A stretch of DNA of 64,000 bases from Klebsiella pneumoniae (lineage in GTDB: Bacteria; Pseudomonadota; Gammaproteobacteria; Pseudomonadales; UBA5518). The stretch lies in NCBI GenBank assembly GCA_945862145.1, contig CAMAXE010000022.1:1-64000 (forward strand), read 5' to 3'. The position numbers and the translations under genes were made by a program. The notes beneath the pieces were generated by a model that was not told the DNA's origin, did no database searches, and saw nothing but the letters and a program-made list of their open reading frames with translations. This document shows, in pieces, positions 1-64,000 of the stretch (position 1 is its first letter; every line of letters begins with the position of its first letter).

Positions 1-1
1 G

Positions 2-1213
2 CCGATCCCGGACTTTCAGGAGACGCCGTGGGTGAAACACGTGCGCATCCGCAGCGAGCGGCTGTCGCGATTCTGGGGGCGGGATATGTACCTCGCTGCC
101 TTTGTGACGCTGCCCGCGGGCTTCCGCGAGCACCCGGATGCGCGCTACCCGCTGGTGATCAACCACGGCCATTTCCCCGCCGCGCCCTCTGACTGGCGCG
201 AGACCCCGCCGGACCCGAAGCTGAAGCCGGAGTACAGCGAGCGCTTCAATCTCGAGGGCTACAACCGCATCGAACAGGAAATGGCCTGGGATTTCTCCCA
301 GCAGTGGCAGGGCAAGGATTTCCCGCGCGTGCTGCTGGTGGAGATCCAGCATCCAACGCCCTTCTACGATGACTCCTACGCGGTCAATTCCGCCAACAAC
401 GGCCCCTATGGCGACGCCATCCGCTACGAACTTCTCCCCGAGATCGAGCGCCGCTTCCGCGGCATCGGCCAAGGCTGGGCACGCTTTGTCTACGGCGGCA
501 GCACCGGCGGCTGGGAGGCGATGGCGGTGCAGATGTTCTACCCCGACGACTACAACGGCGCCTGGATTGCCTGCCCGGATCCGATCGATTTCCGCCACTA
601 CATGACGGTGAATCTCTACGACGACAAGAACGCCTACTACCTCCCCAACCGCTTCAAGCGCACGCCGCGCCCGGCGCACCGCAACTGGCTCGGGCACATC
701 GACACGACGGTGGAGGAAAACAACCACTGGGAACTCGCGCTAGGCACGCATGGACGCTCGGGCGACCAGTTCGACATCTGGGAGGCGGTGTATTCACCGA
801 TAGGACCCGATGGCTATCCGCGCCGCGTGTGGGACAAGCTCAGCGGCGAGATCGATCCGGTAACGGTTGCCTACTGGAAGGAAAACTACGATCTGTCCTA
901 CATCCTGCGCCGCGACTGGAAAACACTGGGACCGAAGCTCCGCGGCAAGCTCCGCATCTACGTGGGCGACATGGACAACTACTACCTGAACAACGCCGTG
1001 TACGCAGTGGAGGACTTCCTGCGCACGGCCGAACCGCCGGCCGATGCAGTGGTGGATTACGGGGATCGCGACGAGCACTGCTGGAACGGCGATCAGACGC
1101 GAGACAACGCCTACTCGCGGCTGCGCTACCCGCTGATGGTGCTGCCTTGGGCGGTGGAGCGCATGCTCACGACCGCGCCGAAGGGTGCTGATGTGCGCAG
1201 CTGGCGCTACTGA
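2..1213 (+). CDS. Putative esterase-like alpha/beta hydrolase, 5' end outside window
   Basis: The reading frame stays open to the left edge, so the gene is probably cut. A GTG at 32 is the first internal start, but conserved-looking sequence precedes it. Counting from that GTG, the nucleophile elbow GGSTGGW has its serine at residue 157. A late histidine (349, in DRDEHCW) and Asp313 or Asp315 (GDMD) are plausible partners. This is an esterase-D/IroE-like alpha/beta hydrolase, inferred from fold motifs; the substrate is unknown. It lies 29 bp upstream of the EthD gene on the same strand, so the two are probably co-transcribed. Confidence 0.72.
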   Translation, partial: PIPDFQETPWVKHVRIRSERLSRFWGRDMYLAAFVTLPAGFREHPDARYPLVINHGHFPAAPSDWRETPPDPKLKPEYSERFNLEGYNRIEQEMAWDFSQQWQGKDFPRVLLVEIQHPTPFYDDSYAVNSANNGPYGDAIRYELLPEIERRFRGIGQGWARFVYGGSTGGWEAMAVQMFYPDDYNGAWIACPDPIDFRHYMTVNLYDDKNAYYLPNRFKRTPRPAHRNWLGHIDTTVEENNHWELALGTHGRSGDQFDIWEAVYSPIGPDGYPRRVWDKLSGEIDPVTVAYWKENYDLSYILRRDWKTLGPKLRGKLRIYVGDMDNYYLNNAVYAVEDFLRTAEPPADAVVDYGDRDEHCWNGDQTRDNAYSRLRYPLMVLPWAVERMLTTAPKGADVRSWRY

Positions 1214-1242
1214 ATCAGGGTCAACTTACGGGAAACACACGG

Positions 1243-1944
1243 ATGATCAAGCGCTTCACCTTCGTGCGCCGCGCCATGGGCATCACGCCGGATGGCTTCC
1301 ATGAGGCCTGGCGCAGTCGTCACGCCGATCTGCTCGGCTCGCACCCGGCGTTACGCGGGCAGCTCCTGCGCTGGGAATTGCTCCACCGCCTGGACGAGGA
1401 CTATGCGCGCAGCCGCGAGGCCACCGAGCTCGAGGGGCTGCAGTGGGATGCCGTCTCGGTGCAGGAGTTTCTGGATGAAGCAGCGCTGCATACCTTCGAC
1501 GCCGCGCTGCCAGCCGGCTGGGATGCAAGCCCGCTGGCGGAGTCACGCGCCAGCGTGATCACGGCCGCCCCCACGGTGATCGTGGAGCGCGCGGGCGGCA
1601 AGGCCGGCGCGGGACTCAGACTCACGGCCATCCTGCGCCACAATGCCGCACTCGAACTGCCCGTATTCCACGCACACTGGCGCGAGCACCACGGCGACCT
1701 GTATCGCAGCGTGCCCGCGCTGAACGAGCCCGTGTTTCACTACGACCAGAATCACGGCATCGACCTGCCGGGCGCGGAGTTCGACGGCGTGACGGAGCAG
1801 TGGTTCGCGTCACTCGCGGCGTGGATAGATTCGATCTGCGTGCCCGAGCAGAGCGGCCTGATCGACCCTGATGTGGCGTATTTCCTCGAACCCGCGAGCA
1901 TCTCCTACCTGCTGTCGGGGCAGCCAACGGTGCTGGTCGCTTAG
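1243..1944 (+). CDS. Tandem EthD-domain protein
   Basis: This 233-residue protein carries two EthD-like dimeric alpha/beta-barrel repeats. The first (about 1-110) holds the pattern F-H-E-A-W-x3-H (HEAWRSRH). The second (about 125-230) repeats it as FHAHWREHHGDLY. EthD proteins are small ferredoxin-like-fold proteins found beside P450s and ring-degrading enzymes; most have no defined reaction. The ATG at 1243 follows a CGGGA-type ribosome binding site. The stop is followed after 14 bp by the first REP-like palindrome. The duplicated architecture is visible in the sequence; a role in degradation is inference. Confidence 0.75.
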   Translation: MIKRFTFVRRAMGITPDGFHEAWRSRHADLLGSHPALRGQLLRWELLHRLDEDYARSREATELEGLQWDAVSVQEFLDEAALHTFDAALPAGWDASPLAESRASVITAAPTVIVERAGGKAGAGLRLTAILRHNAALELPVFHAHWREHHGDLYRSVPALNEPVFHYDQNHGIDLPGAEFDGVTEQWFASLAAWIDSICVPEQSGLIDPDVAYFLEPASISYLLSGQPTVLVA

Positions 1945-1958
1945 CGGGCTGGCCTACG

Positions 1959-1983
1959 GGTCGCGCGCATGGCGCGCTCCTAC
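1959..1983 (-). repeat. REP-like palindrome, copy 1
   Basis: Minus-strand copy of a GTAG-headed element with the imperfect palindrome GCGCGCCATGCGCGC. It sits 14 bp past the EthD stop codon. The head and hairpin resemble the REP elements that accompany RAYT transposases in pseudomonads. Confidence 0.75.
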
Positions 1984-1987
1984 GCCC

Positions 1988-2163
1988 GCACAGAAACCTG
2001 GTGCCGCGACGACATCCCCGAATGCAAGTAGGCGCGCCATGCGCGTGACCGAGGAATGAGCCTCGCGTGCTGGTTGCTTGGCGAGCACCCAGGTCACGCG
2101 CACAGAAGCGTGGTGCCGCGACGACGTCCCCGCATGCAAGTAGGAGCGCGCCATGCGCGCGAC
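1988..2163 (+). repeat. Imperfect direct repeat (period 112 bp) carrying REP copies 2 and 3
   Basis: Two related blocks of about 63 bp begin at 1988 and 2100. Both share GTGCCGCGACGAC followed by TCCCCG and ATGCAAGTAG, and each ends in a REP-like palindrome. A middle segment (about 2051-2099) is present only once. The arrangement suggests local duplication of a REP plus its flank. Confidence 0.65.
2028..2050 (+). repeat. REP-like palindrome, copy 2
   Basis: Plus-strand GTAGG head followed by GCGCGCCATGCGCGTG. It is two bases shorter than the other copies and has one mismatch in the right arm. It forms an inverted pair with copy 1, 44 bp away, as in a BIME. Confidence 0.7.
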
Positions 2164-2164
2164 C
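2140..2164 (+). repeat. REP-like palindrome, copy 3
   Basis: Full-length plus-strand copy: GTAGGAG, then the palindrome GCGCGCCATGCGCGC, then GACC. It ends about 40 bp before the 3' end of the RAYT gene. Confidence 0.75.
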
Positions 2165-2204
2165 CACCACCGCTGCGCACTGCACGCCAACATTCCGCCT
2201 CGCG

Positions 2205-2699
2205 TCAACACCGCCATCGCGACCACGCGAATTCGTATTCCTCCGGCCTCGCCACAAGTCCTGCTCGCATCGGGTTCGCGAGCAAGTACTCGACTACCGG
2301 TTCCAGAGATTCCTCACTGCGCAGGGCGTGATCGTGATAACCCGACGCCCACAGCGTCCCGCGACGCTGCAACACCGCGTTCACCCGCCGGGAAGAACCG
2401 GATTTGATGCGTGCGACAGCCACAGACAACGACTCGGGTGCCGAGAGCTCCATCAGCAGATGCACGTGGTCGGGCATGACCACCCAGGCGAGAAAGAGAT
2501 TGGCCCCGTCCAGAGTCCCGCCCCCGAGGGCTGCAGCCATGGTCGAGGCGGGCGCAGCGTCCCGGAAGACGGGACGTCGGTCTCGTGTACCAAATGTGAG
2601 GAAGTACACGTGGCCAGGCGCCGACACACGACCTCGACGAAGCGATGCGTGGCCCTTTCGGCGGGTTGGTGTGACAAGGGGTGATGTCGGGTTATTCAT
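2205..2699 (-). CDS. REP-associated tyrosine transposase (RAYT, Y1_Tnp family)
   Basis: This single-domain HUH transposase belongs to the IS200-like Y1 family. It has the N-terminal signature APGHVYFLTFGTRD, the metal-binding HUH motif PDHVHLL, and the C-terminal helix EYLLANPMRAGLV that carries the candidate catalytic tyrosine. I chose the ATG at 2699 (164 residues). A longer frame starts at 2798, but that start lies inside a REP palindrome and adds residues unlike the family. RAYTs nick and move REP/BIME elements instead of a transposon of their own. REP-like copies on both sides (1959-2164 and 2787-3060) fit that role. No terminal ends of an insertion sequence are visible. Confidence 0.85.
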   Translation of the reverse strand: MNNPTSPLVTPTRRKGHASLRRGRVSAPGHVYFLTFGTRDRRPVFRDAAPASTMAAALGGGTLDGANLFLAWVVMPDHVHLLMELSAPESLSVAVARIKSGSSRRVNAVLQRRGTLWASGYHDHALRSEESLEPVVEYLLANPMRAGLVARPEEYEFAWSRWRC

Positions 2700-2786
2700 G
2701 CGGGGGTCATCCTTGACCGGGAGGCTCAGGCTAGCAGCGACCTGCAGACCTGTGAAGTGGGTTTTTTGGTCGGGTGAGGGCACATC

Positions 2787-2811
2787 GATCGCGCGCATGG
2801 CGCGCTCCTAC
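2787..2811 (-). repeat. REP-like palindrome, copy 4
   Basis: Full-length minus-strand copy, reading GATCGCGCGCATGGCGCG and then CTCCTAC on the plus strand. It lies 88 bp upstream of the RAYT start, facing the plus-strand tandem array. Confidence 0.75.
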
Positions 2812-2840
2812 ATCCATGCAGAAAGGTGGCCGTGTTATCA

Positions 2841-3060
2841 GGGCGCGCCATGCGCGCGACCTCCAGCGGGACCGTGGTCCTGCTGCGCGCACGCCGCGAT
2901 GTACTCGTAGGAGCGCGCCATGCGCGCGATCTCCAGCGGAACCGTGGTCCTACTGCGCGCACGCCGTGACGTACACGTAGGGGCGCGCCATGCGCGCGAC
3001 CTCCAGCGGGACCGTGGTCCTGCTGCGCGCACGCCGTGACGTACACGTAGGAGCGCGCTA
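2841..3060 (+). repeat. 70-bp tandem array, about 3.1 copies, each with a REP-like palindrome
   Basis: Units begin at 2841, 2911 and 2981, with a partial fourth at 3051-3060 (GAGCGCGCTA). Each unit has the palindrome GCGCGCCATGCGCGC, a CTCCAGCGG block, ACCGTGGTCC, then CTGCGCGCACGCCG, and ends in a GTAG head that begins the next palindrome. REP heads lie at 2907, 2977 and 3047; the first copy's head is degenerate. Copies differ at only a few bases, which implies recent amplification. This accounts for most of the 405-bp gap between the RAYT and the acyl-CoA dehydrogenase. Confidence 0.85.
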
Positions 3061-3104
3061 TAAGGCCGGAGCGCTCCACGCGCGCACGCGCTAGCGGCAA
3101 GTGC

Positions 3105-4268
3105 TCAGAACGATCGCGGCAGCCCGAGGCCCTCGGCGATCTGGTTGCGGGCCATTTCGTTGCTGATCGGCCCGATCCGCAGCAGCCGCGAATCGCGCCA
3201 GTAGCGCTGCATATCGGTCTCGGCGGAGTAGCCCATGCCACCGAGTATCTGGATGCCCAGATCGGCCGCCTTGCCCACGTATTCGGAACAGAGCACCTTG
3301 GCCATGTTCGACTCCATGGCGCTCGGTTTTTCCGCCGCCTGCAAGAGCGCCGTGTGCAGCACCATGAGCTCGCCCTGCGCCTGCCACATCGCCATGTCGG
3401 CCACGTAGTGCTGCAATGCCTGGAACTCGCCGATCAGCCGCCCGAAGGCCTGACGCGTGCGCATATGTGCCAGCGCATCTTCCAGCACGCCATCGAGCAT
3501 GCCGAGGCAGGTGGCCGCATTCACCAGCCGCTCGTTGTTCAGCGGGCGCGTGGAGGGGCGCCAGCCCTGGCCTTCCTCGCCGAGCAGCAATTCATCGGGC
3601 ACGAAGACCTTGTCCAGATGCACCGAGCAGGAGGCGACGCAGCGCATCCCCAGCTTGGGCATCTCAGTGATGGTGATGCCCGCGCTGCGGCGAGGCACGA
3701 AGAAAATCGATATCCCGTCCGAGCGCTTCGCCACCTCGGTGCGCGTGCGCGCCATCAGGAACAGGTAATCGGCCACGTGCGCGCAAGTGCTCCAGATTTT
3801 TTCGCCGTCGATCACCCAGCCGCCGTCTACCTTGCGGGCGCGGGTGCGCATGCCGCCCAACAGATCGGTGCCGCCGCCAGGCTCGGTGAATGCCATCGCG
3901 GTGCGCAGCTTGCCCGCCGCGATCCGCGGCAGGAACTCGCGACGCTGCGCCTCGGAGCCGCAGTAGCTGATGGCCTTGCTGCCACTGAAGGACGTCACGC
4001 CCCACACCCAGCTCAGCCCCGCGGCGGTGCGTGCAAGCTCACGGGCGAAAAGCGCCTGCGTGACGATGCTGCCGCCCTGCCCGCCCAGTTCCTCCGGGAT
4101 GCCGATGCCGTGAGCACCGAAATCACACAGCCGCTGCCACAGGACCTCCGGGAACTCGTGTTCACGGCGCTCGAGTTCGCGGCACCAGTCTTTGGGCACC
4201 TCCGCCTCCACCCAGCGCCTGGCGGTGTCGCGGAATGCAAGGTCCTCGTCGCTCAGCAAGTCGTTCAT
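3105..4268 (-). CDS. Acyl-CoA dehydrogenase family protein
   Basis: A full-length 387-residue FAD flavoprotein expected to insert an alpha-beta double bond into an acyl-CoA in the cytoplasm. An N-terminal helical domain is followed by FTEPGGGTD (127-135) and GEKIWSTCA (155-163) in the middle beta domain. The C-terminal domain carries LGGMGYSAETD and RDSRLLRIG. Where short- and medium-chain enzymes have the catalytic glutamate (YEGT), this protein reads RIGPISNE, so that glutamate is absent; the base may come from another helix, as in isovaleryl- and long-chain enzymes. The ATG follows GGAG by 8 bp. No partner genes are adjacent and the substrate is unknown. Confidence 0.9.
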   Translation of the reverse strand: MNDLLSDEDLAFRDTARRWVEAEVPKDWCRELERREHEFPEVLWQRLCDFGAHGIGIPEELGGQGGSIVTQALFARELARTAAGLSWVWGVTSFSGSKAISYCGSEAQRREFLPRIAAGKLRTAMAFTEPGGGTDLLGGMRTRARKVDGGWVIDGEKIWSTCAHVADYLFLMARTRTEVAKRSDGISIFFVPRRSAGITITEMPKLGMRCVASCSVHLDKVFVPDELLLGEEGQGWRPSTRPLNNERLVNAATCLGMLDGVLEDALAHMRTRQAFGRLIGEFQALQHYVADMAMWQAQGELMVLHTALLQAAEKPSAMESNMAKVLCSEYVGKAADLGIQILGGMGYSAETDMQRYWRDSRLLRIGPISNEMARNQIAEGLGLPRSF

Positions 4269-4394
4269 GCGGGTGCTCCATCAGGACCAGAAGGCGGAGT
4301 ATCGGCCACCCGGTGTATCGGCGTCACTGCGAGGGACCGACCATTGCCTGGGAAGCGCGCGCGTTTTTGCGCGACAATAGCCCCGAGGATCCGG

Positions 4395-4625
4395 ATGTAC
4401 CCCTGCACCATGACCAACAATCCCGCGGATATCGGCGCAGTGCTGATGTTCGAGGCCTTGCAAACAACCGACGAGATACCCGTGGGCACCTGGTTCGAAT
4501 ACGTCGACCCGCGCAGCGGCAGTTCGCGGCGCTGCACGCTGTCGTCTCCCATCGAGGAGTCGCGCACGCTGGTGGATCGTACACTCGACACGATCGCCGA
4601 GACGCTTGGTCAAATCGCTACATGA
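4395..4625 (+). CDS. Small protein of unknown function, coupled to the permuted amine oxidase
   Basis: A 76-residue frame starts at ATG 4395, six bases after GAGG; an alternative ATG is at 4410. Its TGA overlaps the next ATG (ATGA at 4622-4625), the usual sign of translational coupling. The stretch VGTWFEYVDPRSGSSRRC followed by TLSSP is weakly like the C-terminal segment of DUF1631/PilZ-type proteins, where G-x-W-x-E-F and R-x-L-S occur. That resemblance is tentative. It has no signal peptide or membrane segment. It runs divergently from the acyl-CoA dehydrogenase, with a 126-bp gap between them. Confidence 0.5.
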   Translation: MYPCTMTNNPADIGAVLMFEALQTTDEIPVGTWFEYVDPRSGSSRRCTLSSPIEESRTLVDRTLDTIAETLGQIAT

Positions 4626-5923
4626 GAGCCTCGTACCAACCGCTCTCAGCGGCCGTATCACGCTGGAGCGATGATCCTTTCTCGCGTGGCGGTTGGAGCC
4701 TGCTACGGGTCGGGGGCACACCCGCCACCCGTGCCGCCCTGGGCCAACCCTTCGGGCGCGTGATTCTTGCTGGTGAGGCCACACATCCCGACCAGGCAGG
4801 CATGGTGCATGGGGCCTTCGAGGAGGGGCTGCGCGCGGCGCGCTGGTGCATCGGGCAAGAAGTGCGCTCGGTGATCGTGATCGGTGCGGGCGCGGCTGGC
4901 ATCGGTGCGGCACGCGCGCTGCAGGATGCCGGCATACACACAGTTCTTCTGGAGGCGCGGGACCGGATCGGCGGCCGGACATGGTCCGTGAACCTGACGC
5001 CAACAGACCACGCAGGCACCACGCCCTGCGTGCTGGAGCTGGGTGCCAACTGGCTGCAGCAAGGCGCGCGCAACACGCTGGCCCCGCTCGCGCAGGCCAT
5101 CGGCTGCCGGCTGGTCGACACCGACTTCCACGACCCCCTGCAGTTGGGCTCCGCGCCGGCCGGGCTGGACAGCGCGATCACCGAGGCGGTGATGGCGCGG
5201 CTCCGCGGGATGGCCGAGCGCGCTGCGTGCGCACGGGACCTGCCCCTTGCCGGCATCGTGGACGCCTTGCTCGCCTCACCCGCACCCTTCGACCGTGAGA
5301 CCGTGCAGTACGTGGTGGATGCGGAGGTTTTTCTGGATACCGGCGCACCGCTCGGCGAACTCTCAGCGCGCCTTGGCTTCGAGGCGGGTGTGGGCGCCGG
5401 CGATCGCTGGATCGTGGAGGGCTACGGCGCGGTGCTGCGTTCGCTGCTCGGGGACATTGATCTGCGACTGAATACCGCGGTGGCCGAGATCACATGGAGC
5501 GAGCAGGGCGCCAGCGTGCGGCACAACACCGGCACCCTGCAGGCCGATGCCGTGATCGTGACGGTGCCGGCGGCGGTGCTGCAGGACAACTCGCCACGTT
5601 TCGTGCCGGAGCTGCCTTCAGCGCAGCGCCAGGCACTCGAACTGATGACCGCGGGTCGCGTGGAAAAAGCGGCCATGGTCTTTGCGGAGCGCTGGTGGCC
5701 CGCCTCGCCAAACGGCTATATCCGCATCGCCGACGGACCCGGACGGATATCCGAGTGGCTGGACCTGAGCGATGCGCTCGGCGTTCCCGCGATAACGGCA
5801 ATATTCGTGGGTGCCTGGGCGGCGGAACTCTGGGACGGTCAGGGCGATGCCGAGGTGGCGGCTCGCGTTGCCGAAGTGCTCTGGGGCGCCAGCGGAGGCA
5901 TCGCCGGGGAAACGCCTTCCTGA
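4622..5923 (+). CDS. Circularly permuted flavin amine oxidase-like protein
   Basis: This 433-residue flavoprotein has the segments of the monoamine-oxidase/polyamine-oxidase family in rotated order. Residues 12-26 (VSRWSDDPFSRGGWS) and 46-73 (with LAGEATHP and GMVHGAFEEGLRAA) match what normally ends these enzymes, the FAD-contacting AGE-x-T and G-x-V-H-G-A motifs. Only then comes the usual N-terminus: VIVIGAGAAGIGAA (84-97), LLEARDRIGGRTW, and LELGANWLQQG. The substrate domain follows, with TVPAAVLQ. The chain stops at WGASGGIAGETPS, just where the missing C-terminal piece would continue. All elements are present, so a folded enzyme is plausible. The substrate is unknown; amine or porphyrinogen/carotenoid-type oxidation are the family options. 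Confidence 0.82.
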   Translation: MRASYQPLSAAVSRWSDDPFSRGGWSLLRVGGTPATRAALGQPFGRVILAGEATHPDQAGMVHGAFEEGLRAARWCIGQEVRSVIVIGAGAAGIGAARALQDAGIHTVLLEARDRIGGRTWSVNLTPTDHAGTTPCVLELGANWLQQGARNTLAPLAQAIGCRLVDTDFHDPLQLGSAPAGLDSAITEAVMARLRGMAERAACARDLPLAGIVDALLASPAPFDRETVQYVVDAEVFLDTGAPLGELSARLGFEAGVGAGDRWIVEGYGAVLRSLLGDIDLRLNTAVAEITWSEQGASVRHNTGTLQADAVIVTVPAAVLQDNSPRFVPELPSAQRQALELMTAGRVEKAAMVFAERWWPASPNGYIRIADGPGRISEWLDLSDALGVPAITAIFVGAWAAELWDGQGDAEVAARVAEVLWGASGGIAGETPS

Positions 5924-5927
5924 ACGG

Positions 5928-6590
5928 CTACACCACCCGCGCGCCCACGTAATCGTGCCGGCGCAGATCCAGTGGCGTCTCGAAGATCTCGAAAATCAGG
6001 TGCGTGCGCGCGGTGGCGCCATCGTTGCGGACCGCGTGCATCAGGTTGTTGTTCACCTCGAAGCCGCGCCCCGGCGGCACGTGACGCCAGTCGGGATCGA
6101 CATAGAACTCGACCGCCGGATTGGTAGCCAGCACCACGTGCACTTTCCGGCAGAAAGCGGGGAAGCGTCCGCCGTCGCGATGCGCCGTGATCTCGCCACC
6201 GGCGGGCAGGCGCGCCAGCATCACGCGCGGCACCTCAGCGGCCACAAGCTCGAGCCGCTCCACCACCGCATCCAGAACCGGCTGCACCAGCGGCTCCCAT
6301 TCGGACCAGGCAGGGAGCGTGTAGTACTCGGTGGGCATGGCCACCTTGTGCACGAATTTCATCACGATGTGCTGCGTGCCACCCAGAGAGTCGAAGCGGT
6401 TGGGCTTGGCCTCATCGTGACGCCGCCAGCAGTCTTCATCGAGCCCCGCAACGCGCTGCTGCAGCGCAGCCACGTCAAGGTCGCCCAAGTCGCGGAAGCC
6501 GGTGGTCTTGCCGTAGTGAACGTAGCCGCGCGTGTCGATGTGGGGATACTCCTGCGGCGCGCTGGCCGCCGTACTGGACTCAGGACACAT
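5928..6590 (-). CDS. Aspartyl/asparaginyl beta-hydroxylase-like Fe(II)/2-oxoglutarate oxygenase
   Basis: 220 residues from ATG 6590, which overlaps the end of the OpgC-like gene by 11 bp. The cupin core shows the iron site HRDGG (His137, Asp139) and a second histidine in NNNLMHAVRND (His185). The RTHLIFE arginine (195) is the likely 2-oxoglutarate contact. The Asp/Asn hydroxylase (Asp_Arg_Hydrox) family hydroxylates side chains of peptides, lipids or small molecules. A longer frame from 6647 exists, but its extra residues are Pro/Cys-rich and lie antisense-like inside the neighbour. The overlap with a membrane acyltransferase suggests a joint product, perhaps a modified lipid or glycan; this is inference. 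Confidence 0.82.
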   Translation of the reverse strand: MCPESSTAASAPQEYPHIDTRGYVHYGKTTGFRDLGDLDVAALQQRVAGLDEDCWRRHDEAKPNRFDSLGGTQHIVMKFVHKVAMPTEYYTLPAWSEWEPLVQPVLDAVVERLELVAAEVPRVMLARLPAGGEITAHRDGGRFPAFCRKVHVVLATNPAVEFYVDPDWRHVPPGRGFEVNNNLMHAVRNDGATARTHLIFEIFETPLDLRRHDYVGARVV

Positions 6591-7665
6591 GGGCCCGACG
6601 CACGGGGCCAGCGTGGGCCGCGGCGGGCACGGACGTGGCGCGGGCATGGACCCACGCCACCAGGAACAGCCAGCCGAGCATCAGCAATGGCACCAGCACC
6701 TGCGCCAACCACGGGTAAGGTTGGGGGCGGAAATGCCACACGTAGATCAGCGGCAAGTGCAAGCTGAACACCGCAAGCGAGTGCTGTCCGAGAAAACGCG
6801 CCGGCGCCCAGTCCAGTGCGCGCGGCCAGCGCCGGATGATCTCGACGACCACGACCGCCGCGGCCCCGAAGGACATCACGCGCAGCGGACCGAGCCGGGC
6901 GCGGGAGATCCAGACAGATTCATCCGCCAAGGGCTCGAGGCCGAAAACACCGTTGCGCCAGCAGAAAAACGCTACCGCCAGCAACAAAGCAAGCTGCACA
7001 GTGGCGCGCCATATCGCGCCACCGATCACCTCGCCCTGCCGGCGTAGCAGCGCAAGGCTGACGCCGACGAAAAACAGCAGCTGCCAGCCCAGCGGATCGA
7101 ACAAACCCATCCGCATCCAAGCGGGCAAGAGCAGTGCGCGTATCGATCCTGTTGCGCCGAATTGTCCGGCTAGCCAGAGCAGCAATGACACGGCAAACAC
7201 GCAGGCGGGGGCGCGACGGGGCCAGCGCAGGGCCAGACCCGGCACCAGCAACCCGGTGCCAAGCAGCAACACAACGTAGAGCGGCAACACGTCGAGGTAG
7301 TCTGGCTGGTGCACCAGCGCGGCCGCACCCGCCAATTCACGCAACCACTGTGCGGCTTCGAGCCCAGGCAGTGGCCGCCAGCCAAACGCGGGCAGCGCCA
7401 ATGCCAACACGGCCATCGGGGCGAGGGCTAGCAGATGCCACTTCCACACCACGCGGCTGCGTTGCAGAAACCATGCGCGGGGATCGGGCTTTTCCAACGC
7501 CACCTGGGTGGCCACATAACCCGAGATCAGAAAAAACCCCTCGGCCGCCGTCCAGAATCCGAGGCGCTCGTAGAAATGGGCCGATATCGGCCCGCCCCAG
7601 TGGTCGATGGCCATCCACGCGAGCAGGATCCCCCTGATCGAGTCGATCGCCGTGACGCGTTTCAT
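6580..7665 (-). CDS. OpgC-like membrane acyltransferase
   Basis: 361 residues, starting at MKRVTAIDSIRG after an AGGA site. About ten hydrophobic helices fill the protein. The N-terminal signature R-x5-D-x-x-R-G (TAIDSIRGILL), the early DHWGGP and FFLISGYVA are typical of OpgC-type and acyltransferase-3-like proteins. OpgC succinylates periplasmic glucans; here the acceptor is not evident and no opgG/opgH is nearby. A conserved-looking late segment reads FLGQHSLAVFSLHLPLIY. It is the first gene of a two-gene overlapping unit with the downstream hydroxylase-like gene. Confidence 0.8.
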   Translation of the reverse strand: MKRVTAIDSIRGILLAWMAIDHWGGPISAHFYERLGFWTAAEGFFLISGYVATQVALEKPDPRAWFLQRSRVVWKWHLLALAPMAVLALALPAFGWRPLPGLEAAQWLRELAGAAALVHQPDYLDVLPLYVVLLLGTGLLVPGLALRWPRRAPACVFAVSLLLWLAGQFGATGSIRALLLPAWMRMGLFDPLGWQLLFFVGVSLALLRRQGEVIGGAIWRATVQLALLLAVAFFCWRNGVFGLEPLADESVWISRARLGPLRVMSFGAAAVVVVEIIRRWPRALDWAPARFLGQHSLAVFSLHLPLIYVWHFRPQPYPWLAQVLVPLLMLGWLFLVAWVHARATSVPAAAHAGPVRRAHVS

Positions 7666-7931
7666 GGCGTGTATTCCTGCCACGGACTGGAATAGCCCAT
7701 GCATGATGAACGCTGCACCGTGGCCGGGCTGCGGCGACTCTCAGCGGCGGCCGGGACTGGCATCTCAAGCTCTCGGCGCGTTGAAGGATTGCTGCACCCG
7801 CACGATACCCGTCACTGCGCCCGGGCTGCAACGCGGAAATCCACACCGCAGCACCGCGTGTTCGAGGGGGATTGAAGACCAGCCGGTACCACGGTCTAAA
7901 ATGCACGCGCCAATCACCGGGAGCCACCACC

Positions 7932-8954
7932 ATGCGATTCACGCGAACCCTTCTCGCCACCCTGCTATGCCTCGGCGGCAGCCAGATCGCACGGGCCGAC
8001 ACCCTTGTCATGAAGAGCGGCGACCGCCTGAGCGGCACGGTCATCAGCTTGCAGGACGACTTACTCACGCTGGAAACCAGCTACGCCGGCAAGATACCGA
8101 TCAAGTGGACCGAAGTGGCTTCGCTGGAAACCACCGGCAATGCCCGCTTCAAATTGCGCGACGGCACCATGATGCAGGCGCAGGCCAAGGCCGCCGCCGC
8201 GTCCACCGTGGTGCTGCGCTCCGGGGAGATCATCACGACCGCGCCAATCGCACTCGCCGACGTCGCCTACATCAACCCGCCGCCCGAGGTGACGGGCGAG
8301 GGGCTCAGCATGAGCGGCCGTGCCAACCTTGGTTTCTCGGCCAACCGTGGCAACACCGACAACAGCCAGCTGATGTACGACGTCGAAGCTGTCGCGCGCG
8401 GCATCGACAACCGCTTCACGGTCGGGGCGACGGGCGAACAGAAAGACGAGAACGGCGAAGAAACAGCCCGCAACAACGGGGCCTATCTCAAGTATGACCG
8501 CTTTTTCTCGAAGCGCTGGTACGGCTATGCGAACACCAGCTTCGAGGAAGACCGCTTCAAGGATCTCAACCTGCGAGCCACGCTCGGCGTGGGATCGGGC
8601 TACCAGTTCTTCGAGTCGGAACTGCAGAACCTCGCTCTGGAAGGCGGTCTCACCTATGTGAACGAGGACTTCGACGAGGGCGAGGACGAGGGCTACGCGG
8701 CCGGCCGCTGGGCGCTGCGCTACGACCGCTTCCTGTTCGGCACCACCACCCAGTTCTTCCACGCGCACGAGGGGCTGGTGAGCGTGGAAGACGCCAAGGA
8801 TTTCCTCTGGCAGTCACAGACGGGCCTGCGCTTCCCCTTGATCAAAGACCTGAACGCCACGGTCCAGTACAACATCGACTACGACAACAAGCCCTCGGAC
8901 GAGGCGAAGAAAACCGATAGCGCCTACATCATGAGCGTGGGCTACGCGTGGTGA
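7932..8954 (+). CDS. DUF481 outer-membrane beta-barrel protein
   Basis: 340 residues. The ATG at 7932 follows CGGGAG, and residues 1-22 form a signal peptide ending ARA-DT. A small N-terminal domain (about 24-110) contains SGDRLSGTVISL, an SH3-like or Hfq-like periplasmic motif often found before DUF481. From about 125 the sequence alternates in beta strands: GFSANRGNTDNS, then many aromatic-ended strands. It terminates in tryptophan, as expected for BAM-dependent outer-membrane barrels. The YdiY-like family has no settled function. Its stop abuts the stop of the convergent small membrane protein with no spacer. Confidence 0.88.
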   Translation: MRFTRTLLATLLCLGGSQIARADTLVMKSGDRLSGTVISLQDDLLTLETSYAGKIPIKWTEVASLETTGNARFKLRDGTMMQAQAKAAAASTVVLRSGEIITTAPIALADVAYINPPPEVTGEGLSMSGRANLGFSANRGNTDNSQLMYDVEAVARGIDNRFTVGATGEQKDENGEETARNNGAYLKYDRFFSKRWYGYANTSFEEDRFKDLNLRATLGVGSGYQFFESELQNLALEGGLTYVNEDFDEGEDEGYAAGRWALRYDRFLFGTTTQFFHAHEGLVSVEDAKDFLWQSQTGLRFPLIKDLNATVQYNIDYDNKPSDEAKKTDSAYIMSVGYAW

Positions 8955-9194
8955 TCAGCCACGGCGCGAGGGCCAGAACCACGCGCCGAGTGCAATCGGG
9001 ATGAGCGGCCAGAAGGGCACGCTGGTGGCGAACTGCGGCAGGATGCCCGAACCGTCGAACAGGGCCACAGCGGGCGGGCCCCACTGCCGGGCCGTCGCGA
9101 TCATCAGTACCCCAGCGGCCGCCAGAGAGGTGCTGATCACCCGGAGCAGCCAGCGTGGCGCTGCGGTGCGCGCAGTGGCATCGACGCGTACCAT
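8955..9194 (-). CDS. Small two-helix membrane protein, unknown function
   Basis: 79 residues from ATG 9194, seven bases after a strong GGAGGG site, which favours this start over one 54 bp upstream. Two hydrophobic spans are visible (around SLAAAGVLMIATA and FWPLIPIALGAWFW), separated by a short loop with GPPAVALFDGSG. I recognise no family. It is divergent from the haem-type membrane gene, with only 60 bp between their start codons, so the two may share a control region. Confidence 0.55.
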   Translation of the reverse strand: MVRVDATARTAAPRWLLRVISTSLAAAGVLMIATARQWGPPAVALFDGSGILPQFATSVPFWPLIPIALGAWFWPSRRG

Positions 9195-9254
9195 GTGCAA
9201 CCCTCCGATGTCGCCCGAAGGGGCGGGAAGCAGCGAATCAGGAGGCATCTTCCG

Positions 9255-9929
9255 ATGAAAACATGGATGACGTCATCCCTTGGCCGCGCCGCCACCGGCC
9301 AATGGAGTTTCTTCGCGCTGGTGAGTGCGCTCACGGCAGCGGCGATGCTCATATCGATGCGCGAGTCCGATCTTTCATCCGCGGCTGCCATCTCGCACCT
9401 GATTGCCGTTTCGGTGCGTTTCTCGGTGCCGTGGCTCTATCTCGCTTTCAGCGCCTCCGCGATTGCCGTGCTGTGGCCGGGCCCGGCGAGCCGCTGGCTG
9501 CTGCAACGCCGGCGGATCATCGGGCTGTGCTATGCCGCAGGCATGGCCTGGCAACTGCTTTTCATCCTGTGGCTGGTACTGGCTCATCGCGAGTGGTACC
9601 TCGAGATGCAGTACAGCCCCTATGCCCTCGCCGAGGAAATACCGGGCTATCTCCTGCTGGTCACGATGGCCGCCACATCCTTCCGCGCGGGCCGCAGGCG
9701 ACTTTCCCCTGCGCAATGGCGGACACTGCACACCGTGGGGATCTATTTCCTCTGGGGCGAGACATGGAGCACCTATTGGTTCGAGATCTACGATCTGAAC
9801 GACGTGCAATGGACCGACACGGTGTATTACTGGCTCGGTATGCTGGCATGGCTGTTGCGGCTGGCAGCCTGGTCCCGGCAACGTGAGCGCAAACAACCGT
9901 ATGGCATCACGATCACGACGCCCGCCTGA
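9255..9929 (+). CDS. Ferric reductase-like / cytochrome-b-type membrane protein
   Basis: 224 residues from ATG 9255, preceded by a perfect AGGAGG nine bases upstream. Around six transmembrane helices are visible. Histidines placed in or near helices (SHLIAVSVRF, LAHREWY, LHTVGIYFLW) and RRRLSPAQWRTLHTVGIY resemble the MsrQ/ferric-reductase-like haem-binding domain. Haem binding is inferred from pattern only. No MsrP-like molybdoprotein or flavodoxin domain is adjacent. Confidence 0.6.
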   Translation: MKTWMTSSLGRAATGQWSFFALVSALTAAAMLISMRESDLSSAAAISHLIAVSVRFSVPWLYLAFSASAIAVLWPGPASRWLLQRRRIIGLCYAAGMAWQLLFILWLVLAHREWYLEMQYSPYALAEEIPGYLLLVTMAATSFRAGRRRLSPAQWRTLHTVGIYFLWGETWSTYWFEIYDLNDVQWTDTVYYWLGMLAWLLRLAAWSRQRERKQPYGITITTPA

Positions 9930-9990
9930 ACCCCCGGACACAACGGCGTTACCTTCCCCCCCTGACATGCCTCCAAGCAACCCCCACGCA

Positions 9991-11193
9991 ATGAACACTC
10001 TGCGCAATGCCGTTCTGCTGCTGACCAGCATCCTGCTGGCCGCACCCGTCATGGCCGCCGACCTGCATGAGCAGGCCACCGCCATCGCCAAGCGTTACCC
10101 ACTGGTCGACGGGCATGTCGACCTGCCCACCCGGCTGCACAAGCAATGGGCGGACGTAGGCGCTGCAGCACCGGGAGGCGATTTCGATTACCCGCGGGCG
10201 GTGGCGGGCGGGCTCTCGGCGCCGTTCATGTCGATCTACATTCCTTCGGATCTCGAAGGCGCCGGCGCACGGGCGCTTGCCGATACCCTGATCGACCAGG
10301 TGGAGGCGATGGTGCAGCGCGCGCCAGAACATTTTGCCCTTGCACGCAGCGCGGCCGAGATCCGTGCCAACCACGCTGCGGGGCGCATCTCGCTGCCGCT
10401 CGGCATGGAGAACGGCGCCCCGATCGAGGGCGATCTCGCGAGCCTCGTCCATTTCCGTGATCGCGGCATCCGCTACATCACACTCGCGCACGCCAAGTCA
10501 AACCACATCGCCGACTCTTCCTACGACGAGGTGAAAATCTGGCAGGGCTTGAGCGCCTTCGGCGAGCAGGTGGTGCACGAGATGAACCGACTCGGAATCA
10601 TGGTCGACATCTCGCACGTATCGGACGCGGCCTTCTACCGCGTGCTCGAGATATCAGCAGTACCCGTTATCGCCTCGCATTCCTCGCTGCGGCACTTCAC
10701 GCCCGGACTCGAGCGCAATGTCGATGACAAGATGCTGCGCGCGCTCGCCGACAAGGGCGGCGTGATCATGATCAGTTTCGGAAGTTTCTTTCTCACCGCC
10801 GAGGCGGGCGCCTGGAGCAAGCGGGAGGACGCGGCTCTTGAGGCCTTCACGGCACTCCAGGACAAGAATTTCACCGAGGAAAAAGGCAAGGCCTTCGAGG
10901 CGCTCTACCGCGCTCGCTTCCCCTACCCGTATGCGCACGTCAGCGATGTGGCGGACCACGTGCAGCGCGCCGTGAAGATAGCGGGCATCGATCACGTGGG
11001 TTTCGGCTCGGATTTCGACGGTGTGGGCGATTCATTGCCCGAGGGGCTGAAAGACGTCTCGGGCTTCCCCAACCTGATCGAGGAACTGCTGCGCCGCGGC
11101 ATGCCCGAGGCCGACATCGCCAAGATCATGGGCGGCAATGTGCTGCGGGTGATGGAACAAACAGAGGCCTATGCAGCGAAAGCGGCCCTGTAA
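9991..11193 (+). CDS. Membrane dipeptidase, peptidase family M19
   Basis: A 400-residue secreted zinc dipeptidase. From ATG 9991 there is a clear signal peptide (NAVLLLTSILLAAPVMA). The two-metal site is complete: His42 and Asp44 (DGHVDLP), bridging Glu140 (GMENG), His209 (DISHVSD), His230 (IASHSS) and Asp341 (GFGSDFDG). Renal-dipeptidase-type enzymes cleave dipeptides, including D-residue peptides and some beta-lactams. An in-frame ATG at 9967 would lengthen the N-terminus by eight residues and spoil the signal peptide. It may act in periplasmic peptide scavenging. Confidence 0.93.
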   Translation: MNTLRNAVLLLTSILLAAPVMAADLHEQATAIAKRYPLVDGHVDLPTRLHKQWADVGAAAPGGDFDYPRAVAGGLSAPFMSIYIPSDLEGAGARALADTLIDQVEAMVQRAPEHFALARSAAEIRANHAAGRISLPLGMENGAPIEGDLASLVHFRDRGIRYITLAHAKSNHIADSSYDEVKIWQGLSAFGEQVVHEMNRLGIMVDISHVSDAAFYRVLEISAVPVIASHSSLRHFTPGLERNVDDKMLRALADKGGVIMISFGSFFLTAEAGAWSKREDAALEAFTALQDKNFTEEKGKAFEALYRARFPYPYAHVSDVADHVQRAVKIAGIDHVGFGSDFDGVGDSLPEGLKDVSGFPNLIEELLRRGMPEADIAKIMGGNVLRVMEQTEAYAAKAAL

Positions 11194-11340
11194 TAACCCT
11201 GTCATTGATTATTAACTATTCTGACCTGAATCTGTAGCAGGCTGCCCCGGCTGAAAAAACAGCTAGACTGCTGACTGCCTGAACGGGCACAGCCCAATGA
11301 TTCCGGTACGACTCGTCAACCGCTTCGGGAGTTGAGTGAT

Positions 11341-11805
11341 TTGCGCAAACTGCTGGCACGCTTCGCCTCATGGGTGGCCGTCGGGACCTTCTGGCTCTTA
11401 TGGCCGCTGCTGCCTTTGCTTTCGAGCATCGCGTTCCTGAATCGTCGCTACCTGCTCGATTACACCGGAACGCTGCGAAAATTTGCGATCCATCTCCGCG
11501 CCGTACGCGAAGGCCCCGCGGATACTTTCTTCGGCACCGTGCTCGGCGTGCACGCCAACGAGGCGCCGGTGGAAATCGGCGGTCACTGCGTGCAATGCGG
11601 CAACTGCTGCATGAACCATCGCTGTGCGTTCCTGGAGCCACGCGGCGGTGGCATCTTCCAGTGCGGTATCTATACCTCGCCTCTGCGGCGTCTTTCAAAC
11701 TGCGGCGCCTTCCCCGTGAGCGCGCAGGATATCCAGCGCTATGACTGCCCGAGCTATTTCGTGGTGAAGGCAGAGCCGGTGCGGATACTGGAGCCCCAAG
11801 CCTGA
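11341..11805 (+). CDS. YkgJ-like cysteine-cluster protein with N-terminal membrane anchor
   Basis: About 154 residues. I chose TTG 11341 because CGGGAG lies nine bases upstream; a TTG at 11332 would leave no spacing. One hydrophobic segment (VGTFWLLWPLLPLLSS) near the N-terminus is followed by a cluster CVQCGNCCMNHRC, then CGIY, SNCGAF and DCPSYF. These cysteines match the putative zinc- or iron-chelating domain of YkgJ/UPF0153-type proteins. The function of the family is unclear. The rare start codon suggests low expression. Confidence 0.65.
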   Translation: MRKLLARFASWVAVGTFWLLWPLLPLLSSIAFLNRRYLLDYTGTLRKFAIHLRAVREGPADTFFGTVLGVHANEAPVEIGGHCVQCGNCCMNHRCAFLEPRGGGIFQCGIYTSPLRRLSNCGAFPVSAQDIQRYDCPSYFVVKAEPVRILEPQA

Positions 11806-11825
11806 GTGCCTGCGTGCGCTGCGAG

Positions 11826-13211
11826 TCAGCGCCCGGCAATCCAGTTACCCAAGGCCGCCAACCGTGAAGGCGGACCTGCGCTCGCTTGCTCGCGCCGGTC
11901 GGCGCTGCGCAGCAGTGCATACATGCCGTGTACGCCCAGCCAGCGCAGAGGTTCAGGTTCCCACTGCCGTACGCGCCGGTTCACCCACGGCAGCGCAGTG
12001 AGCTCACTTGCGCGTCCGAGCGCAAGATCGGCGAGCGTGCGACCGGCGAGGTTCGCGGTTGACACGCCCACACCCACATAACCTCCTGCCCAGCCGATGC
12101 CCGTGCGCGGATCCAGACCAACGGTGGCGCACCAGTCTCGCGGTACCCCGAGTACGCCGCACCAGGCGTGGTTGATGCCGAAGGGTTTTGCCGATGGAAA
12201 ATGCCGGTACAGGGTTTTGGCCAACCGGCGGATGGTCTCGGCGTCTGGCTCACCGTTGGTGTCGATCGCAGAACCGAAGCGGTAGGGCACGCCACGCGAA
12301 CCCACCGTGATGCGTCCGTCGGGCGTGCGCTGGCAATAGCAGTAGGCGTTGTCGAAGTCACCGAACAGTTCGTGCCCGCCCCAGCCGATCTCTCGCCACA
12401 CCGCATCAGGCAGGGGCGGCGTGGCGATCTGGGCCGAATTGAGTGGCAGCCACTCGCGCCGGGACCCGGGCAGCGTGGCGGTAAAACCCTCCGTGCAGCG
12501 CAGGATAAGCGGCGCTATCACACTGCCGCGATCCGTGCCGAGGCGTCCTTGGTCGATCGCGGTGACCGTGGTGCCCTCGACAATGCGCACGCCCATGCGT
12601 TCCACCACATCGGCCAGCCCACGCACCAGCTTGGCGGGCTGCACCCGCGCCACGCGCGAGACGATCATGGCACCCAGGATGCCCGGCACGGCGACGCGCG
12701 CCCTCGCCTCCTCGGCGCCAATCTGCCAGACCCGCTCCTCCTCGCCCCAATGGCGGCGATGCTTCACCTCGGCGGCCATGCGTGCGAACTGCGCGGGATT
12801 GGTGGCCACCATCAGTTCATCGGTACGCAGGATATCGGCCTCGATACCTTCTGCCTCGGCCACGCCGATCACCTCGTCGACGGTGCCGTTCATGGCGTGG
12901 ACCATCGCCCGCACACCGGCCTCGGTGCTGCCCTGCTGGTAACGCGCATGGTTCCAGGCAAAACCGCCGGTGAGCCAGCCGCCGTTGCGTCCGGAGGCGC
13001 CGAAGCCGGCGAATTCCTTCTCGACCACCAGCACATCAAGCCCGGGCTGCGCGCGCTTCAGGTAGTACGCGGCCCACAGGCCCGTATAACCCGCACCCAC
13101 GATGCAGACGTCCGCGGTGGTGTCCCCGACCAGCGCCGGGCGACGCGCAGGCATGCCGATATCGGCATACCAGAAGGAGATCTCACCAATGCGCGCGGAG
13201 GCAGTGCTCAT
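11826..13211 (-). CDS. FAD-dependent amine/amino-acid oxidase (DAO fold, PuuB-like)
   Basis: 461 residues with the GAGYTG dinucleotide motif at 39-44 and ASGRNGGW, typical of gamma-glutamylputrescine oxidase-like flavoproteins. The C-terminal GIGWAGGYVGVGVS is the second FAD-contacting block. Such enzymes oxidatively deaminate amines, giving aldehyde, ammonia and peroxide. It is the last gene of a minus-strand operon with TauE/SafE, an aminotransferase and an SSS symporter, which supports amine catabolism. The exact substrate cannot be read from sequence. Confidence 0.87.
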   Translation of the reverse strand: MSTASARIGEISFWYADIGMPARRPALVGDTTADVCIVGAGYTGLWAAYYLKRAQPGLDVLVVEKEFAGFGASGRNGGWLTGGFAWNHARYQQGSTEAGVRAMVHAMNGTVDEVIGVAEAEGIEADILRTDELMVATNPAQFARMAAEVKHRRHWGEEERVWQIGAEEARARVAVPGILGAMIVSRVARVQPAKLVRGLADVVERMGVRIVEGTTVTAIDQGRLGTDRGSVIAPLILRCTEGFTATLPGSRREWLPLNSAQIATPPLPDAVWREIGWGGHELFGDFDNAYCYCQRTPDGRITVGSRGVPYRFGSAIDTNGEPDAETIRRLAKTLYRHFPSAKPFGINHAWCGVLGVPRDWCATVGLDPRTGIGWAGGYVGVGVSTANLAGRTLADLALGRASELTALPWVNRRVRQWEPEPLRWLGVHGMYALLRSADRREQASAGPPSRLAALGNWIAGR

Positions 13212-13307
13212 GGTTTCTCAGCAACTCTAAAGCGACCGGCTTTCGCGACAGGATCGGCGCGCCTTGCACGAATTCTAAGCTGCCGCGCGAAGCAGGAGAA
13301 ACCGGTC

Positions 13308-14069
13308 TCAGCGGTAGTGCCAGAACGAGTACACGGTGAGCGCCACCGACCAGCACAGGATGCCATTGCGCACCAGATGTGGCGGCACGCGCCGGGCCAC
13401 CTGCGCCATGCCATAACCGCCCACTATGGCGCCGCCCATCATCGCGAAAGACGGCACCCAGCGCACCAGCCCGGCACTTGCGAAGACAAGTATCCCGATC
13501 AGGGTCATCAACGACACCGTGACATTGCGCAGCGCGTTGGCGTGGAAGACGCTCATCTGACTGAAGATCGAGTGGATCGCCAGCAAGATGATCCCCATGC
13601 CAAGCCCGAAGTACCCACCGTAGAGAAACACCACGAACTCCAGCACGAAAGACAACCAAAGCCAGCGCGAGGCATCGAAGGACGGCATGCGATGCAAGCG
13701 ATCGCGGATCTGCGGCCCCAGCCCGAAGGACAGCGTGGCAAACACCAACAACCAGGGAATAGCCGTGTGAAAGAAGGCCTCACCCAAGCGGACGAAAAGC
13801 AACGAGCCCCCGATGCCACCCACGGCTGCGAGCACCAGCCGCAGGGGCAGATGCTCGCGCACCTCGCGCAACTCGTGCCGGTAAACCCAGGTGCCCACCA
13901 GGTTGGCGGGCAGCAGCGCCACGAAGTTGCAGGCGTTGGCTTCCATCTCGGTCAAGCCCGTGGCGATCAGCAGCGGAAACGTCATGAAGCCCGCGCCACC
14001 GGCCATCACGTTGATCATGCCCGCGAGCAGGCCGCCGGCGAAAAGCCACAGGAGATTGATCGCTTCCAT
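13308..14069 (-). CDS. TauE/SafE-family anion exporter
   Basis: 253 residues with about eight helices. The start MEAINLLWLFAGGLLAG and the motif INVMAGGAGFMTFPLL are typical of the TauE/SafE family, followed by the repeat-like GGYFGLGMGI in the second half. Members export sulfite, sulfoacetate or related anions. It starts 14 bp after the aminotransferase gene, so it is in the same transcript. The pairing with amine-oxidising genes would fit disposal of sulfite from a sulfonated amine, but no desulfonating enzyme is present, so this stays speculative. Confidence 0.85.
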   Translation of the reverse strand: MEAINLLWLFAGGLLAGMINVMAGGAGFMTFPLLIATGLTEMEANACNFVALLPANLVGTWVYRHELREVREHLPLRLVLAAVGGIGGSLLFVRLGEAFFHTAIPWLLVFATLSFGLGPQIRDRLHRMPSFDASRWLWLSFVLEFVVFLYGGYFGLGMGIILLAIHSIFSQMSVFHANALRNVTVSLMTLIGILVFASAGLVRWVPSFAMMGGAIVGGYGMAQVARRVPPHLVRNGILCWSVALTVYSFWHYR

Positions 14070-14083
14070 GGCGCGGGCTTCGC

Positions 14084-15199
14084 TTACAGCGACTGCAACA
14101 CCCGGTCGATGCGCCGCAGGCCCTCTTCGAGTTCATGGGCGTGTCCGCCGATCCCGATGCGCAGGTAGCCGTCCATGCCGAACCAGTCGCCCGCCACCAC
14201 GAAGGTGCTCTCGCGCTCGCGGATCAGATCACCCAATTCGGTGGAGTTGATCGGGAAGTCATAGCCCACGAACACCATGCCGCCGGCGGCCGGGCGCACA
14301 TAACGCAGCCGCCCGTCCCACCGCGCCACCCAGGCGTCGATCAGGCCCGTGTTGCGACCCAGGATGGTGCGGCTGCGCTCGAGAATCTGCGCGCGTCGCT
14401 CAGGCGCCAGGATCAGCGAGGCGAGGTACTGGTTGATGGGCCCGGTACCGATGGTGGTGTAGTCCTGACGGCGTACGGCCTCGGTGATCAACTCGGGTGG
14501 CGCCACTGCCCAGCCGATGCGAAGCCCCGCATGCGCGATGGATTTGGAGGTGCTGGAGGTGACGATCGCCTTCTCGTAGCGGCCCCAGAAGGTCGGCGTC
14601 TCCGGCCGGCCGTCGAGTTCAGCGCCACGGTATATCTCGTCGCAGATCAGCCAGGCGTCGCAAGCGCGCGCCGCCGCCACGATGGCGTCCATGTCGCTCT
14701 CGCCCAGCACCGCGCCGGTCGGGTTGTTGGGGTTGCACACCGCAATCAGCTTGGCACCACCGGTCACGGCCGCATCGAGGGAGCGTCGGTCGAGTCGCCA
14801 CTCGCCTTCCTCGAGTTGCAGCACGAAGGGCTGCCGCCGCGCGCCAAGAGCGGCTGCCAGGCCAGACATCTGCATGAAGTTCGGCAGCATGCTGGCAAAG
14901 GTGTCGCCGGGCTCCAGCAGCGACCAGCACATCACGAAGTTCGCTTCCGCGGCGCCGGTAGTGACCAGCACCTCGTCGATACCTGCACCCGGATACCAGC
15001 TGGCGATGGCTGCGCGCAGCTCCGGCGTGCCCTCGGTGTAGTTGTAGCCCAGCCGAAGCTGCAGCAGTGCCTCGAGCTCCTCCGGACGCAGCAACTGCGC
15101 GAGCGTCATTGGCTCCACACCGCTCTCCGTGAGATTGATCTCCACGGTGTTCTCGTAGAGTGACTGGTGACGCTCGAGCAGGAAAGTATCGATCTTCAC
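14084..15199 (-). CDS. Fold-type I PLP aminotransferase (class I/II)
   Basis: 371 residues. The PLP lysine is Lys219 in SSTSKSIAHAG. NPNNPTG (156-162), CDEIY with Asp187 and Tyr190, and the arginine of GLRIGW complete the cofactor site. LRIGIGG near the end carries the carboxylate-binding arginine. This is an alpha-family aminotransferase of MalY/aspartate type; the substrate is not determined. Its place between a symporter and an exporter suggests it handles the imported compound. The symporter stop lies 73 bp upstream. Confidence 0.9.
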   Translation of the reverse strand: MKIDTFLLERHQSLYENTVEINLTESGVEPMTLAQLLRPEELEALLQLRLGYNYTEGTPELRAAIASWYPGAGIDEVLVTTGAAEANFVMCWSLLEPGDTFASMLPNFMQMSGLAAALGARRQPFVLQLEEGEWRLDRRSLDAAVTGGAKLIAVCNPNNPTGAVLGESDMDAIVAAARACDAWLICDEIYRGAELDGRPETPTFWGRYEKAIVTSSTSKSIAHAGLRIGWAVAPPELITEAVRRQDYTTIGTGPINQYLASLILAPERRAQILERSRTILGRNTGLIDAWVARWDGRLRYVRPAAGGMVFVGYDFPINSTELGDLIRERESTFVVAGDWFGMDGYLRIGIGGHAHELEEGLRRIDRVLQSL

Positions 15200-15272
15200 G
15201 CGGCAGGACCTGTGGTGGTGAAGGCAGCAAGGGCTGCGGGTGTTCAGCTGGCCAGTTCTGGCATCCCGAGGG

Positions 15273-16823
15273 TTAGGCCCGCGTTGTGGGCTGCGGCCCG
15301 ATCGGCACCTCGGCCTCGATGCCTCCGGCCGCGCGCTGCTCCCAGATCGCCATCACGTCCGGCGCGGTGGGCTTGGATAACAGCGAAAACACGAGATAAC
15401 AGACACCCGAGGCCAGCAATCCGAAGTAGATCGGTTCGTTGGCATAGACGCCGTCATAGCGCGTCTCGGCGTTGATCTCGAGCACGATCATCGAGCCCAG
15501 CGTCACCAGCGTGCCCGCCGCCATCGAGACGCCGGCACCAAGGCCGGTGCCGCGCTTCCACAGCAATCCACCGAGGATCGAGACCAGCAGGCCGCCGACC
15601 AGAATGTCGTAAGAAATCGTGAGTGCAGCAACCACATCCTGCACCACGATGGCCAACGCGATGACAATCACACCGAGCCCCAGCACCCATCTGCGATTGG
15701 ACGCCATGTCAGCGGCAGGATCGAGCCCCTGCCCGGCGTCGGGCAATGCCGCGGCGCGCCGGAACCAGCCGCCGACAAAGGGCACCACGTCCGCGCGCGC
15801 CACGGTAGCAGCCGCGATGAGTGCGCCGGATGCGGTGGACATCATCGCCGCCACCGCTGCCGCCAGCACCAGCCCGCCAAGGCCTACGGGCAACACGCGC
15901 AGCGCGACATCGGCATAGACATCATCCTTGGCTTCGATGCCCGGCAGGATGACGCTTGCCGCCATGCCGATCACGGCGCCCGCCACACCGTAGAGCATGC
16001 AATAGAGTCCGGCGACAGCGCCGCCCCAACGCGCAATGCCAGGCGTACCGGCCGTGAACACCCGCTGCCAGATGTCCTGCCCGATAAGAAGCCCCAATGT
16101 GTAGACCACGAAGTAGGTGATGATGGTTTGCACGCCGATGCCGGTGATGCTGAAGAACTCCGCCGGTGCGCGCGCGGCGATACCGGCAAAGCCGCCGGCG
16201 GAATCGAGCGCGAAGGGCAGCATCAGGAAAAATATGCCCACGGTCTTGATGATGAACTGCGCCATGTCGGCGAGCGTGATCGACCACATGCCACCCACGG
16301 TGGAGTAGACCAGTACGATGGCGCCGCCCACGGCAATGGACGTGGCCCTGTCCCAGCCGAAAAGCACCACGAAGATGGTGGCGTAGGCGCCGGTTGAGGT
16401 CGCGCTCAGCATCAGCGTGTAAGCGAGCATCACGATGCCTGATACGCGGGTGTAGCTCGAGCCGTAGCGCAGGGTCAGCATCTGCGAGACCGTGAAGATG
16501 CGCAGCCGCTGCACCGTGGGCGCAAACAGCAGGCTGAGCAGCAGCACGCCTACCCCGATCGCCACGACCAGCCACATCCCCGAGATGCCGAAGCGGTAGC
16601 CGAGTCCCACGCCGCCCACCGTCGAGGCCCCACCCAACACCACCGCGGCCATCGTGCCGGTGTAGAGCAGCGGACCCAACCGCCGACCGGCGACCAGATA
16701 ATCGCTGGTGTTGCGCGTGCGCGACTTGCCCCACCAGCCAAAGGCCAGCATGGCGGCCAGATACAGCACGACGATCGCGATATTGAGATATTGCATAGGC
16801 GGAGCATAGGCGTCCCGCCTCAC
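15273..16823 (-). CDS. Sodium:solute symporter (SSS/SLC5 family)
   Basis: About 516 residues with some 13 transmembrane helices. DYLVAGRRLGPLLYTGTMAA and the GGASTVGGVGLGYRFG stretch are typical of the family. Two starts are possible. GTG 16823 overlaps the TGA of a 16-codon leader (GTGA), while ATG 16796 has no clear ribosome binding site. I report the GTG because coupling would supply ribosomes. Family members co-import amino acids, choline-like amines, sugars or carboxylates with sodium. It heads the amine operon that continues through the FAD oxidase. Confidence 0.88.
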   Translation of the reverse strand: MRRDAYAPPMQYLNIAIVVLYLAAMLAFGWWGKSRTRNTSDYLVAGRRLGPLLYTGTMAAVVLGGASTVGGVGLGYRFGISGMWLVVAIGVGVLLLSLLFAPTVQRLRIFTVSQMLTLRYGSSYTRVSGIVMLAYTLMLSATSTGAYATIFVVLFGWDRATSIAVGGAIVLVYSTVGGMWSITLADMAQFIIKTVGIFFLMLPFALDSAGGFAGIAARAPAEFFSITGIGVQTIITYFVVYTLGLLIGQDIWQRVFTAGTPGIARWGGAVAGLYCMLYGVAGAVIGMAASVILPGIEAKDDVYADVALRVLPVGLGGLVLAAAVAAMMSTASGALIAAATVARADVVPFVGGWFRRAAALPDAGQGLDPAADMASNRRWVLGLGVIVIALAIVVQDVVAALTISYDILVGGLLVSILGGLLWKRGTGLGAGVSMAAGTLVTLGSMIVLEINAETRYDGVYANEPIYFGLLASGVCYLVFSLLSKPTAPDVMAIWEQRAAGGIEAEVPIGPQPTTRA

Positions 16824-16870
16824 GCAGGTAAAGCAAACCTCTCTCTAAGGCTCAGCACAGAAGCGGACAT
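16820..16870 (-). CDS. Short leader peptide upstream of the symporter operon
   Basis: Sixteen codons, MSASVLSLRERFALPA, start at ATG 16870. A textbook AGGAGG stands five bases upstream, the strongest ribosome binding site in the area. The TGA overlaps GTG 16823 of the symporter. The symporter's own ATG (16796) lacks a visible site, so this peptide may serve to load ribosomes by termination-reinitiation or to sense translation. It has no run of one amino acid as in classical attenuators. A false positive is possible for so short a frame. Confidence 0.45.
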   Translation of the reverse strand: MSASVLSLRERFALPA

Positions 16871-17071
16871 CACAACCTCCTGGCAAATCAGTTTCCGACG
16901 ATTGCAGTCAATGGGAGGGCGCGCATCGAAAAATACGCGTGTGCGCGGACGCCCGACGTGATGTTTGGACAAGGCGACGCAGCGCTGCTGCACGCCGCCC
17001 GCTGGGTGGGCTAAACTTCTTCGCCGCCTGAGAACCGTCCCGCACAGGCTCAAGCTCCAGAGGAATCACCG

Positions 17072-17836
17072 ATGCAACAGTGTGTATTGATAACCGCCGC
17101 AGCGAGCGGCATAGGCAGGAGCATCGCCGCGGCCTTCCTGCGAACCGGAGCCCAGCTCCATATCTGCGACGTGGATGAGAATGCACTGGCAAGCTTCCGC
17201 GCGGAATTCCCACAGGCCACGGCCTCAAGGGTGGACCTGGCCGATGGTGCAGCCATCGACGCCTGGCTCGATATGGCAATCGCCGCTATGGGCACAGTGG
17301 ATGTGCTGGTGAACAACGCCGGCACCAAAGGCCCCACCGCCTTCGTGGAGGACGTGAGTCCTGAGGACTGGAGTCACTGCCTCGCCGTGAGCCTGGACTC
17401 GCACTTCCGTTGTATACGTCGGGTAGCACCCTTGATGAAGGCACAGGGCAGCGGCAGCGTGATCAACATTTCCTCGATAGCAGGCCAGTTCGGTTTCGGC
17501 ATGCGCACGCCCTACGCCGCAGCAAAATGGGCCGTCGTGGGGCTGACCAAATCGCTGGCGATCGAATTGGGGCCACACAAGGTGCGCTGCAACTGCATCT
17601 GCCCGGGCTCAGTCAAGGGCGACCGCATGGATCGCGTGATTGCGGCAGAGGCGGAGCACCGCGGATTGACGCCCGAGCAGGTGACCGCCGAGTACGTGGC
17701 TGGGCAGTCAATCAAGCGCTTTGTGGAACCCGAGGAAATCGCCGATATGGCGGTATTTTTGGCCTCGCCGGCGGCGAAAATGATTTCCGGGCAAGCGATC
17801 GGCGTTGATGGCAACACCGAGACCTACCATCTTTAG
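17072..17836 (+). CDS. Short-chain dehydrogenase/reductase (SDR)
   Basis: 254 residues, a classical SDR. The cofactor motif is TAAASGIG (8-15). NNAG is at 81-84 and the catalytic Ser/Tyr/Lys are in NISSIAG, Tyr148 and Lys152 (YAAAK). The C-terminal ISGQAIGVDGN is the usual end. Asp33 after the second strand (ICDVD) suggests NAD preference. It is transcribed divergently from the symporter operon across a 200-bp gap and could process the aldehyde or hydroxy product of that pathway; that link is only positional. Confidence 0.9.
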   Translation: MQQCVLITAAASGIGRSIAAAFLRTGAQLHICDVDENALASFRAEFPQATASRVDLADGAAIDAWLDMAIAAMGTVDVLVNNAGTKGPTAFVEDVSPEDWSHCLAVSLDSHFRCIRRVAPLMKAQGSGSVINISSIAGQFGFGMRTPYAAAKWAVVGLTKSLAIELGPHKVRCNCICPGSVKGDRMDRVIAAEAEHRGLTPEQVTAEYVAGQSIKRFVEPEEIADMAVFLASPAAKMISGQAIGVDGNTETYHL

Positions 17837-17871
17837 GCTGCAGTAACCGCCGCGGCGAACGCAGCGCAAAT

Positions 17872-18552
17872 TCAGCTGCAGGGAATTGTCCGGATATCGG
17901 AGCGGAAGCGCGGCAGAACCTCGTACTGGTTTTTGTCCGGGGTTTCGTACTGAGCGCCAAAGCCGATCACACGAATGCAGTTGTCGACTTTCACGAAAGG
18001 GATCCGGAAGGGGTTTATCCCGGTAGAAGCAGGGATGAACACCTGCGTCTCGCCGGAGCCATCATCGATGAACACACTGTAGCCATACTGCTTGTCGATG
18101 GTAGGTACCCGCGTGACGGTGCCGCTCACGTCCAGCAACACCCCTTCGGTAGCCTCGCCGAGCGCGCCGGTCGCCACGGGCAGAGGTGCCGGATCGGCTG
18201 TGCCGGCAACCCGACGCACATCCGCAACGCCCGCGACCCGCAGCACCACGAGGCCATAACCGTCGTCACCAAGGGTCCCTGTCACGCGCACATGCCGACC
18301 CGCGGTCAGCCCGGCGTTGTCGGGCATCGTGATGTAGATGCCACCGGTGGCATCCTGCAGCCCGAAGCCCTGGTCGAAGGTGGATGAGGCGAACGAGCCC
18401 GCCGGCACCGTGACCGTACCCCGGATGCTGACCACGCTGCCGGCCGGTAAGGCCCGCGCGGCGGCGATGGACGATATCGCCGCCCGGGAGAGGGTAGCGC
18501 CGCTCAGGGCAAGGGTCGCGAACAAAACGGTGGTGACACGGCGCAGGTTCAT
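17872..18552 (-). CDS. Secreted OB-fold protein
   Basis: 226 residues from ATG 18552, eight bases after GGAGAA. Residues 1-28 form a signal peptide (TTVLFATLALSGATLSRA). Two OB-like repeats follow: VVSIRGTVTVPAGSF with GFGLQDATGGIYI, and LLDVSGTVTRV with YGYSVFIDDGSGETQ. This pattern resembles the OB-fold modules attached to extracellular nucleases such as ExeM, but no nuclease domain is present. The C-terminus has Cys residues (DNCIRV, TIPCS) that could form a disulfide. Exported, function unknown. Confidence 0.65.
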   Translation of the reverse strand: MNLRRVTTVLFATLALSGATLSRAAISSIAAARALPAGSVVSIRGTVTVPAGSFASSTFDQGFGLQDATGGIYITMPDNAGLTAGRHVRVTGTLGDDGYGLVVLRVAGVADVRRVAGTADPAPLPVATGALGEATEGVLLDVSGTVTRVPTIDKQYGYSVFIDDGSGETQVFIPASTGINPFRIPFVKVDNCIRVIGFGAQYETPDKNQYEVLPRFRSDIRTIPCS

Positions 18553-18851
18553 GAATAACTTCTCCGGGATTGCAACGCCACAGGAAATAAACATCAAAAC
18601 TGAGGTTAGCAGCATTGACGCAGATCCTGAAGAAGCCAGTGATACCGCGGCCCGGCGCGACAGTGCGACCGTGCCGGGCGCGTTTCGGGCCGACCCTGCA
18701 GCTTTTGGCATGCTCACACCGCAGGCCGTGCCTGCTGCGGACGGCCTGAGCTACCCGGGCAGGCCGGCGGAAATGGTCTAACCTGAGGGATCGACGGCCG
18801 CAGGACGCCACTGGATCCCGGCACGAAGGCGAGCTTATACCGAGGTCAGGA
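18553..18851. other. Intergenic region between divergent genes
   Basis: About 300 bp separate the OB-fold gene from the exporter operon. A 76-codon plus-strand frame (18551-18781) fills much of it; its codon use is not implausible, but it has no ribosome binding site and no recognisable family, so I do not call it. I see no promoter I would defend. Confidence 0.4.
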
Positions 18852-19805
18852 ATGGCGGACTGGATCTGCAGTTTCACGCTGATCGCGCAGATGTTCTGCA
18901 GCGTGGAGGCCACCACGTTGAGCGGGTACATCGAAGGCGAATCATTGTTCATCGCGCCCATCGAGGCCGGTCGCATCGCCTCGGTTACGGTGCGCCGCGG
19001 CGACGAGATAAAGGCCGGCGCCACCGTGGCCACCCTGGAAACCGACGACGCGGGCTTCGCGCTCGAGGTCGCGAGGGCCCGTCATGCCGAGGCAAGCGCC
19101 CGCGTGGGCAATCTCACCACCGGCAAGCGTGCCGAGGAAATCGCGGTCATCGAGGCCAACCGCGCCGCGGCCAGAGCCGATCTCGCACAGGCCGAACTCG
19201 ACCTCACACGCATGCGCGACCTGGTGCAGCGCAAGGTGCAGAGCCAGTCGGCACTCGATCAGGCGCGCACCGCGCGCAACGTGGCCTCCGCGCGACTGCA
19301 GGAGATCGACGCCAACCTGCAGGTCGCCGGCATCGCCGCCCGCGTCCAGGAAATAGAAGCCGCTCGCCGCGTGGTCGATGCCGCTGCCGCCGAGGCTCGC
19401 GATGCCGAGTGGCGACTCGCGCAGCGCACCATCACCGCGCCAGCAGACGGGCGCGTCGAAGAAATCATCCGCTACGCCGGGGAAACCGCGGGTCCGGCAG
19501 CGCCCGTGATCGCATTGCTCCGACCTGATAACCGCAAACTCAAACTCTTCGTGCCGCAAGCGATGCAAGCCGGCCTGCGGGTCGGGCAGTCGCTCCCCTT
19601 GCGCTGCGACGGCTGCGCGAGCGGATTGCAAGCACGCATCAACTTCATCGCGAGCGGCCCGGAGTTCACGCCGCCGGTGATCTACTCGGTCGAGAGCAGG
19701 CAGAAACTGGTGGTGCTGGTGGAGGCCGAGCTCCTCGGGGAGGCGATGAGGCTTTTGCCGGGGCAGATCGTGGACATCGAGCTCGCCGCGCTCCGCGCCC
19801 CATGA
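18852..19805 (+). CDS. HlyD-type membrane fusion protein of an ABC exporter
   Basis: 317 residues. The biotinyl/lipoyl-like half motif SGYIEGESLFIAPIEAGRI begins at about residue 23, followed by VRRGDEIKAGATVATLE. A long Ala/Glu/Arg-rich coiled-coil hairpin (about 70-185) comes next, then the returning half RTITAPADGRVEE. This is the YbhG/YhiI type of periplasmic adaptor that pairs with ABC-2 exporters. The N-terminus has only a short hydrophobic stretch, so the true start could differ. Its TGA overlaps the ATPase ATG (ATGA), giving a tight operon. Confidence 0.88.
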   Translation: MADWICSFTLIAQMFCSVEATTLSGYIEGESLFIAPIEAGRIASVTVRRGDEIKAGATVATLETDDAGFALEVARARHAEASARVGNLTTGKRAEEIAVIEANRAAARADLAQAELDLTRMRDLVQRKVQSQSALDQARTARNVASARLQEIDANLQVAGIAARVQEIEAARRVVDAAAAEARDAEWRLAQRTITAPADGRVEEIIRYAGETAGPAAPVIALLRPDNRKLKLFVPQAMQAGLRVGQSLPLRCDGCASGLQARINFIASGPEFTPPVIYSVESRQKLVVLVEAELLGEAMRLLPGQIVDIELAALRAP

Positions 19806-20725
19806 ACGTCATCGACGTCTCGGGTCTCAGCAAACGCTTTGGCGACAAGACGGTGGTCGACAATATCTCCCTGCGCGTGCGCCAGCGCGAGATCGTGGGG
19901 TTCCTGGGACCCAACGGCAGCGGCAAGACCACCACCATCCGCATGCTCTGCGGCCTGCTCAATCCGGATGCCGCCACTGGCACCTGCCTCGGCTACAACA
20001 TCACCCGTGATGCAGCACTGATCAAGCTGCAGACGGGCTACATGACGCAACGCTTCTCGTTCTACGAGGATCTCACGATCGAGGAAAACCTCGATTTTGT
20101 GGCGCGCCTCTACGATCTGCGGCCGCGGCGGCAGAAAGTGAACGAGATGCTGGAGCGCATCGGCCTCGGTGCGCGTCGCCGGCAGCTAGCGGGGGCGCTG
20201 TCCGGGGGCTGGAAACAACGCCTCGCGCTCGCCGCCTGCATGATGCACCAGCCCAAACTGCTGCTGCTCGACGAGCCAACGGCGGGCGTGGATCCGCAGG
20301 CACGGCGCGAATTCTGGGATGTGATCCACTCGCTCTCGGACGAGGGCGTGACGGTACTGGTGTCGACGCACTACATGGACGAGGCCGAGCGCTGCCATCG
20401 CATCGTCTACATCATGGACGGCGAGATCCTCGCCGATGGCACGATACCGGAATTGCTGGCCGCTAGCGGACTGCACACGCTCATGGTGCGTGGCGAGGGC
20501 ATGGCCGGGCTGCGCCTCCGGCTCGAGACGCTGCCGGGCGTGGAGCAGGTCGCGCCCTTCGGCGAGACCCTGCACGTGACCGGCCCTGACCGCGACGCCC
20601 TGCTGGCGGCCGTAGCCCCTTTGCGCAACCACGCCGCATGGCACTGGACCGAGGGCGACACAACTCTGGAGGATGTATTCATACACCTGATGCGCCGCAA
20701 GCGCCGGAGCGGCGATGGGCACTGA
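19802..20725 (+). CDS. ABC exporter ATP-binding protein (YbhF/DrrA-like)
   Basis: 307 residues. Walker A is GPNGSGKT (36-43), the signature is LSGGWKQR (133-140) and Walker B is LLLLDEPT (153-160), followed by VSTHYMDEAERC with the switch histidine. The W in place of Q in LSGGQ is usual for this exporter branch. The C-terminal 80 residues resemble the regulatory tail of drug-resistance ATPases. It overlaps its neighbours at both ends. With the adaptor and permease it forms an efflux unit; no outer-membrane TolC is encoded nearby. Confidence 0.92.
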   Translation: MNVIDVSGLSKRFGDKTVVDNISLRVRQREIVGFLGPNGSGKTTTIRMLCGLLNPDAATGTCLGYNITRDAALIKLQTGYMTQRFSFYEDLTIEENLDFVARLYDLRPRRQKVNEMLERIGLGARRRQLAGALSGGWKQRLALAACMMHQPKLLLLDEPTAGVDPQARREFWDVIHSLSDEGVTVLVSTHYMDEAERCHRIVYIMDGEILADGTIPELLAASGLHTLMVRGEGMAGLRLRLETLPGVEQVAPFGETLHVTGPDRDALLAAVAPLRNHAAWHWTEGDTTLEDVFIHLMRRKRRSGDGH

Positions 20726-21890
20726 CACGGGATTGCTGGCGCGGCTTCTCGCGCGACTGCCCCGCCTGTCCGGGCGGCGCATCCTGGCCGTGCTGTTGAA
20801 GGAGTTCATCCAGCTGCGACGCGACCGCGTGACCTTCGGCATGATCGTCGGCGTACCGCTGATCGAGCTGGTGATGTTCGGCTTTGCCATCAACAGCGAT
20901 CCCAAGCATCTGCCGATGGCCGTTTTCGTACAGGACCAGAGCGCTTATACGCGCGCCATCGTGAACGCCTTCGAGAACTCGGGCTACTTCCGGATCGTGG
21001 CGGTGAACGGCAGCGAGACCGAAGGCGACGAACAACTCGCCCGTGGCGACGTGGCCTTCGTGGTGACCATCCCGGAGGGTTTCACGCGGCGCCTGTTGCG
21101 CGGTGAACGCCCGCAGGTGTTGCTGGAGGCCGACGCCACCGATCCGGCCTCGTCCTCCAATGCACTGGCCGCTGCCATGGAACTGGCACGCACGGCGCTG
21201 GTTCATCAGCGGCTGTCGGCGGGAGGCGTGACCAGCGGTGCACCGCCCTTCGAGGTGGTCGCGCATCGCAGCTACAACCCCGAGGGAATCTCGCAGTACA
21301 ACACCGTGCCGGGCCTGCTTGGCGTGATACTGACGATGACAATGGTGATGATGCCGGCGCTCGCGCTCACCCGTGAACTCGAGCGCGGCACCATGGAAAA
21401 CCTGCTAGCCCTGCCGGTAACACCGATCGAGGTGATGCTTGGCAAGACTCTGCCCTACGCCGGCATGGGCGGGGTTCAGGTGCTGATCATCCTGGCCGTG
21501 GCGCATTGGGTCTTCGAGGTGCCGATGCAGGGCTCCTATGCCCTGCTCGGGGTGATGCTCGCGCTCTTCATCGCCTGCGTGTCGACACTTGGCTACCTGA
21601 TATCCACGCTGGCGCGCACCCAGATGCAGGCCATGCAGCTCACGTTTTTCTTTTTCCTGCCCTCGATGCTGCTGTCGGGCTTCATGTTCCCGTTCCGCGG
21701 CATGCCGGAGTGGGCGCAGCATGTGGGCTCGATTTTTCCACTGACGCACTTCCTGCGGATCGTTCGCGGCATCATGCTGAAGGGCGCGTCCTTCGCGGAT
21801 ATTGCGTCGCACACCTGGCCGCTGGTGATCTTCCTGATTGCAGCGGCGACCATCGCCATCAGCCGTTTCAGGCGCACACTGGACGCCTGA
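20715..21890 (+). CDS. ABC-2 type permease of the exporter
   Basis: 391 residues. One N-terminal helix (FGMIVGVPLIELVMFGFAI) is followed by a large periplasmic domain (about 65-210). Five more helices lie in the second half, with PSMLLSGFMFPFRGMP, the usual ABC-2 signature. NLLALPVTPIEVMLGKTLPY is the conserved cytosolic coupling region. It matches YbhS/YbhR-like permeases. Only one permease is present, so the working unit is probably a homodimer with the ATPase pair and the HlyD-type adaptor. The substrate is unknown. Confidence 0.9.
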   Translation: MGTDTGLLARLLARLPRLSGRRILAVLLKEFIQLRRDRVTFGMIVGVPLIELVMFGFAINSDPKHLPMAVFVQDQSAYTRAIVNAFENSGYFRIVAVNGSETEGDEQLARGDVAFVVTIPEGFTRRLLRGERPQVLLEADATDPASSSNALAAAMELARTALVHQRLSAGGVTSGAPPFEVVAHRSYNPEGISQYNTVPGLLGVILTMTMVMMPALALTRELERGTMENLLALPVTPIEVMLGKTLPYAGMGGVQVLIILAVAHWVFEVPMQGSYALLGVMLALFIACVSTLGYLISTLARTQMQAMQLTFFFFLPSMLLSGFMFPFRGMPEWAQHVGSIFPLTHFLRIVRGIMLKGASFADIASHTWPLVIFLIAAATIAISRFRRTLDA

Positions 21891-21905
21891 GCGTAATCCT
21901 GCCGC

Positions 21906-23831
21906 TCAATCCTCCAGCGTGTAAGCCACCAGCGCATCGCTCAGCGTGGTGCCCAGGTACTTGTGACCCCCAGCGCTGATCACCACATACTGCTTGCCGC
22001 CCTCACGCAGCCGGAAGGTCATGGGCGTGGCCTGGCCGCCGCCCGGGAGACGGTCTTGCCAGAGCTTCTTGCCGGTCTTGATGTCGAAGGCGCGGAGGTA
22101 GTTGTCGGTGGTGGCACCGATGAAGATGAGCCCCGTCGCGGTGAGTACCGAGCCGCCCATGTTGGGCACACCCCAGTCGAACCAAAGCGGGAACGGCGCC
22201 ATGTCGCGCGTCGAGCCCAGCGGCACCTCCCACAGGCGCTCACCCTTGTTGAGGTCGATGGCGAGCAGCGTGCCCCACGGCGGCTTCACGCAGGGTGCGC
22301 CGAGCGGCGAGAGCATGGGCGCAAAGAGATGCGCGTATGGCGCCCCCACGGCAGGAATCACGAACTCGCCGCGCGCCAGCATGGCGTCGGCCTCGGCCCG
22401 CGGGTACATGCGGATGATCGCCGGCACCTGCGTGGTGTTGACCACCAGGATGCCGTTCACCGGATCGATCGACACGCCGCCCCAGTTGGTGGCCCCCATG
22501 AAGCTCGGGAACATCACGCTGCCCCGCGTCGAGGGGGGCGTGAACACACCGCCCCAGTTGGCAGCATCGAATTTTTCCAGACACTTGCCCCTGTCCCAGG
22601 GGGTGAAGCCCCAGATGTCTTCGCGTGTGAGTTCGCGCCGCACGATGAAGGCGGGATTCACGGGAAAGGGTTGGGTGGGGCTGTAACGCTCGCCCGGGAT
22701 GCCACCCAGCTGCGTGACGGGCCGCTCCTCCACCGGAAACAGCGGCTCGCCGGTCTCGCGGTTGAGGATGAAAATGTGTCCCTGCTTGGTCGACTGCGCG
22801 AGCGCGGGTATCACCTTGCCGTCGCGATGCAGCGGGAACAGCACGGGCTGGGAGGGAATGTCGTAGTCCCAGTGGTCCTTGTGCACGGTCTGGAAATGCC
22901 ACTTCATCGCCCCCGTGTCGGCATCGAGCGCCACCACCGAGGAGCCGTAGAAATCGCGCTCACCCCGCACGATGTTGCTGTGATCGGTGGAGGGATTGCC
23001 CGTGGGTACGAAGACCATCCTGCGCTCGGAATCCACGGACAGCGGCGCCCAGGCGTTGGGTGTGCCGCGCACCCAGGTCTGGCCGGGCTTGGGGGCTTCT
23101 CCGGGCGGCGCGGAGCTCCACGCCCACACCAGCGCACCGGTGCGCACATCCACCGCACGGATCAGGCCGGGGGGCATGTCCACCCGCGCGTTGTCGGCCA
23201 TGCTGCCGCCAAAGATCACCTTGTCGCCGATCACCACCGGGGGCGATGAGACCCAGAAATCGCCGGTCTGCACCTCGCCCAGACCAAGCGCCAGGTTGAG
23301 CGAGCCCTTGTCACCGAAGTCCTCGCAGAGCTTGCCGGTGGCGGCATCGAGTGCGAGCAGGTGGCCGTCAAGCGTGCCCGCAAAAACGCGCGCCGGGCAG
23401 GCGCCGGCAGCGCCATCAGGCTGCGCGTGGTGGGCGAGACCGCGGCAATTGAGCAGGTACTGCCCGGCGGTGTCGGCGCCGTGGTGATAGGCCCACAGTT
23501 CCTTGCCGGTCTCCGGATCCAGCGCCACGACCTTGCCCATTCCCGAGCAGGTGAACATCCGGCCGCCCGCCACCAGCGGCGTGCCCTCCATGGTCGGAGA
23601 GGAGAACTCCGGCGCAGCCACCTTGCCGATGTGATAGGTCCAGGCGCGCTTCAGTTTGCCCACATTGGACGGCGTGATCTCGGTGAGCGGCGAGAAACGA
23701 GCGCCACCCTCGGTGCCACCCCAGAAGGGCCAGTCGGCCACCGGCTCCCCGGCACTGGCGCCGTGTGCTGCCAGCAACAGACCAAACAGCCCTGCGGCAC
23801 GCAAATCCGGCAAATGGGCACGTACTGACAT
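21906..23831 (-). CDS. PQQ-dependent dehydrogenase, glucose/quinate type, soluble periplasmic form
   Basis: 641 residues from ATG 23831, nine bases after AGGAGA. Residues 1-27 are a signal peptide (LFGLLLAAHGASA). The eight-bladed propeller shows repeated W-motif-like stretches (GKELWAYHHG, GALVWAWSSA, GERLWEVPLG, GKKLWQDRLPGGGQ). The PQQ-site stretches VSSPPVVIGDKVIFGG and HKDHWDYDIPSQP are as in membrane glucose dehydrogenase. Unlike that enzyme it has no five-helix N-terminal anchor, so electrons must leave by another carrier. No PQQ biosynthesis genes are in the window. The substrate is probably a sugar or polyol. Confidence 0.88.
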   Translation of the reverse strand: MSVRAHLPDLRAAGLFGLLLAAHGASAGEPVADWPFWGGTEGGARFSPLTEITPSNVGKLKRAWTYHIGKVAAPEFSSPTMEGTPLVAGGRMFTCSGMGKVVALDPETGKELWAYHHGADTAGQYLLNCRGLAHHAQPDGAAGACPARVFAGTLDGHLLALDAATGKLCEDFGDKGSLNLALGLGEVQTGDFWVSSPPVVIGDKVIFGGSMADNARVDMPPGLIRAVDVRTGALVWAWSSAPPGEAPKPGQTWVRGTPNAWAPLSVDSERRMVFVPTGNPSTDHSNIVRGERDFYGSSVVALDADTGAMKWHFQTVHKDHWDYDIPSQPVLFPLHRDGKVIPALAQSTKQGHIFILNRETGEPLFPVEERPVTQLGGIPGERYSPTQPFPVNPAFIVRRELTREDIWGFTPWDRGKCLEKFDAANWGGVFTPPSTRGSVMFPSFMGATNWGGVSIDPVNGILVVNTTQVPAIIRMYPRAEADAMLARGEFVIPAVGAPYAHLFAPMLSPLGAPCVKPPWGTLLAIDLNKGERLWEVPLGSTRDMAPFPLWFDWGVPNMGGSVLTATGLIFIGATTDNYLRAFDIKTGKKLWQDRLPGGGQATPMTFRLREGGKQYVVISAGGHKYLGTTLSDALVAYTLED

Positions 23832-24031
23832 AATGCGGAATCTCCTGCGTCTGGGTTCGCCCGATGTTAACCGCAACATGGCTGGCCACCGCAATGCCCA
23901 TTCGAATGAGCCGGGCCCGCGGTGAGTCAACTGCCGCTACGCCACCGGCTCGCTCCTGCGGTATCTTGCCGGAGTCCCGCGCTGCCGCCGCGCAGGCAAG
24001 GCGCGCGGAGACCACCCCCCTGGAGATGGAT

Positions 24032-25936
24032 ATGCGTATCAGAAAAACACTCATCGCCGCGCTGGGCGCCAGTCTGCTTTCGCTGCAACTGGGCGCTGCA
24101 CCCTTGCCGGCCATTCCGGCGCCGCAGGACCGTGATTTCGGCGGTGAGATCCGCCTGCACGCCGACGCGAGCGACATCGACCGGCGCATCGTCCACGTCC
24201 GCGAGACCATCACGCACCCCCCTGCCGATCTCGTGCTGCTGTATCCCCAGTGGCTACCGGGCGTGCACGCACCGGCGGGTCAGATTGACAAACTCGCGGG
24301 GCTATCGCTGCGCGCTGACGGCAAAGCTGTCCGCTGGCAGCGCGATCCGCTCGATGTCTTTGCGATCCATGTGGCAGTCCCGCCGGGAACGGACGCGCTC
24401 GATATCGAGTTCGATTACCTGTCACCGACCAGCGACGCCGTGGCAGCGGCCGAGATCAGCCGCGACCTAATGCTGCTCGAGTGGCCTGCGCTGGTGCTCT
24501 ATCCCGCCGGCCATTACGCGCAGCGCATCCCGGTTACGGCGAGTCTCACGCTGCCTGCGGGCTGGAGCCTGGGGACGGCCTTGCAGGTGGCACACGCGGA
24601 GGGCGCGCGCAGCAATTTCGCGCCCACGGATCTGGAGACCCTGATAGACAGCCCTGTCTACGCGGGCCGCCATGCGCGGCGCATCGACCTCGACCCGGGC
24701 AGCAAGGAGCCGGTGTTTCTCAACATCTTTGCCGATCGCCCCTCCTCACTCGAGGCGAGCGATGCGGAGCTAGCCGCCCATCGCAATCTGGTGCGACAGG
24801 CCGATCGCCTCTACGGCGCGCGCCACTTTGCGCACTACGACTTCCTGCTGAGCCTGAGCGACCAGATCGGCCAGATCGGGCTGGAACACCACCAGTCGAG
24901 CGAGAACGGGCAGGACCCCGACTACTTCAGGGATCGCGCGAACCAGCTCTCCGGGCGCGATCTGCTGGGCCACGAATACACGCACTCCTGGAACGGCAAG
25001 TTCCGCCGCCCCGCGGGCCTGTGGACACCCAACTACAACGTGCCCATGCAAGGCAGCTTGCTGTGGGTCTACGAGGGGCAGACACAGTACTGGGGCCAGG
25101 TGCTGACCGCGCGCTCAGGCATCTGGAGCGCCGCCGAGGCACGCGACTCCCTCGCCTCGGTCGCCGCGTACTTCGAGGACCAGGCCGGTCGCTCGTGGCG
25201 AGCACTCGTCGACACCACCAGCGATCCCATCATGAATCCGCGCAGCGCCCAGTCGTGGCCGACCTGGCAGCGCTTCGCGGACTACTACTCGGAGGCACAA
25301 CTGATCTGGCTGGATGCCGACACACTGATCCGCGAGCGCTCGGCCGGACGCCGCTCGCTGGATGATTTCGCACGCGCTTTCTTCGGCGTCGAGAACGGCC
25401 GCGTCACGCCACTCACCTACACGCAGGAGGATGTGGTGAAGACGCTGGACCAGGTAGAGCCCTACGACTGGGCGGGCTTCCTGGAAACGCGCATCTACCA
25501 TGCCGGTGGCGCCGCACCACTCGATGGAATCACCCGCGGCGGCTACACGCTCGTGTATCAGGACACGCCCAACGCCATGGACAAGAGTGATGATGCGCAG
25601 CGCAAGGTGGCGTCATTCCGCCATTCCATAGGCTTCATCGTGCGCGACGAGGACAGCACGCTTGCCGAAGTCACCTGGGGCCGCGCGGCCTTCAAGGCCG
25701 GGCTCACCGAAGGCATGACCCTGTTGGCGGTAAACGGCTCTGCCTACACCCGTGCGATCCTGGAAGACGCACTCCGCGAGGCGCAGAAATCCACGCAGCC
25801 CATCGAGCTGATCGTGCGTGTCGCCGACCGCTATCGCGTCGTGAGCGTGGACTACCACGAGGGGCTCCGCTACCCGCACCTGGTGCGCAACCCCCACGTG
25901 CCGGCGCGTCTGGATGACATCCTGAAGCCACGCTGA
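24032..25936 (+). CDS. M61 family metallopeptidase with PDZ domain
   Basis: 634 residues from ATG 24032, six bases after GGAG; ATG 24026 is an alternative. There is a signal peptide (TLIAALGASLLSLQLGAA). An N-terminal beta domain is followed by the zinc motif HEYTH (314-318) with the downstream glutamate in VYEGQTQYWG (348). EHHQSS (285-290) is the usual M61 pre-motif. A C-terminal PDZ-like domain (about 530-610) contains AAFKAGLTEGMTLLAVNG. These glycyl-aminopeptidase-like enzymes are periplasmic. It is divergent from the PQQ dehydrogenase, with 200 bp between start codons. Confidence 0.92.
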   Translation: MRIRKTLIAALGASLLSLQLGAAPLPAIPAPQDRDFGGEIRLHADASDIDRRIVHVRETITHPPADLVLLYPQWLPGVHAPAGQIDKLAGLSLRADGKAVRWQRDPLDVFAIHVAVPPGTDALDIEFDYLSPTSDAVAAAEISRDLMLLEWPALVLYPAGHYAQRIPVTASLTLPAGWSLGTALQVAHAEGARSNFAPTDLETLIDSPVYAGRHARRIDLDPGSKEPVFLNIFADRPSSLEASDAELAAHRNLVRQADRLYGARHFAHYDFLLSLSDQIGQIGLEHHQSSENGQDPDYFRDRANQLSGRDLLGHEYTHSWNGKFRRPAGLWTPNYNVPMQGSLLWVYEGQTQYWGQVLTARSGIWSAAEARDSLASVAAYFEDQAGRSWRALVDTTSDPIMNPRSAQSWPTWQRFADYYSEAQLIWLDADTLIRERSAGRRSLDDFARAFFGVENGRVTPLTYTQEDVVKTLDQVEPYDWAGFLETRIYHAGGAAPLDGITRGGYTLVYQDTPNAMDKSDDAQRKVASFRHSIGFIVRDEDSTLAEVTWGRAAFKAGLTEGMTLLAVNGSAYTRAILEDALREAQKSTQPIELIVRVADRYRVVSVDYHEGLRYPHLVRNPHVPARLDDILKPR

Positions 25937-25970
25937 GCACGAGCCGCAGCGCCGCACGACGCGTGCTCAG
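25933..25970. terminator. Inverted repeat between convergent M61 and TPR genes
   Basis: CTGAGCAC (25933-25940) pairs perfectly with GTGCTCAG (25963-25970). The stem contains the stop codons of both convergent genes. There is no T tract, so it may be a stop-region hairpin, not a full intrinsic terminator. Confidence 0.35.
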
Positions 25971-26566
25971 GGCGGTGGCGGCGTAACTGCCTTGCGTCGG
26001 GCCAACACGCGGTCGAGACGCGACTGCGCGGGGGGCCATCCGGGCGAGAGCTCCAGTGCGCCCCGGTAATCACGCTCGGCAGCGTCCAGATCCGCTTTCG
26101 CCTCCAGCGCCATGCCGCGGTTCAGCAGCACCACGTGCCGCCTGCTGGTGCCCAGGGCGAGCGCGCGGTCGTACTCGGCGATGGCGCCCGGGATGTCACG
26201 CTCGATGAAACGCACATTGCCCCTGCCGACATACGCCTCCGGGAGTCCCGGCCGCAGCGCGAGGGCCCGATCGTAGTCGGCCACTGCGGCACGGTTGTCA
26301 CCCAGCACCGACTGCAGGATGCCGCGGTTAACGAGCGTGCCCGCGCGATCCCGCGGACGGAGCGCGGCAAGTTCGAGCGCGAGGTCGCAGTGCTTCAGGT
26401 CATCGTCCGAGGCGATGCGCACGGTGGCAGCTATCTCGGCGGCCTGCGAGCAGCGGCGCGCGTCTTCGCCCGAGCCGAGCACCACGATCGACTGCGCGTC
26501 GACGCGAGAGGCGCTAACTGCCAGTAGCGCCGCGAGCACCCTGAAGCGGCCATGACGAGCATCCAT
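25967..26566 (-). CDS. Secreted tetratricopeptide-repeat protein
   Basis: 199 residues from ATG 26566, which has GGAGA eight bases upstream; ATG 26581 and GTG 26611 are alternatives. The signal peptide is VLAALLAVSASRVDA. About four TPR units follow, for example NRAAVADYDRALALRPGLPE, GAIAEYDRALALG and DAAERDYRGALELSPGWPP. TPRs mediate protein contacts; no partner is implied by context. It is divergent from the flavoprotein at 26691. Confidence 0.8.
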   Translation of the reverse strand: MDARHGRFRVLAALLAVSASRVDAQSIVVLGSGEDARRCSQAAEIAATVRIASDDDLKHCDLALELAALRPRDRAGTLVNRGILQSVLGDNRAAVADYDRALALRPGLPEAYVGRGNVRFIERDIPGAIAEYDRALALGTSRRHVVLLNRGMALEAKADLDAAERDYRGALELSPGWPPAQSRLDRVLARRKAVTPPPP

Positions 26567-26690
26567 CGGGCGAGTCTCCATGGTTGATTTCCCATTACCA
26601 TTCTCCCCCACTGGAGGGTGAATGCAGAATTAAATGCCCCGGGCCGGAAGTTAAGAGTTAAATGGGCCGGCGAGCATTCGGGATAACCCA

Positions 26691-28170
26691 GTGACAAAGA
26701 AGACCGGGGAGCACTTCGACATTGCCATCGTAGGCGGTGGGCCTTCGGGTTATGCCGCGGCGATGCGTGCCCTCGACTTCGTGAAGCGGGTCGTGGTGAT
26801 TGAGAAAAACCATCTTGGTGGCGCCGGCGCCATCAACGGAGCGCTCTCGAGCAAGACCTGGTGGGCGCTATCGCGGGAAGCCGCGACCCTGCGCGCGGGG
26901 CTCGAACGCTACGGGCTCCCGGCGTATACCCCCTCGATGGCCGCTGTGCGCATCGAGGTGGACCGGGCAATGGCCGAACGCCTCGACCTGATGCAGGCAC
27001 AGATGAATGCAAGGCGGGTACGGCCATCTGCTCAGTTACCGGCAGGGACAGGCGCGGGTGCTGGCGCCGGGCCGTATCGAGCTCACAAGCGCGGAGGGCC
27101 TCTCACTCATCGTGGCGGACAACATCATCCTTGCCACGGGCAGTCGTCCGCGCCACCCGCCTGGCATCCTCGTGGACGAGACGCACATGCTGAGCAGCGA
27201 AGGCATAGAACACCTACAGGAGTTCCCCGCGTCGCTGGTGATCGTGGACGCGGGCGTAATCGGCTGCGAGTACGCCACCATCTTCAGCGGCTTCGGCAGG
27301 ACCCGCGTATTCCTCATTGACAAGGGCGAGCGCATCCTGCCCTCCGAGGACGCCGACGTGGTCGCCGAGGTCGAACATAACCTCGAGGCTGACGGTGTGC
27401 ACATCCACCGCAACTCCCACCTCGTGTCGATGCGCGTCGAGGATGGCGGGGTGCGCTACGAACTCGAGTTCGTCGACGGCGAACAGCGGTCCTTCCTGGT
27501 CGAGAAGGCACTGGTTGCGGTCGGCCGTGTCGCCGCCACCGAGGGCCTCTGGGCCGAGGACGTCGACATCGAAACTGGCGCGAATGGCATCGTTGCCAGC
27601 AGCACCGCCACCAGCGTGCCCGGCATCTACGCCGTGGGTGATCTTACGGCGGACATCGCTCTGGTAAATGTGGGTGAGCTCGAAGGCCGCCACGCCGTCG
27701 AGCTGATCTGCGGCGCGCAACCCGAGCCGCTGATCTACGAGAACATCAGTACCATCATGTTCCTGCACCCGGAGGTGGCCGGGGTGGGCATCAACGAGAC
27801 CCGCGCCGCGGAACTCGGCATCCCGTACCGGGTGGCGACGCTCGCCTACACGGCGATTCCGGGGGCCATCGTCACCCGAGGCGTCCGCGGGTTCATCAAT
27901 CTTCTGGTCACCGACGACGAGCACCTGCGCATTCTCGGCATGCGCGTGGTGGGTCACCAGGCGAGTTCGACCATCCAGGCCGTGGCCCTGCTCATCTCGA
28001 TGAAAAAGGGGATTTCCGAACTCGCTGAATGTGTGCATCCGCACCCTTCGATCAGCGAGGGAATCCAGGAGTGCGTACGCGCGCTGCTGGGCAAATCCAT
28101 TCTCAAACCGCAGGTGACGGGGGGGCAGATCCAGTGCCGAACGGTCAGACCACAGGTCCGATCACGCTGA
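26691..28170 (+). pseudogene. Lipoamide-dehydrogenase-like flavoprotein, interrupted by a +1 frameshift
   Basis: The frame starts at GTG 26691 with GGGPSGYAAAMRALD (FAD) and runs normally to about 27007, where homology moves to the next frame and continues to 28170. Dropping one G from 27016-27018 would restore a single chain of about 490 residues, the family length. The second part has ILATGSRPR, an NAD-binding block (VIVDAGVIGCEYA), GIYAVGDLT and the C-terminal HPHPSISEGIQE with the active-site His/Glu. The redox disulfide motif GGTCLNxGCIPSK is replaced by GGAGAINGALSSK: both cysteines are gone. It may be a real pseudogene or a one-base sequencing error. Confidence 0.75.
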
Positions 28171-28251
28171 ACCCGGCCGTGGCGGCGCCAGTCCGGCTGG
28201 CCCGCAGACGCAGCGGGCGATATCCTTGCCTCCCTTTCGCGCCTTCAGTCC

Positions 28252-28827
28252 ATGCCCCCCATGTCGATATCCAGATTCGCCGCTCAGTTTCGTTTGCGCC
28301 CGACACGCCTTCTGATCGGCATACTGGCGGGCATGGGCCTGATGCAGGCGAGCGCCACACTGCACGCGGCCACGCCTGAGCCCGCGCACACCGAAACCAC
28401 CCTGCCGATGGAGCCCGCGGTGTCGGTTGACCTCACCGCCTCGCAACGCGAGGCCGAGCATAGGGCAGCCCTGGAGCGCGCACGGATCGTGGCCTCGATG
28501 CCGGGAGCCGCCGAACGCGAGGCGATCGTGCCGGAGATCATGCTGATCCAGCGCAAGGCACTGGCCGATCTGGCTGTCACCATGTCCCAGCCGCAGGGCC
28601 CCGCGCAGATCTGGCGCCTGCGCAGCACGGTTCGGCCGGATCTCTACGCCGAGCGGGTCATACCGCGGCTGCTGCGAGCGGGCTTCTCCACCACCCCCGC
28701 CTGCCCCGGGGAGGAATGGAGCGGCAGCCACGGCAAGGCGCGTGTGGCCGTGCGTGTGGAAGAACGCGCCGTAGCGGTGGTTTTGACGCCGGCAACGCTG
28801 CAGTGCGCCGGCGGTGCGGCGCGGTAG
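28252..28827 (+). CDS. Exported hypothetical protein
   Basis: 191 residues from ATG 28252 (ATG 28261 is an alternative). A basic N-terminus is followed by a hydrophobic stretch (LLIGILAGMGLMQASATLHA), a probable signal peptide. The mature part has an Ala/Glu/Arg-rich helix (about 60-110). It ends with a small domain holding two cysteines (TTPACPGEEW and TLQCAGG), a possible disulfide. I recognise no family. It sits between the frameshifted flavoprotein and the convergent SulP gene. Confidence 0.6.
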   Translation: MPPMSISRFAAQFRLRPTRLLIGILAGMGLMQASATLHAATPEPAHTETTLPMEPAVSVDLTASQREAEHRAALERARIVASMPGAAEREAIVPEIMLIQRKALADLAVTMSQPQGPAQIWRLRSTVRPDLYAERVIPRLLRAGFSTTPACPGEEWSGSHGKARVAVRVEERAVAVVLTPATLQCAGGAAR

Positions 28828-28931
28828 GCGCCGGTCGGCAACACGGGGCTCCGTGAATGACCGCGCGACGCTCGGCATGATCCGTGACGCCGAGGAGCGC
28901 GGGCGACCGCCACCACCCGAGTGTTCCCGGT

Positions 28932-30479
28932 CTAGCTCCCCGCCGGGGGATCATCGGCCAGGCACCGGGCGTCCTTGCCAAATACCTGTCGCAGGATGCG
29001 TTCGGCCTGCGGCGGAAATCCCGGAAGCACACGCACCGTGAGCCCCGCGCCCTCGGCCTGTGCCACCACTCGGCGCAGGATCAGCGCGCTCGAGTAGTCA
29101 ATGCGCCCTACCCTCCTCAGATCGAGCACAAGTCGGTCTGCCGCGGGATAGCGCGCGAGCTCTGCCACAAGGGCTTCCTCCAACAACGGAGCAGAGCCGA
29201 AGTACAGCACGCCCACCGCCTCCAGTCTGAGGGTGCTGCCCTCCAGTTCGCTCTTGATCTGGATCCGCCGTTCACGCCAGAGGTGCACGCCCACCGCGCT
29301 GCTGATGCCGATGAACACCCCGAGATCGATGCGCGGCGCCAGCAGCAGCGTGGCGCAGAACGTGACCAGTGACACCGAGGCCTGCGCGGGGGAGATGCGC
29401 AGCAGCGCCAGCGTGGCGCCCAGATCCACCAGCTTTGCCACCGAACTGATGAGCACCGCTGCCAGCACTGCGCGCGGCAATTCGGCAAGAAATCCGGTGA
29501 GCGGCAACAGCAACAGGACGGTGATGCCGGTAACCAGCCCCGCCATCCGCGTGCGCCCGCCGCTCGCCTGGCTGAGTATTGTACGGCTGAAGGACCCGCC
29601 AACCGGCATGCCGCCGAACAGTCCCGCTGCGAGATTGGCTGCACCCTGGCTCAGGAACTCGCGATCGGCATCCCAGGTTTCGCGGTTGCGGGCAGCCATG
29701 CTGCGCGAGATCGCCGCCGCCTCGGAAAAACCCACCAGCGCAATCACCGCACCCGGGATGAGCAGCGCGGGCAGCATGCCCCAAGGCAACGACAGCGATG
29801 GCAGCGCAAGGCCAGCCTGAACCAGTCCCAGCACCGGGCCGCGGTAGTCCAATGTGTGGCTGAGCGCGAGTCCGCCGATGACGGCGCACAAGATCCAGGG
29901 AAAGCGCGGCCACCAGATGCGCCCGCCTTCGATCAGGGCAAAGCTCATCAAGGTCATCAGAAGCGCCCACCGATCCCATTGGTCCGGATGTGCGAACAGC
30001 CGCAGCAGGTTACCGAGAATATCCTGCCCCGGAAGGCTCACGCCAAAGGCGGCTGGCAACTGCGAGCCGAGAATCAGCAGCGCTACCGCAGAACTGAATC
30101 CCACCAGCACAGGCTCGGACATCAGGTAGACCACAAAGCCGGCTCGCAACAGGCCGATCAGCACGCGTATGACACCCACAACCAGCGCGAGCAGGGCCGC
30201 AAGCTCGAGGTACGTGGCAGAGAGGGGAGGCGCAATCACCACCAGGGTGCCGAAGGTGAGGAGGCTGGTCATCGCCACTGGCCCGGTCTGGAGATAGGGC
30301 GAAGACACCAGGAAGGCCGCGGCGATGGGCGCGACGATGGCCGCAATCAGCCCGGAGGACGGCGGCAGGCCCGCAAGCGCCGCGTACGCGATGGCCTGCG
30401 GCAACAGCACCAGCGCCACACTGATGCCGGCGAACACGTCCCCGCGCCAGAGCGCGGCCCGGCTGCGCGGGCCATTCAT
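28932..30479 (-). CDS. SulP (SLC26) anion transporter with STAS domain
   Basis: 515 residues. Some 12-14 helices carry the opening signature VALVLLPQAIAYAALAGLPP and the later GGMPVGGSFSRTILSQASGG. A C-terminal STAS domain (about 415-510) includes LVLDLRRVGRIDYSSA. SulP proteins carry sulfate, bicarbonate or dicarboxylates across the inner membrane. Only the STAS-type tail is present, with no carbonic anhydrase fusion. The nearest sulfur-related gene is the distant TauE/SafE homologue. Confidence 0.92.
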   Translation of the reverse strand: MNGPRSRAALWRGDVFAGISVALVLLPQAIAYAALAGLPPSSGLIAAIVAPIAAAFLVSSPYLQTGPVAMTSLLTFGTLVVIAPPLSATYLELAALLALVVGVIRVLIGLLRAGFVVYLMSEPVLVGFSSAVALLILGSQLPAAFGVSLPGQDILGNLLRLFAHPDQWDRWALLMTLMSFALIEGGRIWWPRFPWILCAVIGGLALSHTLDYRGPVLGLVQAGLALPSLSLPWGMLPALLIPGAVIALVGFSEAAAISRSMAARNRETWDADREFLSQGAANLAAGLFGGMPVGGSFSRTILSQASGGRTRMAGLVTGITVLLLLPLTGFLAELPRAVLAAVLISSVAKLVDLGATLALLRISPAQASVSLVTFCATLLLAPRIDLGVFIGISSAVGVHLWRERRIQIKSELEGSTLRLEAVGVLYFGSAPLLEEALVAELARYPAADRLVLDLRRVGRIDYSSALILRRVVAQAEGAGLTVRVLPGFPPQAERILRQVFGKDARCLADDPPAGS

Positions 30480-30740
30480 GCCGCGTGACTCAGGCGCGGC
30501 TTGCTAAGCCATGCCGACGAGTAACAGCTGGTGGTCTTTAGCGTATCTCCGACCGGTGCCGATGTGCAGACCTCGGGCTCATCACGCGCAGTCATGGCGG
30601 CCCACGGGATCACGATAAGTTGGGATATAGGTATAACATCAGGCGAGGCAACAGGTGCGAGATTCTCGGCGCGCTTCAGAGTCATCCCGGTTCTGTGGCA
30701 CCTTTCCCCATCGACACCACCCAGGCACGGAAACCCGCAT
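30480..30740. other. Divergent control region, SulP / PYROXD2-like gene
   Basis: 260 bp separate two divergent starts. Around 30615-30650 the sequence is unusually A/T-rich for this window and contains TATAAC, a good -10 for the plus-strand gene. I find no convincing -35 at 16-18 bp, so I do not call a promoter. Confidence 0.35.
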
Positions 30741-32348
30741 ATGCACAGCGACTGGGATGCCATCGTCGTCGGCGGGGGCCACAACGGCCTGACCGCGGCG
30801 GCCTATCTGGGACGCGCTGGACTGCGCACCCTGGTGCTGGAGAAGAACCCCGTGGTGGGTGGTGCGGCGGTGAGCGAGGAATTCCATCCCGGCTACCGCA
30901 ATTCGGTGGCCTCGTACGTGGTGAGCCTGCTGCAACCCACCGTGATTGCCGACCTCGAACTGGCGCGACACGGGTTCTCCACCCTCGCGCTCGACAGCAC
31001 CTTCTACCCGCGTCCGGACGGACGGCATCTTTTGCTGACGGGCGAGGAATCGAGCGACCGCGCGCAGATGGAGGCCTTCGAGGCCGGCAGCCACGCGGCA
31101 ATGCAGGCGCTGCACCGCGTCACCAACGAGGCCGGCGAGGTACTGCGCGAGCAATGGCTTCGCGAGCCGCCACGTCTGGTCGGGGCCGGCGCCGCCGACG
31201 CAATGTCCATGCTACGCACCGGGCTTGCCTTCAGAAAGCTCTCGGGCGAGGGACGCCAGCGCCTGCTGCAATTTCTGCTGGGCAGCGCACGCGCGCTGAT
31301 CGAGCGCCACTTCGACAGCGAGGATATGCGCGCCATCTTTTGTGCGGGAACGCTCTCCGGAAACTACGCGAGCCTCCACGCACCGGGTTCCGCGCTGCCC
31401 ATGCTGCACCATGCGGTGGGCGAGGTAGACGGCGTGCGGGGACGCTGGGCACTGGCGCGGGGCGGCATGGGTGCGATCACGCAGGCCATGGCGCGCAGCG
31501 CTGCCGAGCACGGCGTGCAGATCCGTACCGAGGCCGAGGTGGAGCGCCTGCTGATAGACGGCGGACGGGTGCGGGGCGTGCACCTGCGGGGTGGCGAGAA
31601 CCTGCACGCTACAGTGGTGCTCACCAACACCGATCCGCACCGTACCTTCACCCGGCTGGTCGGCGCCGAACATCTGGCGCCGGATTTTGTGAAGGACATC
31701 GAGGTCTGGCGCATGGAGTCCGCATCGATGCGCATGAACCTGGCGCTGCGCGGACTGCCCGAGTTCTACGCCCTGCCTACCGGCGGCGTCGTGGGCCAGC
31801 ACCACCGCTCCTTCATCAACATCGTGCACTCGGCAGACGCCATCGAGCGCACCTACGCCAGCTCGCGGGCCGGCGAGCTGCCCGAGCACCCGGTGATGGA
31901 AATTCTCATTCCCTCCACGGTCGACGACTCGCTCGCCGCACCCGGGCACCACGTGATGAGCCTGCTCTGCAAGTACGTGCCCTACCAACTCTCCGGGGGA
32001 AGGCACTGGCAGGACATGCGCGAGACGGCCGCTGATCACATGCTGGCTTATCTGGGCCGCTACGTGAAAAACCTGGACGAGATCGTGGCGGGCCGCCAGG
32101 TGCTCACGCCCTGGGACATCGAGCAGCGCTTCGGCATGACGCGCGGCGACATCTGCCACGGACGCCTCGAGCCCGACCAGCTCTTCAGCATGCGCCCGCA
32201 CCCGCAGGCGGCGCAGTACGCAACGCCGATACGCGGGCTCTACCTCTGCGGCTCAGGAAGCCACCCCGGCGGTGGCGTCACGGGCGCGCCCGGGCACAAT
32301 GCGGCGCGACGCGTCATCAAGGACTGGAAGAAACTTCGCGCGCGCTGA
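30741..32348 (+). CDS. FAD-dependent oxidoreductase of the phytoene-desaturase/PYROXD2 family
   Basis: 535 residues from ATG 30741. The dinucleotide motif is VVGGGHNGLTAAAYL (9-23), followed by LEKNPVVGGAA. The C-terminal FAD block LYLCGSGSHPGGGVTGAPG is the family hallmark. These enzymes dehydrogenate or isomerise isoprenoid and other hydrophobic substrates. The upstream neighbour is divergent; a P450 gene converges on it downstream. A role in terpenoid or steroid turnover is a reasonable inference from the neighbours only. Confidence 0.9.
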   Translation: MHSDWDAIVVGGGHNGLTAAAYLGRAGLRTLVLEKNPVVGGAAVSEEFHPGYRNSVASYVVSLLQPTVIADLELARHGFSTLALDSTFYPRPDGRHLLLTGEESSDRAQMEAFEAGSHAAMQALHRVTNEAGEVLREQWLREPPRLVGAGAADAMSMLRTGLAFRKLSGEGRQRLLQFLLGSARALIERHFDSEDMRAIFCAGTLSGNYASLHAPGSALPMLHHAVGEVDGVRGRWALARGGMGAITQAMARSAAEHGVQIRTEAEVERLLIDGGRVRGVHLRGGENLHATVVLTNTDPHRTFTRLVGAEHLAPDFVKDIEVWRMESASMRMNLALRGLPEFYALPTGGVVGQHHRSFINIVHSADAIERTYASSRAGELPEHPVMEILIPSTVDDSLAAPGHHVMSLLCKYVPYQLSGGRHWQDMRETAADHMLAYLGRYVKNLDEIVAGRQVLTPWDIEQRFGMTRGDICHGRLEPDQLFSMRPHPQAAQYATPIRGLYLCGSGSHPGGGVTGAPGHNAARRVIKDWKKLRAR

Positions 32349-32448
32349 GCGACGGGTGCAGCAACACGAAGGCCCAGCCAGGTCGATGCTGCAGGCATCG
32401 CCCGGCGCCACGGCGTAGATCACCGACCATCCGCCGCTTGAACACCCG

Positions 32449-33687
32449 CTAGCGGGCGCGAAACGAAACCTGCAACTCGTGAAGACCGCGAAACAGCGAG
32501 CTGGGGATATACCGCGCGCGCTCCACACCCGGCGTGAGGCGGATATCGTCCAGACGTTCGAGGATCCGCCTGAAGGCGACCACCAGCTCCTTACGCGAGA
32601 GCATCATCCCGATGCAGGTGTGTATGCCGCGACTGAAGGCCACGTGGGCGGTCGAAAAATCGCGGCCCACGTCGAAGGTATCCGGGTCGCGAAAGTACTT
32701 CTCGTCGCGATTGGCCGACGTGAACATGAGCAGCAGCATGGTGCCAGCCGGTATGGCCACGCCGCCCAGCTCGGTGTCCTGCACCGCCTGGCGCCACATG
32801 CCCTGGGTCGGTGTCTGCATGCGCAGCAGTTCCTCGACCATGTTGGGAACGAGAGCAGGGTCCGCCCGCACGCGAGCAAGCTGCGCCGGGTTATCGATCA
32901 GCGTGAGCAGGCCCCCGGAGAGCATGTGCGAGGTGGTCGCATTGCCGGCAACCATCAACTGCTGGGCCACGCTCAGCAGCTCCGCCGGGTCCAGCGGGCG
33001 CTCGTCATCCACCCGCGCGTTCAGCAGATCCGTGAGCATGTCGGCGCGCGGTGCGGTACGACGCTCGTCGATGCGTGCCTTCATGTAGTGCTGGAACTCC
33101 ACCACCTGTTCGGCCCGTTCGACCTGCTCGTCCTCCGTGAGAGCGCTGCCGATCAGCTCGATGAAGGCATCGGACCAGGCCTTGACACGCGGCACGTCGG
33201 CCTCGTCGATGCCGAGCTGCTGGGCGATCACGGTGCAGGGCAACGGGATGGCGAACTGGCGCACGAACTCGCACTGCCCGGCCTGCGCAAAGCCATCGAT
33301 CAGCCGGTCGACCATCCCAACCAGGTGCCCCTCGAGGGCGTCGACTTTTTCGCGGGTGAAGGCCCGGTTCACCAGTTTCTTGAAGCGCGTATGCGAGGGC
33401 GGATCGTTGGTGAGCAGAGTCTCGACCTGCGGCCAGCCGCGGGCGTAGATCTCCCGGCAGCGGGCACTGTGGATCGAGGGCCCGAGCAGCGCCTGCTCGT
33501 TACGACTTGAAAACACCAGGGGCTTCATCAGGGCTTCGAGCACCTGGTCGTAGCCGAAGACCATCACGAGATCCTTGCCGGGCATCTTGTAGACCGGACT
33601 CTCGCGACGGCCGATCGCATAGGCGGCGTGCGGCTCGCGCAGATGCTGCTCACTGTCGAAGTCGATGGCATCGAGCCTGCTGCTCAT
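32449..33687 (-). CDS. Cytochrome P450
   Basis: 412 residues, a soluble bacterial P450. GGAGGA immediately precedes ATG 33687, which fixes the start. The heme ligand is Cys358 in FSRGIHTCIG. The ExxR motif lies in EELLRM (286-289), and the I-helix reads VAGNATTSHML, with Asn and Ala where many P450s have Glu/Asp-Thr. No ferredoxin or reductase gene is adjacent, so electron donors must come from elsewhere. It converges on the PYROXD2-like gene and is divergent from the MDR reductase; the three may serve one catabolic route. Confidence 0.92.
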   Translation of the reverse strand: MSSRLDAIDFDSEQHLREPHAAYAIGRRESPVYKMPGKDLVMVFGYDQVLEALMKPLVFSSRNEQALLGPSIHSARCREIYARGWPQVETLLTNDPPSHTRFKKLVNRAFTREKVDALEGHLVGMVDRLIDGFAQAGQCEFVRQFAIPLPCTVIAQQLGIDEADVPRVKAWSDAFIELIGSALTEDEQVERAEQVVEFQHYMKARIDERRTAPRADMLTDLLNARVDDERPLDPAELLSVAQQLMVAGNATTSHMLSGGLLTLIDNPAQLARVRADPALVPNMVEELLRMQTPTQGMWRQAVQDTELGGVAIPAGTMLLLMFTSANRDEKYFRDPDTFDVGRDFSTAHVAFSRGIHTCIGMMLSRKELVVAFRRILERLDDIRLTPGVERARYIPSSLFRGLHELQVSFRAR

Positions 33688-33905
33688 GAATCCTCCCGCG
33701 CAACGCATGGATCGACCGGCGGCAGGCCGGGAATGGTCCGAATGATGACGCATTTCCCGCCTCCGGGCCCACTACACAGCGGCTGGTCGCCCGCGCCCGC
33801 GCCCGGAGTCGGAGAGTCCGCGCAGGTTTTTCACGACGGGGTATTCGAGGGCTCCGGGCATCCCGGTTATAGTTCCGCACCGTAGCGCACCCTCAGGACA
33901 TCATC

Positions 33906-34916
33906 ATGGCATCCAGCAACGAACAGTGGCGCCTGATCGCCCGCCCCACCGAAGAGGCAACCCCTGAGCATTTCCGGATCACGCACAGCGAGATCCCCGT
34001 GCCCGGACCCGGCGAGGCGCTGGTAAGGAACATCTACCTCTTCGTGCCGCCGTCAATGCGGCTGTGGATGAACGCGAAAGACAGCTATTTCCCCGCCCAG
34101 GTACTGGGCGAGGTGATGATGGGAATCACGATGGGCGTGGTGGAAAAATCGAATGTGCCGGGCCTAGAACCGGGCACCTACGTGAACGGGATGGGCGGCT
34201 GGCAACACTGGTTTGTGGCGCCCGGAGAGGCCTTGCAGCCGGTGATACCGCACCCGGGTGTGCCGCTTGAGCTCTACCGCACCGTGCTGGATGTGCAGGG
34301 CCTGACCGCCTACGTGGGCGTGACCCAGGTCTGCAAGCCCAAGTCCGGCGAAACCCTCGTGGTGACAGCCGCGGCTGGCAGCGTGGGCTCGCTTGCCTGC
34401 CAGGTCGCGAAGAACATGGGGATTCGGGTGATCGGCATCGCCGGTGGCGAGGCAAAGTGCCGCTGGCTGGTCGAGGAATGTGGCATCGACGCCGCGATCG
34501 ACTACAAATCCGAGGACGTCGGCAGCCGACTTGACGCGCTCGCCCCGAACGGCATCGACGCCGTGTTCGAGAACGTGGGCGGCCCGGTGATGGACCTGAT
34601 CCTCGACCGCATCAACGACCACGCGCGCATCGCACTCTGCGGGCTTATCTCCAGTTACAACACCGACACCACCCAGAGCACCATGTCGCTGATGCAACTG
34701 GTGAACCGTGCGGCCGTGCTGCAGGGTTTCCTGGTCAAGGATTACTTCCACCTTTACGGCGAGATGCTCAGCTCGCTGCAGGCGCAGGTACTGGCGGGCA
34801 AGCTCAAGTACCAGATCGACATTCTGGAGGGTATGGAGAGCGCTCTCGAGGCCATGCACCGCATCTCGACCGGTCGCAACCAGGGTGTGCAGCTGGTGCG
34901 CCTCAGCCCACCCTGA
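33906..34916 (+). CDS. Zinc-free MDR reductase (CurA / leukotriene B4 dehydrogenase-like)
   Basis: 336 residues. The nucleotide-binding motif is AAAGSVGSLACQVAKNMG, followed by VIGIAGGEAKC. The FENVGG and QGFLVKDY stretches are typical of NADP-dependent enone/alkenal reductases. No zinc-binding Cys cluster is present. It reduces activated double bonds of ketones or aldehydes using NADPH. A long hairpin follows 15 bp after the stop. The P450 is transcribed away from it, with a 218-bp shared region. Confidence 0.9.
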   Translation: MASSNEQWRLIARPTEEATPEHFRITHSEIPVPGPGEALVRNIYLFVPPSMRLWMNAKDSYFPAQVLGEVMMGITMGVVEKSNVPGLEPGTYVNGMGGWQHWFVAPGEALQPVIPHPGVPLELYRTVLDVQGLTAYVGVTQVCKPKSGETLVVTAAAGSVGSLACQVAKNMGIRVIGIAGGEAKCRWLVEECGIDAAIDYKSEDVGSRLDALAPNGIDAVFENVGGPVMDLILDRINDHARIALCGLISSYNTDTTQSTMSLMQLVNRAAVLQGFLVKDYFHLYGEMLSSLQAQVLAGKLKYQIDILEGMESALEAMHRISTGRNQGVQLVRLSPP

Positions 34917-34931
34917 GCCTGCCGACACATC

Positions 34932-34962
34932 TCGCTGCGCCGACCATCCGTCGGCGCAGCGA
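34932..34962 (+). terminator. Strong hairpin after the MDR reductase
   Basis: TCGCTGCGCCGAC (34932-34944) pairs with GTCGGCGCAGCGA (34950-34962) over 13 bp, with loop CATCC. It begins 15 bp past the stop. No T tract follows, so termination would be non-classical. Confidence 0.55.
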
Positions 34963-35081
34963 TGGCAGCATCCTGTCAGCCCGAAGGCGGCAATACCTGC
35001 AATTGCCATCCACGCCAGAGCCACTACACTAGCGCGCCGCGGGCCCGAGCCCGGGCAACTTCCGTATCTGCAGGCTCCTCC

Positions 35082-36668
<1,587 letters not shown>

Positions 36669-36674
36669 GTGTCC

Positions 36675-36695
36675 CCGGGCCCGCGAGCGGCCCGG
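36675..36695. terminator. Hairpin between convergent ybiT and rluF
   Basis: CCGGGCC (36675-36681) pairs with GGCCCGG (36689-36695), loop of seven bases, in the 36-bp gap between two convergent genes. It could serve both; no T tract is seen. Confidence 0.4.
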
Positions 36696-36704
36696 ACCCG
36701 CGAC

Positions 36705-37418
36705 TCACCAGTCCTTCACGTCCGGCAGCAATCCGGCCAGTTCGCCATCGGTGAGATTGCGCCAGGCGCCCACCTTCAGCGTGCCGAGGTTAACGTTGAT
36801 GATGCGCACCCGCCGCAACTGGCGCACCCGGTAGCCGAGCACCTCGCTCATCAGGCGGATCTGGCGGTTAAGACCCTGTGTCAGGACGATGCGAAAGCCG
36901 TATTTGGCGAATCTGGACACGCGGCAGGGCTTGGTCATCTGCCGGTGGATCATCACGCCGCGCGCCATGGCGCGCAGGAACTCCTCGGTGATCGGCTGGT
37001 TCACGCCCACGAGATATTCCTTCTCGTGCTCGTTCTCCACACGCAGGATGCGGTTGACGATATCGCCGTTGCTGGTCAACAGGATCAACCCCTCGGAGTC
37101 CTTGTCGAGGCGCCCGATGGGGAAAATCCGCTGCTGGTGGTCAATGAAATCGATGATGTTTCCCTCGATCTCCTGATCCGTGGTGCAGGTGATGCCAACC
37201 GGCTTGTTCAGCGCGATATACACGTGGTTGCGGCGGTTTTTGACCACTGGACGGCGCTTCAACTCCCGCTCGTCCACGCACACCACCATGCCCTCCAGCC
37301 ACTTCGCGCCGGTCGCGGCAACAACTCCATCTAGCGTGACGCGCTGCGCGGTGATCAGTTCGTCGGCCTCACGGCGCGAGCACAGACCCGTTTCGCTGAT
37401 GAATTTGTTCAGTCGCAT
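36705..37418 (-). CDS. rluF: 23S rRNA pseudouridine synthase RluF
   Basis: 237 residues. An N-terminal S4 RNA-binding domain (MRLNKFISETGLCSRREAD) is followed by the RsuA/RluB/E/F-type catalytic core. The active-site aspartate is Asp105 in GRLDKDSEGL. The core motif LNKPVGITCT and late GLNRQIRLM also match. RluF makes pseudouridine at U2604 (and weakly 2605) in 23S rRNA. It begins only 5 bp after dbpA, so both are one transcript, and both act near the peptidyl-transferase region. Confidence 0.92.
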   Translation of the reverse strand: MRLNKFISETGLCSRREADELITAQRVTLDGVVAATGAKWLEGMVVCVDERELKRRPVVKNRRNHVYIALNKPVGITCTTDQEIEGNIIDFIDHQQRIFPIGRLDKDSEGLILLTSNGDIVNRILRVENEHEKEYLVGVNQPITEEFLRAMARGVMIHRQMTKPCRVSRFAKYGFRIVLTQGLNRQIRLMSEVLGYRVRQLRRVRIINVNLGTLKVGAWRNLTDGELAGLLPDVKDW

Positions 37419-37423
37419 GGTGT

Positions 37424-38794
37424 TCAGAGTATCCGTATACGGAAAGTGCGGCCCTTGATCTTGCCGCGGCGCAAGCCTGTCAGCGCCGCCTGCGCGCGCT
37501 CATGGCGGACCGCAACGTAGGCGCGTGTGGGGAAGAGATCAATCTTGCCGATATCCGCCGACAAGAGCCCTGCATCACCCGTCAGCGCGCCGAGGATATC
37601 GCCAGGGCGCAGCTTGTCCTGCTTGCCGCCGTCGATCGCCAGTGTCTGCATCGCTGGCGGCGGCAGGGCTTGCAAGCCCGCGCGTGGCGGGAGATCCGCC
37701 CACTCCACGGGACCGGTCATCGCCGCCTCTATGGGCAGGAGCCGCGGGACATCGCGGTCAGCAACCAGAGTGAGCGCGAGCCCGTCCTCGCCCGCGCGCC
37801 CGGTGCGCCCGATACGGTGCACATGCACTTCCGGCTCGCCCGGAAGCTCCGCCGAAATGACCAGTGACAACGACTTGATATCAAGCCCGCGCGCGGCAAC
37901 ATCCGTGGCCACCAGCACGCGTCGGCTGCCGTTGGCGAACTGCAGCAGGGTTTCGTCACGGTCGCGCTGTTCCAGATCGCCGTGTAGTGCGATGGCGGCG
38001 ATACCTCGCTGGCACAGGGTTTCGGTGAGGTCTCGCACATCGATCTTCATGTTGCAGAACACCAGACAGCTCTGCGGCTGACGCTCGAGCAACAGCGCGA
38101 TCACCGCCTCGGCGCGGGCAGCGTGCTCAACGCGGTAGAACAACTGGCGGATGACACTCTCCTCGGGCGCATCGGCGACGGTAACCGTGGCCGGCGAGCG
38201 CTGAAATCGCGCGCTCAAGGTGCGGATTTCCGTGGGATAGGTAGCGGAGAACAGCCAGGTTTTACGCATCTCCGGCAGGCCGGCCAGGATGCCCTGGATG
38301 ACATCCAGGAAGCCCATGTCCAGCATGCGGTCGGCCTCGTCCAGGACAAGGCTCGCGACCTCATCGAGTGGCAGGGCCTTGCGATCGATCAGCTCCCGTA
38401 TGCGCCCCGGCGTGCCCACAGCAATATGCGGTTCGTGCACCAGCGAGGCCAGCTGCGCACGCACCGGCACGCCCCCGCACAGACTCGACACCTTCACGTT
38501 CGGCATGAAACGCGCCAGCGCGCGGATTTCCTTGGCCACCTGGTCTGCAAGCTCACGGGTAGGACACAGGACGAGCGCCTGCAAGCGGGCACGTTCGGGA
38601 TCCAGGCCCGCAAGCAGCGCCAGACCAAAGGCTGCCGTCTTGCCACTGCCGGTGCGCGCCTGCGCGAGCACATCCTGACCGGCGAGCATGGGCGGCAGCG
38701 CGGCGGACTGGACGGGCGTGGTCATCGAGTAGCCAAGCGCGGCCACGGACTGCAGCAACGCCCGGGGAAGATCGAGTTCAGTGAATTCTGTCAT
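37424..38794 (-). CDS. dbpA: ATP-dependent 23S rRNA helicase DbpA
   Basis: 456 residues. The DEAD-box core shows ARTGSGKT (46-53), PTRELADQ, GTPGR, DEAD (152-155), SAT (183-185), ARGLDI and HRIGRTGRAG. The C-terminal 75 residues form the DbpA RNA-recognition domain (LRPGDILGALTGDAGL, ARVA-like VAVRHERAQAAL), which targets hairpin 92 of 23S rRNA. DbpA helps late 50S assembly. First gene of the dbpA-rluF operon. Confidence 0.94.
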   Translation of the reverse strand: MTEFTELDLPRALLQSVAALGYSMTTPVQSAALPPMLAGQDVLAQARTGSGKTAAFGLALLAGLDPERARLQALVLCPTRELADQVAKEIRALARFMPNVKVSSLCGGVPVRAQLASLVHEPHIAVGTPGRIRELIDRKALPLDEVASLVLDEADRMLDMGFLDVIQGILAGLPEMRKTWLFSATYPTEIRTLSARFQRSPATVTVADAPEESVIRQLFYRVEHAARAEAVIALLLERQPQSCLVFCNMKIDVRDLTETLCQRGIAAIALHGDLEQRDRDETLLQFANGSRRVLVATDVAARGLDIKSLSLVISAELPGEPEVHVHRIGRTGRAGEDGLALTLVADRDVPRLLPIEAAMTGPVEWADLPPRAGLQALPPPAMQTLAIDGGKQDKLRPGDILGALTGDAGLLSADIGKIDLFPTRAYVAVRHERAQAALTGLRRGKIKGRTFRIRIL

Positions 38795-39014
38795 GCCCCA
38801 TTATGGTGTCGCGGCGCCGGCAACGGGGGAAATCACGGGGGGAAAAGGTCGGCAAGATCCATTGCCTCACAGGCCGCACCCACACGCTCCGCCAGGTGAC
38901 TCCAACGTGCGGTGCTCAACATAAAACCGTCACCAGACGGTCATTTGCCGTGGTCATGCTGCTAAGCGATTGCCGATCCGGCAGTCGATACCACCCACCA
39001 ACAAGGATTCCCAC

Positions 39015-40466
39015 ATGCGCCGTCTTACCCTGGCAAGCGCCGTGCTAGCCGCATCCCTATCCAGCCTGACGCAGGCCGCCGAACCCGTGCTCGGTTTCAC
39101 TAAACTCTGGACTTATGGTCACACCACAGCGGGCCAGGTATCGGAAATTCCCGCCTTCGACAGCAAGACAAACACGCTCTGGATTGCCGGAGTGGTGGGT
39201 GTGGACGTGCTCAATGCCGCCACCGGTGCGCTGCTGAAGCACATCGACGTGACGCCGTGGGGCTATGTGAACGGCGTGGCCATCCGCAATGGACTGGCCG
39301 TCTTCGCCGTCGAGGCTACAACGGATCGTCGTAACCCGGGCAGCGTGCTGTTCTTCGACACCGCCACGCGTGAGCCCTCCACGCGCGGTCCCTGGAGCGG
39401 AGCCCTGCCCTGGCAGGTGTCCACAGGCGCCCTCCCCGACATGATCACGTTCACCCCCGACGGACGGAAACTGCTGGTCCCCAACGAAGCCACGCCGAAC
39501 GCCGTAGGCGACGCTCCTTACATCACGCCGGATCCCGCGGGCAGCGTGAGCATTATCGACGTGCGTACGCGCACGCTCCTCGCCACGGCAGGCTTCGACG
39601 GCGTGCCGCAAGTGGGCAAAAACCTGCGTACCAATACGGGCATGGACTTCGAACCCGAGTACATCGCGGTGGACCCCAAGAGTCGCATGGCCTACGTCAC
39701 GCTGCAGGAAGCAAACGCGATGGGCGTTTTGGACCTGTCGCAGAATGCTTTTTCGGAAGTCATTGGCCTGGGCGCGAAGGACTTCAGCCTGCCGGGCAAT
39801 GAGATCGACCCCAAGGACAACGATGCCGCGGTGAACTTCCGCTCCGTTGCCGTGAAGGGCCTCTACACGCCGGACGGCATTGCCACCTTCGCATCAGAAG
39901 GCCAGACCTATCTCGTCATGGCAAACGAAGGCGATTACCGCGAAGACAACGCCGATCGCTCCACGGCCACGGCCTTCGGCGGCATCACGCCGCTCGACCG
40001 GCTGCGCGTATCCAACAAGGACAGCGTGACCGGCGATCTCGTCACACTGGGCGCGCGCTCGTTCTCGATCCGCGACACTGCGGGCAATCTGGTCTTCGAC
40101 AGCGGCAACACGCTGGAGACCGAAGCCAACGCCCGCGGCATTTATGACGACGGCCGCAGCCGCGACAAGGGTGTGGAACCCGAAGGCGTGGCGATCATGA
40201 AGATGGAGGACCGCATCTACGCCTTCATCGGCCTGGAGCGCACCACGAGCAGCGCAGTAGCGGTCTTTGACATCACCGTGCCGGCAGATGCGCGCTTCGT
40301 GGACATGATCGTGACCGTGGGCGACAAGGCACCGGAAGGCCTTGCTGCCTTTAAGTACCGCGGCAAGAACTATTTGGCGATATCCAACGAGACGGTGGCT
40401 GCAGGCGCCACCACCAGCAACACCACGCTATATAGCCTCGACGTCTCCGAGGTTGAGTCCGACTGA
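39015..40466 (+). CDS. Secreted choice-of-anchor-I-like beta-propeller protein
   Basis: 483 residues from ATG 39015, with AAGGA upstream. A signal peptide (TLASAVLAASLSSLTQA) precedes a repetitive beta-rich body: TNTLWIAGVVGVDVLNAATG, GSVSIIDVRTRT, AVAVFDITVPADARFVD. DNDAAVNFRSVAVKGLYTPDGIA and GVEPEGVAI are like the choice-of-anchor I or phytase-like esterase domain of secreted and surface proteins. Substrate and anchoring are not determined: no LPxTG or PEP-CTERM tail is present, so it is probably periplasmic. A strong hairpin follows. Confidence 0.78.
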   Translation: MRRLTLASAVLAASLSSLTQAAEPVLGFTKLWTYGHTTAGQVSEIPAFDSKTNTLWIAGVVGVDVLNAATGALLKHIDVTPWGYVNGVAIRNGLAVFAVEATTDRRNPGSVLFFDTATREPSTRGPWSGALPWQVSTGALPDMITFTPDGRKLLVPNEATPNAVGDAPYITPDPAGSVSIIDVRTRTLLATAGFDGVPQVGKNLRTNTGMDFEPEYIAVDPKSRMAYVTLQEANAMGVLDLSQNAFSEVIGLGAKDFSLPGNEIDPKDNDAAVNFRSVAVKGLYTPDGIATFASEGQTYLVMANEGDYREDNADRSTATAFGGITPLDRLRVSNKDSVTGDLVTLGARSFSIRDTAGNLVFDSGNTLETEANARGIYDDGRSRDKGVEPEGVAIMKMEDRIYAFIGLERTTSSAVAVFDITVPADARFVDMIVTVGDKAPEGLAAFKYRGKNYLAISNETVAAGATTSNTTLYSLDVSEVESD

Positions 40467-40480
40467 TCCTTTACTGGAGC

Positions 40481-40509
40481 GGGGCGCCGGGTATCAAACC
40501 CGGCGCCCC
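40481..40509 (+). terminator. Terminator hairpin after the beta-propeller gene
   Basis: GGGGCGCCGGG (40481-40491) pairs with CCCGGCGCCCC (40499-40509), 11 perfect base pairs with a TATCAAA loop. Only a weak T-containing stretch (TGTGTCTG) follows. Confidence 0.6.
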
Positions 40510-40562
40510 TGTGTCTGCACCAGAGGCATTCGCCTGAACAGGCCGGTTAATGCGAACAAGGC

Positions 40563-40584
40563 CTGAGGCCTTGGCGGGCCTCAG
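40563..40584 (-). terminator. Hairpin overlapping the fhs stop
   Basis: CTGAGGCC (40563-40570) pairs with GGCCTCAG (40577-40584), loop TTGGCG. On the minus strand the stem includes the fhs stop codon and is followed by CCTTGTT. Confidence 0.35.
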
Positions 40585-42254
40585 AACAGCCCGATGATCT
40601 TGCCGTTTTCGTCGATGTCGATGTGATCCGCCGAAGGAACTTTCGGCAGGCCTGGCATCGTCATGATGTCGCCACAGACCATGACAACGAACTCCGCACC
40701 GGCGGCAAGCCGCACCTCACGGACGTTGACCACATGACCCGAGGGCGCACCCTTCAGGGACGGATCGGTGGAGAACGAGTACTGCGTTTTGGCCACGCAC
40801 ACGGGGTAGTGGCCGTAGCCTGCCTCCTGCAGTTGCTTGATCTGCTGGCGTACTTTCGAGTCCGCGGTGATGTCGGAGGCGCCGTAAATCTTGGTGGCGA
40901 TCGCCTTCATCTTGTCCCAGAGCGACATCGACTCCTCGTAGACAAAGGTGTGTTTGCCCCGGTTTTTCTCGATCGTCTCGACCACGGCATGAGCGAGGTC
41001 CGTGGCACCGGCGCCACCCTCAGCCCAGTGGCGGGCGAGGATGACCGGCGCGTCGTGTTTGGCCATGCGGTCCTTGAGGAGCGCCACCTCAGCGTCGGTG
41101 TCGGTGGTGCGGTGGTTGATGGCAATCACGCAGGGCAGACCGTAGTGGTCGCGGATGTTGTGGAGGTGCCGCTCAAGGTTAACGATGCCCTTGTCTAGCG
41201 CTGCCAGGTTCTCGGAGCTCATTTCCTTGAGATCACAGCCGCCGTGGAACTTGAGCGCGCGTATCGTGGCCACGAGCACCACGGCCGAGGGGCTAATGCC
41301 CGACTTGCGGCACTTGATGTCGATGAACTTCTCGGCGCCCAAATCAGCGCCGAAGCCCGCCTCGGTCACCACGTAATCGGCAAGTTTCAACCCGGCCTTG
41401 GTGGCAAGCACGGAGTTGCAGCCGTGGGCGATGTTGGCGAAGGGGCCACCGTGGATGATGGCCGCGTTGTTCTCGAGCGTCTGCACGAGGTTAGGCTTCA
41501 GCGCTTCGCGCAGCAGCACGGTCATGGCGCCGGCGGCGTTCAGCTCGCGCGCCTGGACGGGGCGCTGGCTGCGGGTGTAGCCGATCACGATGTTCCCGAG
41601 GCGCTCCTTGAGATCGTTCAGGCTGGTCGCGAGACAGAAGATCGCCATGACCTCGGAGGCGACGACGATGTCGAAACCGTCCTGCCGCGGATACCCGTTG
41701 CCGGGGCCGCCGAGGGAGCAGGTGATATCGCGCAGGGCGCGGTCGTTCATGTCCATCACACGCTTCCACGCGATGCGACGCACGTCGATATCGAGGGCGT
41801 TGCCGTGATGGATATGGTTGTCGATGAGTGCCGCAAGCAGGTTATTGGCAAGACCGATGGCGTTGAAATCGCCGGTGAAGTGGAGGTTGATGTCCTCCAT
41901 GGGCACGACCTGGGCCATGCCGCCGCCGGCCGCACCGCCCTTCATGCCGAAGACCGGGCCCAGGCTCGGCTCACGCAGACAGATGAGCGCTTTCTTGCCA
42001 ATCTTGTTCAGTGCATCACCCAGACCGACCGTGGTGGTGGTCTTGCCCTCGCCGGCCGGGGTGGGGCTGATGGCGGTCACGAGAATCAGCTTGCCGTCCG
42101 GACGATCAGCCAGGCTGTCGATGTAGTCGAGTGCGATCTTCGCCTTGTACTTGCCGTACTGATCCAGTGAGTCCTGCGGAATCCCGAGCCGCGCAGCGAC
42201 CTCGGTGACGGGATGCATGGTGGCAGCCTGTGCAATCTCGATATCGGAACGCAT
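40581..42254 (-). CDS. fhs: Formate--tetrahydrofolate ligase
   Basis: 557 residues from ATG 42254, with AAGGAG upstream; a longer frame from 42326 is unlikely. The ATP loop is [11 protein letters not shown] (65-75). [11 protein letters not shown] and the [18 protein letters not shown] region match the family. The enzyme makes 10-formyl-THF from formate, ATP and THF in the cytoplasm. It stands alone here, with no folD or glycine-cleavage gene next to it. Together with formate release from demethylation or cleavage reactions it would feed one-carbon metabolism; the neighbours do not say which. Confidence 0.96.
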
Positions 42255-42640
42255 GTCTTCTCCTTGTCCCCGCAGGGGGGCTGGATGCAGTAGAGTCGCC
42301 GGGCGCTTGGACGCCAGAGGGACCAATCAATCGCGGCGCATTTTAGTCGAGAGCTTCCACGGGGAGCAACGCGAAGGGGGCGCTGCGCGCCGTACGAATG
42401 ACCGATTAACGCGCTGTTTCCATGAAAGTTTTTTAGCGACCGGTAAGTTTTCTGTGGCTTTGTGGCGCTGTTGGCTGACGCACACCACCCCGGCTATTAC
42501 CGTCTATTCCCAAGCTAATCAAAATTGACAGATCACGGCGAGCACATTCACCCTGACGCGCCATTTGACGTGGTCCCTCCGAACTCGATGGGACCGTCGT
42601 CGGAATCTCCCAACTGTCGAACTCCTCGGACGAATGCACT
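42255..42640. other. Divergent promoter region, fhs / TonB-dependent receptor
   Basis: 386 bp with lower G+C than the surroundings in its centre (42420-42530). It holds the fhs promoter described separately. A perfect TTGACA at 42525-42530 could be a -35 for the receptor, but no matching -10 stands 16-18 bp on. I see no riboswitch-like structure. Confidence 0.45.
42340..42369 (-). promoter_or_regulatory. Candidate sigma-70 promoter of fhs
   Basis: On the minus strand TTGCTC (42369-42364) and TAAAAT (42345-42340) are separated by 18 bp. This gives a leader of roughly 80 bases before the fhs ATG. Confidence 0.4.
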
Positions 42641-45256
42641 ATGAAGCGGAAACACCCACTCGCAGTGGCCGTACGCCTCGCCATCAGCAGCCTCGCTGTC
42701 GCGCTCGCCGCACCCTCGACAGCGCAGCCCGGCGACATAGAGGAGATCGTGATCACCGGCTCGCGCATCGTGCGCAGCAACCTCGACAGCCCATCGCCGA
42801 TCGTCAGCGTCAACCGCGACGACATCGACCGCTCTGGCTACGCCAACCTGCAACAACTCATGGAAACACTGCCGGTTTCCGGCAACGGCACCTTCTCGAC
42901 CCGCGGCAACAACCAGGACTCCACCGCCAATGGCACGGCGGCGATCAGCCTGCGTGGCCTCGGCGCTGATGCAACGCTGGTGCTGGTGAACGGCCGGCGC
43001 GTGCAGATGAGCCCGTTCGCGCAGGACATCACCACCAGCTTCGTCGACATCAACAGCATCCCGGTGGCTGCGATCGAGCGCGTGGAGATATTGAAGGATG
43101 GTGCCTCAGCGGTTTATGGCTCCGATGCTGTCGCAGGCGTCGTCAACGTGGTGCTGCGCCGCGATTTCGAGGGCTTCGAGGTCAGCGGCAGCTACGGCGA
43201 TGCGTCGGGTGACATGAATGAGACCAACGTCTCGGCCATCTGGGGCATCAACGGCGAGGACGCCAACCTCACGATCGTCTACGACTACTTCAGCAACACC
43301 ACGCTGCGCAACGCCGAGCGCGGCAACCTCGGCAGTGCCAACCAGTCGGGTAATGGTGGCGAGGACTTACGCTCCTCGCGCAGCTCGCCAGGCCGCTACA
43401 CGATCAATGGCGACACGCGCATCGACCCGGCCTGCCCGCCGGATCGAACGGCCGACGCGAACTGCCTGTTCGACTACGGCCCCTACAATCTGCTGGAGCC
43501 CGAGTCCAATCGCACGGGCCTGCTGATCAGCGGCTTCCAGGGGCTTGGCGGCGGAATAGAAGTGTTCACGGAAATCGGGGTGCAGCACAATGAGTCGATC
43601 GCTCAGGGCGCGCCCGCGCCGCTTGACGCCGGCGCCGGGCTCACGGTTCCTGCGAACAATCCGTACAGCCCATTCGTAACCAACGAGATCATCGGCATCC
43701 AGCGTTACCGCACCCTCGACGCGGGGGCGCGCCGCTGGGACATCGAGGGCGACACCCTGCGCGGCGTGCTCGGCCTGCGCGGCGAATTCGCGGAGGTGTG
43801 GAAGTGGGAGGCCGCCGCCCAGTGGGCGCGCAGCAAGTCCGAGCAGACCGGGGACCGCGGCATGGGCTGGGTGCGTACGGATTTCCTGCAGCAGGAGATC
43901 AACGCCGGTCGTTACAACCCCTTCGGCCTGAACCCCCAGAATGAGCAGTCGGTGATCAACGCGATCCAGACCAGCCTGGTGCGTCGCGGCGAGTCCAACA
44001 TGAAAGGCATCGACCTGTCGCTCACCGGCGACCTGTTCGACATGGCAGACGGCACGGCCAAGATGGCCGCCGGCGTGGAGTATCGCAAGGAGGATGTCGA
44101 TGACCAGCCCGACGACCAGTTCGTCCGCGGCCTGATCTATGGCACCGAGGCAGTATCGGCGTCGGCTGCCCGCGATATCACGTCCGCTTACGTCGAATTC
44201 TCGCTTCCGTTGTTCGACGGTTTCGAACTCGCGCTGGCCGGCCGTTACGACGACTACAGTGACTTCGGCAGCACCTGGAACCCCAAGATCGCGGCACGCT
44301 GGGCGCCGATCGGGATGCTCTCGCTACGCGCATCGTGGGGCACTGGCTTCCGCGCACCATCGCTGGCCCAGATCGGCCTCGGACCCTCGCAGGAGTCGCA
44401 GTTTTTCGAGGACACCTACGCCTGCGCGGACAACCCCGCGTACTGCGGCGTACTCGACAATACGCTGGTATTCGGCGGCAACCCCGACCTCGATGCCGAG
44501 GACTCAGAGAGTCTCAACGTCGGCATCCAGCTCGAGCCGGCGCAGGACCTGAACTTCACCCTCGACTGGTGGCGGATCGAGCAGGACGACAAGATCGACG
44601 AAGTGGCCTTCGGGTACATCTACGAGCAGAACTGCGCCGTGCAGAACAGCCCGATCTGCATGCGCCTGCCCCCCCTGCCCGGCGACACACTGGGCGAGCT
44701 GGACGGGCTTAACGTCAGCTTCATCAACATCGGCGAACAGAACGCCGAGGGCCTGGACTTCGGCGCCTACTACAACGTACCGATCATGGGCGGCGAGCTC
44801 CGCCTGGGCGTCGACTACTCCTACCTGCTCGAGTTCGAGAAGGTGGAACTCAACGCCGCGGGCACGGGCTTCTCCAGTCGCGCGCTGGCGGGCGAGTACG
44901 AGTACCCCGAGCACCGCTGGGCGTTCAACGTGGACTGGGGCACTGACGCATGGGGCCTACACTCGGTCGTGAACTACGTGGGCGAATTCGAGGATCAGCC
45001 GGATATCGACTTCGATGGTACGCTGGACTACGACCAGAACAGCACGAAGAAAGTCGATTCTTTCGTCACCTGGAATCTACAGTTCCGCTACACCGGGATC
45101 AAAAACACGCTGCTCTCGCTCGGCGCCGACAATGTCCTTGACGAAGGTCCTCCATTCGCCGTGGGCGACGGCGACGCCGATCTGTACGGCTATGTGTCCA
45201 GCCAGCACAACCCCCGCGGGCGCTTCATCTACGCGAGAGGGAGCTACCGCTTCTGA
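42641..45256 (+). CDS. TonB-dependent receptor
   Basis: 871 residues. A signal peptide (1-28) leads directly to the TonB-box-like EEIVITGSRI and a plug domain with ISLRGLGADATLVLVNGRR and RVEILKDGASAVYGSDAVAG. A 22-strand barrel follows and ends in phenylalanine (GSYRF). Four cysteines in the early loops (PACPPDRTADANC) and two pairs near 590-660 may form loop disulfides. There is no STN domain, so no anti-sigma signalling is expected. The ligand is unknown. Receptors of this lineage in marine gammaproteobacteria often take up oligomers or hydrophobic ligands. It is 135 bp upstream of the photolyase-like gene. Confidence 0.93.
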   Translation: MKRKHPLAVAVRLAISSLAVALAAPSTAQPGDIEEIVITGSRIVRSNLDSPSPIVSVNRDDIDRSGYANLQQLMETLPVSGNGTFSTRGNNQDSTANGTAAISLRGLGADATLVLVNGRRVQMSPFAQDITTSFVDINSIPVAAIERVEILKDGASAVYGSDAVAGVVNVVLRRDFEGFEVSGSYGDASGDMNETNVSAIWGINGEDANLTIVYDYFSNTTLRNAERGNLGSANQSGNGGEDLRSSRSSPGRYTINGDTRIDPACPPDRTADANCLFDYGPYNLLEPESNRTGLLISGFQGLGGGIEVFTEIGVQHNESIAQGAPAPLDAGAGLTVPANNPYSPFVTNEIIGIQRYRTLDAGARRWDIEGDTLRGVLGLRGEFAEVWKWEAAAQWARSKSEQTGDRGMGWVRTDFLQQEINAGRYNPFGLNPQNEQSVINAIQTSLVRRGESNMKGIDLSLTGDLFDMADGTAKMAAGVEYRKEDVDDQPDDQFVRGLIYGTEAVSASAARDITSAYVEFSLPLFDGFELALAGRYDDYSDFGSTWNPKIAARWAPIGMLSLRASWGTGFRAPSLAQIGLGPSQESQFFEDTYACADNPAYCGVLDNTLVFGGNPDLDAEDSESLNVGIQLEPAQDLNFTLDWWRIEQDDKIDEVAFGYIYEQNCAVQNSPICMRLPPLPGDTLGELDGLNVSFINIGEQNAEGLDFGAYYNVPIMGGELRLGVDYSYLLEFEKVELNAAGTGFSSRALAGEYEYPEHRWAFNVDWGTDAWGLHSVVNYVGEFEDQPDIDFDGTLDYDQNSTKKVDSFVTWNLQFRYTGIKNTLLSLGADNVLDEGPPFAVGDGDADLYGYVSSQHNPRGRFIYARGSYRF

Positions 45257-45264
45257 TCTCAGCT

Positions 45265-45289
45265 GCAGTCGACTGATCCCCTCGACTGC
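45265..45289 (+). terminator. Hairpin after the TonB-dependent receptor
   Basis: GCAGTCGA (45265-45272) pairs with TCGACTGC (45282-45289), loop of nine bases, nine bases after the receptor stop. No T tract, so it is weak evidence for termination. Confidence 0.35.
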
Positions 45290-45391
45290 TGACGGTCCGC
45301 CGACAGGCGGGTCTGCGCTGATGAAAAATCTAAGACCTGACCCCGGCTCTCAGCCGTACATACGGCAACCCTAGCGGAGACCGCAGCACGC

Positions 45392-46597
45392 ATGTACCCG
45401 GCCGAAGCACTGGCTCCCACCCGCGCCGCGGCAATGGCACGTATCGCCCGTGTACGCACCGCCACATATGCGCGTACGCGCAACCATATCGAGGGTTCGG
45501 TGACAGGGCTCTCGCCCTACCTGACGCACGGCGTAGTGACGCTGCGCGAGGTTCTCAGTGAACTGCTCGCACGCGAAGCGCTCTTGGTGGAGCACAAGCT
45601 GGTGTACGAGTTCGGCTGGCGCGAGTTCTTCCGCCACGCGTGGCATCACGAGGGAGATGGCATCCTGCAGTCCCTGCATCAGGGGCCACTCCCCGATGAC
45701 AGCTACGCCAGCGCCATGCCCCTCGATATCCGCGAGGCACGCAGCGGCGTGCCGGCGATCGACTGCGCCGTGCGCTCGCTCTACGCCACCGGAACACTGC
45801 ACAACCACGCCCGTATGTGGCTCGCCAGCTACGTGGTGCACCTGCGCAAGGTCCATTGGCGCGCGGGGGCAGACTGGCTGGTCGCGCACCTGCTCGATGG
45901 CGATCTCGCCAGCAACCATCTGAGCTGGCAATGGGTGGCTGGCACCGGCAGCCACAAACCGTATCTGTTCAACGCAGAGAACGTGGCACGTTACGCACCA
46001 CCCCAGTGGCACAGCGCAGGGTCGGTCATCGATCGCAGCTACGAGGAACTGGACCGCATCGCCCGCTCACCCGAGGCGAGTTTCACCGCCGGTAGCGATG
46101 ACTGCGCTCCGGGGCAGGAATTCACACCCGAGCCGCCACTCCACAAGAGCCCGCCCCCGGAACTCCGCATTCACGTACCCGACACCGCCGAGACAGAGCG
46201 CCTGAAGGGCAAGCACGTGTGGCTGGTGCACCCGTGGGCGCTGCGCGCGCCGCCGGCAGATCTACCGCAAGACACGGTGATCATCGGTGTCTATCCACGC
46301 GAGCACCACGAGGCCTGGCCGTGGCCTGCGGCGCGTTGGCGCTGGGTGGACGAGGCGATGGCCGCGGTGGCGCCGCAGCGCTGGTTTGTGGATGCACCGG
46401 GTCTTGCCACGGCACTCGATGGCGCTGCAAGCGTGCGCAGCGTCGACGACCCGCATATGACGCGCTGGTTGCAGCCCGTGGCGCAACTGGACGCCGCACC
46501 CGCCCTCTTCCCGCTGGTGGAGCGCCGCTGCACGAGCTTTTCCCAGTGGTGGACACGCGCGATCCGTGGTCTGCGCAACGCCGAGGATTTGTTGTGA
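45392..46597 (+). CDS. Photolyase/cryptochrome-like protein with FAD-binding domain first
   Basis: 401 residues. The N-terminal 225 residues match the helical FAD-binding half of DNA photolyases: GSVTGLSPYLTHGVV, YEFGWREFFRHAW, DCAVRSLYATGTLHNHARM, and SNHLSWQWVAGTGSHKPYLF. Normally this half follows an alpha/beta antenna domain, and none precedes it here. Instead a domain of about 130 residues follows (KHVWLVHPWALRAP, VIIGVYPREHHEAW, QRWFVDAPGL), which looks Rossmann-like and could be the alpha/beta half in swapped order. The TGA overlaps the next GTG. Repair, sensing or redox function cannot be decided from sequence. Confidence 0.8.
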   Translation: MYPAEALAPTRAAAMARIARVRTATYARTRNHIEGSVTGLSPYLTHGVVTLREVLSELLAREALLVEHKLVYEFGWREFFRHAWHHEGDGILQSLHQGPLPDDSYASAMPLDIREARSGVPAIDCAVRSLYATGTLHNHARMWLASYVVHLRKVHWRAGADWLVAHLLDGDLASNHLSWQWVAGTGSHKPYLFNAENVARYAPPQWHSAGSVIDRSYEELDRIARSPEASFTAGSDDCAPGQEFTPEPPLHKSPPPELRIHVPDTAETERLKGKHVWLVHPWALRAPPADLPQDTVIIGVYPREHHEAWPWPAARWRWVDEAMAAVAPQRWFVDAPGLATALDGAASVRSVDDPHMTRWLQPVAQLDAAPALFPLVERRCTSFSQWWTRAIRGLRNAEDLL

Positions 46598-47544
46598 GCC
46601 AGCCTGGTGCAGTCGAAACACTTACGGTGCTCTACGACGGCGGCTGCCCGCTGTGCCGACGTGAAATCGCTCATGTGAAGGGGCTCGCAGCAGGGCGCGA
46701 CGACAGCAGGCTGTGCTTCGTCGACATCAGCAGCGGTGCGAGCGCCGACGAGCGCTTCGCAGCCGAGCGCGCGACGCTTCTGGCACGCTTTCACGTGCAG
46801 AGACCCGACGGCTCCCGGCTCGACGGCGCTGCGGCGTTTGTGGCGATGTGGGAGCGCCTGCCCGGCTGGCGCTGGCTGGCGCGGCTGGCGCGCTTGCCAG
46901 GGATGCTCGTGGTGTTCGAGCAGGCCTACCGCGGTTTTCTGCACCTGCGGCCCGCTATGCAGGCCGTGGCACGCCGGCTGGAATCGATGCAGCGCGAAGA
47001 CACCGCTCACCATGTTCCGGGGCTCTCGACACACCTCGAGCGCGAACTGCGTTCCGATCACGCGGGCGAAACGGGCGCTGTCTGCATCTACCGCGGCATC
47101 GCGTCCGTAGCAGCATGGCGACATGACGGCGAATTGCTCGCCTTTGCACGCCGGCATGGCGATAGCGAAGCCGAGCATCTGCGGCTGGTAGAGGAGTGGC
47201 TGCCGCCGGCGCGCCGCAGCCGCCTGCTGGTGCCCTGGCGTATCGCGGGATGGTTGACCGGCGCGCTTCCGGCGTTGTTCGGGCGACGCTCCGTGTACGC
47301 AACCATCGCGGCGGTGGAAACCTTTGTGGATCAGCACTACCAGCAGCAGATCGAGCACGTGCAGCGGCACGGTGGCCCCGACGGCCTGCTGCCAGTGCTC
47401 CTGCGCTGCCAGACCGACGAACGTCATCACCGGGACGAGGCGGCTGCCCTTGCAGGCACGCCGATACCGATTGCATTGCGTGCATGGTGCGCGGTGGTTG
47501 GAACGGGGTCAGCGGTGGCCGTCGTGGTGGCACGGCGCATCTGA
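46594..47544 (+). CDS. DCC/DUF393 thiol-oxidoreductase fused to a COQ7-type di-iron hydroxylase
   Basis: 316 residues from GTG 46594, overlapping the previous stop (GTGA). Residues 1-125 are a DUF393 domain with YDGGCPLCRRE (Cys18, Cys21). Residues 145-316 match Coq7, the hydroxylase of demethoxyubiquinone: SDHAGETGAVCIYRG (Glu159), EAEHL (Glu192, His195), AAVETFVDQHY (Glu242) and DERHH (Glu276, His279). All di-iron ligands are present. The longer in-frame extension from 46219 is antisense-like to the photolyase gene. Ubiquinone synthesis is the likely role; the fused DCC domain is unusual. Confidence 0.88.
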   Translation: MSQPGAVETLTVLYDGGCPLCRREIAHVKGLAAGRDDSRLCFVDISSGASADERFAAERATLLARFHVQRPDGSRLDGAAAFVAMWERLPGWRWLARLARLPGMLVVFEQAYRGFLHLRPAMQAVARRLESMQREDTAHHVPGLSTHLERELRSDHAGETGAVCIYRGIASVAAWRHDGELLAFARRHGDSEAEHLRLVEEWLPPARRSRLLVPWRIAGWLTGALPALFGRRSVYATIAAVETFVDQHYQQQIEHVQRHGGPDGLLPVLLRCQTDERHHRDEAAALAGTPIPIALRAWCAVVGTGSAVAVVVARRI

Positions 47545-47600
47545 CACAACGCGCAAAGAACAGGCGCACCGCATGACAACGGTGCGCGAAACGGCTGACC

Positions 47601-48386
47601 TCAGGTCGGGCACCACCGGTAGAAGTCGATGCCGCACACTTCCTCGAATCCGAGCCTGGCGGCGATCGGTGCGGAGGTCGCGCGGTCGCCCTGCAACACC
47701 GCCGCGTCCTTGCCCATGGCGCGGGCAGCTCGCAGCCGTGCGGCCATCATCGCTGTGTAGATCCCGTGACCACGGTAATCGCTCAGCGTGGCGGCGCCTT
47801 GCATCACGGCGACACTGCTGCCCCGAGGCGAGAACATGCTGGAGACCGACACCGGGCCTTCGACACCGTCCAGAAACGCCAGATAGTGACCGCCACAATC
47901 GACCAGCGGGAACAAATCGCAGAAGACCTCGGACAAATCCTCGGGCAAGGGGTAGCCGGTTGTGTACAGGCGAACGACATCGTGTCGATCCGCGCTGGTC
48001 GCCGGTCGCACGGTCACGGCAGGATTGCATTTGATCTCACGGTTCAGGTCGGTCAACACCAGCCCGGCTTGTTCGATCAGCTTGCTGAATCCGGCGGCCT
48101 CGAGCCGGCTCACCAGATCGATCGGGGTGGATGACGGGTTGAGCCACCAGCCCACCTCGTGTTGGCGTTTGCCGAAGAAATCCTGCACCTGTGCTATGAC
48201 GGCGTCGGCATTTTCTTCGGTGAGAGTGGACATGCCGACCATGTTGCCGAACAGATGGGAAATGTTTGGCGTGGCGTGCACCCGAAGGCCCGGGAAACTC
48301 CGGACTTCCCAATGCCCGGGAAGTTCCGGGAACTCGAACATGCTGTTCTCGATGGCGTAGAGGATCTCTGTCTTGCTCGCGGTCAT
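47601..48386 (-). CDS. GNAT-family N-acetyltransferase
   Basis: 261 residues from ATG 48386. The acetyl-CoA loop is SDYRGHGIYTAMMAARLRAA (about 203-222), within the C-terminal GNAT fold that starts near TVRPATSADRHDVVRLY. The N-terminal 120 residues (WEVRSFPGLRVHATPN and WWLNPSSTPIDLVSRL) resemble a degraded first GNAT-like half. The acceptor is unknown. It converges on the DCC-COQ7 gene with a 56-bp gap. Confidence 0.82.
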   Translation of the reverse strand: MTASKTEILYAIENSMFEFPELPGHWEVRSFPGLRVHATPNISHLFGNMVGMSTLTEENADAVIAQVQDFFGKRQHEVGWWLNPSSTPIDLVSRLEAAGFSKLIEQAGLVLTDLNREIKCNPAVTVRPATSADRHDVVRLYTTGYPLPEDLSEVFCDLFPLVDCGGHYLAFLDGVEGPVSVSSMFSPRGSSVAVMQGAATLSDYRGHGIYTAMMAARLRAARAMGKDAAVLQGDRATSAPIAARLGFEEVCGIDFYRWCPT

Positions 48387-48691
48387 GTGGGCCTCGCTTT
48401 GGTTGTTAGAGCCTTGGCGGTCTTGCGATGTTCGCTCGACTGTGGCGGCTCGGGGCTGGGAAAATATCAAGGTCAGAATAAGTATCCGGCGTACTCCGCC
48501 CACCGCACAAGACCCGATCCAGACCCGGCCTCCGGGCCGCGAGCACACCCGTCCAGCGAAGCTGCGGATCGCGACCGGCAGCGCTGCAGAATCGCGTCGA
48601 GTGATTGCAGGACCGGGGGCTTGCCGGGGACACTGCGGCTACCATGGCCGCGCGCCCCTTCACACAACAAACGCTTCGGAGTCCACACCTG
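48387..48691. other. Divergent intergenic region
   Basis: About 305 bp between the acetyltransferase and the creatininase-like gene. It contains the short palindrome CCCGGCCTCCGGG. No promoter, RNA gene or coding frame I would defend is visible. Confidence 0.4.
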
Positions 48692-49597
48692 ATGCCGCAC
48701 CACCCCGCCACTCTCCTGCTCTGCCTTGCCTGCCTGTTGCTGCCCGCGCTCGTGCACGGGCAGGGCGACCCCGAAATGGACCCGCGCTCGATGGGCGGTG
48801 GTGACTGCACAAAGAATCCGCTGAACTGCCGCGACACGCCGAACCCGCTTCCGGCCACCGACACGGTATGGCTTGAGCAGATGACCTGGATGGACGTTCG
48901 CGACGCGCTCGCCGCGGGCAAGCGCAGCGTGCTCGTGCCCACCGGCGGGATCGAGCCGAACGGTCCGTGGGTGGCGCTCGGCAAGCACAACGTGATCCTG
49001 CAGGCGAACTGCGAGGCCATCGCCCGCCGGCTGGGGAATACTCTCTGCGCGCCGGTGATCAAGCACGTACCCGAGGGCGATATCGACCCGCCCTCGAGTC
49101 ATATGCGCACACCCGGCACGATCAGCCTGCGTGAGGACACCTTCCGCGCGCTGCTCACCGACACGGCAGACTCGCTGATTGCGGGAGGCTTCACCGAGGT
49201 GTTGTTCATCGGCGACAGCGGTGGCAATCAGGCGGGGCAACAGGCAGTGGCCGAGGCGCTCACGCGCAAATATGCAGGCCGCGCCCGCGTCTTCCAGGTC
49301 GCGGCCTACTACGACTACGACGCGGTGATCGCGCATATGGCTGGCAAAGGCCTCGTCGAGGGCGAACAGGAGAACCTCCACGATGACGCCTTCACCACTT
49401 TGAACATGTATGTGGTGGATCCCGGATCCCTGCGCTTCGCGGCGCGCCGGGAGGCAGGCAAAGCGCGCATCAACGGGGTGGATATCGCGGACGCGGCGCG
49501 CAATGCGCAACTGGGGCGGGAGATCGTGGCGTTCCGCGCGGCCTACACCGCGAAGGCGATCGCAGCAATACGTGCGGGTGCGAGTGGGAGTCAGTAA
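48692..49597 (+). CDS. Secreted creatininase-family-like protein with altered metal ligands
   Basis: 301 residues from ATG 48692, ten bases after GGAG. A signal peptide (TLLLCLACLLLPALVHG) implies export. The fold signature is clear: VPTGGIEPNGPWVALGKHN, then PPSSHMRTPGTISL and LFIGDSGGNQ. The canonical metal residues differ. In IE-x-HGPHLPLGTD the His is Asn and the Asp is His, and the NGHGGN histidine is Ser (GDSGGN). The protein may bind another metal or none. A creatinine amidohydrolase function should therefore not be assumed. It converges on the DUF917 gene. Confidence 0.78.
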   Translation: MPHHPATLLLCLACLLLPALVHGQGDPEMDPRSMGGGDCTKNPLNCRDTPNPLPATDTVWLEQMTWMDVRDALAAGKRSVLVPTGGIEPNGPWVALGKHNVILQANCEAIARRLGNTLCAPVIKHVPEGDIDPPSSHMRTPGTISLREDTFRALLTDTADSLIAGGFTEVLFIGDSGGNQAGQQAVAEALTRKYAGRARVFQVAAYYDYDAVIAHMAGKGLVEGEQENLHDDAFTTLNMYVVDPGSLRFAARREAGKARINGVDIADAARNAQLGREIVAFRAAYTAKAIAAIRAGASGSQ

Positions 49598-49675
49598 AGA
49601 CGCTTATCGCTTTGCTACCGGTCGGGCAGGGCACTGCGCGCTTACCCCGCGAATTCACGCCCACACCTGAACTGC

Positions 49676-50908
49676 TCAGAGGGGTCGGTACGCCTCCGCA
49701 AGCCCGAAGTGCGCCGGCCCGAATACGCGTAACCCGGCCGGCGTACGCCAAAGCGCGGGCGCTGGAAAACCCAGCACCGTCACCAGCCGCCCCGGCTCGA
49801 ACTCCGGGTTGGCGATCGCTACCGCTGTGCCCGAATCCACCACGGAGATCAGATCCGGCGGCAGGACACTCACCGCGTCGTCCTTCCACGCCACGATGTT
49901 TTCGTTCTTGAAGCGGATGCGATAACGACTGGCCGCAAACTCACCGCGCCCCGCGATCAGCACCTCGCCGACGAGGAATCCGGCCTCGTCACGCCACGGG
50001 CATTCCAGCACCGCCCCCTGGAACAAACGATAGCCCGGCACCGTCGCCAGCAATGCCGCCACGGGATCCGTGCCCGCTGCCACGGACTGGCGTACCGCCT
50101 GACCCAAGGCACGCGCCTTGGAGATCGTGCCAACGATCAGCGCGCCCGAGCGGCGGATCTCCAGACCCGACAAGGCCGCATCCGTGACGCCGAGATCACC
50201 CGCGCTGGCCACCGATAGCGCCCGCAGCAAATCCTCGATTCTGGAATCGCGGGCAACTTTTTCAAGAATCAGCGAGTCGCCGAAAGCACTCACCGCAGCC
50301 AGTGGCAAGTTAGACAGCCCTGCGACAAGTACGGAGTCCTGGGTCGCCTCCGGTGTTGCGCGGCCGACACGATCCGCATCGAGCAGCGGGATGCCGAGCC
50401 GCGCCGCTGTCGATAATGCAGCAGCCGTGCTCCACGGTCCCAGTTCGCCTGCCACCACCGCCACGAAGGATCGATTGAGAAAACGGCTCAATCGCCGGAA
50501 AGAGGCTTCCACGTTATCCTCTTTGGCCCGCGGCAAGCCGGCGAAGCGCGCGCGATCTTCATCACTCTGTGGTGCGAGGCTGCCTATCCCGTAAGGCGAC
50601 GCAACCCACTCGTCATCTCCCAACTCGGCAACCGGCAGCAAGCGGAACGCCCGTCCGGTCTCGAGCTCGGCGCTTACTCTGGCCAGGCCCTCAGCGTATT
50701 TGCCTCCGCCGCCACAGCCAAGAACCGCGCAGCCCGTCAGGATGTCCTCGATCGCAACCCTGTCGAGAAGAAGTTCACCACGGCGAGCCGGGGCCGATGC
50801 CCCGCCATCAGCGGCCCCCAAAGCGGGCACTGCCGATGCCCCCACACCGAGCAGCGCTGCGTTTTTGAGAAAACTCCGCCGGGAATCGTTAGCGTTCATG
50901 CGGCCCAT
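49676..50908 (-). CDS. Tat-exported DUF917 (S-methyl-thiohydantoin-desulfurase-like) protein
   Basis: 410 residues. NDSRRSFLKNAALLGVGAS is a consensus twin-arginine signal (SRRSFLK) and is followed by AVPALGA, so export in folded form is likely. The body shows AVLGCGGGGKYAEGLA, IPLLDADRVGRATPE and late FPAPALWRTPAGLRVFGP, the pattern of DUF917. Most members are cytoplasmic, so a Tat signal is unusual. Starts at 50908 and 50899 are both possible, with no decisive ribosome binding site. It may share a substrate class (small cyclic amides) with the convergent creatininase-like protein; this is inference. Confidence 0.78.
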   Translation of the reverse strand: MGRMNANDSRRSFLKNAALLGVGASAVPALGAADGGASAPARRGELLLDRVAIEDILTGCAVLGCGGGGKYAEGLARVSAELETGRAFRLLPVAELGDDEWVASPYGIGSLAPQSDEDRARFAGLPRAKEDNVEASFRRLSRFLNRSFVAVVAGELGPWSTAAALSTAARLGIPLLDADRVGRATPEATQDSVLVAGLSNLPLAAVSAFGDSLILEKVARDSRIEDLLRALSVASAGDLGVTDAALSGLEIRRSGALIVGTISKARALGQAVRQSVAAGTDPVAALLATVPGYRLFQGAVLECPWRDEAGFLVGEVLIAGRGEFAASRYRIRFKNENIVAWKDDAVSVLPPDLISVVDSGTAVAIANPEFEPGRLVTVLGFPAPALWRTPAGLRVFGPAHFGLAEAYRPL

Positions 50909-51053
50909 CGGGCAACCATCAGATGAGCCGCGCGGCGACCGATAATTGCTCCCTGAGGTGTATCAGCACGCATCTTTTCAAGCCTCCGTTTTTACCACAG
51001 CACTCTGCCTGATCGTTGGACCACGGCGCAGGTTGCGCGATATGAAATGATCG

Positions 51054-52142
51054 CTAGATCACATGCCTGTCGAAGAAATTCAAGACCAATTTCCACGACC
51101 AGGAAAGACTGTAGGTGTGGCCCATTTTCGCGCGGCAATCGAGCACCTTGGGCCAGCCGCTGACGTTCGAACAGTAGGTGCGGCAGTCGGTCTTGGCGTT
51201 ACGGTCGTCGAATGCCACGGCCGTTGACAGCCCACAACCGTTTGCCTGTGCCCAGCTCCGGGTGATGGCGGTTGCTCCGGTGTAGTAGAAGCGGTCGCTG
51301 CCGTTGGAGGTGGTTGTGTAGGAGGGGTTTTCCCAAGCGCCCGGCGGCACCGTGGTGTCCATGGTGCCGGTGATCACGAGTACCGGCATGTCGACGCGCC
51401 GGCCCTGTGCGTCGGTTTTTCCCTGTGCGCGCAGATAGGCCCGGTGGGGCAGGCCGATCAACGGCGCTATGGCCCGGAAGATCTGTGCGCTGGCGGGATT
51501 TTGCCCCAGCTCCCACGTCAACATGCCGCCGTTGGAACCGCCGGCTGCGTAGATCCTGCCGGCATCCACGCACATGCTGCTCTTGATGCGTTCCACCAGC
51601 GCCACGGCGAAGGCCACGTCGTCTGCCTGGCAGTGCGTCCAGGAACAGGTGTTCCCGGCAATCGCGGGCGTCACCTTGCACGAGGGATAGCGGTAATCAG
51701 GTGTCTTCGTGGTATCGCAGATCGCGTTGGTGTCCCCGGGAATCCCGCTGACGCCATCGCCATCGAGTCCGGTCGCAGAGCCACTGAAGGTCCAGGAATT
51801 GTTGCTGGCATCTGGCGAGCCAGACCCAATGCCGCGCGGCGCCACCACAATGTAGCCCCGCTGGTTGGCGAGCGAGGTGACGCTGGTGCTTCCGAGAAAC
51901 TCGTTCTCATTGCCGCCCCAGCCGTGAAACACCGCCACGAGTGGCGCCGGCGTCGATGCGCGGTAGCCCGTAGGCACATGCAGCCGGTAGGTGCGCGTGA
52001 TGCCCTGGTCCACCATCGTGTAGCTGCCGCTTGCCAATGCGCTCTGGCCACACCCGGCGCTTGGAACAGCGGCATTCGCTGCCAGCGGGGCCGCGGCCAG
52101 CAGTATCGCGAGACAGATGCCTGTCGTCGTTGTCTGTGTCAT
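51054..52142 (-). CDS. Secreted PHB-depolymerase/feruloyl-esterase-type hydrolase
   Basis: 362 residues from ATG 52142, right after a GGAGGGG-type site. The signal peptide is CLAILLAAAPLAANA. The nucleophile is Ser203 in AAGGSNGGM. VFHGWGGNENEF and VVAPRGIGSGSPDASNNSW are LpqC-family stretches. The C-terminal VITGTMDTTVPPG carries the catalytic Asp, and AKMGHTYS the His. At least nine cysteines (for example PSCKV, NTCSWTHC, DCRTYC) imply disulfides. Likely substrates are polyesters or feruloyl or acetyl esters in the periplasm or outside. Confidence 0.87.
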   Translation of the reverse strand: MTQTTTTGICLAILLAAAPLAANAAVPSAGCGQSALASGSYTMVDQGITRTYRLHVPTGYRASTPAPLVAVFHGWGGNENEFLGSTSVTSLANQRGYIVVAPRGIGSGSPDASNNSWTFSGSATGLDGDGVSGIPGDTNAICDTTKTPDYRYPSCKVTPAIAGNTCSWTHCQADDVAFAVALVERIKSSMCVDAGRIYAAGGSNGGMLTWELGQNPASAQIFRAIAPLIGLPHRAYLRAQGKTDAQGRRVDMPVLVITGTMDTTVPPGAWENPSYTTTSNGSDRFYYTGATAITRSWAQANGCGLSTAVAFDDRNAKTDCRTYCSNVSGWPKVLDCRAKMGHTYSLSWSWKLVLNFFDRHVI

Positions 52143-52435
52143 GGCCCCTCCTGAATGTCTTGTATCCGCAGCGGGATCTTGCCGCGCGTGCGGACCGCCT
52201 CAGACAGGCGGTGCAAACGGAGGATAAAGCCCCTTCCCGAGCGAAGCCACCCTGACTGCGATTCGGGTGGCAAATGCGCTGCCCACGCGCGGGCGGTTGT
52301 CGCGGCGTCCGCCCCGGGGGTTCATGATTGGAAACCGGCGTGGCAACACCCATAATCGCGCCGGAAGCATGCCCCCGCAGGTCGGGGTCTGCGTATCGCG
52401 ACAGCCTCTATCACTCGCCCACCGGAGCTGGTCAA
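52143..52435. other. Divergent intergenic region, esterase / P450
   Basis: 293 bp between divergent starts. A short hairpin (CCGCCT 52195-52200 with AGGCGG 52206-52211) lies upstream of the esterase. An in-frame ATG at 52328 could extend the P450, but the added residues look non-coding. No promoter called. Confidence 0.4.
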
Positions 52436-53695
52436 TTGAATAAAAAAGTGGTTTTACCCGACCTGTTGTCGCCCGAACACATCGAATGCCCGTATCACCT
52501 CTACCAGCAACTGCACCGCGGCAGCGGCGTCGCCGAGGACCCGGCCGTCGGCGTCGTGGTGGCCGGTTACCGGGACTTGGTCGAACTGTCCAGAAACACC
52601 GCGTTGTTTTCATCGAGCATCAGTGAAGACGGCAAAGGGCCGCGCCACATGGGCGTGGGCAAGGAGCCCGTGCAGGCTGATGTGGAGGAGATCCTGGCGC
52701 TGGCGCATCCGCTGGAAAACGCCCTGTTTACCGCTGATCCGCCCGAGCACACGCGTCACCGCAAGCTGATCAGCAAGGCGCTCAGCCCGCGTCGGGTGCG
52801 CAAGCTCGAGCCGGCCATCCGCCAACTCGCCAACGAGCTGCTCGACGCGTTCATCGACGACGGCGAGGTGGACTTCTTGCCGCGTTTCGCGATTCCGCTG
52901 CCAGTGACGGTGATCGCTGACATCCTCGGCGTCGATCGCGCTGACATCGCGACATTCAAGCATTGGGGCGACCTGATGATCTCGGGCAACGTGGATGTGC
53001 TGAGCCACGAACGCCGGCGCGAGGTGGCACACGCGGTGGTCGCATTGCACCGGTACTTCGTGCCCCGTATCGAGCAGCGCAGGCTAGCGCCGACGGATGA
53101 TCTGCTGAGCGATATGGTGAATGCCGAAGTCGACGGCGAGGGGCGACTGTCCACCGCCGAATTGCTGCCCATCATCGACCAGGTGCTGCTCGCCGGCCAC
53201 GAGACCACCACCAATCTCATCGGCAACGCGATGCTGGTGCTGTTGCGTGATCCGGCATTGATGGCGCGGCTGCGCGCAAATCCGGGCCTGATCGAGGCGT
53301 TCGTTGAGGAAGCGCTGCGTTACGACCCGCCGATACAGTGCACCTACCGGCGCGCAACCGCCGACACCGATCTGCGCGGCGTGCCGGTCAGCGGCGGCGC
53401 CATGGTCGTTCCCCTGTGGGCGGCGGCGGGCCATGACCCGACGGTCTTCGAGCAGCCAGAGCGCTTCGACCCGGATCGCCCCAACGTGCGTCAGCACATG
53501 GGTTTCGGCTACGGCCCACACTTTTGCGCCGGCGCTGAACTGGCGCGGCTGGAAGCGCGGATTGCCTTCGAAACCCTGCTGCAAAGGCTGGATGACATCG
53601 AACTCGACGAGCAGGCAAGTGACCTTGGCCATCTGCCGAGTTTTGCGGCCCGCGGCTACCGTCGTGTGATGCTGCGTTTCAGCAAGCGCGCATGA
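52436..53695 (+). CDS. Cytochrome P450
   Basis: 419 residues from TTG 52436, nine bases behind GGAG. Heme Cys364 lies in FGYGPHFCAG. The I-helix motif is LLAGHETTTN and the ExxR motif is EEALRYDPP. The acid-alcohol pair (E-T in HETTT) is intact, unlike the P450 at 32449-33687. The order of helices and 419-residue length fit bacterial CYP105/107-like soluble enzymes. No redox partner is beside it. It is downstream of the divergent esterase; the substrate is unknown. Confidence 0.91.
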   Translation: MNKKVVLPDLLSPEHIECPYHLYQQLHRGSGVAEDPAVGVVVAGYRDLVELSRNTALFSSSISEDGKGPRHMGVGKEPVQADVEEILALAHPLENALFTADPPEHTRHRKLISKALSPRRVRKLEPAIRQLANELLDAFIDDGEVDFLPRFAIPLPVTVIADILGVDRADIATFKHWGDLMISGNVDVLSHERRREVAHAVVALHRYFVPRIEQRRLAPTDDLLSDMVNAEVDGEGRLSTAELLPIIDQVLLAGHETTTNLIGNAMLVLLRDPALMARLRANPGLIEAFVEEALRYDPPIQCTYRRATADTDLRGVPVSGGAMVVPLWAAAGHDPTVFEQPERFDPDRPNVRQHMGFGYGPHFCAGAELARLEARIAFETLLQRLDDIELDEQASDLGHLPSFAARGYRRVMLRFSKRA

Positions 53696-53770
53696 AATTC
53701 GGGGAGGATCAGCGCCTCCCCATGCACATCCAGGCCGCCAAGCCCGCGCTGGGCCGAGCCGTACGCATTT

Positions 53771-54634
53771 GTGCAAGAATATCCAGCCATTGATGCAGCA
53801 GATGCGCGAGCACTCGTGACCAGCATTCAGGCTCCCCCGCTTTTCCACACGGCCTTCTACCGGTTCACCCCACTGGATGATCTGGGCGCCGTCATTGACC
53901 GCGTCCGTGTCCTGACGGCGGATTTGCTAGGCAGTGTCCTGCTGGCGCCGGAAGGTATCAACGGCATGGTCGCTGGTACGGCGGCCCAGCTGGACGCCTT
54001 CGAGGCGGCCCTGCTGGCGATGGCACCGTTTGCCGGTATGCCGTTCAAGCGCAGCGAATGCCAGACCGTCCCCTTCGGCAAGATGAAAGTTCGCCGCAGA
54101 GAGGAAATCGTGCCGCTCGGCATCACTGGCGTGGACGTGCAGGCGGGCACCGGCATCGATGTCAGTCCGGCGGCGTGGCGGGAACTCATCCGGCAGGAAG
54201 ACGTGGTGTTGCTGGACAACCGCAACAGCTTCGAATTCCGCTTGGGCCGTTTCCACAATGCCATCGATCCCGGAGTCGCCAACTTCCGCGACTTCCCCGA
54301 GTACGTGCAGGCTCACGTGGCGGACTGGAAAGCCACCGGCAAACGGGTGGCGATGTACTGCACCGGTGGGATTCGCTGTGAAAAAACCAGTGCGTGGATG
54401 CGCGAGTTCGATATTCCCGTCTACCAACTGGAAGGCGGCATCCTGAATTTCTTCCGGCAATTGCCCGACGCGGAGCAGGACTGGGAAGGCGAATGCTTCG
54501 TGTTCGACAACCGCGTTGCGCTGGACACGAAACTGCAGGAAACAAGCACCACGCTGGAGGACGTCTACCAGGGCGAGCCCGATGGCGAGTGGCGTCTGAA
54601 CCGTGCGCGAGAGCTCGACGGCGACGAGAGCTGA
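53771..54634 (+). CDS. trhO: tRNA uridine-34 hydroxylase TrhO (YceA)
   Basis: 287 residues from GTG 53771; GTG 53816 is an alternative start. An N-terminal ferredoxin-like domain (LAPEGINGMVAG) precedes a rhodanese domain with the catalytic-loop cysteine Cys197 in YCTGGIRCEK. KMKVRRREEIVPLG is the conserved linker. TrhO makes 5-hydroxyuridine at the wobble position of tRNA, the first step toward cmo5U. The usual C-terminal cysteine-rich tail is absent: the protein ends at GDES. Confidence 0.93.
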   Translation: MQEYPAIDAADARALVTSIQAPPLFHTAFYRFTPLDDLGAVIDRVRVLTADLLGSVLLAPEGINGMVAGTAAQLDAFEAALLAMAPFAGMPFKRSECQTVPFGKMKVRRREEIVPLGITGVDVQAGTGIDVSPAAWRELIRQEDVVLLDNRNSFEFRLGRFHNAIDPGVANFRDFPEYVQAHVADWKATGKRVAMYCTGGIRCEKTSAWMREFDIPVYQLEGGILNFFRQLPDAEQDWEGECFVFDNRVALDTKLQETSTTLEDVYQGEPDGEWRLNRARELDGDES

Positions 54635-54654
54635 GACAACGCCCCGGCGTTCCC

Positions 54655-55515
54655 TCAGGCACCACTCGGCACGCTGTAGCCCGGAACTAGCTCGCGCCCG
54701 TCCAGCGTCATCACCTGCCTGCCGAGTTCCGCGAGCAGCGGCAGGCTGAGCGCACAACGGCCGGAGAGTGCCTCTGGTGCGCCCGTGCAGAGCGCGAGCG
54801 CGGCCTCGGCCATGGCCTCCATGGGTTCCCAGTGGGCGCCGTCGTCCACAGCGCCGCTGGCGATCGCGCCTTCGCTGGCCACGGCTTCTACCGGCGCCAG
54901 CGCATTGATCGCGATGCCGCTGCCCGCGAGTTCCGCCGCCAAGCCTGCAGTCATGCGCTCGAGGGCGGCTTTGCTGGAGCCGTACAGGGTTGGTCCGCTG
55001 TGCAGGTGGAACTGGTGATAGCGCTCCGCGATGTTCCAGGGCGCGGGCGCGGGGCGGCGCGAGGTCTCGCTGGAGAGATTCAGGATCCAGCCGCCGCCGC
55101 GCTCCAGCATCAGGGGGATTGCCTGCTGCGAGAGCTCCAGCGGCGCGAAGAAATTGATCTCGAAGGCCTGATGCGCATGCCTCGGCAGTTGCTGCAGCGT
55201 AGGACGGAAGCGTGCCCAGGCGGCGTTGTTCACCAGGATATCCACCCCGCCGAAGTGCTTGATGGCCGCCGGTACGATCCCGTCGCGCGAGGCCGGATCC
55301 GACAAGTCAGCCTGCAGGCAGTGCACCTCGGCGCCGAGTACGCGGATGCGCTCTGCGGTTTCGCGGAGCGACCCGGGCAATTTGCCATCCGGCTCCAGCG
55401 TGCGCGCGGTGATCAGCACCCGCGCGCCCTCGGCGGCAAACCGGTAAGCGATGGCGGCACCGATGCCACGGCTCGCGCCGGTGATGATGGCGATCTTGCC
55501 CGTCAACTGCTGCAT
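54655..55515 (-). CDS. Short-chain dehydrogenase/reductase (SDR)
   Basis: 286 residues. TGASRGIG (12-19), NNAA (96-99), LSSETS with the catalytic Ser, Tyr178 and Lys182 (YGSSK) make a complete classical SDR. Thr36 and Arg38 after the second beta strand (LITARTL) suggest NADPH. It converges on trhO with a 20-bp gap. The substrate is unknown; an insertion of about 25 residues (RRPAPAPWNIAERYHQFHL) before the Tyr is typical of some steroid- or alkanal-acting SDRs. Confidence 0.88.
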   Translation of the reverse strand: MQQLTGKIAIITGASRGIGAAIAYRFAAEGARVLITARTLEPDGKLPGSLRETAERIRVLGAEVHCLQADLSDPASRDGIVPAAIKHFGGVDILVNNAAWARFRPTLQQLPRHAHQAFEINFFAPLELSQQAIPLMLERGGGWILNLSSETSRRPAPAPWNIAERYHQFHLHSGPTLYGSSKAALERMTAGLAAELAGSGIAINALAPVEAVASEGAIASGAVDDGAHWEPMEAMAEAALALCTGAPEALSGRCALSLPLLAELGRQVMTLDGRELVPGYSVPSGA

Positions 55516-55678
55516 GCCTGCTCACCCCCGCGCGATGGACACCAGCGCGCAGGTTAAAGACGGTGCCCGCGGATATCCAGAGGGCCTGTATTCCGCGCGG
55601 ATGACTGCGCGTTGGTCTCGACCCAACGCAATTCTGGGTGCCGAGCGACGGCTCCAGAACCGTCGCTCACGTCACCCG

Positions 55679-56035
55679 TCAACCGGCCTTCAGCAGCGCA
55701 TCGAACGGGATTCCAAAGCGATCGTGCAGCCCGCGAATCATGCGCAGGGTCAAGGGCCGCTGTCGGTTCAGCACCTCATACACACGATTTCGCTGCCCAA
55801 TCACCGGCACGAGGTCGATTGCCGTAAGGCCTTGCTGCTCCATGGTGAACTTGATTGCTTCCACCGGATCGGGCAAGTCCAGGGGATAGTGCTGCGCTTC
55901 ATACGCCTCGAGGAGTGTTGCCAACACATCAAGACGATCTCCGTCCGCTGTACCCGCGCGTGCATTCATCAAGGTCTCGACCTCTTTCAAGGTGGCGCGA
56001 TAGTCGGATTTGCTCCGGATTGGCTTGATGTCCAT
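55679..56035 (-). CDS. higA: HigA-family antitoxin
   Basis: 118 residues. The C-terminal helix-turn-helix is in LTAIDLVPVIGQRNRVYEVL and LTLRMIRGLHDRFGIPFD. The N-terminal part (SDYRATLKEVETLMNA) is typical of HigA that follows the toxin gene. It starts 10 bp after higB, so the order is toxin first. It should bind HigB and repress the shared promoter at 56355-56383. Local G+C is lower than the surroundings, in keeping with transfer. Confidence 0.88.
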   Translation of the reverse strand: MDIKPIRSKSDYRATLKEVETLMNARAGTADGDRLDVLATLLEAYEAQHYPLDLPDPVEAIKFTMEQQGLTAIDLVPVIGQRNRVYEVLNRQRPLTLRMIRGLHDRFGIPFDALLKAG

Positions 56036-56045
56036 TTTCCTGTCC

Positions 56046-56348
56046 CTATACGGTTTGCGCGTCTATCGCATCGTACTGGCGGTGTGTGCCAATGAAACGT
56101 ACATACACAACCCCGAAGTCGTAGTTGATCCACACAACCAACCGATACTTATTGCCGGCGATATTGAAAACCACTCGTCCATTCTTAAGCACGCTGGCTG
56201 TTCCGAACGCAGCCTTTACATCTACCGGCGAACGCCAATTTGCGTTTTTCACCGCTCGGTGCCAGGCAAGCACAGGCTGCTCTGCATCGCGATAAGCCGG
56301 GCGCTTTTCCCAGTAGGCCTTCAAGGTAGAGAGTGCGATGATTCTCAT
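56046..56348 (-). CDS. higB: HigB-family mRNA interferase toxin
   Basis: 100 residues from ATG 56348. MRIIALSTLKAYWEKRP begins the RelE-like HigB fold. WHRAVKNANWRSPVDVKAAF, RVVFNIAGNKYRLVV and YVRFIGTHRQYD are the family core, with the usual His near the end. HigB cleaves mRNA on the ribosome. A longer frame from 56438 would run through the promoter and operator, so I reject it. Confidence 0.88.
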   Translation of the reverse strand: MRIIALSTLKAYWEKRPAYRDAEQPVLAWHRAVKNANWRSPVDVKAAFGTASVLKNGRVVFNIAGNKYRLVVWINYDFGVVYVRFIGTHRQYDAIDAQTV

Positions 56349-56354
56349 CAGCCA

Positions 56355-56383
56355 ATCGTAGTCCCATATTGGGACCATCGCAA
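56355..56383 (-). promoter_or_regulatory. higBA promoter with operator palindrome in the spacer
   Basis: On the minus strand a -35 TTGCGA (56383-56378) and a -10 TACGAT (56360-56355) are 17 bp apart. The spacer holds the inverted repeat GTCCCATATTGGGAC (56361-56375). The -10 ends six bases before the higB ATG, so the transcript may begin at or next to the start codon. HigA binding there would block transcription. Confidence 0.5.
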
Positions 56384-56531
56384 CCGCTGAACATACTCCG
56401 GTGGAGAACGGCAGCCCGCCGAGATCACCAAGAAGCAAGCACGAACTTCCTGATCAGTCCTCCGTGGCCCCTCGGCTGGGCAGCCCCGAGTCCCGGTTCA
56501 CGATCCCAACGGCAATGCCCAGCTGGCAGCC

Positions 56532-56556
56532 CGCGTGGCGCTGGCAGCGCCACGCG
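56532..56556 (-). terminator. Hairpin after the second TonB-dependent receptor
   Basis: CGCGTGGCGCT and AGCGCCACGCG form 11 perfect pairs around a GGC loop, 14 bp after the receptor stop. No T tract follows. Confidence 0.5.
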
Positions 56557-56570
56557 CCCTGCACGCCTGC

Positions 56571-58817
56571 TCAGAACGTAGCTTTCACCGAGACGAAGCT
56601 TTGCCGCGGCGCCCCGATCAGCAGTGTCTGGGCAGTGCCATCGGGATCCGAGTTGACGAAGCCGTTGGAGCCGATGGTCGAGACATAGTCCTCGTCGAAC
56701 AGGTTCGTGATGTCGAGCTGGACAACAATGTCCTGCGCGAAAGCGAGCTTGCCGAAGCGGTAGCCTGCTCCCAGATTGAACAGCGTGTAGGAGCCCACCT
56801 CGCCTTCGTTCAGGTAGGTGTAGTAGCGGCTACCGGTGAAGTTGATGTCGGCGCGGACGAAGAAATCGCCGTTGTCGTACACGAGTTCAGAGCGGAACAT
56901 CTCCTCGGGTGCATCCACTACGGTCTTGCCGCCCGTGGCGACCGTCACGTTGTTGCTGACGAAGTCGTCTGCGTATTCCGAGTTGTTCAGGCTGATCGAG
57001 TTGAACCAGCTCACGTTATCGATCGGCTGCCACAGCACCGCGGCTTCGATGCCCTGCGTCTCGACGCTGCCCACGTTGGCAAGCACTGACGGGTTGCCCT
57101 GAATACCGGGGCCCTGCTGTATCGCGAGCAGGCGGTCCTCGAAGTCTACGTAGTACGCCGACACGGAGCCTTGCAACGCGCCCTGATCGAAGCGCCAGCC
57201 TGCTTCCCAGGTGGTCGAGGTTTCGGGGTCGACGGAATCGCGGATCGCGGCGAATCCGGCCGGCGTGGTCGAGAACGGCGAGGGACCCGCAGCGGCGCCG
57301 ATGAACGCCCGCATGTTGCGCGCGACGCTGGCAAACAGCTCGTTGCCGCCGTTCAGCGTGTATACGGCGCCGAGTTGCGGCAGGAAGTCTTCTTGTGACT
57401 CGATCGAGCCCGACAAGTCGCTGCCCGCGAAACGCAGGTCTACCACCGCGGTGCCGTCGCTCTGGACGTTGACGGTCTTGAAGCCCGCATTGAGCCGCAG
57501 CGCTGCGGTAGCGTTCCATGTGTCCTGCAGGTGGAACTGCAGTGTTTCGGTCTCGAAATCGTACTCCCACTGGGTGAAGAAAGGATTGCTCTGGAAGTCC
57601 TCGAAGTTGCGGGTCGGGCCGGCGATGTCGGGCTCGCCGTAGAAGCGCCGCGCCTGGTTGAAGTCGTTGGTTTCGTACCATAACCCGCCGTTGATCTCGT
57701 GCTCGCCAACGCGCACGGTGAGCGCGCTGATAACACCTTTGCGTTCGATGTCGTACTCGGTGCTGCGGATCGACAGCGGAGCGCCGCCGGGGGTCCGGGT
57801 GTAAGGCGTTCCCCACAGGCCCTGGCCTTCGTTGCGGTGCATATAAGCCCGCGTGTCCCAGTCAATGTTTTCGCCAAACGGCAACTCCAGCGCGACATAG
57901 CCGAGGTTGTCCTCGCGCAGTCCGGAGGCGTTCCAGTAGGCATCGTCCAGCGATGTCACCGCGCCGTGAAAGTTGCCCTGGGCCGCGTTTACCGCGCGGT
58001 CCCAGTTCGGGTAGTAGTTGTCCCAGCGGTCGCCAAGGCGGTCGATCATCTTGAGCGACATGTCCTGATAGTCGATCTCCTGACGGTCGGAGTAGGCGTA
58101 ATAGGCGCTCACGGTCGCCGTGCCCAGCGTCTGCACCAACTTGGCGTTGATCTGTTCTTGCTGCTGGTCGCCCTCGCCGCGCCATTTTTCGGCGTCCTGA
58201 CTGGTATACGAGGCATAGAGACTGGTGCCGCTCGCGAGTTCGCCGCTGTCGAGCCGCAGGAACTCGCGCTGGGTGGATTCGCTGCCCGCGGTGAGGTTAA
58301 GCGTTGCGCCCATGTCCTTGTGCGGCTGCGCCGAGTAGAACTCGACGACGCCGCCGAGGTTGCTGGTCGATGCAGTGCCCAACGCGCCCGTACCCTGCGA
58401 AAGCCGCACACTGCCGACGTTTTCCGAGGAAATGGCGCGGCTAATGTGCAGTCCGTTGTGATTGGCGTAGGACATGTCACCGAGCGGAATCCCGTCGAGC
58501 GTGAACCCGAGCTGGTTCTGGTTAAAACCGCGAATCGTTATCCGCGTCGACCACTCGTAGGAGCCATAAGGGTCGGCGGACTGGAAGTTGACCCCAGGCA
58601 GGTTCTCGATTGCCTTCAGCGGGCTGGTTCCGGCCGGAAGCTGGTCGATCTGGAGGGCGCCGATGGTCTGCACCTGACGGGTTTCCCCGCGGCCCAGCAC
58701 ATAGATTTCCTCGATCGTATCGGGCGCGTCGGCCCACAACTGCGCGCTGTGCGACATCACGCCGATGGCGAGCGCCAGCGAGGTGCGTACCCGCCCGCTT
58801 CCGGATGTGTATCCCAT
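56571..58817 (-). CDS. TonB-dependent receptor
   Basis: 748 residues. The N-terminus (1-30) is a signal peptide, followed by IEEIYVLGRGETRQV. The plug has LPGVNFQSADPYGSYEWSTR, ITIRGFNQNQLGFTLDGIPL and SNLGGVVEFY. The barrel ends PRQSFVSVKATF with terminal phenylalanine. Its loops are rich in Trp, Tyr and Asn, which would suit a carbohydrate or siderophore-like ligand, but no STN or Fur-type cue shows this. It differs from the 42641 receptor in plug and barrel. It is transcribed away from the CPXCG and beta-lactamase-like genes. Confidence 0.93.
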   Translation of the reverse strand: MGYTSGSGRVRTSLALAIGVMSHSAQLWADAPDTIEEIYVLGRGETRQVQTIGALQIDQLPAGTSPLKAIENLPGVNFQSADPYGSYEWSTRITIRGFNQNQLGFTLDGIPLGDMSYANHNGLHISRAISSENVGSVRLSQGTGALGTASTSNLGGVVEFYSAQPHKDMGATLNLTAGSESTQREFLRLDSGELASGTSLYASYTSQDAEKWRGEGDQQQEQINAKLVQTLGTATVSAYYAYSDRQEIDYQDMSLKMIDRLGDRWDNYYPNWDRAVNAAQGNFHGAVTSLDDAYWNASGLREDNLGYVALELPFGENIDWDTRAYMHRNEGQGLWGTPYTRTPGGAPLSIRSTEYDIERKGVISALTVRVGEHEINGGLWYETNDFNQARRFYGEPDIAGPTRNFEDFQSNPFFTQWEYDFETETLQFHLQDTWNATAALRLNAGFKTVNVQSDGTAVVDLRFAGSDLSGSIESQEDFLPQLGAVYTLNGGNELFASVARNMRAFIGAAAGPSPFSTTPAGFAAIRDSVDPETSTTWEAGWRFDQGALQGSVSAYYVDFEDRLLAIQQGPGIQGNPSVLANVGSVETQGIEAAVLWQPIDNVSWFNSISLNNSEYADDFVSNNVTVATGGKTVVDAPEEMFRSELVYDNGDFFVRADINFTGSRYYTYLNEGEVGSYTLFNLGAGYRFGKLAFAQDIVVQLDITNLFDEDYVSTIGSNGFVNSDPDGTAQTLLIGAPRQSFVSVKATF

Positions 58818-59019
58818 GATGAATTCCCTGATCGATGATGGCCAACCCTTAAGTGAGTCTACGCCCGCAGCGGGCCCTCAATGCCAGAGCGTAATGAAGA
58901 CGGATTGCAGCGGGATTACGCGGCGATGACGGCGGGACGCCGCCGCGCCCTGTCAGCCGGTGAGTCGACTGATTGACGGTTGCCGGACCGGATCGAGGTC
59001 GCGGACGCGCCGCGGGCGA

Positions 59020-59211
59020 TCATTCGTCCTCAGAGCGCGCATCCACGCCGGTGACCTCGCCATCGGCGGTGTGCGCGGTGATGGCGATCGGCCGGCAGCA
59101 GACACTGCAGTCCTCGACGTAGTCCTGCCGCAGGACGGAGCAATCCACGAGAATCTCTATCTGCTCCCAGCAATAAGGGCACTGGACAAAAACGGGCTCG
59201 AGCTCGTACAT
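59020..59211 (-). CDS. CPXCG-motif cysteine-rich small protein
   Basis: 63 residues from ATG 59211, six bases after GGAGA; longer starts at 59244 and 59268 are less likely. QCPYCWEQIEILVDCSV holds the first cysteine pair (11, 14) and Cys24; DCSVCCRPI holds Cys35, 38 and 39. This is the zinc-ribbon-like CPXCG family, widespread in gammaproteobacteria, function unknown. The glycine of CPxCG is a tryptophan here. It is divergent from the beta-lactamase-like gene. Confidence 0.8.
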   Translation of the reverse strand: MYELEPVFVQCPYCWEQIEILVDCSVLRQDYVEDCSVCCRPIAITAHTADGEVTGVDARSEDE

Positions 59212-59398
59212 GCAGGTCTCCGGATGTTGAGCGCAATTATTCATCGATCGCCGGCGATTTCCAAGCATGCCGGCAAGGGTACGGGTAGTCCTCGCCGGCG
59301 TGCAGCCCCGGTAGCGCCTTGATGCCCCGGCATGCCCTAATACCGCAGCCGTGGATCCGGTAGTCCCGCCCCTCCCCTAACGCACCAGGACTCCTGTG

Positions 59399-60502
59399 AT
59401 GGTCAGTCTCCACCGTTTGCTACTGGCGCTTTTCTGTCTCATATCCAGCTGGGCTTTCGCCGCCTCTCCCCCGTTGCCGATCGATCGGATCGAGCAGTTC
59501 GTCCGCGAAGAGATGCAGCGCCAGAAGGTGCCAGGCGTCGCCATCGCGGTGGTGCAGGGCGGTGAGACAAGACTCGCGCGTGGCTTCGGCCTGGCCAATA
59601 TCGAGCTCGGTGTGCCGGTCAGCACGAAGACTGTGTTCCAGTCGGCCTCGCTCGGCAAACAGTTCAGCGTCATGGCCGTAATGCTGCAAGTGGAGCAGGG
59701 CAAACTCTCGCTCGATGCGCCACTCACGCGCATCTTTCCCGACGCGCCCACTGCGTGGGGTGGCATAACACCGCGCCACCTGCTGACGCACACCTCGGGT
59801 ATTCCGGATTACACCGAGGGCCTGATCGACATGCGCCGCGATTACAGCGAAGACGAGATGCTCGCCAAGGCCTTCACCTTGCCACTGCAGTTCAGTCCGG
59901 GCACGCAGTGGAGCTACAGCAATACGGGCTATCTGCTGCTCGGCATCGCGGTACGCCGCGTGAGCGGGCGCTTCTACGGCGAGGTGCTGGCCGACCGCGT
60001 GTTCGCACCGCTCGGCATGAAGAGCGCGCGCATCATCAGCGAAGAGGACATCGTGCCCAACCGTTCCGCGGGCTACCGGCTCGTGAAAGGGGAATTACGC
60101 AACCAGGAATGGGTGGCGCCGCAGTTGAATACCACTGCGGACGGATCGCTGTACCTCTCGCTCGAAGACATGTTGGCCTGGGATCGTGGCGTGCGCGCCG
60201 GGGCCGTACTGCAGCCCGCGAGCTGGCAGCAGGTGTATGCGCCGGCGCAACTCGCGGGCGGCAAGTCTTACCCCTACGGTTTCGGCTGGTGTGTCGACAC
60301 GGTTGCCGGAGCGCCGCGGCATTTCCACAGCGGCTCATGGCAGGGTTTCAAGACCCATTTCACACGTTACCTCGGTGCCGACATCAGCATCATCGTGCTG
60401 GCGAACCTGGCCGAGGCCGAGCCCGCGCAATTCGTCGATGGCATTGCAGAGCTGATCGATCCCGCACTGGTCAAGCCCGGTGTCGTGGAGGCGGGCAGCT
60501 AG
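59399..60502 (+). CDS. Serine hydrolase of the beta-lactamase/class C fold
   Basis: 367 residues from ATG 59399, with AGGA nine bases upstream; GTG 59396 is an alternative. There is a signal peptide (LLLALFCLISSWAFAA). The nucleophile motif is SLGK (Ser84, Lys87), and YSN is at 173-175. The third motif is HSGS in FHSGSWQG, in place of KTG. This pattern suits esterases and D-aminopeptidases more than true AmpC enzymes. It may act on peptides, esters or lactams in the periplasm. Resistance should not be assumed. Confidence 0.87.
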   Translation: MVSLHRLLLALFCLISSWAFAASPPLPIDRIEQFVREEMQRQKVPGVAIAVVQGGETRLARGFGLANIELGVPVSTKTVFQSASLGKQFSVMAVMLQVEQGKLSLDAPLTRIFPDAPTAWGGITPRHLLTHTSGIPDYTEGLIDMRRDYSEDEMLAKAFTLPLQFSPGTQWSYSNTGYLLLGIAVRRVSGRFYGEVLADRVFAPLGMKSARIISEEDIVPNRSAGYRLVKGELRNQEWVAPQLNTTADGSLYLSLEDMLAWDRGVRAGAVLQPASWQQVYAPAQLAGGKSYPYGFGWCVDTVAGAPRHFHSGSWQGFKTHFTRYLGADISIIVLANLAEAEPAQFVDGIAELIDPALVKPGVVEAGS

Positions 60503-60786
60503 CAGTACCTTCCGGGATGAGTCCTCACCCTCCCTCGGGTCCGCGGCCGCGCGTCAGCAGCATCGTGAGCCACGCGGCGGCAAGGGGTGGCGCGGATGAG
60601 GCCGACGCGCACGAGCGCGGTGAGGCCGCCACCGAGCAGTGCCAGCGGGAGCAACATCCAGGATCTGGCCGCTGCCGCGAAGCGGCACGATCGGAAACGG
60701 AACCTCGGGCTCGCCGGACATCGTGCAATCCCTCACAGCGACACGCCGAGGCCGCGATTATCATTGACGCATCCGGCGGGAGTTCT
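60503..60786. other. Intergenic stretch with possible remnant of a small membrane protein
   Basis: 284 bp lie between two convergent genes. On the minus strand three frames in turn give MSGEPEVPFPIVPLRGSGQ, LLPLALLGGGLTALVRVGL and PLAAAWLTMLLTRGRGP, which would join into a small membrane protein if two frameshifts are removed. This is a weak pattern in G+C-rich DNA and no family is recognised. Confidence 0.25.

Positions 60787-64000
<3,214 letters not shown>

Follow-up and report, generated by a model that had tools for sequence, protein, structure and literature searches.

The window analysed here, a stretch of 64,000 nucleotides, carries on its forward strand at 4622-5923 a complete gene for a protein of 433 residues plus stop which, by its translation and by comparison with its rotated relatives, belongs to the flavin amine oxidases in a circularly permuted order. 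Residues 6-74 (4637-4843), which hold the W-x2-DPF, AGE and HGA motifs and are C-terminal in canonical enzymes, are N-terminal here, and residues 83-433 (4868-5920), comprising the FAD-binding Rossmann part and the substrate part that open the canonical chain, follow them, as placed by profile matches and a structural model. In the translation, RWSDDPFSRGGWS occupies residues 14-26, LAGEATHP residues 49-56 and GMVHGAFEEG residues 60-69, and VIVIGAGAAGIG begins at residue 84. The gene start at 4622 matches that of a 93% identical relative in L006, and in both contigs it overlaps the stop of the frame upstream (4625 in the window, 4004 in L006). In the window this upstream frame (4410-4625, forward strand) is the remnant of a DUF1631 gene, in which the opening codons run straight into the final part; its last four bases also belong to the permuted gene. 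Aligned with its intact counterpart in L006 (783-4004; PF07793, E = 6.7e-135), the remnant lacks about 1.84 kb (L006 1861-3704) and a further 84 bp or so (L006 3846-3929), deletions that leave the permuted gene untouched. At about 1950-3240 the window also contains short repeated stretches, whose translations RSAPCARP and ARMARSY recur in several frames, surrounding an open reading frame of 197 residues (2205-2798, reverse strand) that contains MPDHVHLLMEL and resembles a REP-associated transposase.

Against PF01593 the whole protein scores 164.9 bits, where the curated cut-off is 19.8, and does so in two stretches, the main one placing residues 92-419 on profile positions 2-360. Taken separately, residues 1-80 align to positions 371-440 of 443 (52.8 bits, E = 5.2e-14) and residues 81-433 to positions 2-360 (122.5 bits), each above the cut-off, and rotation in silico turns the two stretches into one that runs from position 2 to 440 of 443 at 174.2 bits. 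A local model was built from 17 canonical proteins and used to scan rotations at five-residue steps; unrotated, the window protein matches it with 207.6 bits (model 22-362 at residues 78-420) and 65.9 bits (model 372-441 at residues 6-74), and cut at residue 75 and rotated it matches in a single stretch of 277.3 bits. A phmmer comparison with LSD2 likewise returns the segments in scrambled order, query residues 82-122, 258-365 and 7-73 falling on chain positions 337-377, 522-631 and 703-770. The sequence-only reading had noticed the C-terminal motifs of the amine oxidases directly before the N-terminal part, and was right in every detail checked against the translation and PF01593; its expectation that residues 1-80 align to the canonical C-terminal end and 81-433 to the rest was borne out by phmmer, the local model and PF01593 alike. 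As a control on the rotation scan, 12 canonical proteins were drawn on, of which two longer than 520 residues were skipped, and in the 10 proteins scored, all from outside the model, the native order lies within 1 bit of the best rotation. Among individual PDB chains, rotation raises the score of the window protein against LSD1 (91.3 to 97.4 bits) and polyamine oxidase (79.0 to 82.1 bits) and lowers it against LSD2 (95.8 to 95.0 bits) and 8p84 (69.6 to 67.7 bits), and against LSD1 one stretch of the rotated chain crosses the junction (184-426 to 399-654). Since the canonical linear order, with the Rossmann strand first and the AGE/HGA segment last, is absent from the window protein, we class it as a permuted variant of PF01593, apart from the canonical members. 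In NCBIfam no equivalog scores above its cut-off for the window protein; the best match, the hydroxysqualene dehydroxylase HpnE (TIGR03467), was rejected at 46.6 bits against a curated cut-off of 283.05.

A further 29 genomes carry homologues in this rotated order. The 30 distinct genomes comprise 22 from the class of the window, its own included, and eight from a second class of the same phylum, referred to below by the working labels gamma and alpha, of which we infer the latter. Twenty-six of the rotated proteins are known in full, and the other four (G1236, G1238, G1239 and G1240) by an unbroken junction match alone. Within the genus of the window the rotated gene occurs in three of six genomes (L006 and G005 being the same contig), and the congener proteins, 93 and 69-70% identical to the window protein, keep the rotated order; that this order is common to congeners and to the other rotated proteins is far more than chance would give. 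The genome draws overlap one another, and because 4 to 150 candidates were scored per genome, genomes counted without the gene may still carry one. A draw of 390 genomes from the order gave eight with a match, six of them rotated and two (L011 and L013) canonical; among 148 genomes of family f20, 19 matched and 13 were rotated. Genus g70 has the rotated gene in 15 of 25 genomes and family f6 in one of 22. The draw from the phylum gave five matching genomes among 398, all five rotated, and that from the window's class five among 369, the window's own being the only rotated one. Within the other class, six of 149 genomes of family f262 carry the rotated gene, and a draw of 270 genomes from the class of f262 gave three matches, two of them rotated. 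Six of the genomes that carry it are single contigs (G124, G776, G811, G837, G851 and G010). In a plasmid collection, the window protein has 18 matching records, none of which exceeds 80%, and 87 matched the alpha protein L062, 10 of them over 80% with pieces joined whatever their order; among the five plasmid records examined (L078-L082) a rotated copy was not confirmed, four being canonical and L082 aligning in the main part alone.

The position at which the chain is opened is the same throughout. In 25 of 25 rotated proteins analysed, the chain starts at model position 369-375 and ends at 361-368, with at most about 10 model positions unaligned between the new ends and with no overlap or doubling, such that the two parts are homologous to opposite ends of one relative, complete and without duplication. 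By the secondary structure of the model, the junction (4805-4867) runs from helix 62-78, the last helix of the canonical chain, through a four-residue linker (79-82) to strand 83-87, the canonical first strand, and the chain finishes with the helix after which, in canonical order, the moved segment would follow. A short linker would thereby join the canonical N- and C-termini, both in the FAD domain, and the new opening would fall in the stretch that connects the final helix of the substrate part to the W-x2-DP segment. All 17 gamma proteins match the local model in two stretches with the moved segment first, and in a single stretch only once rotated, the best cut falling at residues 75-90. 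In all eight alpha proteins the rotation scan leaves the stretches unjoined, and it is the stretch order alone that is rotated (model positions about 369-446, then 21-130, then 172-368); the stretches stay split because of a gap of some 50 model positions in the substrate part. These positions, absent from all of the alpha permutants (L074, L062, L072, L073, L075, L063, L071 and L076), are retained in gamma. The alpha proteins (8/8) also bear a twin-arginine-like leader, with R8 and R9 invariant, directly before the moved segment, and are probably exported; the gamma chains open directly with the moved segment, and hence are probably cytoplasmic.

Conservation was assessed over 55 rows (17 gamma, eight alpha and 30 canonical). 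Identical in all 55 are the dinucleotide-binding glycines G88-x-G90-x2-G93 (4883-4900), K349 (5666-5668), which by alignment is the active-site lysine of the family and stands opposite that of LSD1, and E111 and R119 in the E-A-R/GGR region after the glycine motif. E52 of the AGE motif (4775-4777) is glutamate in 17/17 gamma, 8/8 alpha and 25/30 canonical rows. Opposite the tyrosine of the canonical G-x-Y-S stands W25 (4694-4696), a tryptophan in three of the 17 gamma rows, which are the three proteins of the window's genus, and a tyrosine in the other 14, in every alpha row and in 27 of the 30 canonical rows. Position 61 is threonine in 3/17 gamma, 8/8 alpha and 24/30 canonical rows and methionine in 14/17 gamma rows, from which it appears that details of the active site differ there. 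We take K349, position 25 and position 61 to be the counterparts of K661, Y761 and T810 of LSD1, the flavin-side lysine and the cage positions. In five pairs of rotated genes, dN/dS by a Nei-Gojobori script was 0.236 between the window and its nearest relative (moved segment alone 0.155, remainder 0.274), 0.256 between the window and L053, and 0.129, 0.182 and 0.182 in three further pairs, and such low values in both segments indicate that both parts are under purifying selection within one protein.

It is thus very probable that the gene product is a natural circular permutant within the superfamily of LSD1, polyamine oxidase and monoamine oxidase, and that it is functional. Once folded, the permutant would resemble and work like the canonical enzyme. 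By analogy with the family, FAD would be held by the Rossmann part and the moved AGE segment together, the amine would be oxidised at the flavin beside K349, and the reduced flavin would be reoxidised by O2 with formation of H2O2. The gene could instead be a decaying or non-catalytic remnant, a rotated relic retained for a different task, for example as a sensor of FAD or amines. Its patchy distribution, with 15 of 25 genomes in g70 and half of those in the window's genus, would fit such a relic, as would the methionine that replaces threonine at position 61 in most gamma rows. However, dN/dS stays at 0.13-0.26 in all five pairs, K349 and the glycine motif persist in every row, and the AGE glutamate persists in 25 of 25 rotated rows, so that a remnant is improbable, if the least improbable of the alternatives weighed here.

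A chimera, that is, a gene fusion of two parents in which the leading segment came from another amine oxidase, is slightly more doubtful still. The moved segment spans only some 70 columns, which leaves its parentage poorly resolved, and the closest canonical row often differs between the two parts. However, the identities of the two parts to the 30 canonical rows correlate in each of the 25 rotated rows (Spearman 0.42-0.84). In the alpha group the moved segment and the rest also lead to one shared set of canonical enzymes, and the hinge lacks any doubling. The correlated ranking of canonical relatives argues for one parent and against a chimera, weakly, the moved segment being short.

The proposed permutant is also consistent with the predicted structure. 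AlphaFold2, run on the 17-row alignment A3, gives one compact fold with a mean pLDDT of 87.6 and a pTM of 0.90; a prediction from the window protein and one relative reaches a pLDDT of 38.7 and a pTM of 0.26, so that the fold rests on the 17-row alignment. Foldseek ranks LSD2, polyamine oxidase and LSD1 at the top (best E = 5.4e-21, TM 0.67 by query length). VIA-align superposes model residues 77-429 on LSD2 (4fwe; Z 24.1, 2.9 Å over 341 residues), 80-429 on chain residues 277-740 of LSD1 (2z5u; Z 23.8) and 82-429 on chain residues 5-382 of the 459 of polyamine oxidase (1b37_A; Z 22.1), and the superposition stops where the last segment of these three enzymes begins. As a sequential aligner cannot place residues 1-76, the superposition covers residues 77-429; the confidence of the model as a single domain, together with the sequence, suggests that residues 1-76 lie at the place of the canonical C-terminal segment. 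It might be argued that the segment at the front belongs, in a domain-swapped dimer, to the fold of the neighbouring chain and not to that of its own. The link from the moved helix to the first strand is no more than about four residues long, and the prediction covered the monomer only, but confidence in that monomer model is high overall (pTM 0.90), and this arrangement is given a smaller chance again than a chimera.

The gene neighbourhoods of the permuted oxidase differ between the two groups, and no neighbour gene is common to both among the 17 gamma and seven of the eight alpha loci. A LysR-type regulator cluster is present around 12 of the 17 gamma loci (Pfam-checked on two), an AbrB-type membrane protein lies just upstream at eight of the 17 (Pfam-checked on one), and the neighbours at the seven alpha loci include a DEAD helicase, an AMP-binding enzyme and a DXP synthase, with no common theme. 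The neighbourhood was in general dropped as a guide to the substrate, there being no shared theme, and L110 alone is suggestive. There, at 2789-11042 on the reverse strand, the permuted oxidase is flanked on one side by an ABC transporter resembling the lysine/arginine/ornithine/histidine systems and on the other by two glutamine-synthetase-like proteins with a class-I amidotransferase. Nearly all NCBIfam scores at the locus lie below the curated cut-offs, and both glutamine-synthetase-like proteins score higher as GlnA than as gamma-glutamylputrescine synthetase. The arrangement recalls gamma-glutamylation routes of amine breakdown, and may be a possible lead to the substrate. An assembly or annotation artefact, whether a misjoined contig or the end of one gene fused to the start of another, is next to inconceivable: the genome of the window is a draft of 51 contigs and head-to-tail canonical pairs that a misassembly might collapse do exist (L077), but the layout is the same in independent assemblies at 93, 70, about 42 and about 30% identity, the six single-contig genomes refute misassembly, the rotated genes are under purifying selection, no close relative in canonical order was found in the window's genus among the 4 to 150 candidates scored per genome, and the differing neighbourhoods speak against one misassembled region. 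The circular permutation proposed in the sequence-only reading is supported, the predicted fold being single and homologues in the same order having been found, with the addition that the layout is common to a whole protein group in two classes and may have arisen twice.

The data bear on whether this permutation occurred once or twice. For the tree, the rotated rows were returned to canonical order and aligned to the 30 canonical rows. Among the rotated rows, those of gamma fall into a single group (support 92/93, not starred) and those of alpha into a separate one (100/99); the alpha group and 11 canonical rows, of which 10 bear an RR leader, together make up a starred clade (95/94). A tree constrained to unite every rotated row is worse by 12.4 log-likelihood units (AU p = 0.054). 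In a trimmed set, from which seven distant canonical and seven near-duplicate rotated rows, picked after the first tree had been seen, were dropped, the same constraint costs 20.8 units (p = 0.027), and support for the alpha-canonical clade is 88/95. In the main part the mean identity of the alpha proteins is 0.38 to the 10 canonical RR rows and 0.31 to the gamma proteins; in the moved segment the values are 0.46 and 0.39. These canonical twin-arginine amine oxidases (L011, L013, L015, L016, L037, L080, L094-L096 and L099), from Proteobacteria-type genomes and the Synechocystis plasmid pSYSM, have the N-terminal RR motif in common with the alpha permutants; however, they keep the usual order, with the leader before the Rossmann strand, whereas in the alpha permutants it precedes the moved segment. 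With the AU test borderline, the tree suggests that two origins are somewhat likelier than one. A history in which the permutation arose at the same hinge at least twice, in the leaderless gamma lineage and, in alpha, from a canonical twin-arginine enzyme whose leader was kept in front, is accordingly favoured by a little, and no more. An origin by duplication and partial loss of an ancestral gene is inferred for the permuted layout. In L077, two canonical amine oxidases that are 59% identical (475-1725 and 1762-3009, forward strand) follow one another head to tail in a common frame, with about 45 bases between them by ATG. The pair belongs to another branch of the family in the tree; its layout is the arrangement from which shifts of start and stop would give a permutant. 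If the permutation did arise twice in this manner, the fold would have one privileged opening point, reached by in-place duplication as in the L077 pair.

The permutant shares with the PF01593 family (LSD1/KDM1A, LSD2/KDM1B, plant polyamine oxidase and monoamine oxidase) all segments, the glycine motif, the lysine and, over residues 77-429, the predicted fold, and differs from it in order, the last 70-75 canonical residues standing first. A permutation has reportedly been described in another flavin-binding fold, the FMN/flavin-reductase type barrel, which is not the amine oxidase fold. In searches of the open full-text literature, no permuted amine oxidase appeared among the matches listed. 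Natural circular permutants include saposin and swaposin, DNA methyltransferases and transhydrogenases, in which homologous segments are rotated and the fold is kept, the textbook route being in-place duplication followed by a new start and stop (PMC3320104). The word "oxidase" does not occur in that paper, and it names no amine oxidase among the permutants (PMC3320104). Circular permutation is a known kind of change, to which, as to the flavin amine oxidase family, the rotated enzyme would add a variant.

For annotation, it follows that a linear profile returns two partial matches for such proteins, and permutants may be mistaken for truncated or misassembled genes. The fold of LSD1, monoamine oxidase and polyamine oxidase is, to our knowledge, among the best studied in flavoenzymes, and depictions of it always put the Rossmann strand first. 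A natural and conserved version in rotated order would mean that the topology of this fold is not fixed by folding or by cofactor loading, and the hinge would offer protein engineering a tolerated opening point together with a workable linker. If the permutation has arisen twice, the two lineages may be regarded as a replicated natural experiment on the reasons for which a fold opens at a given point.
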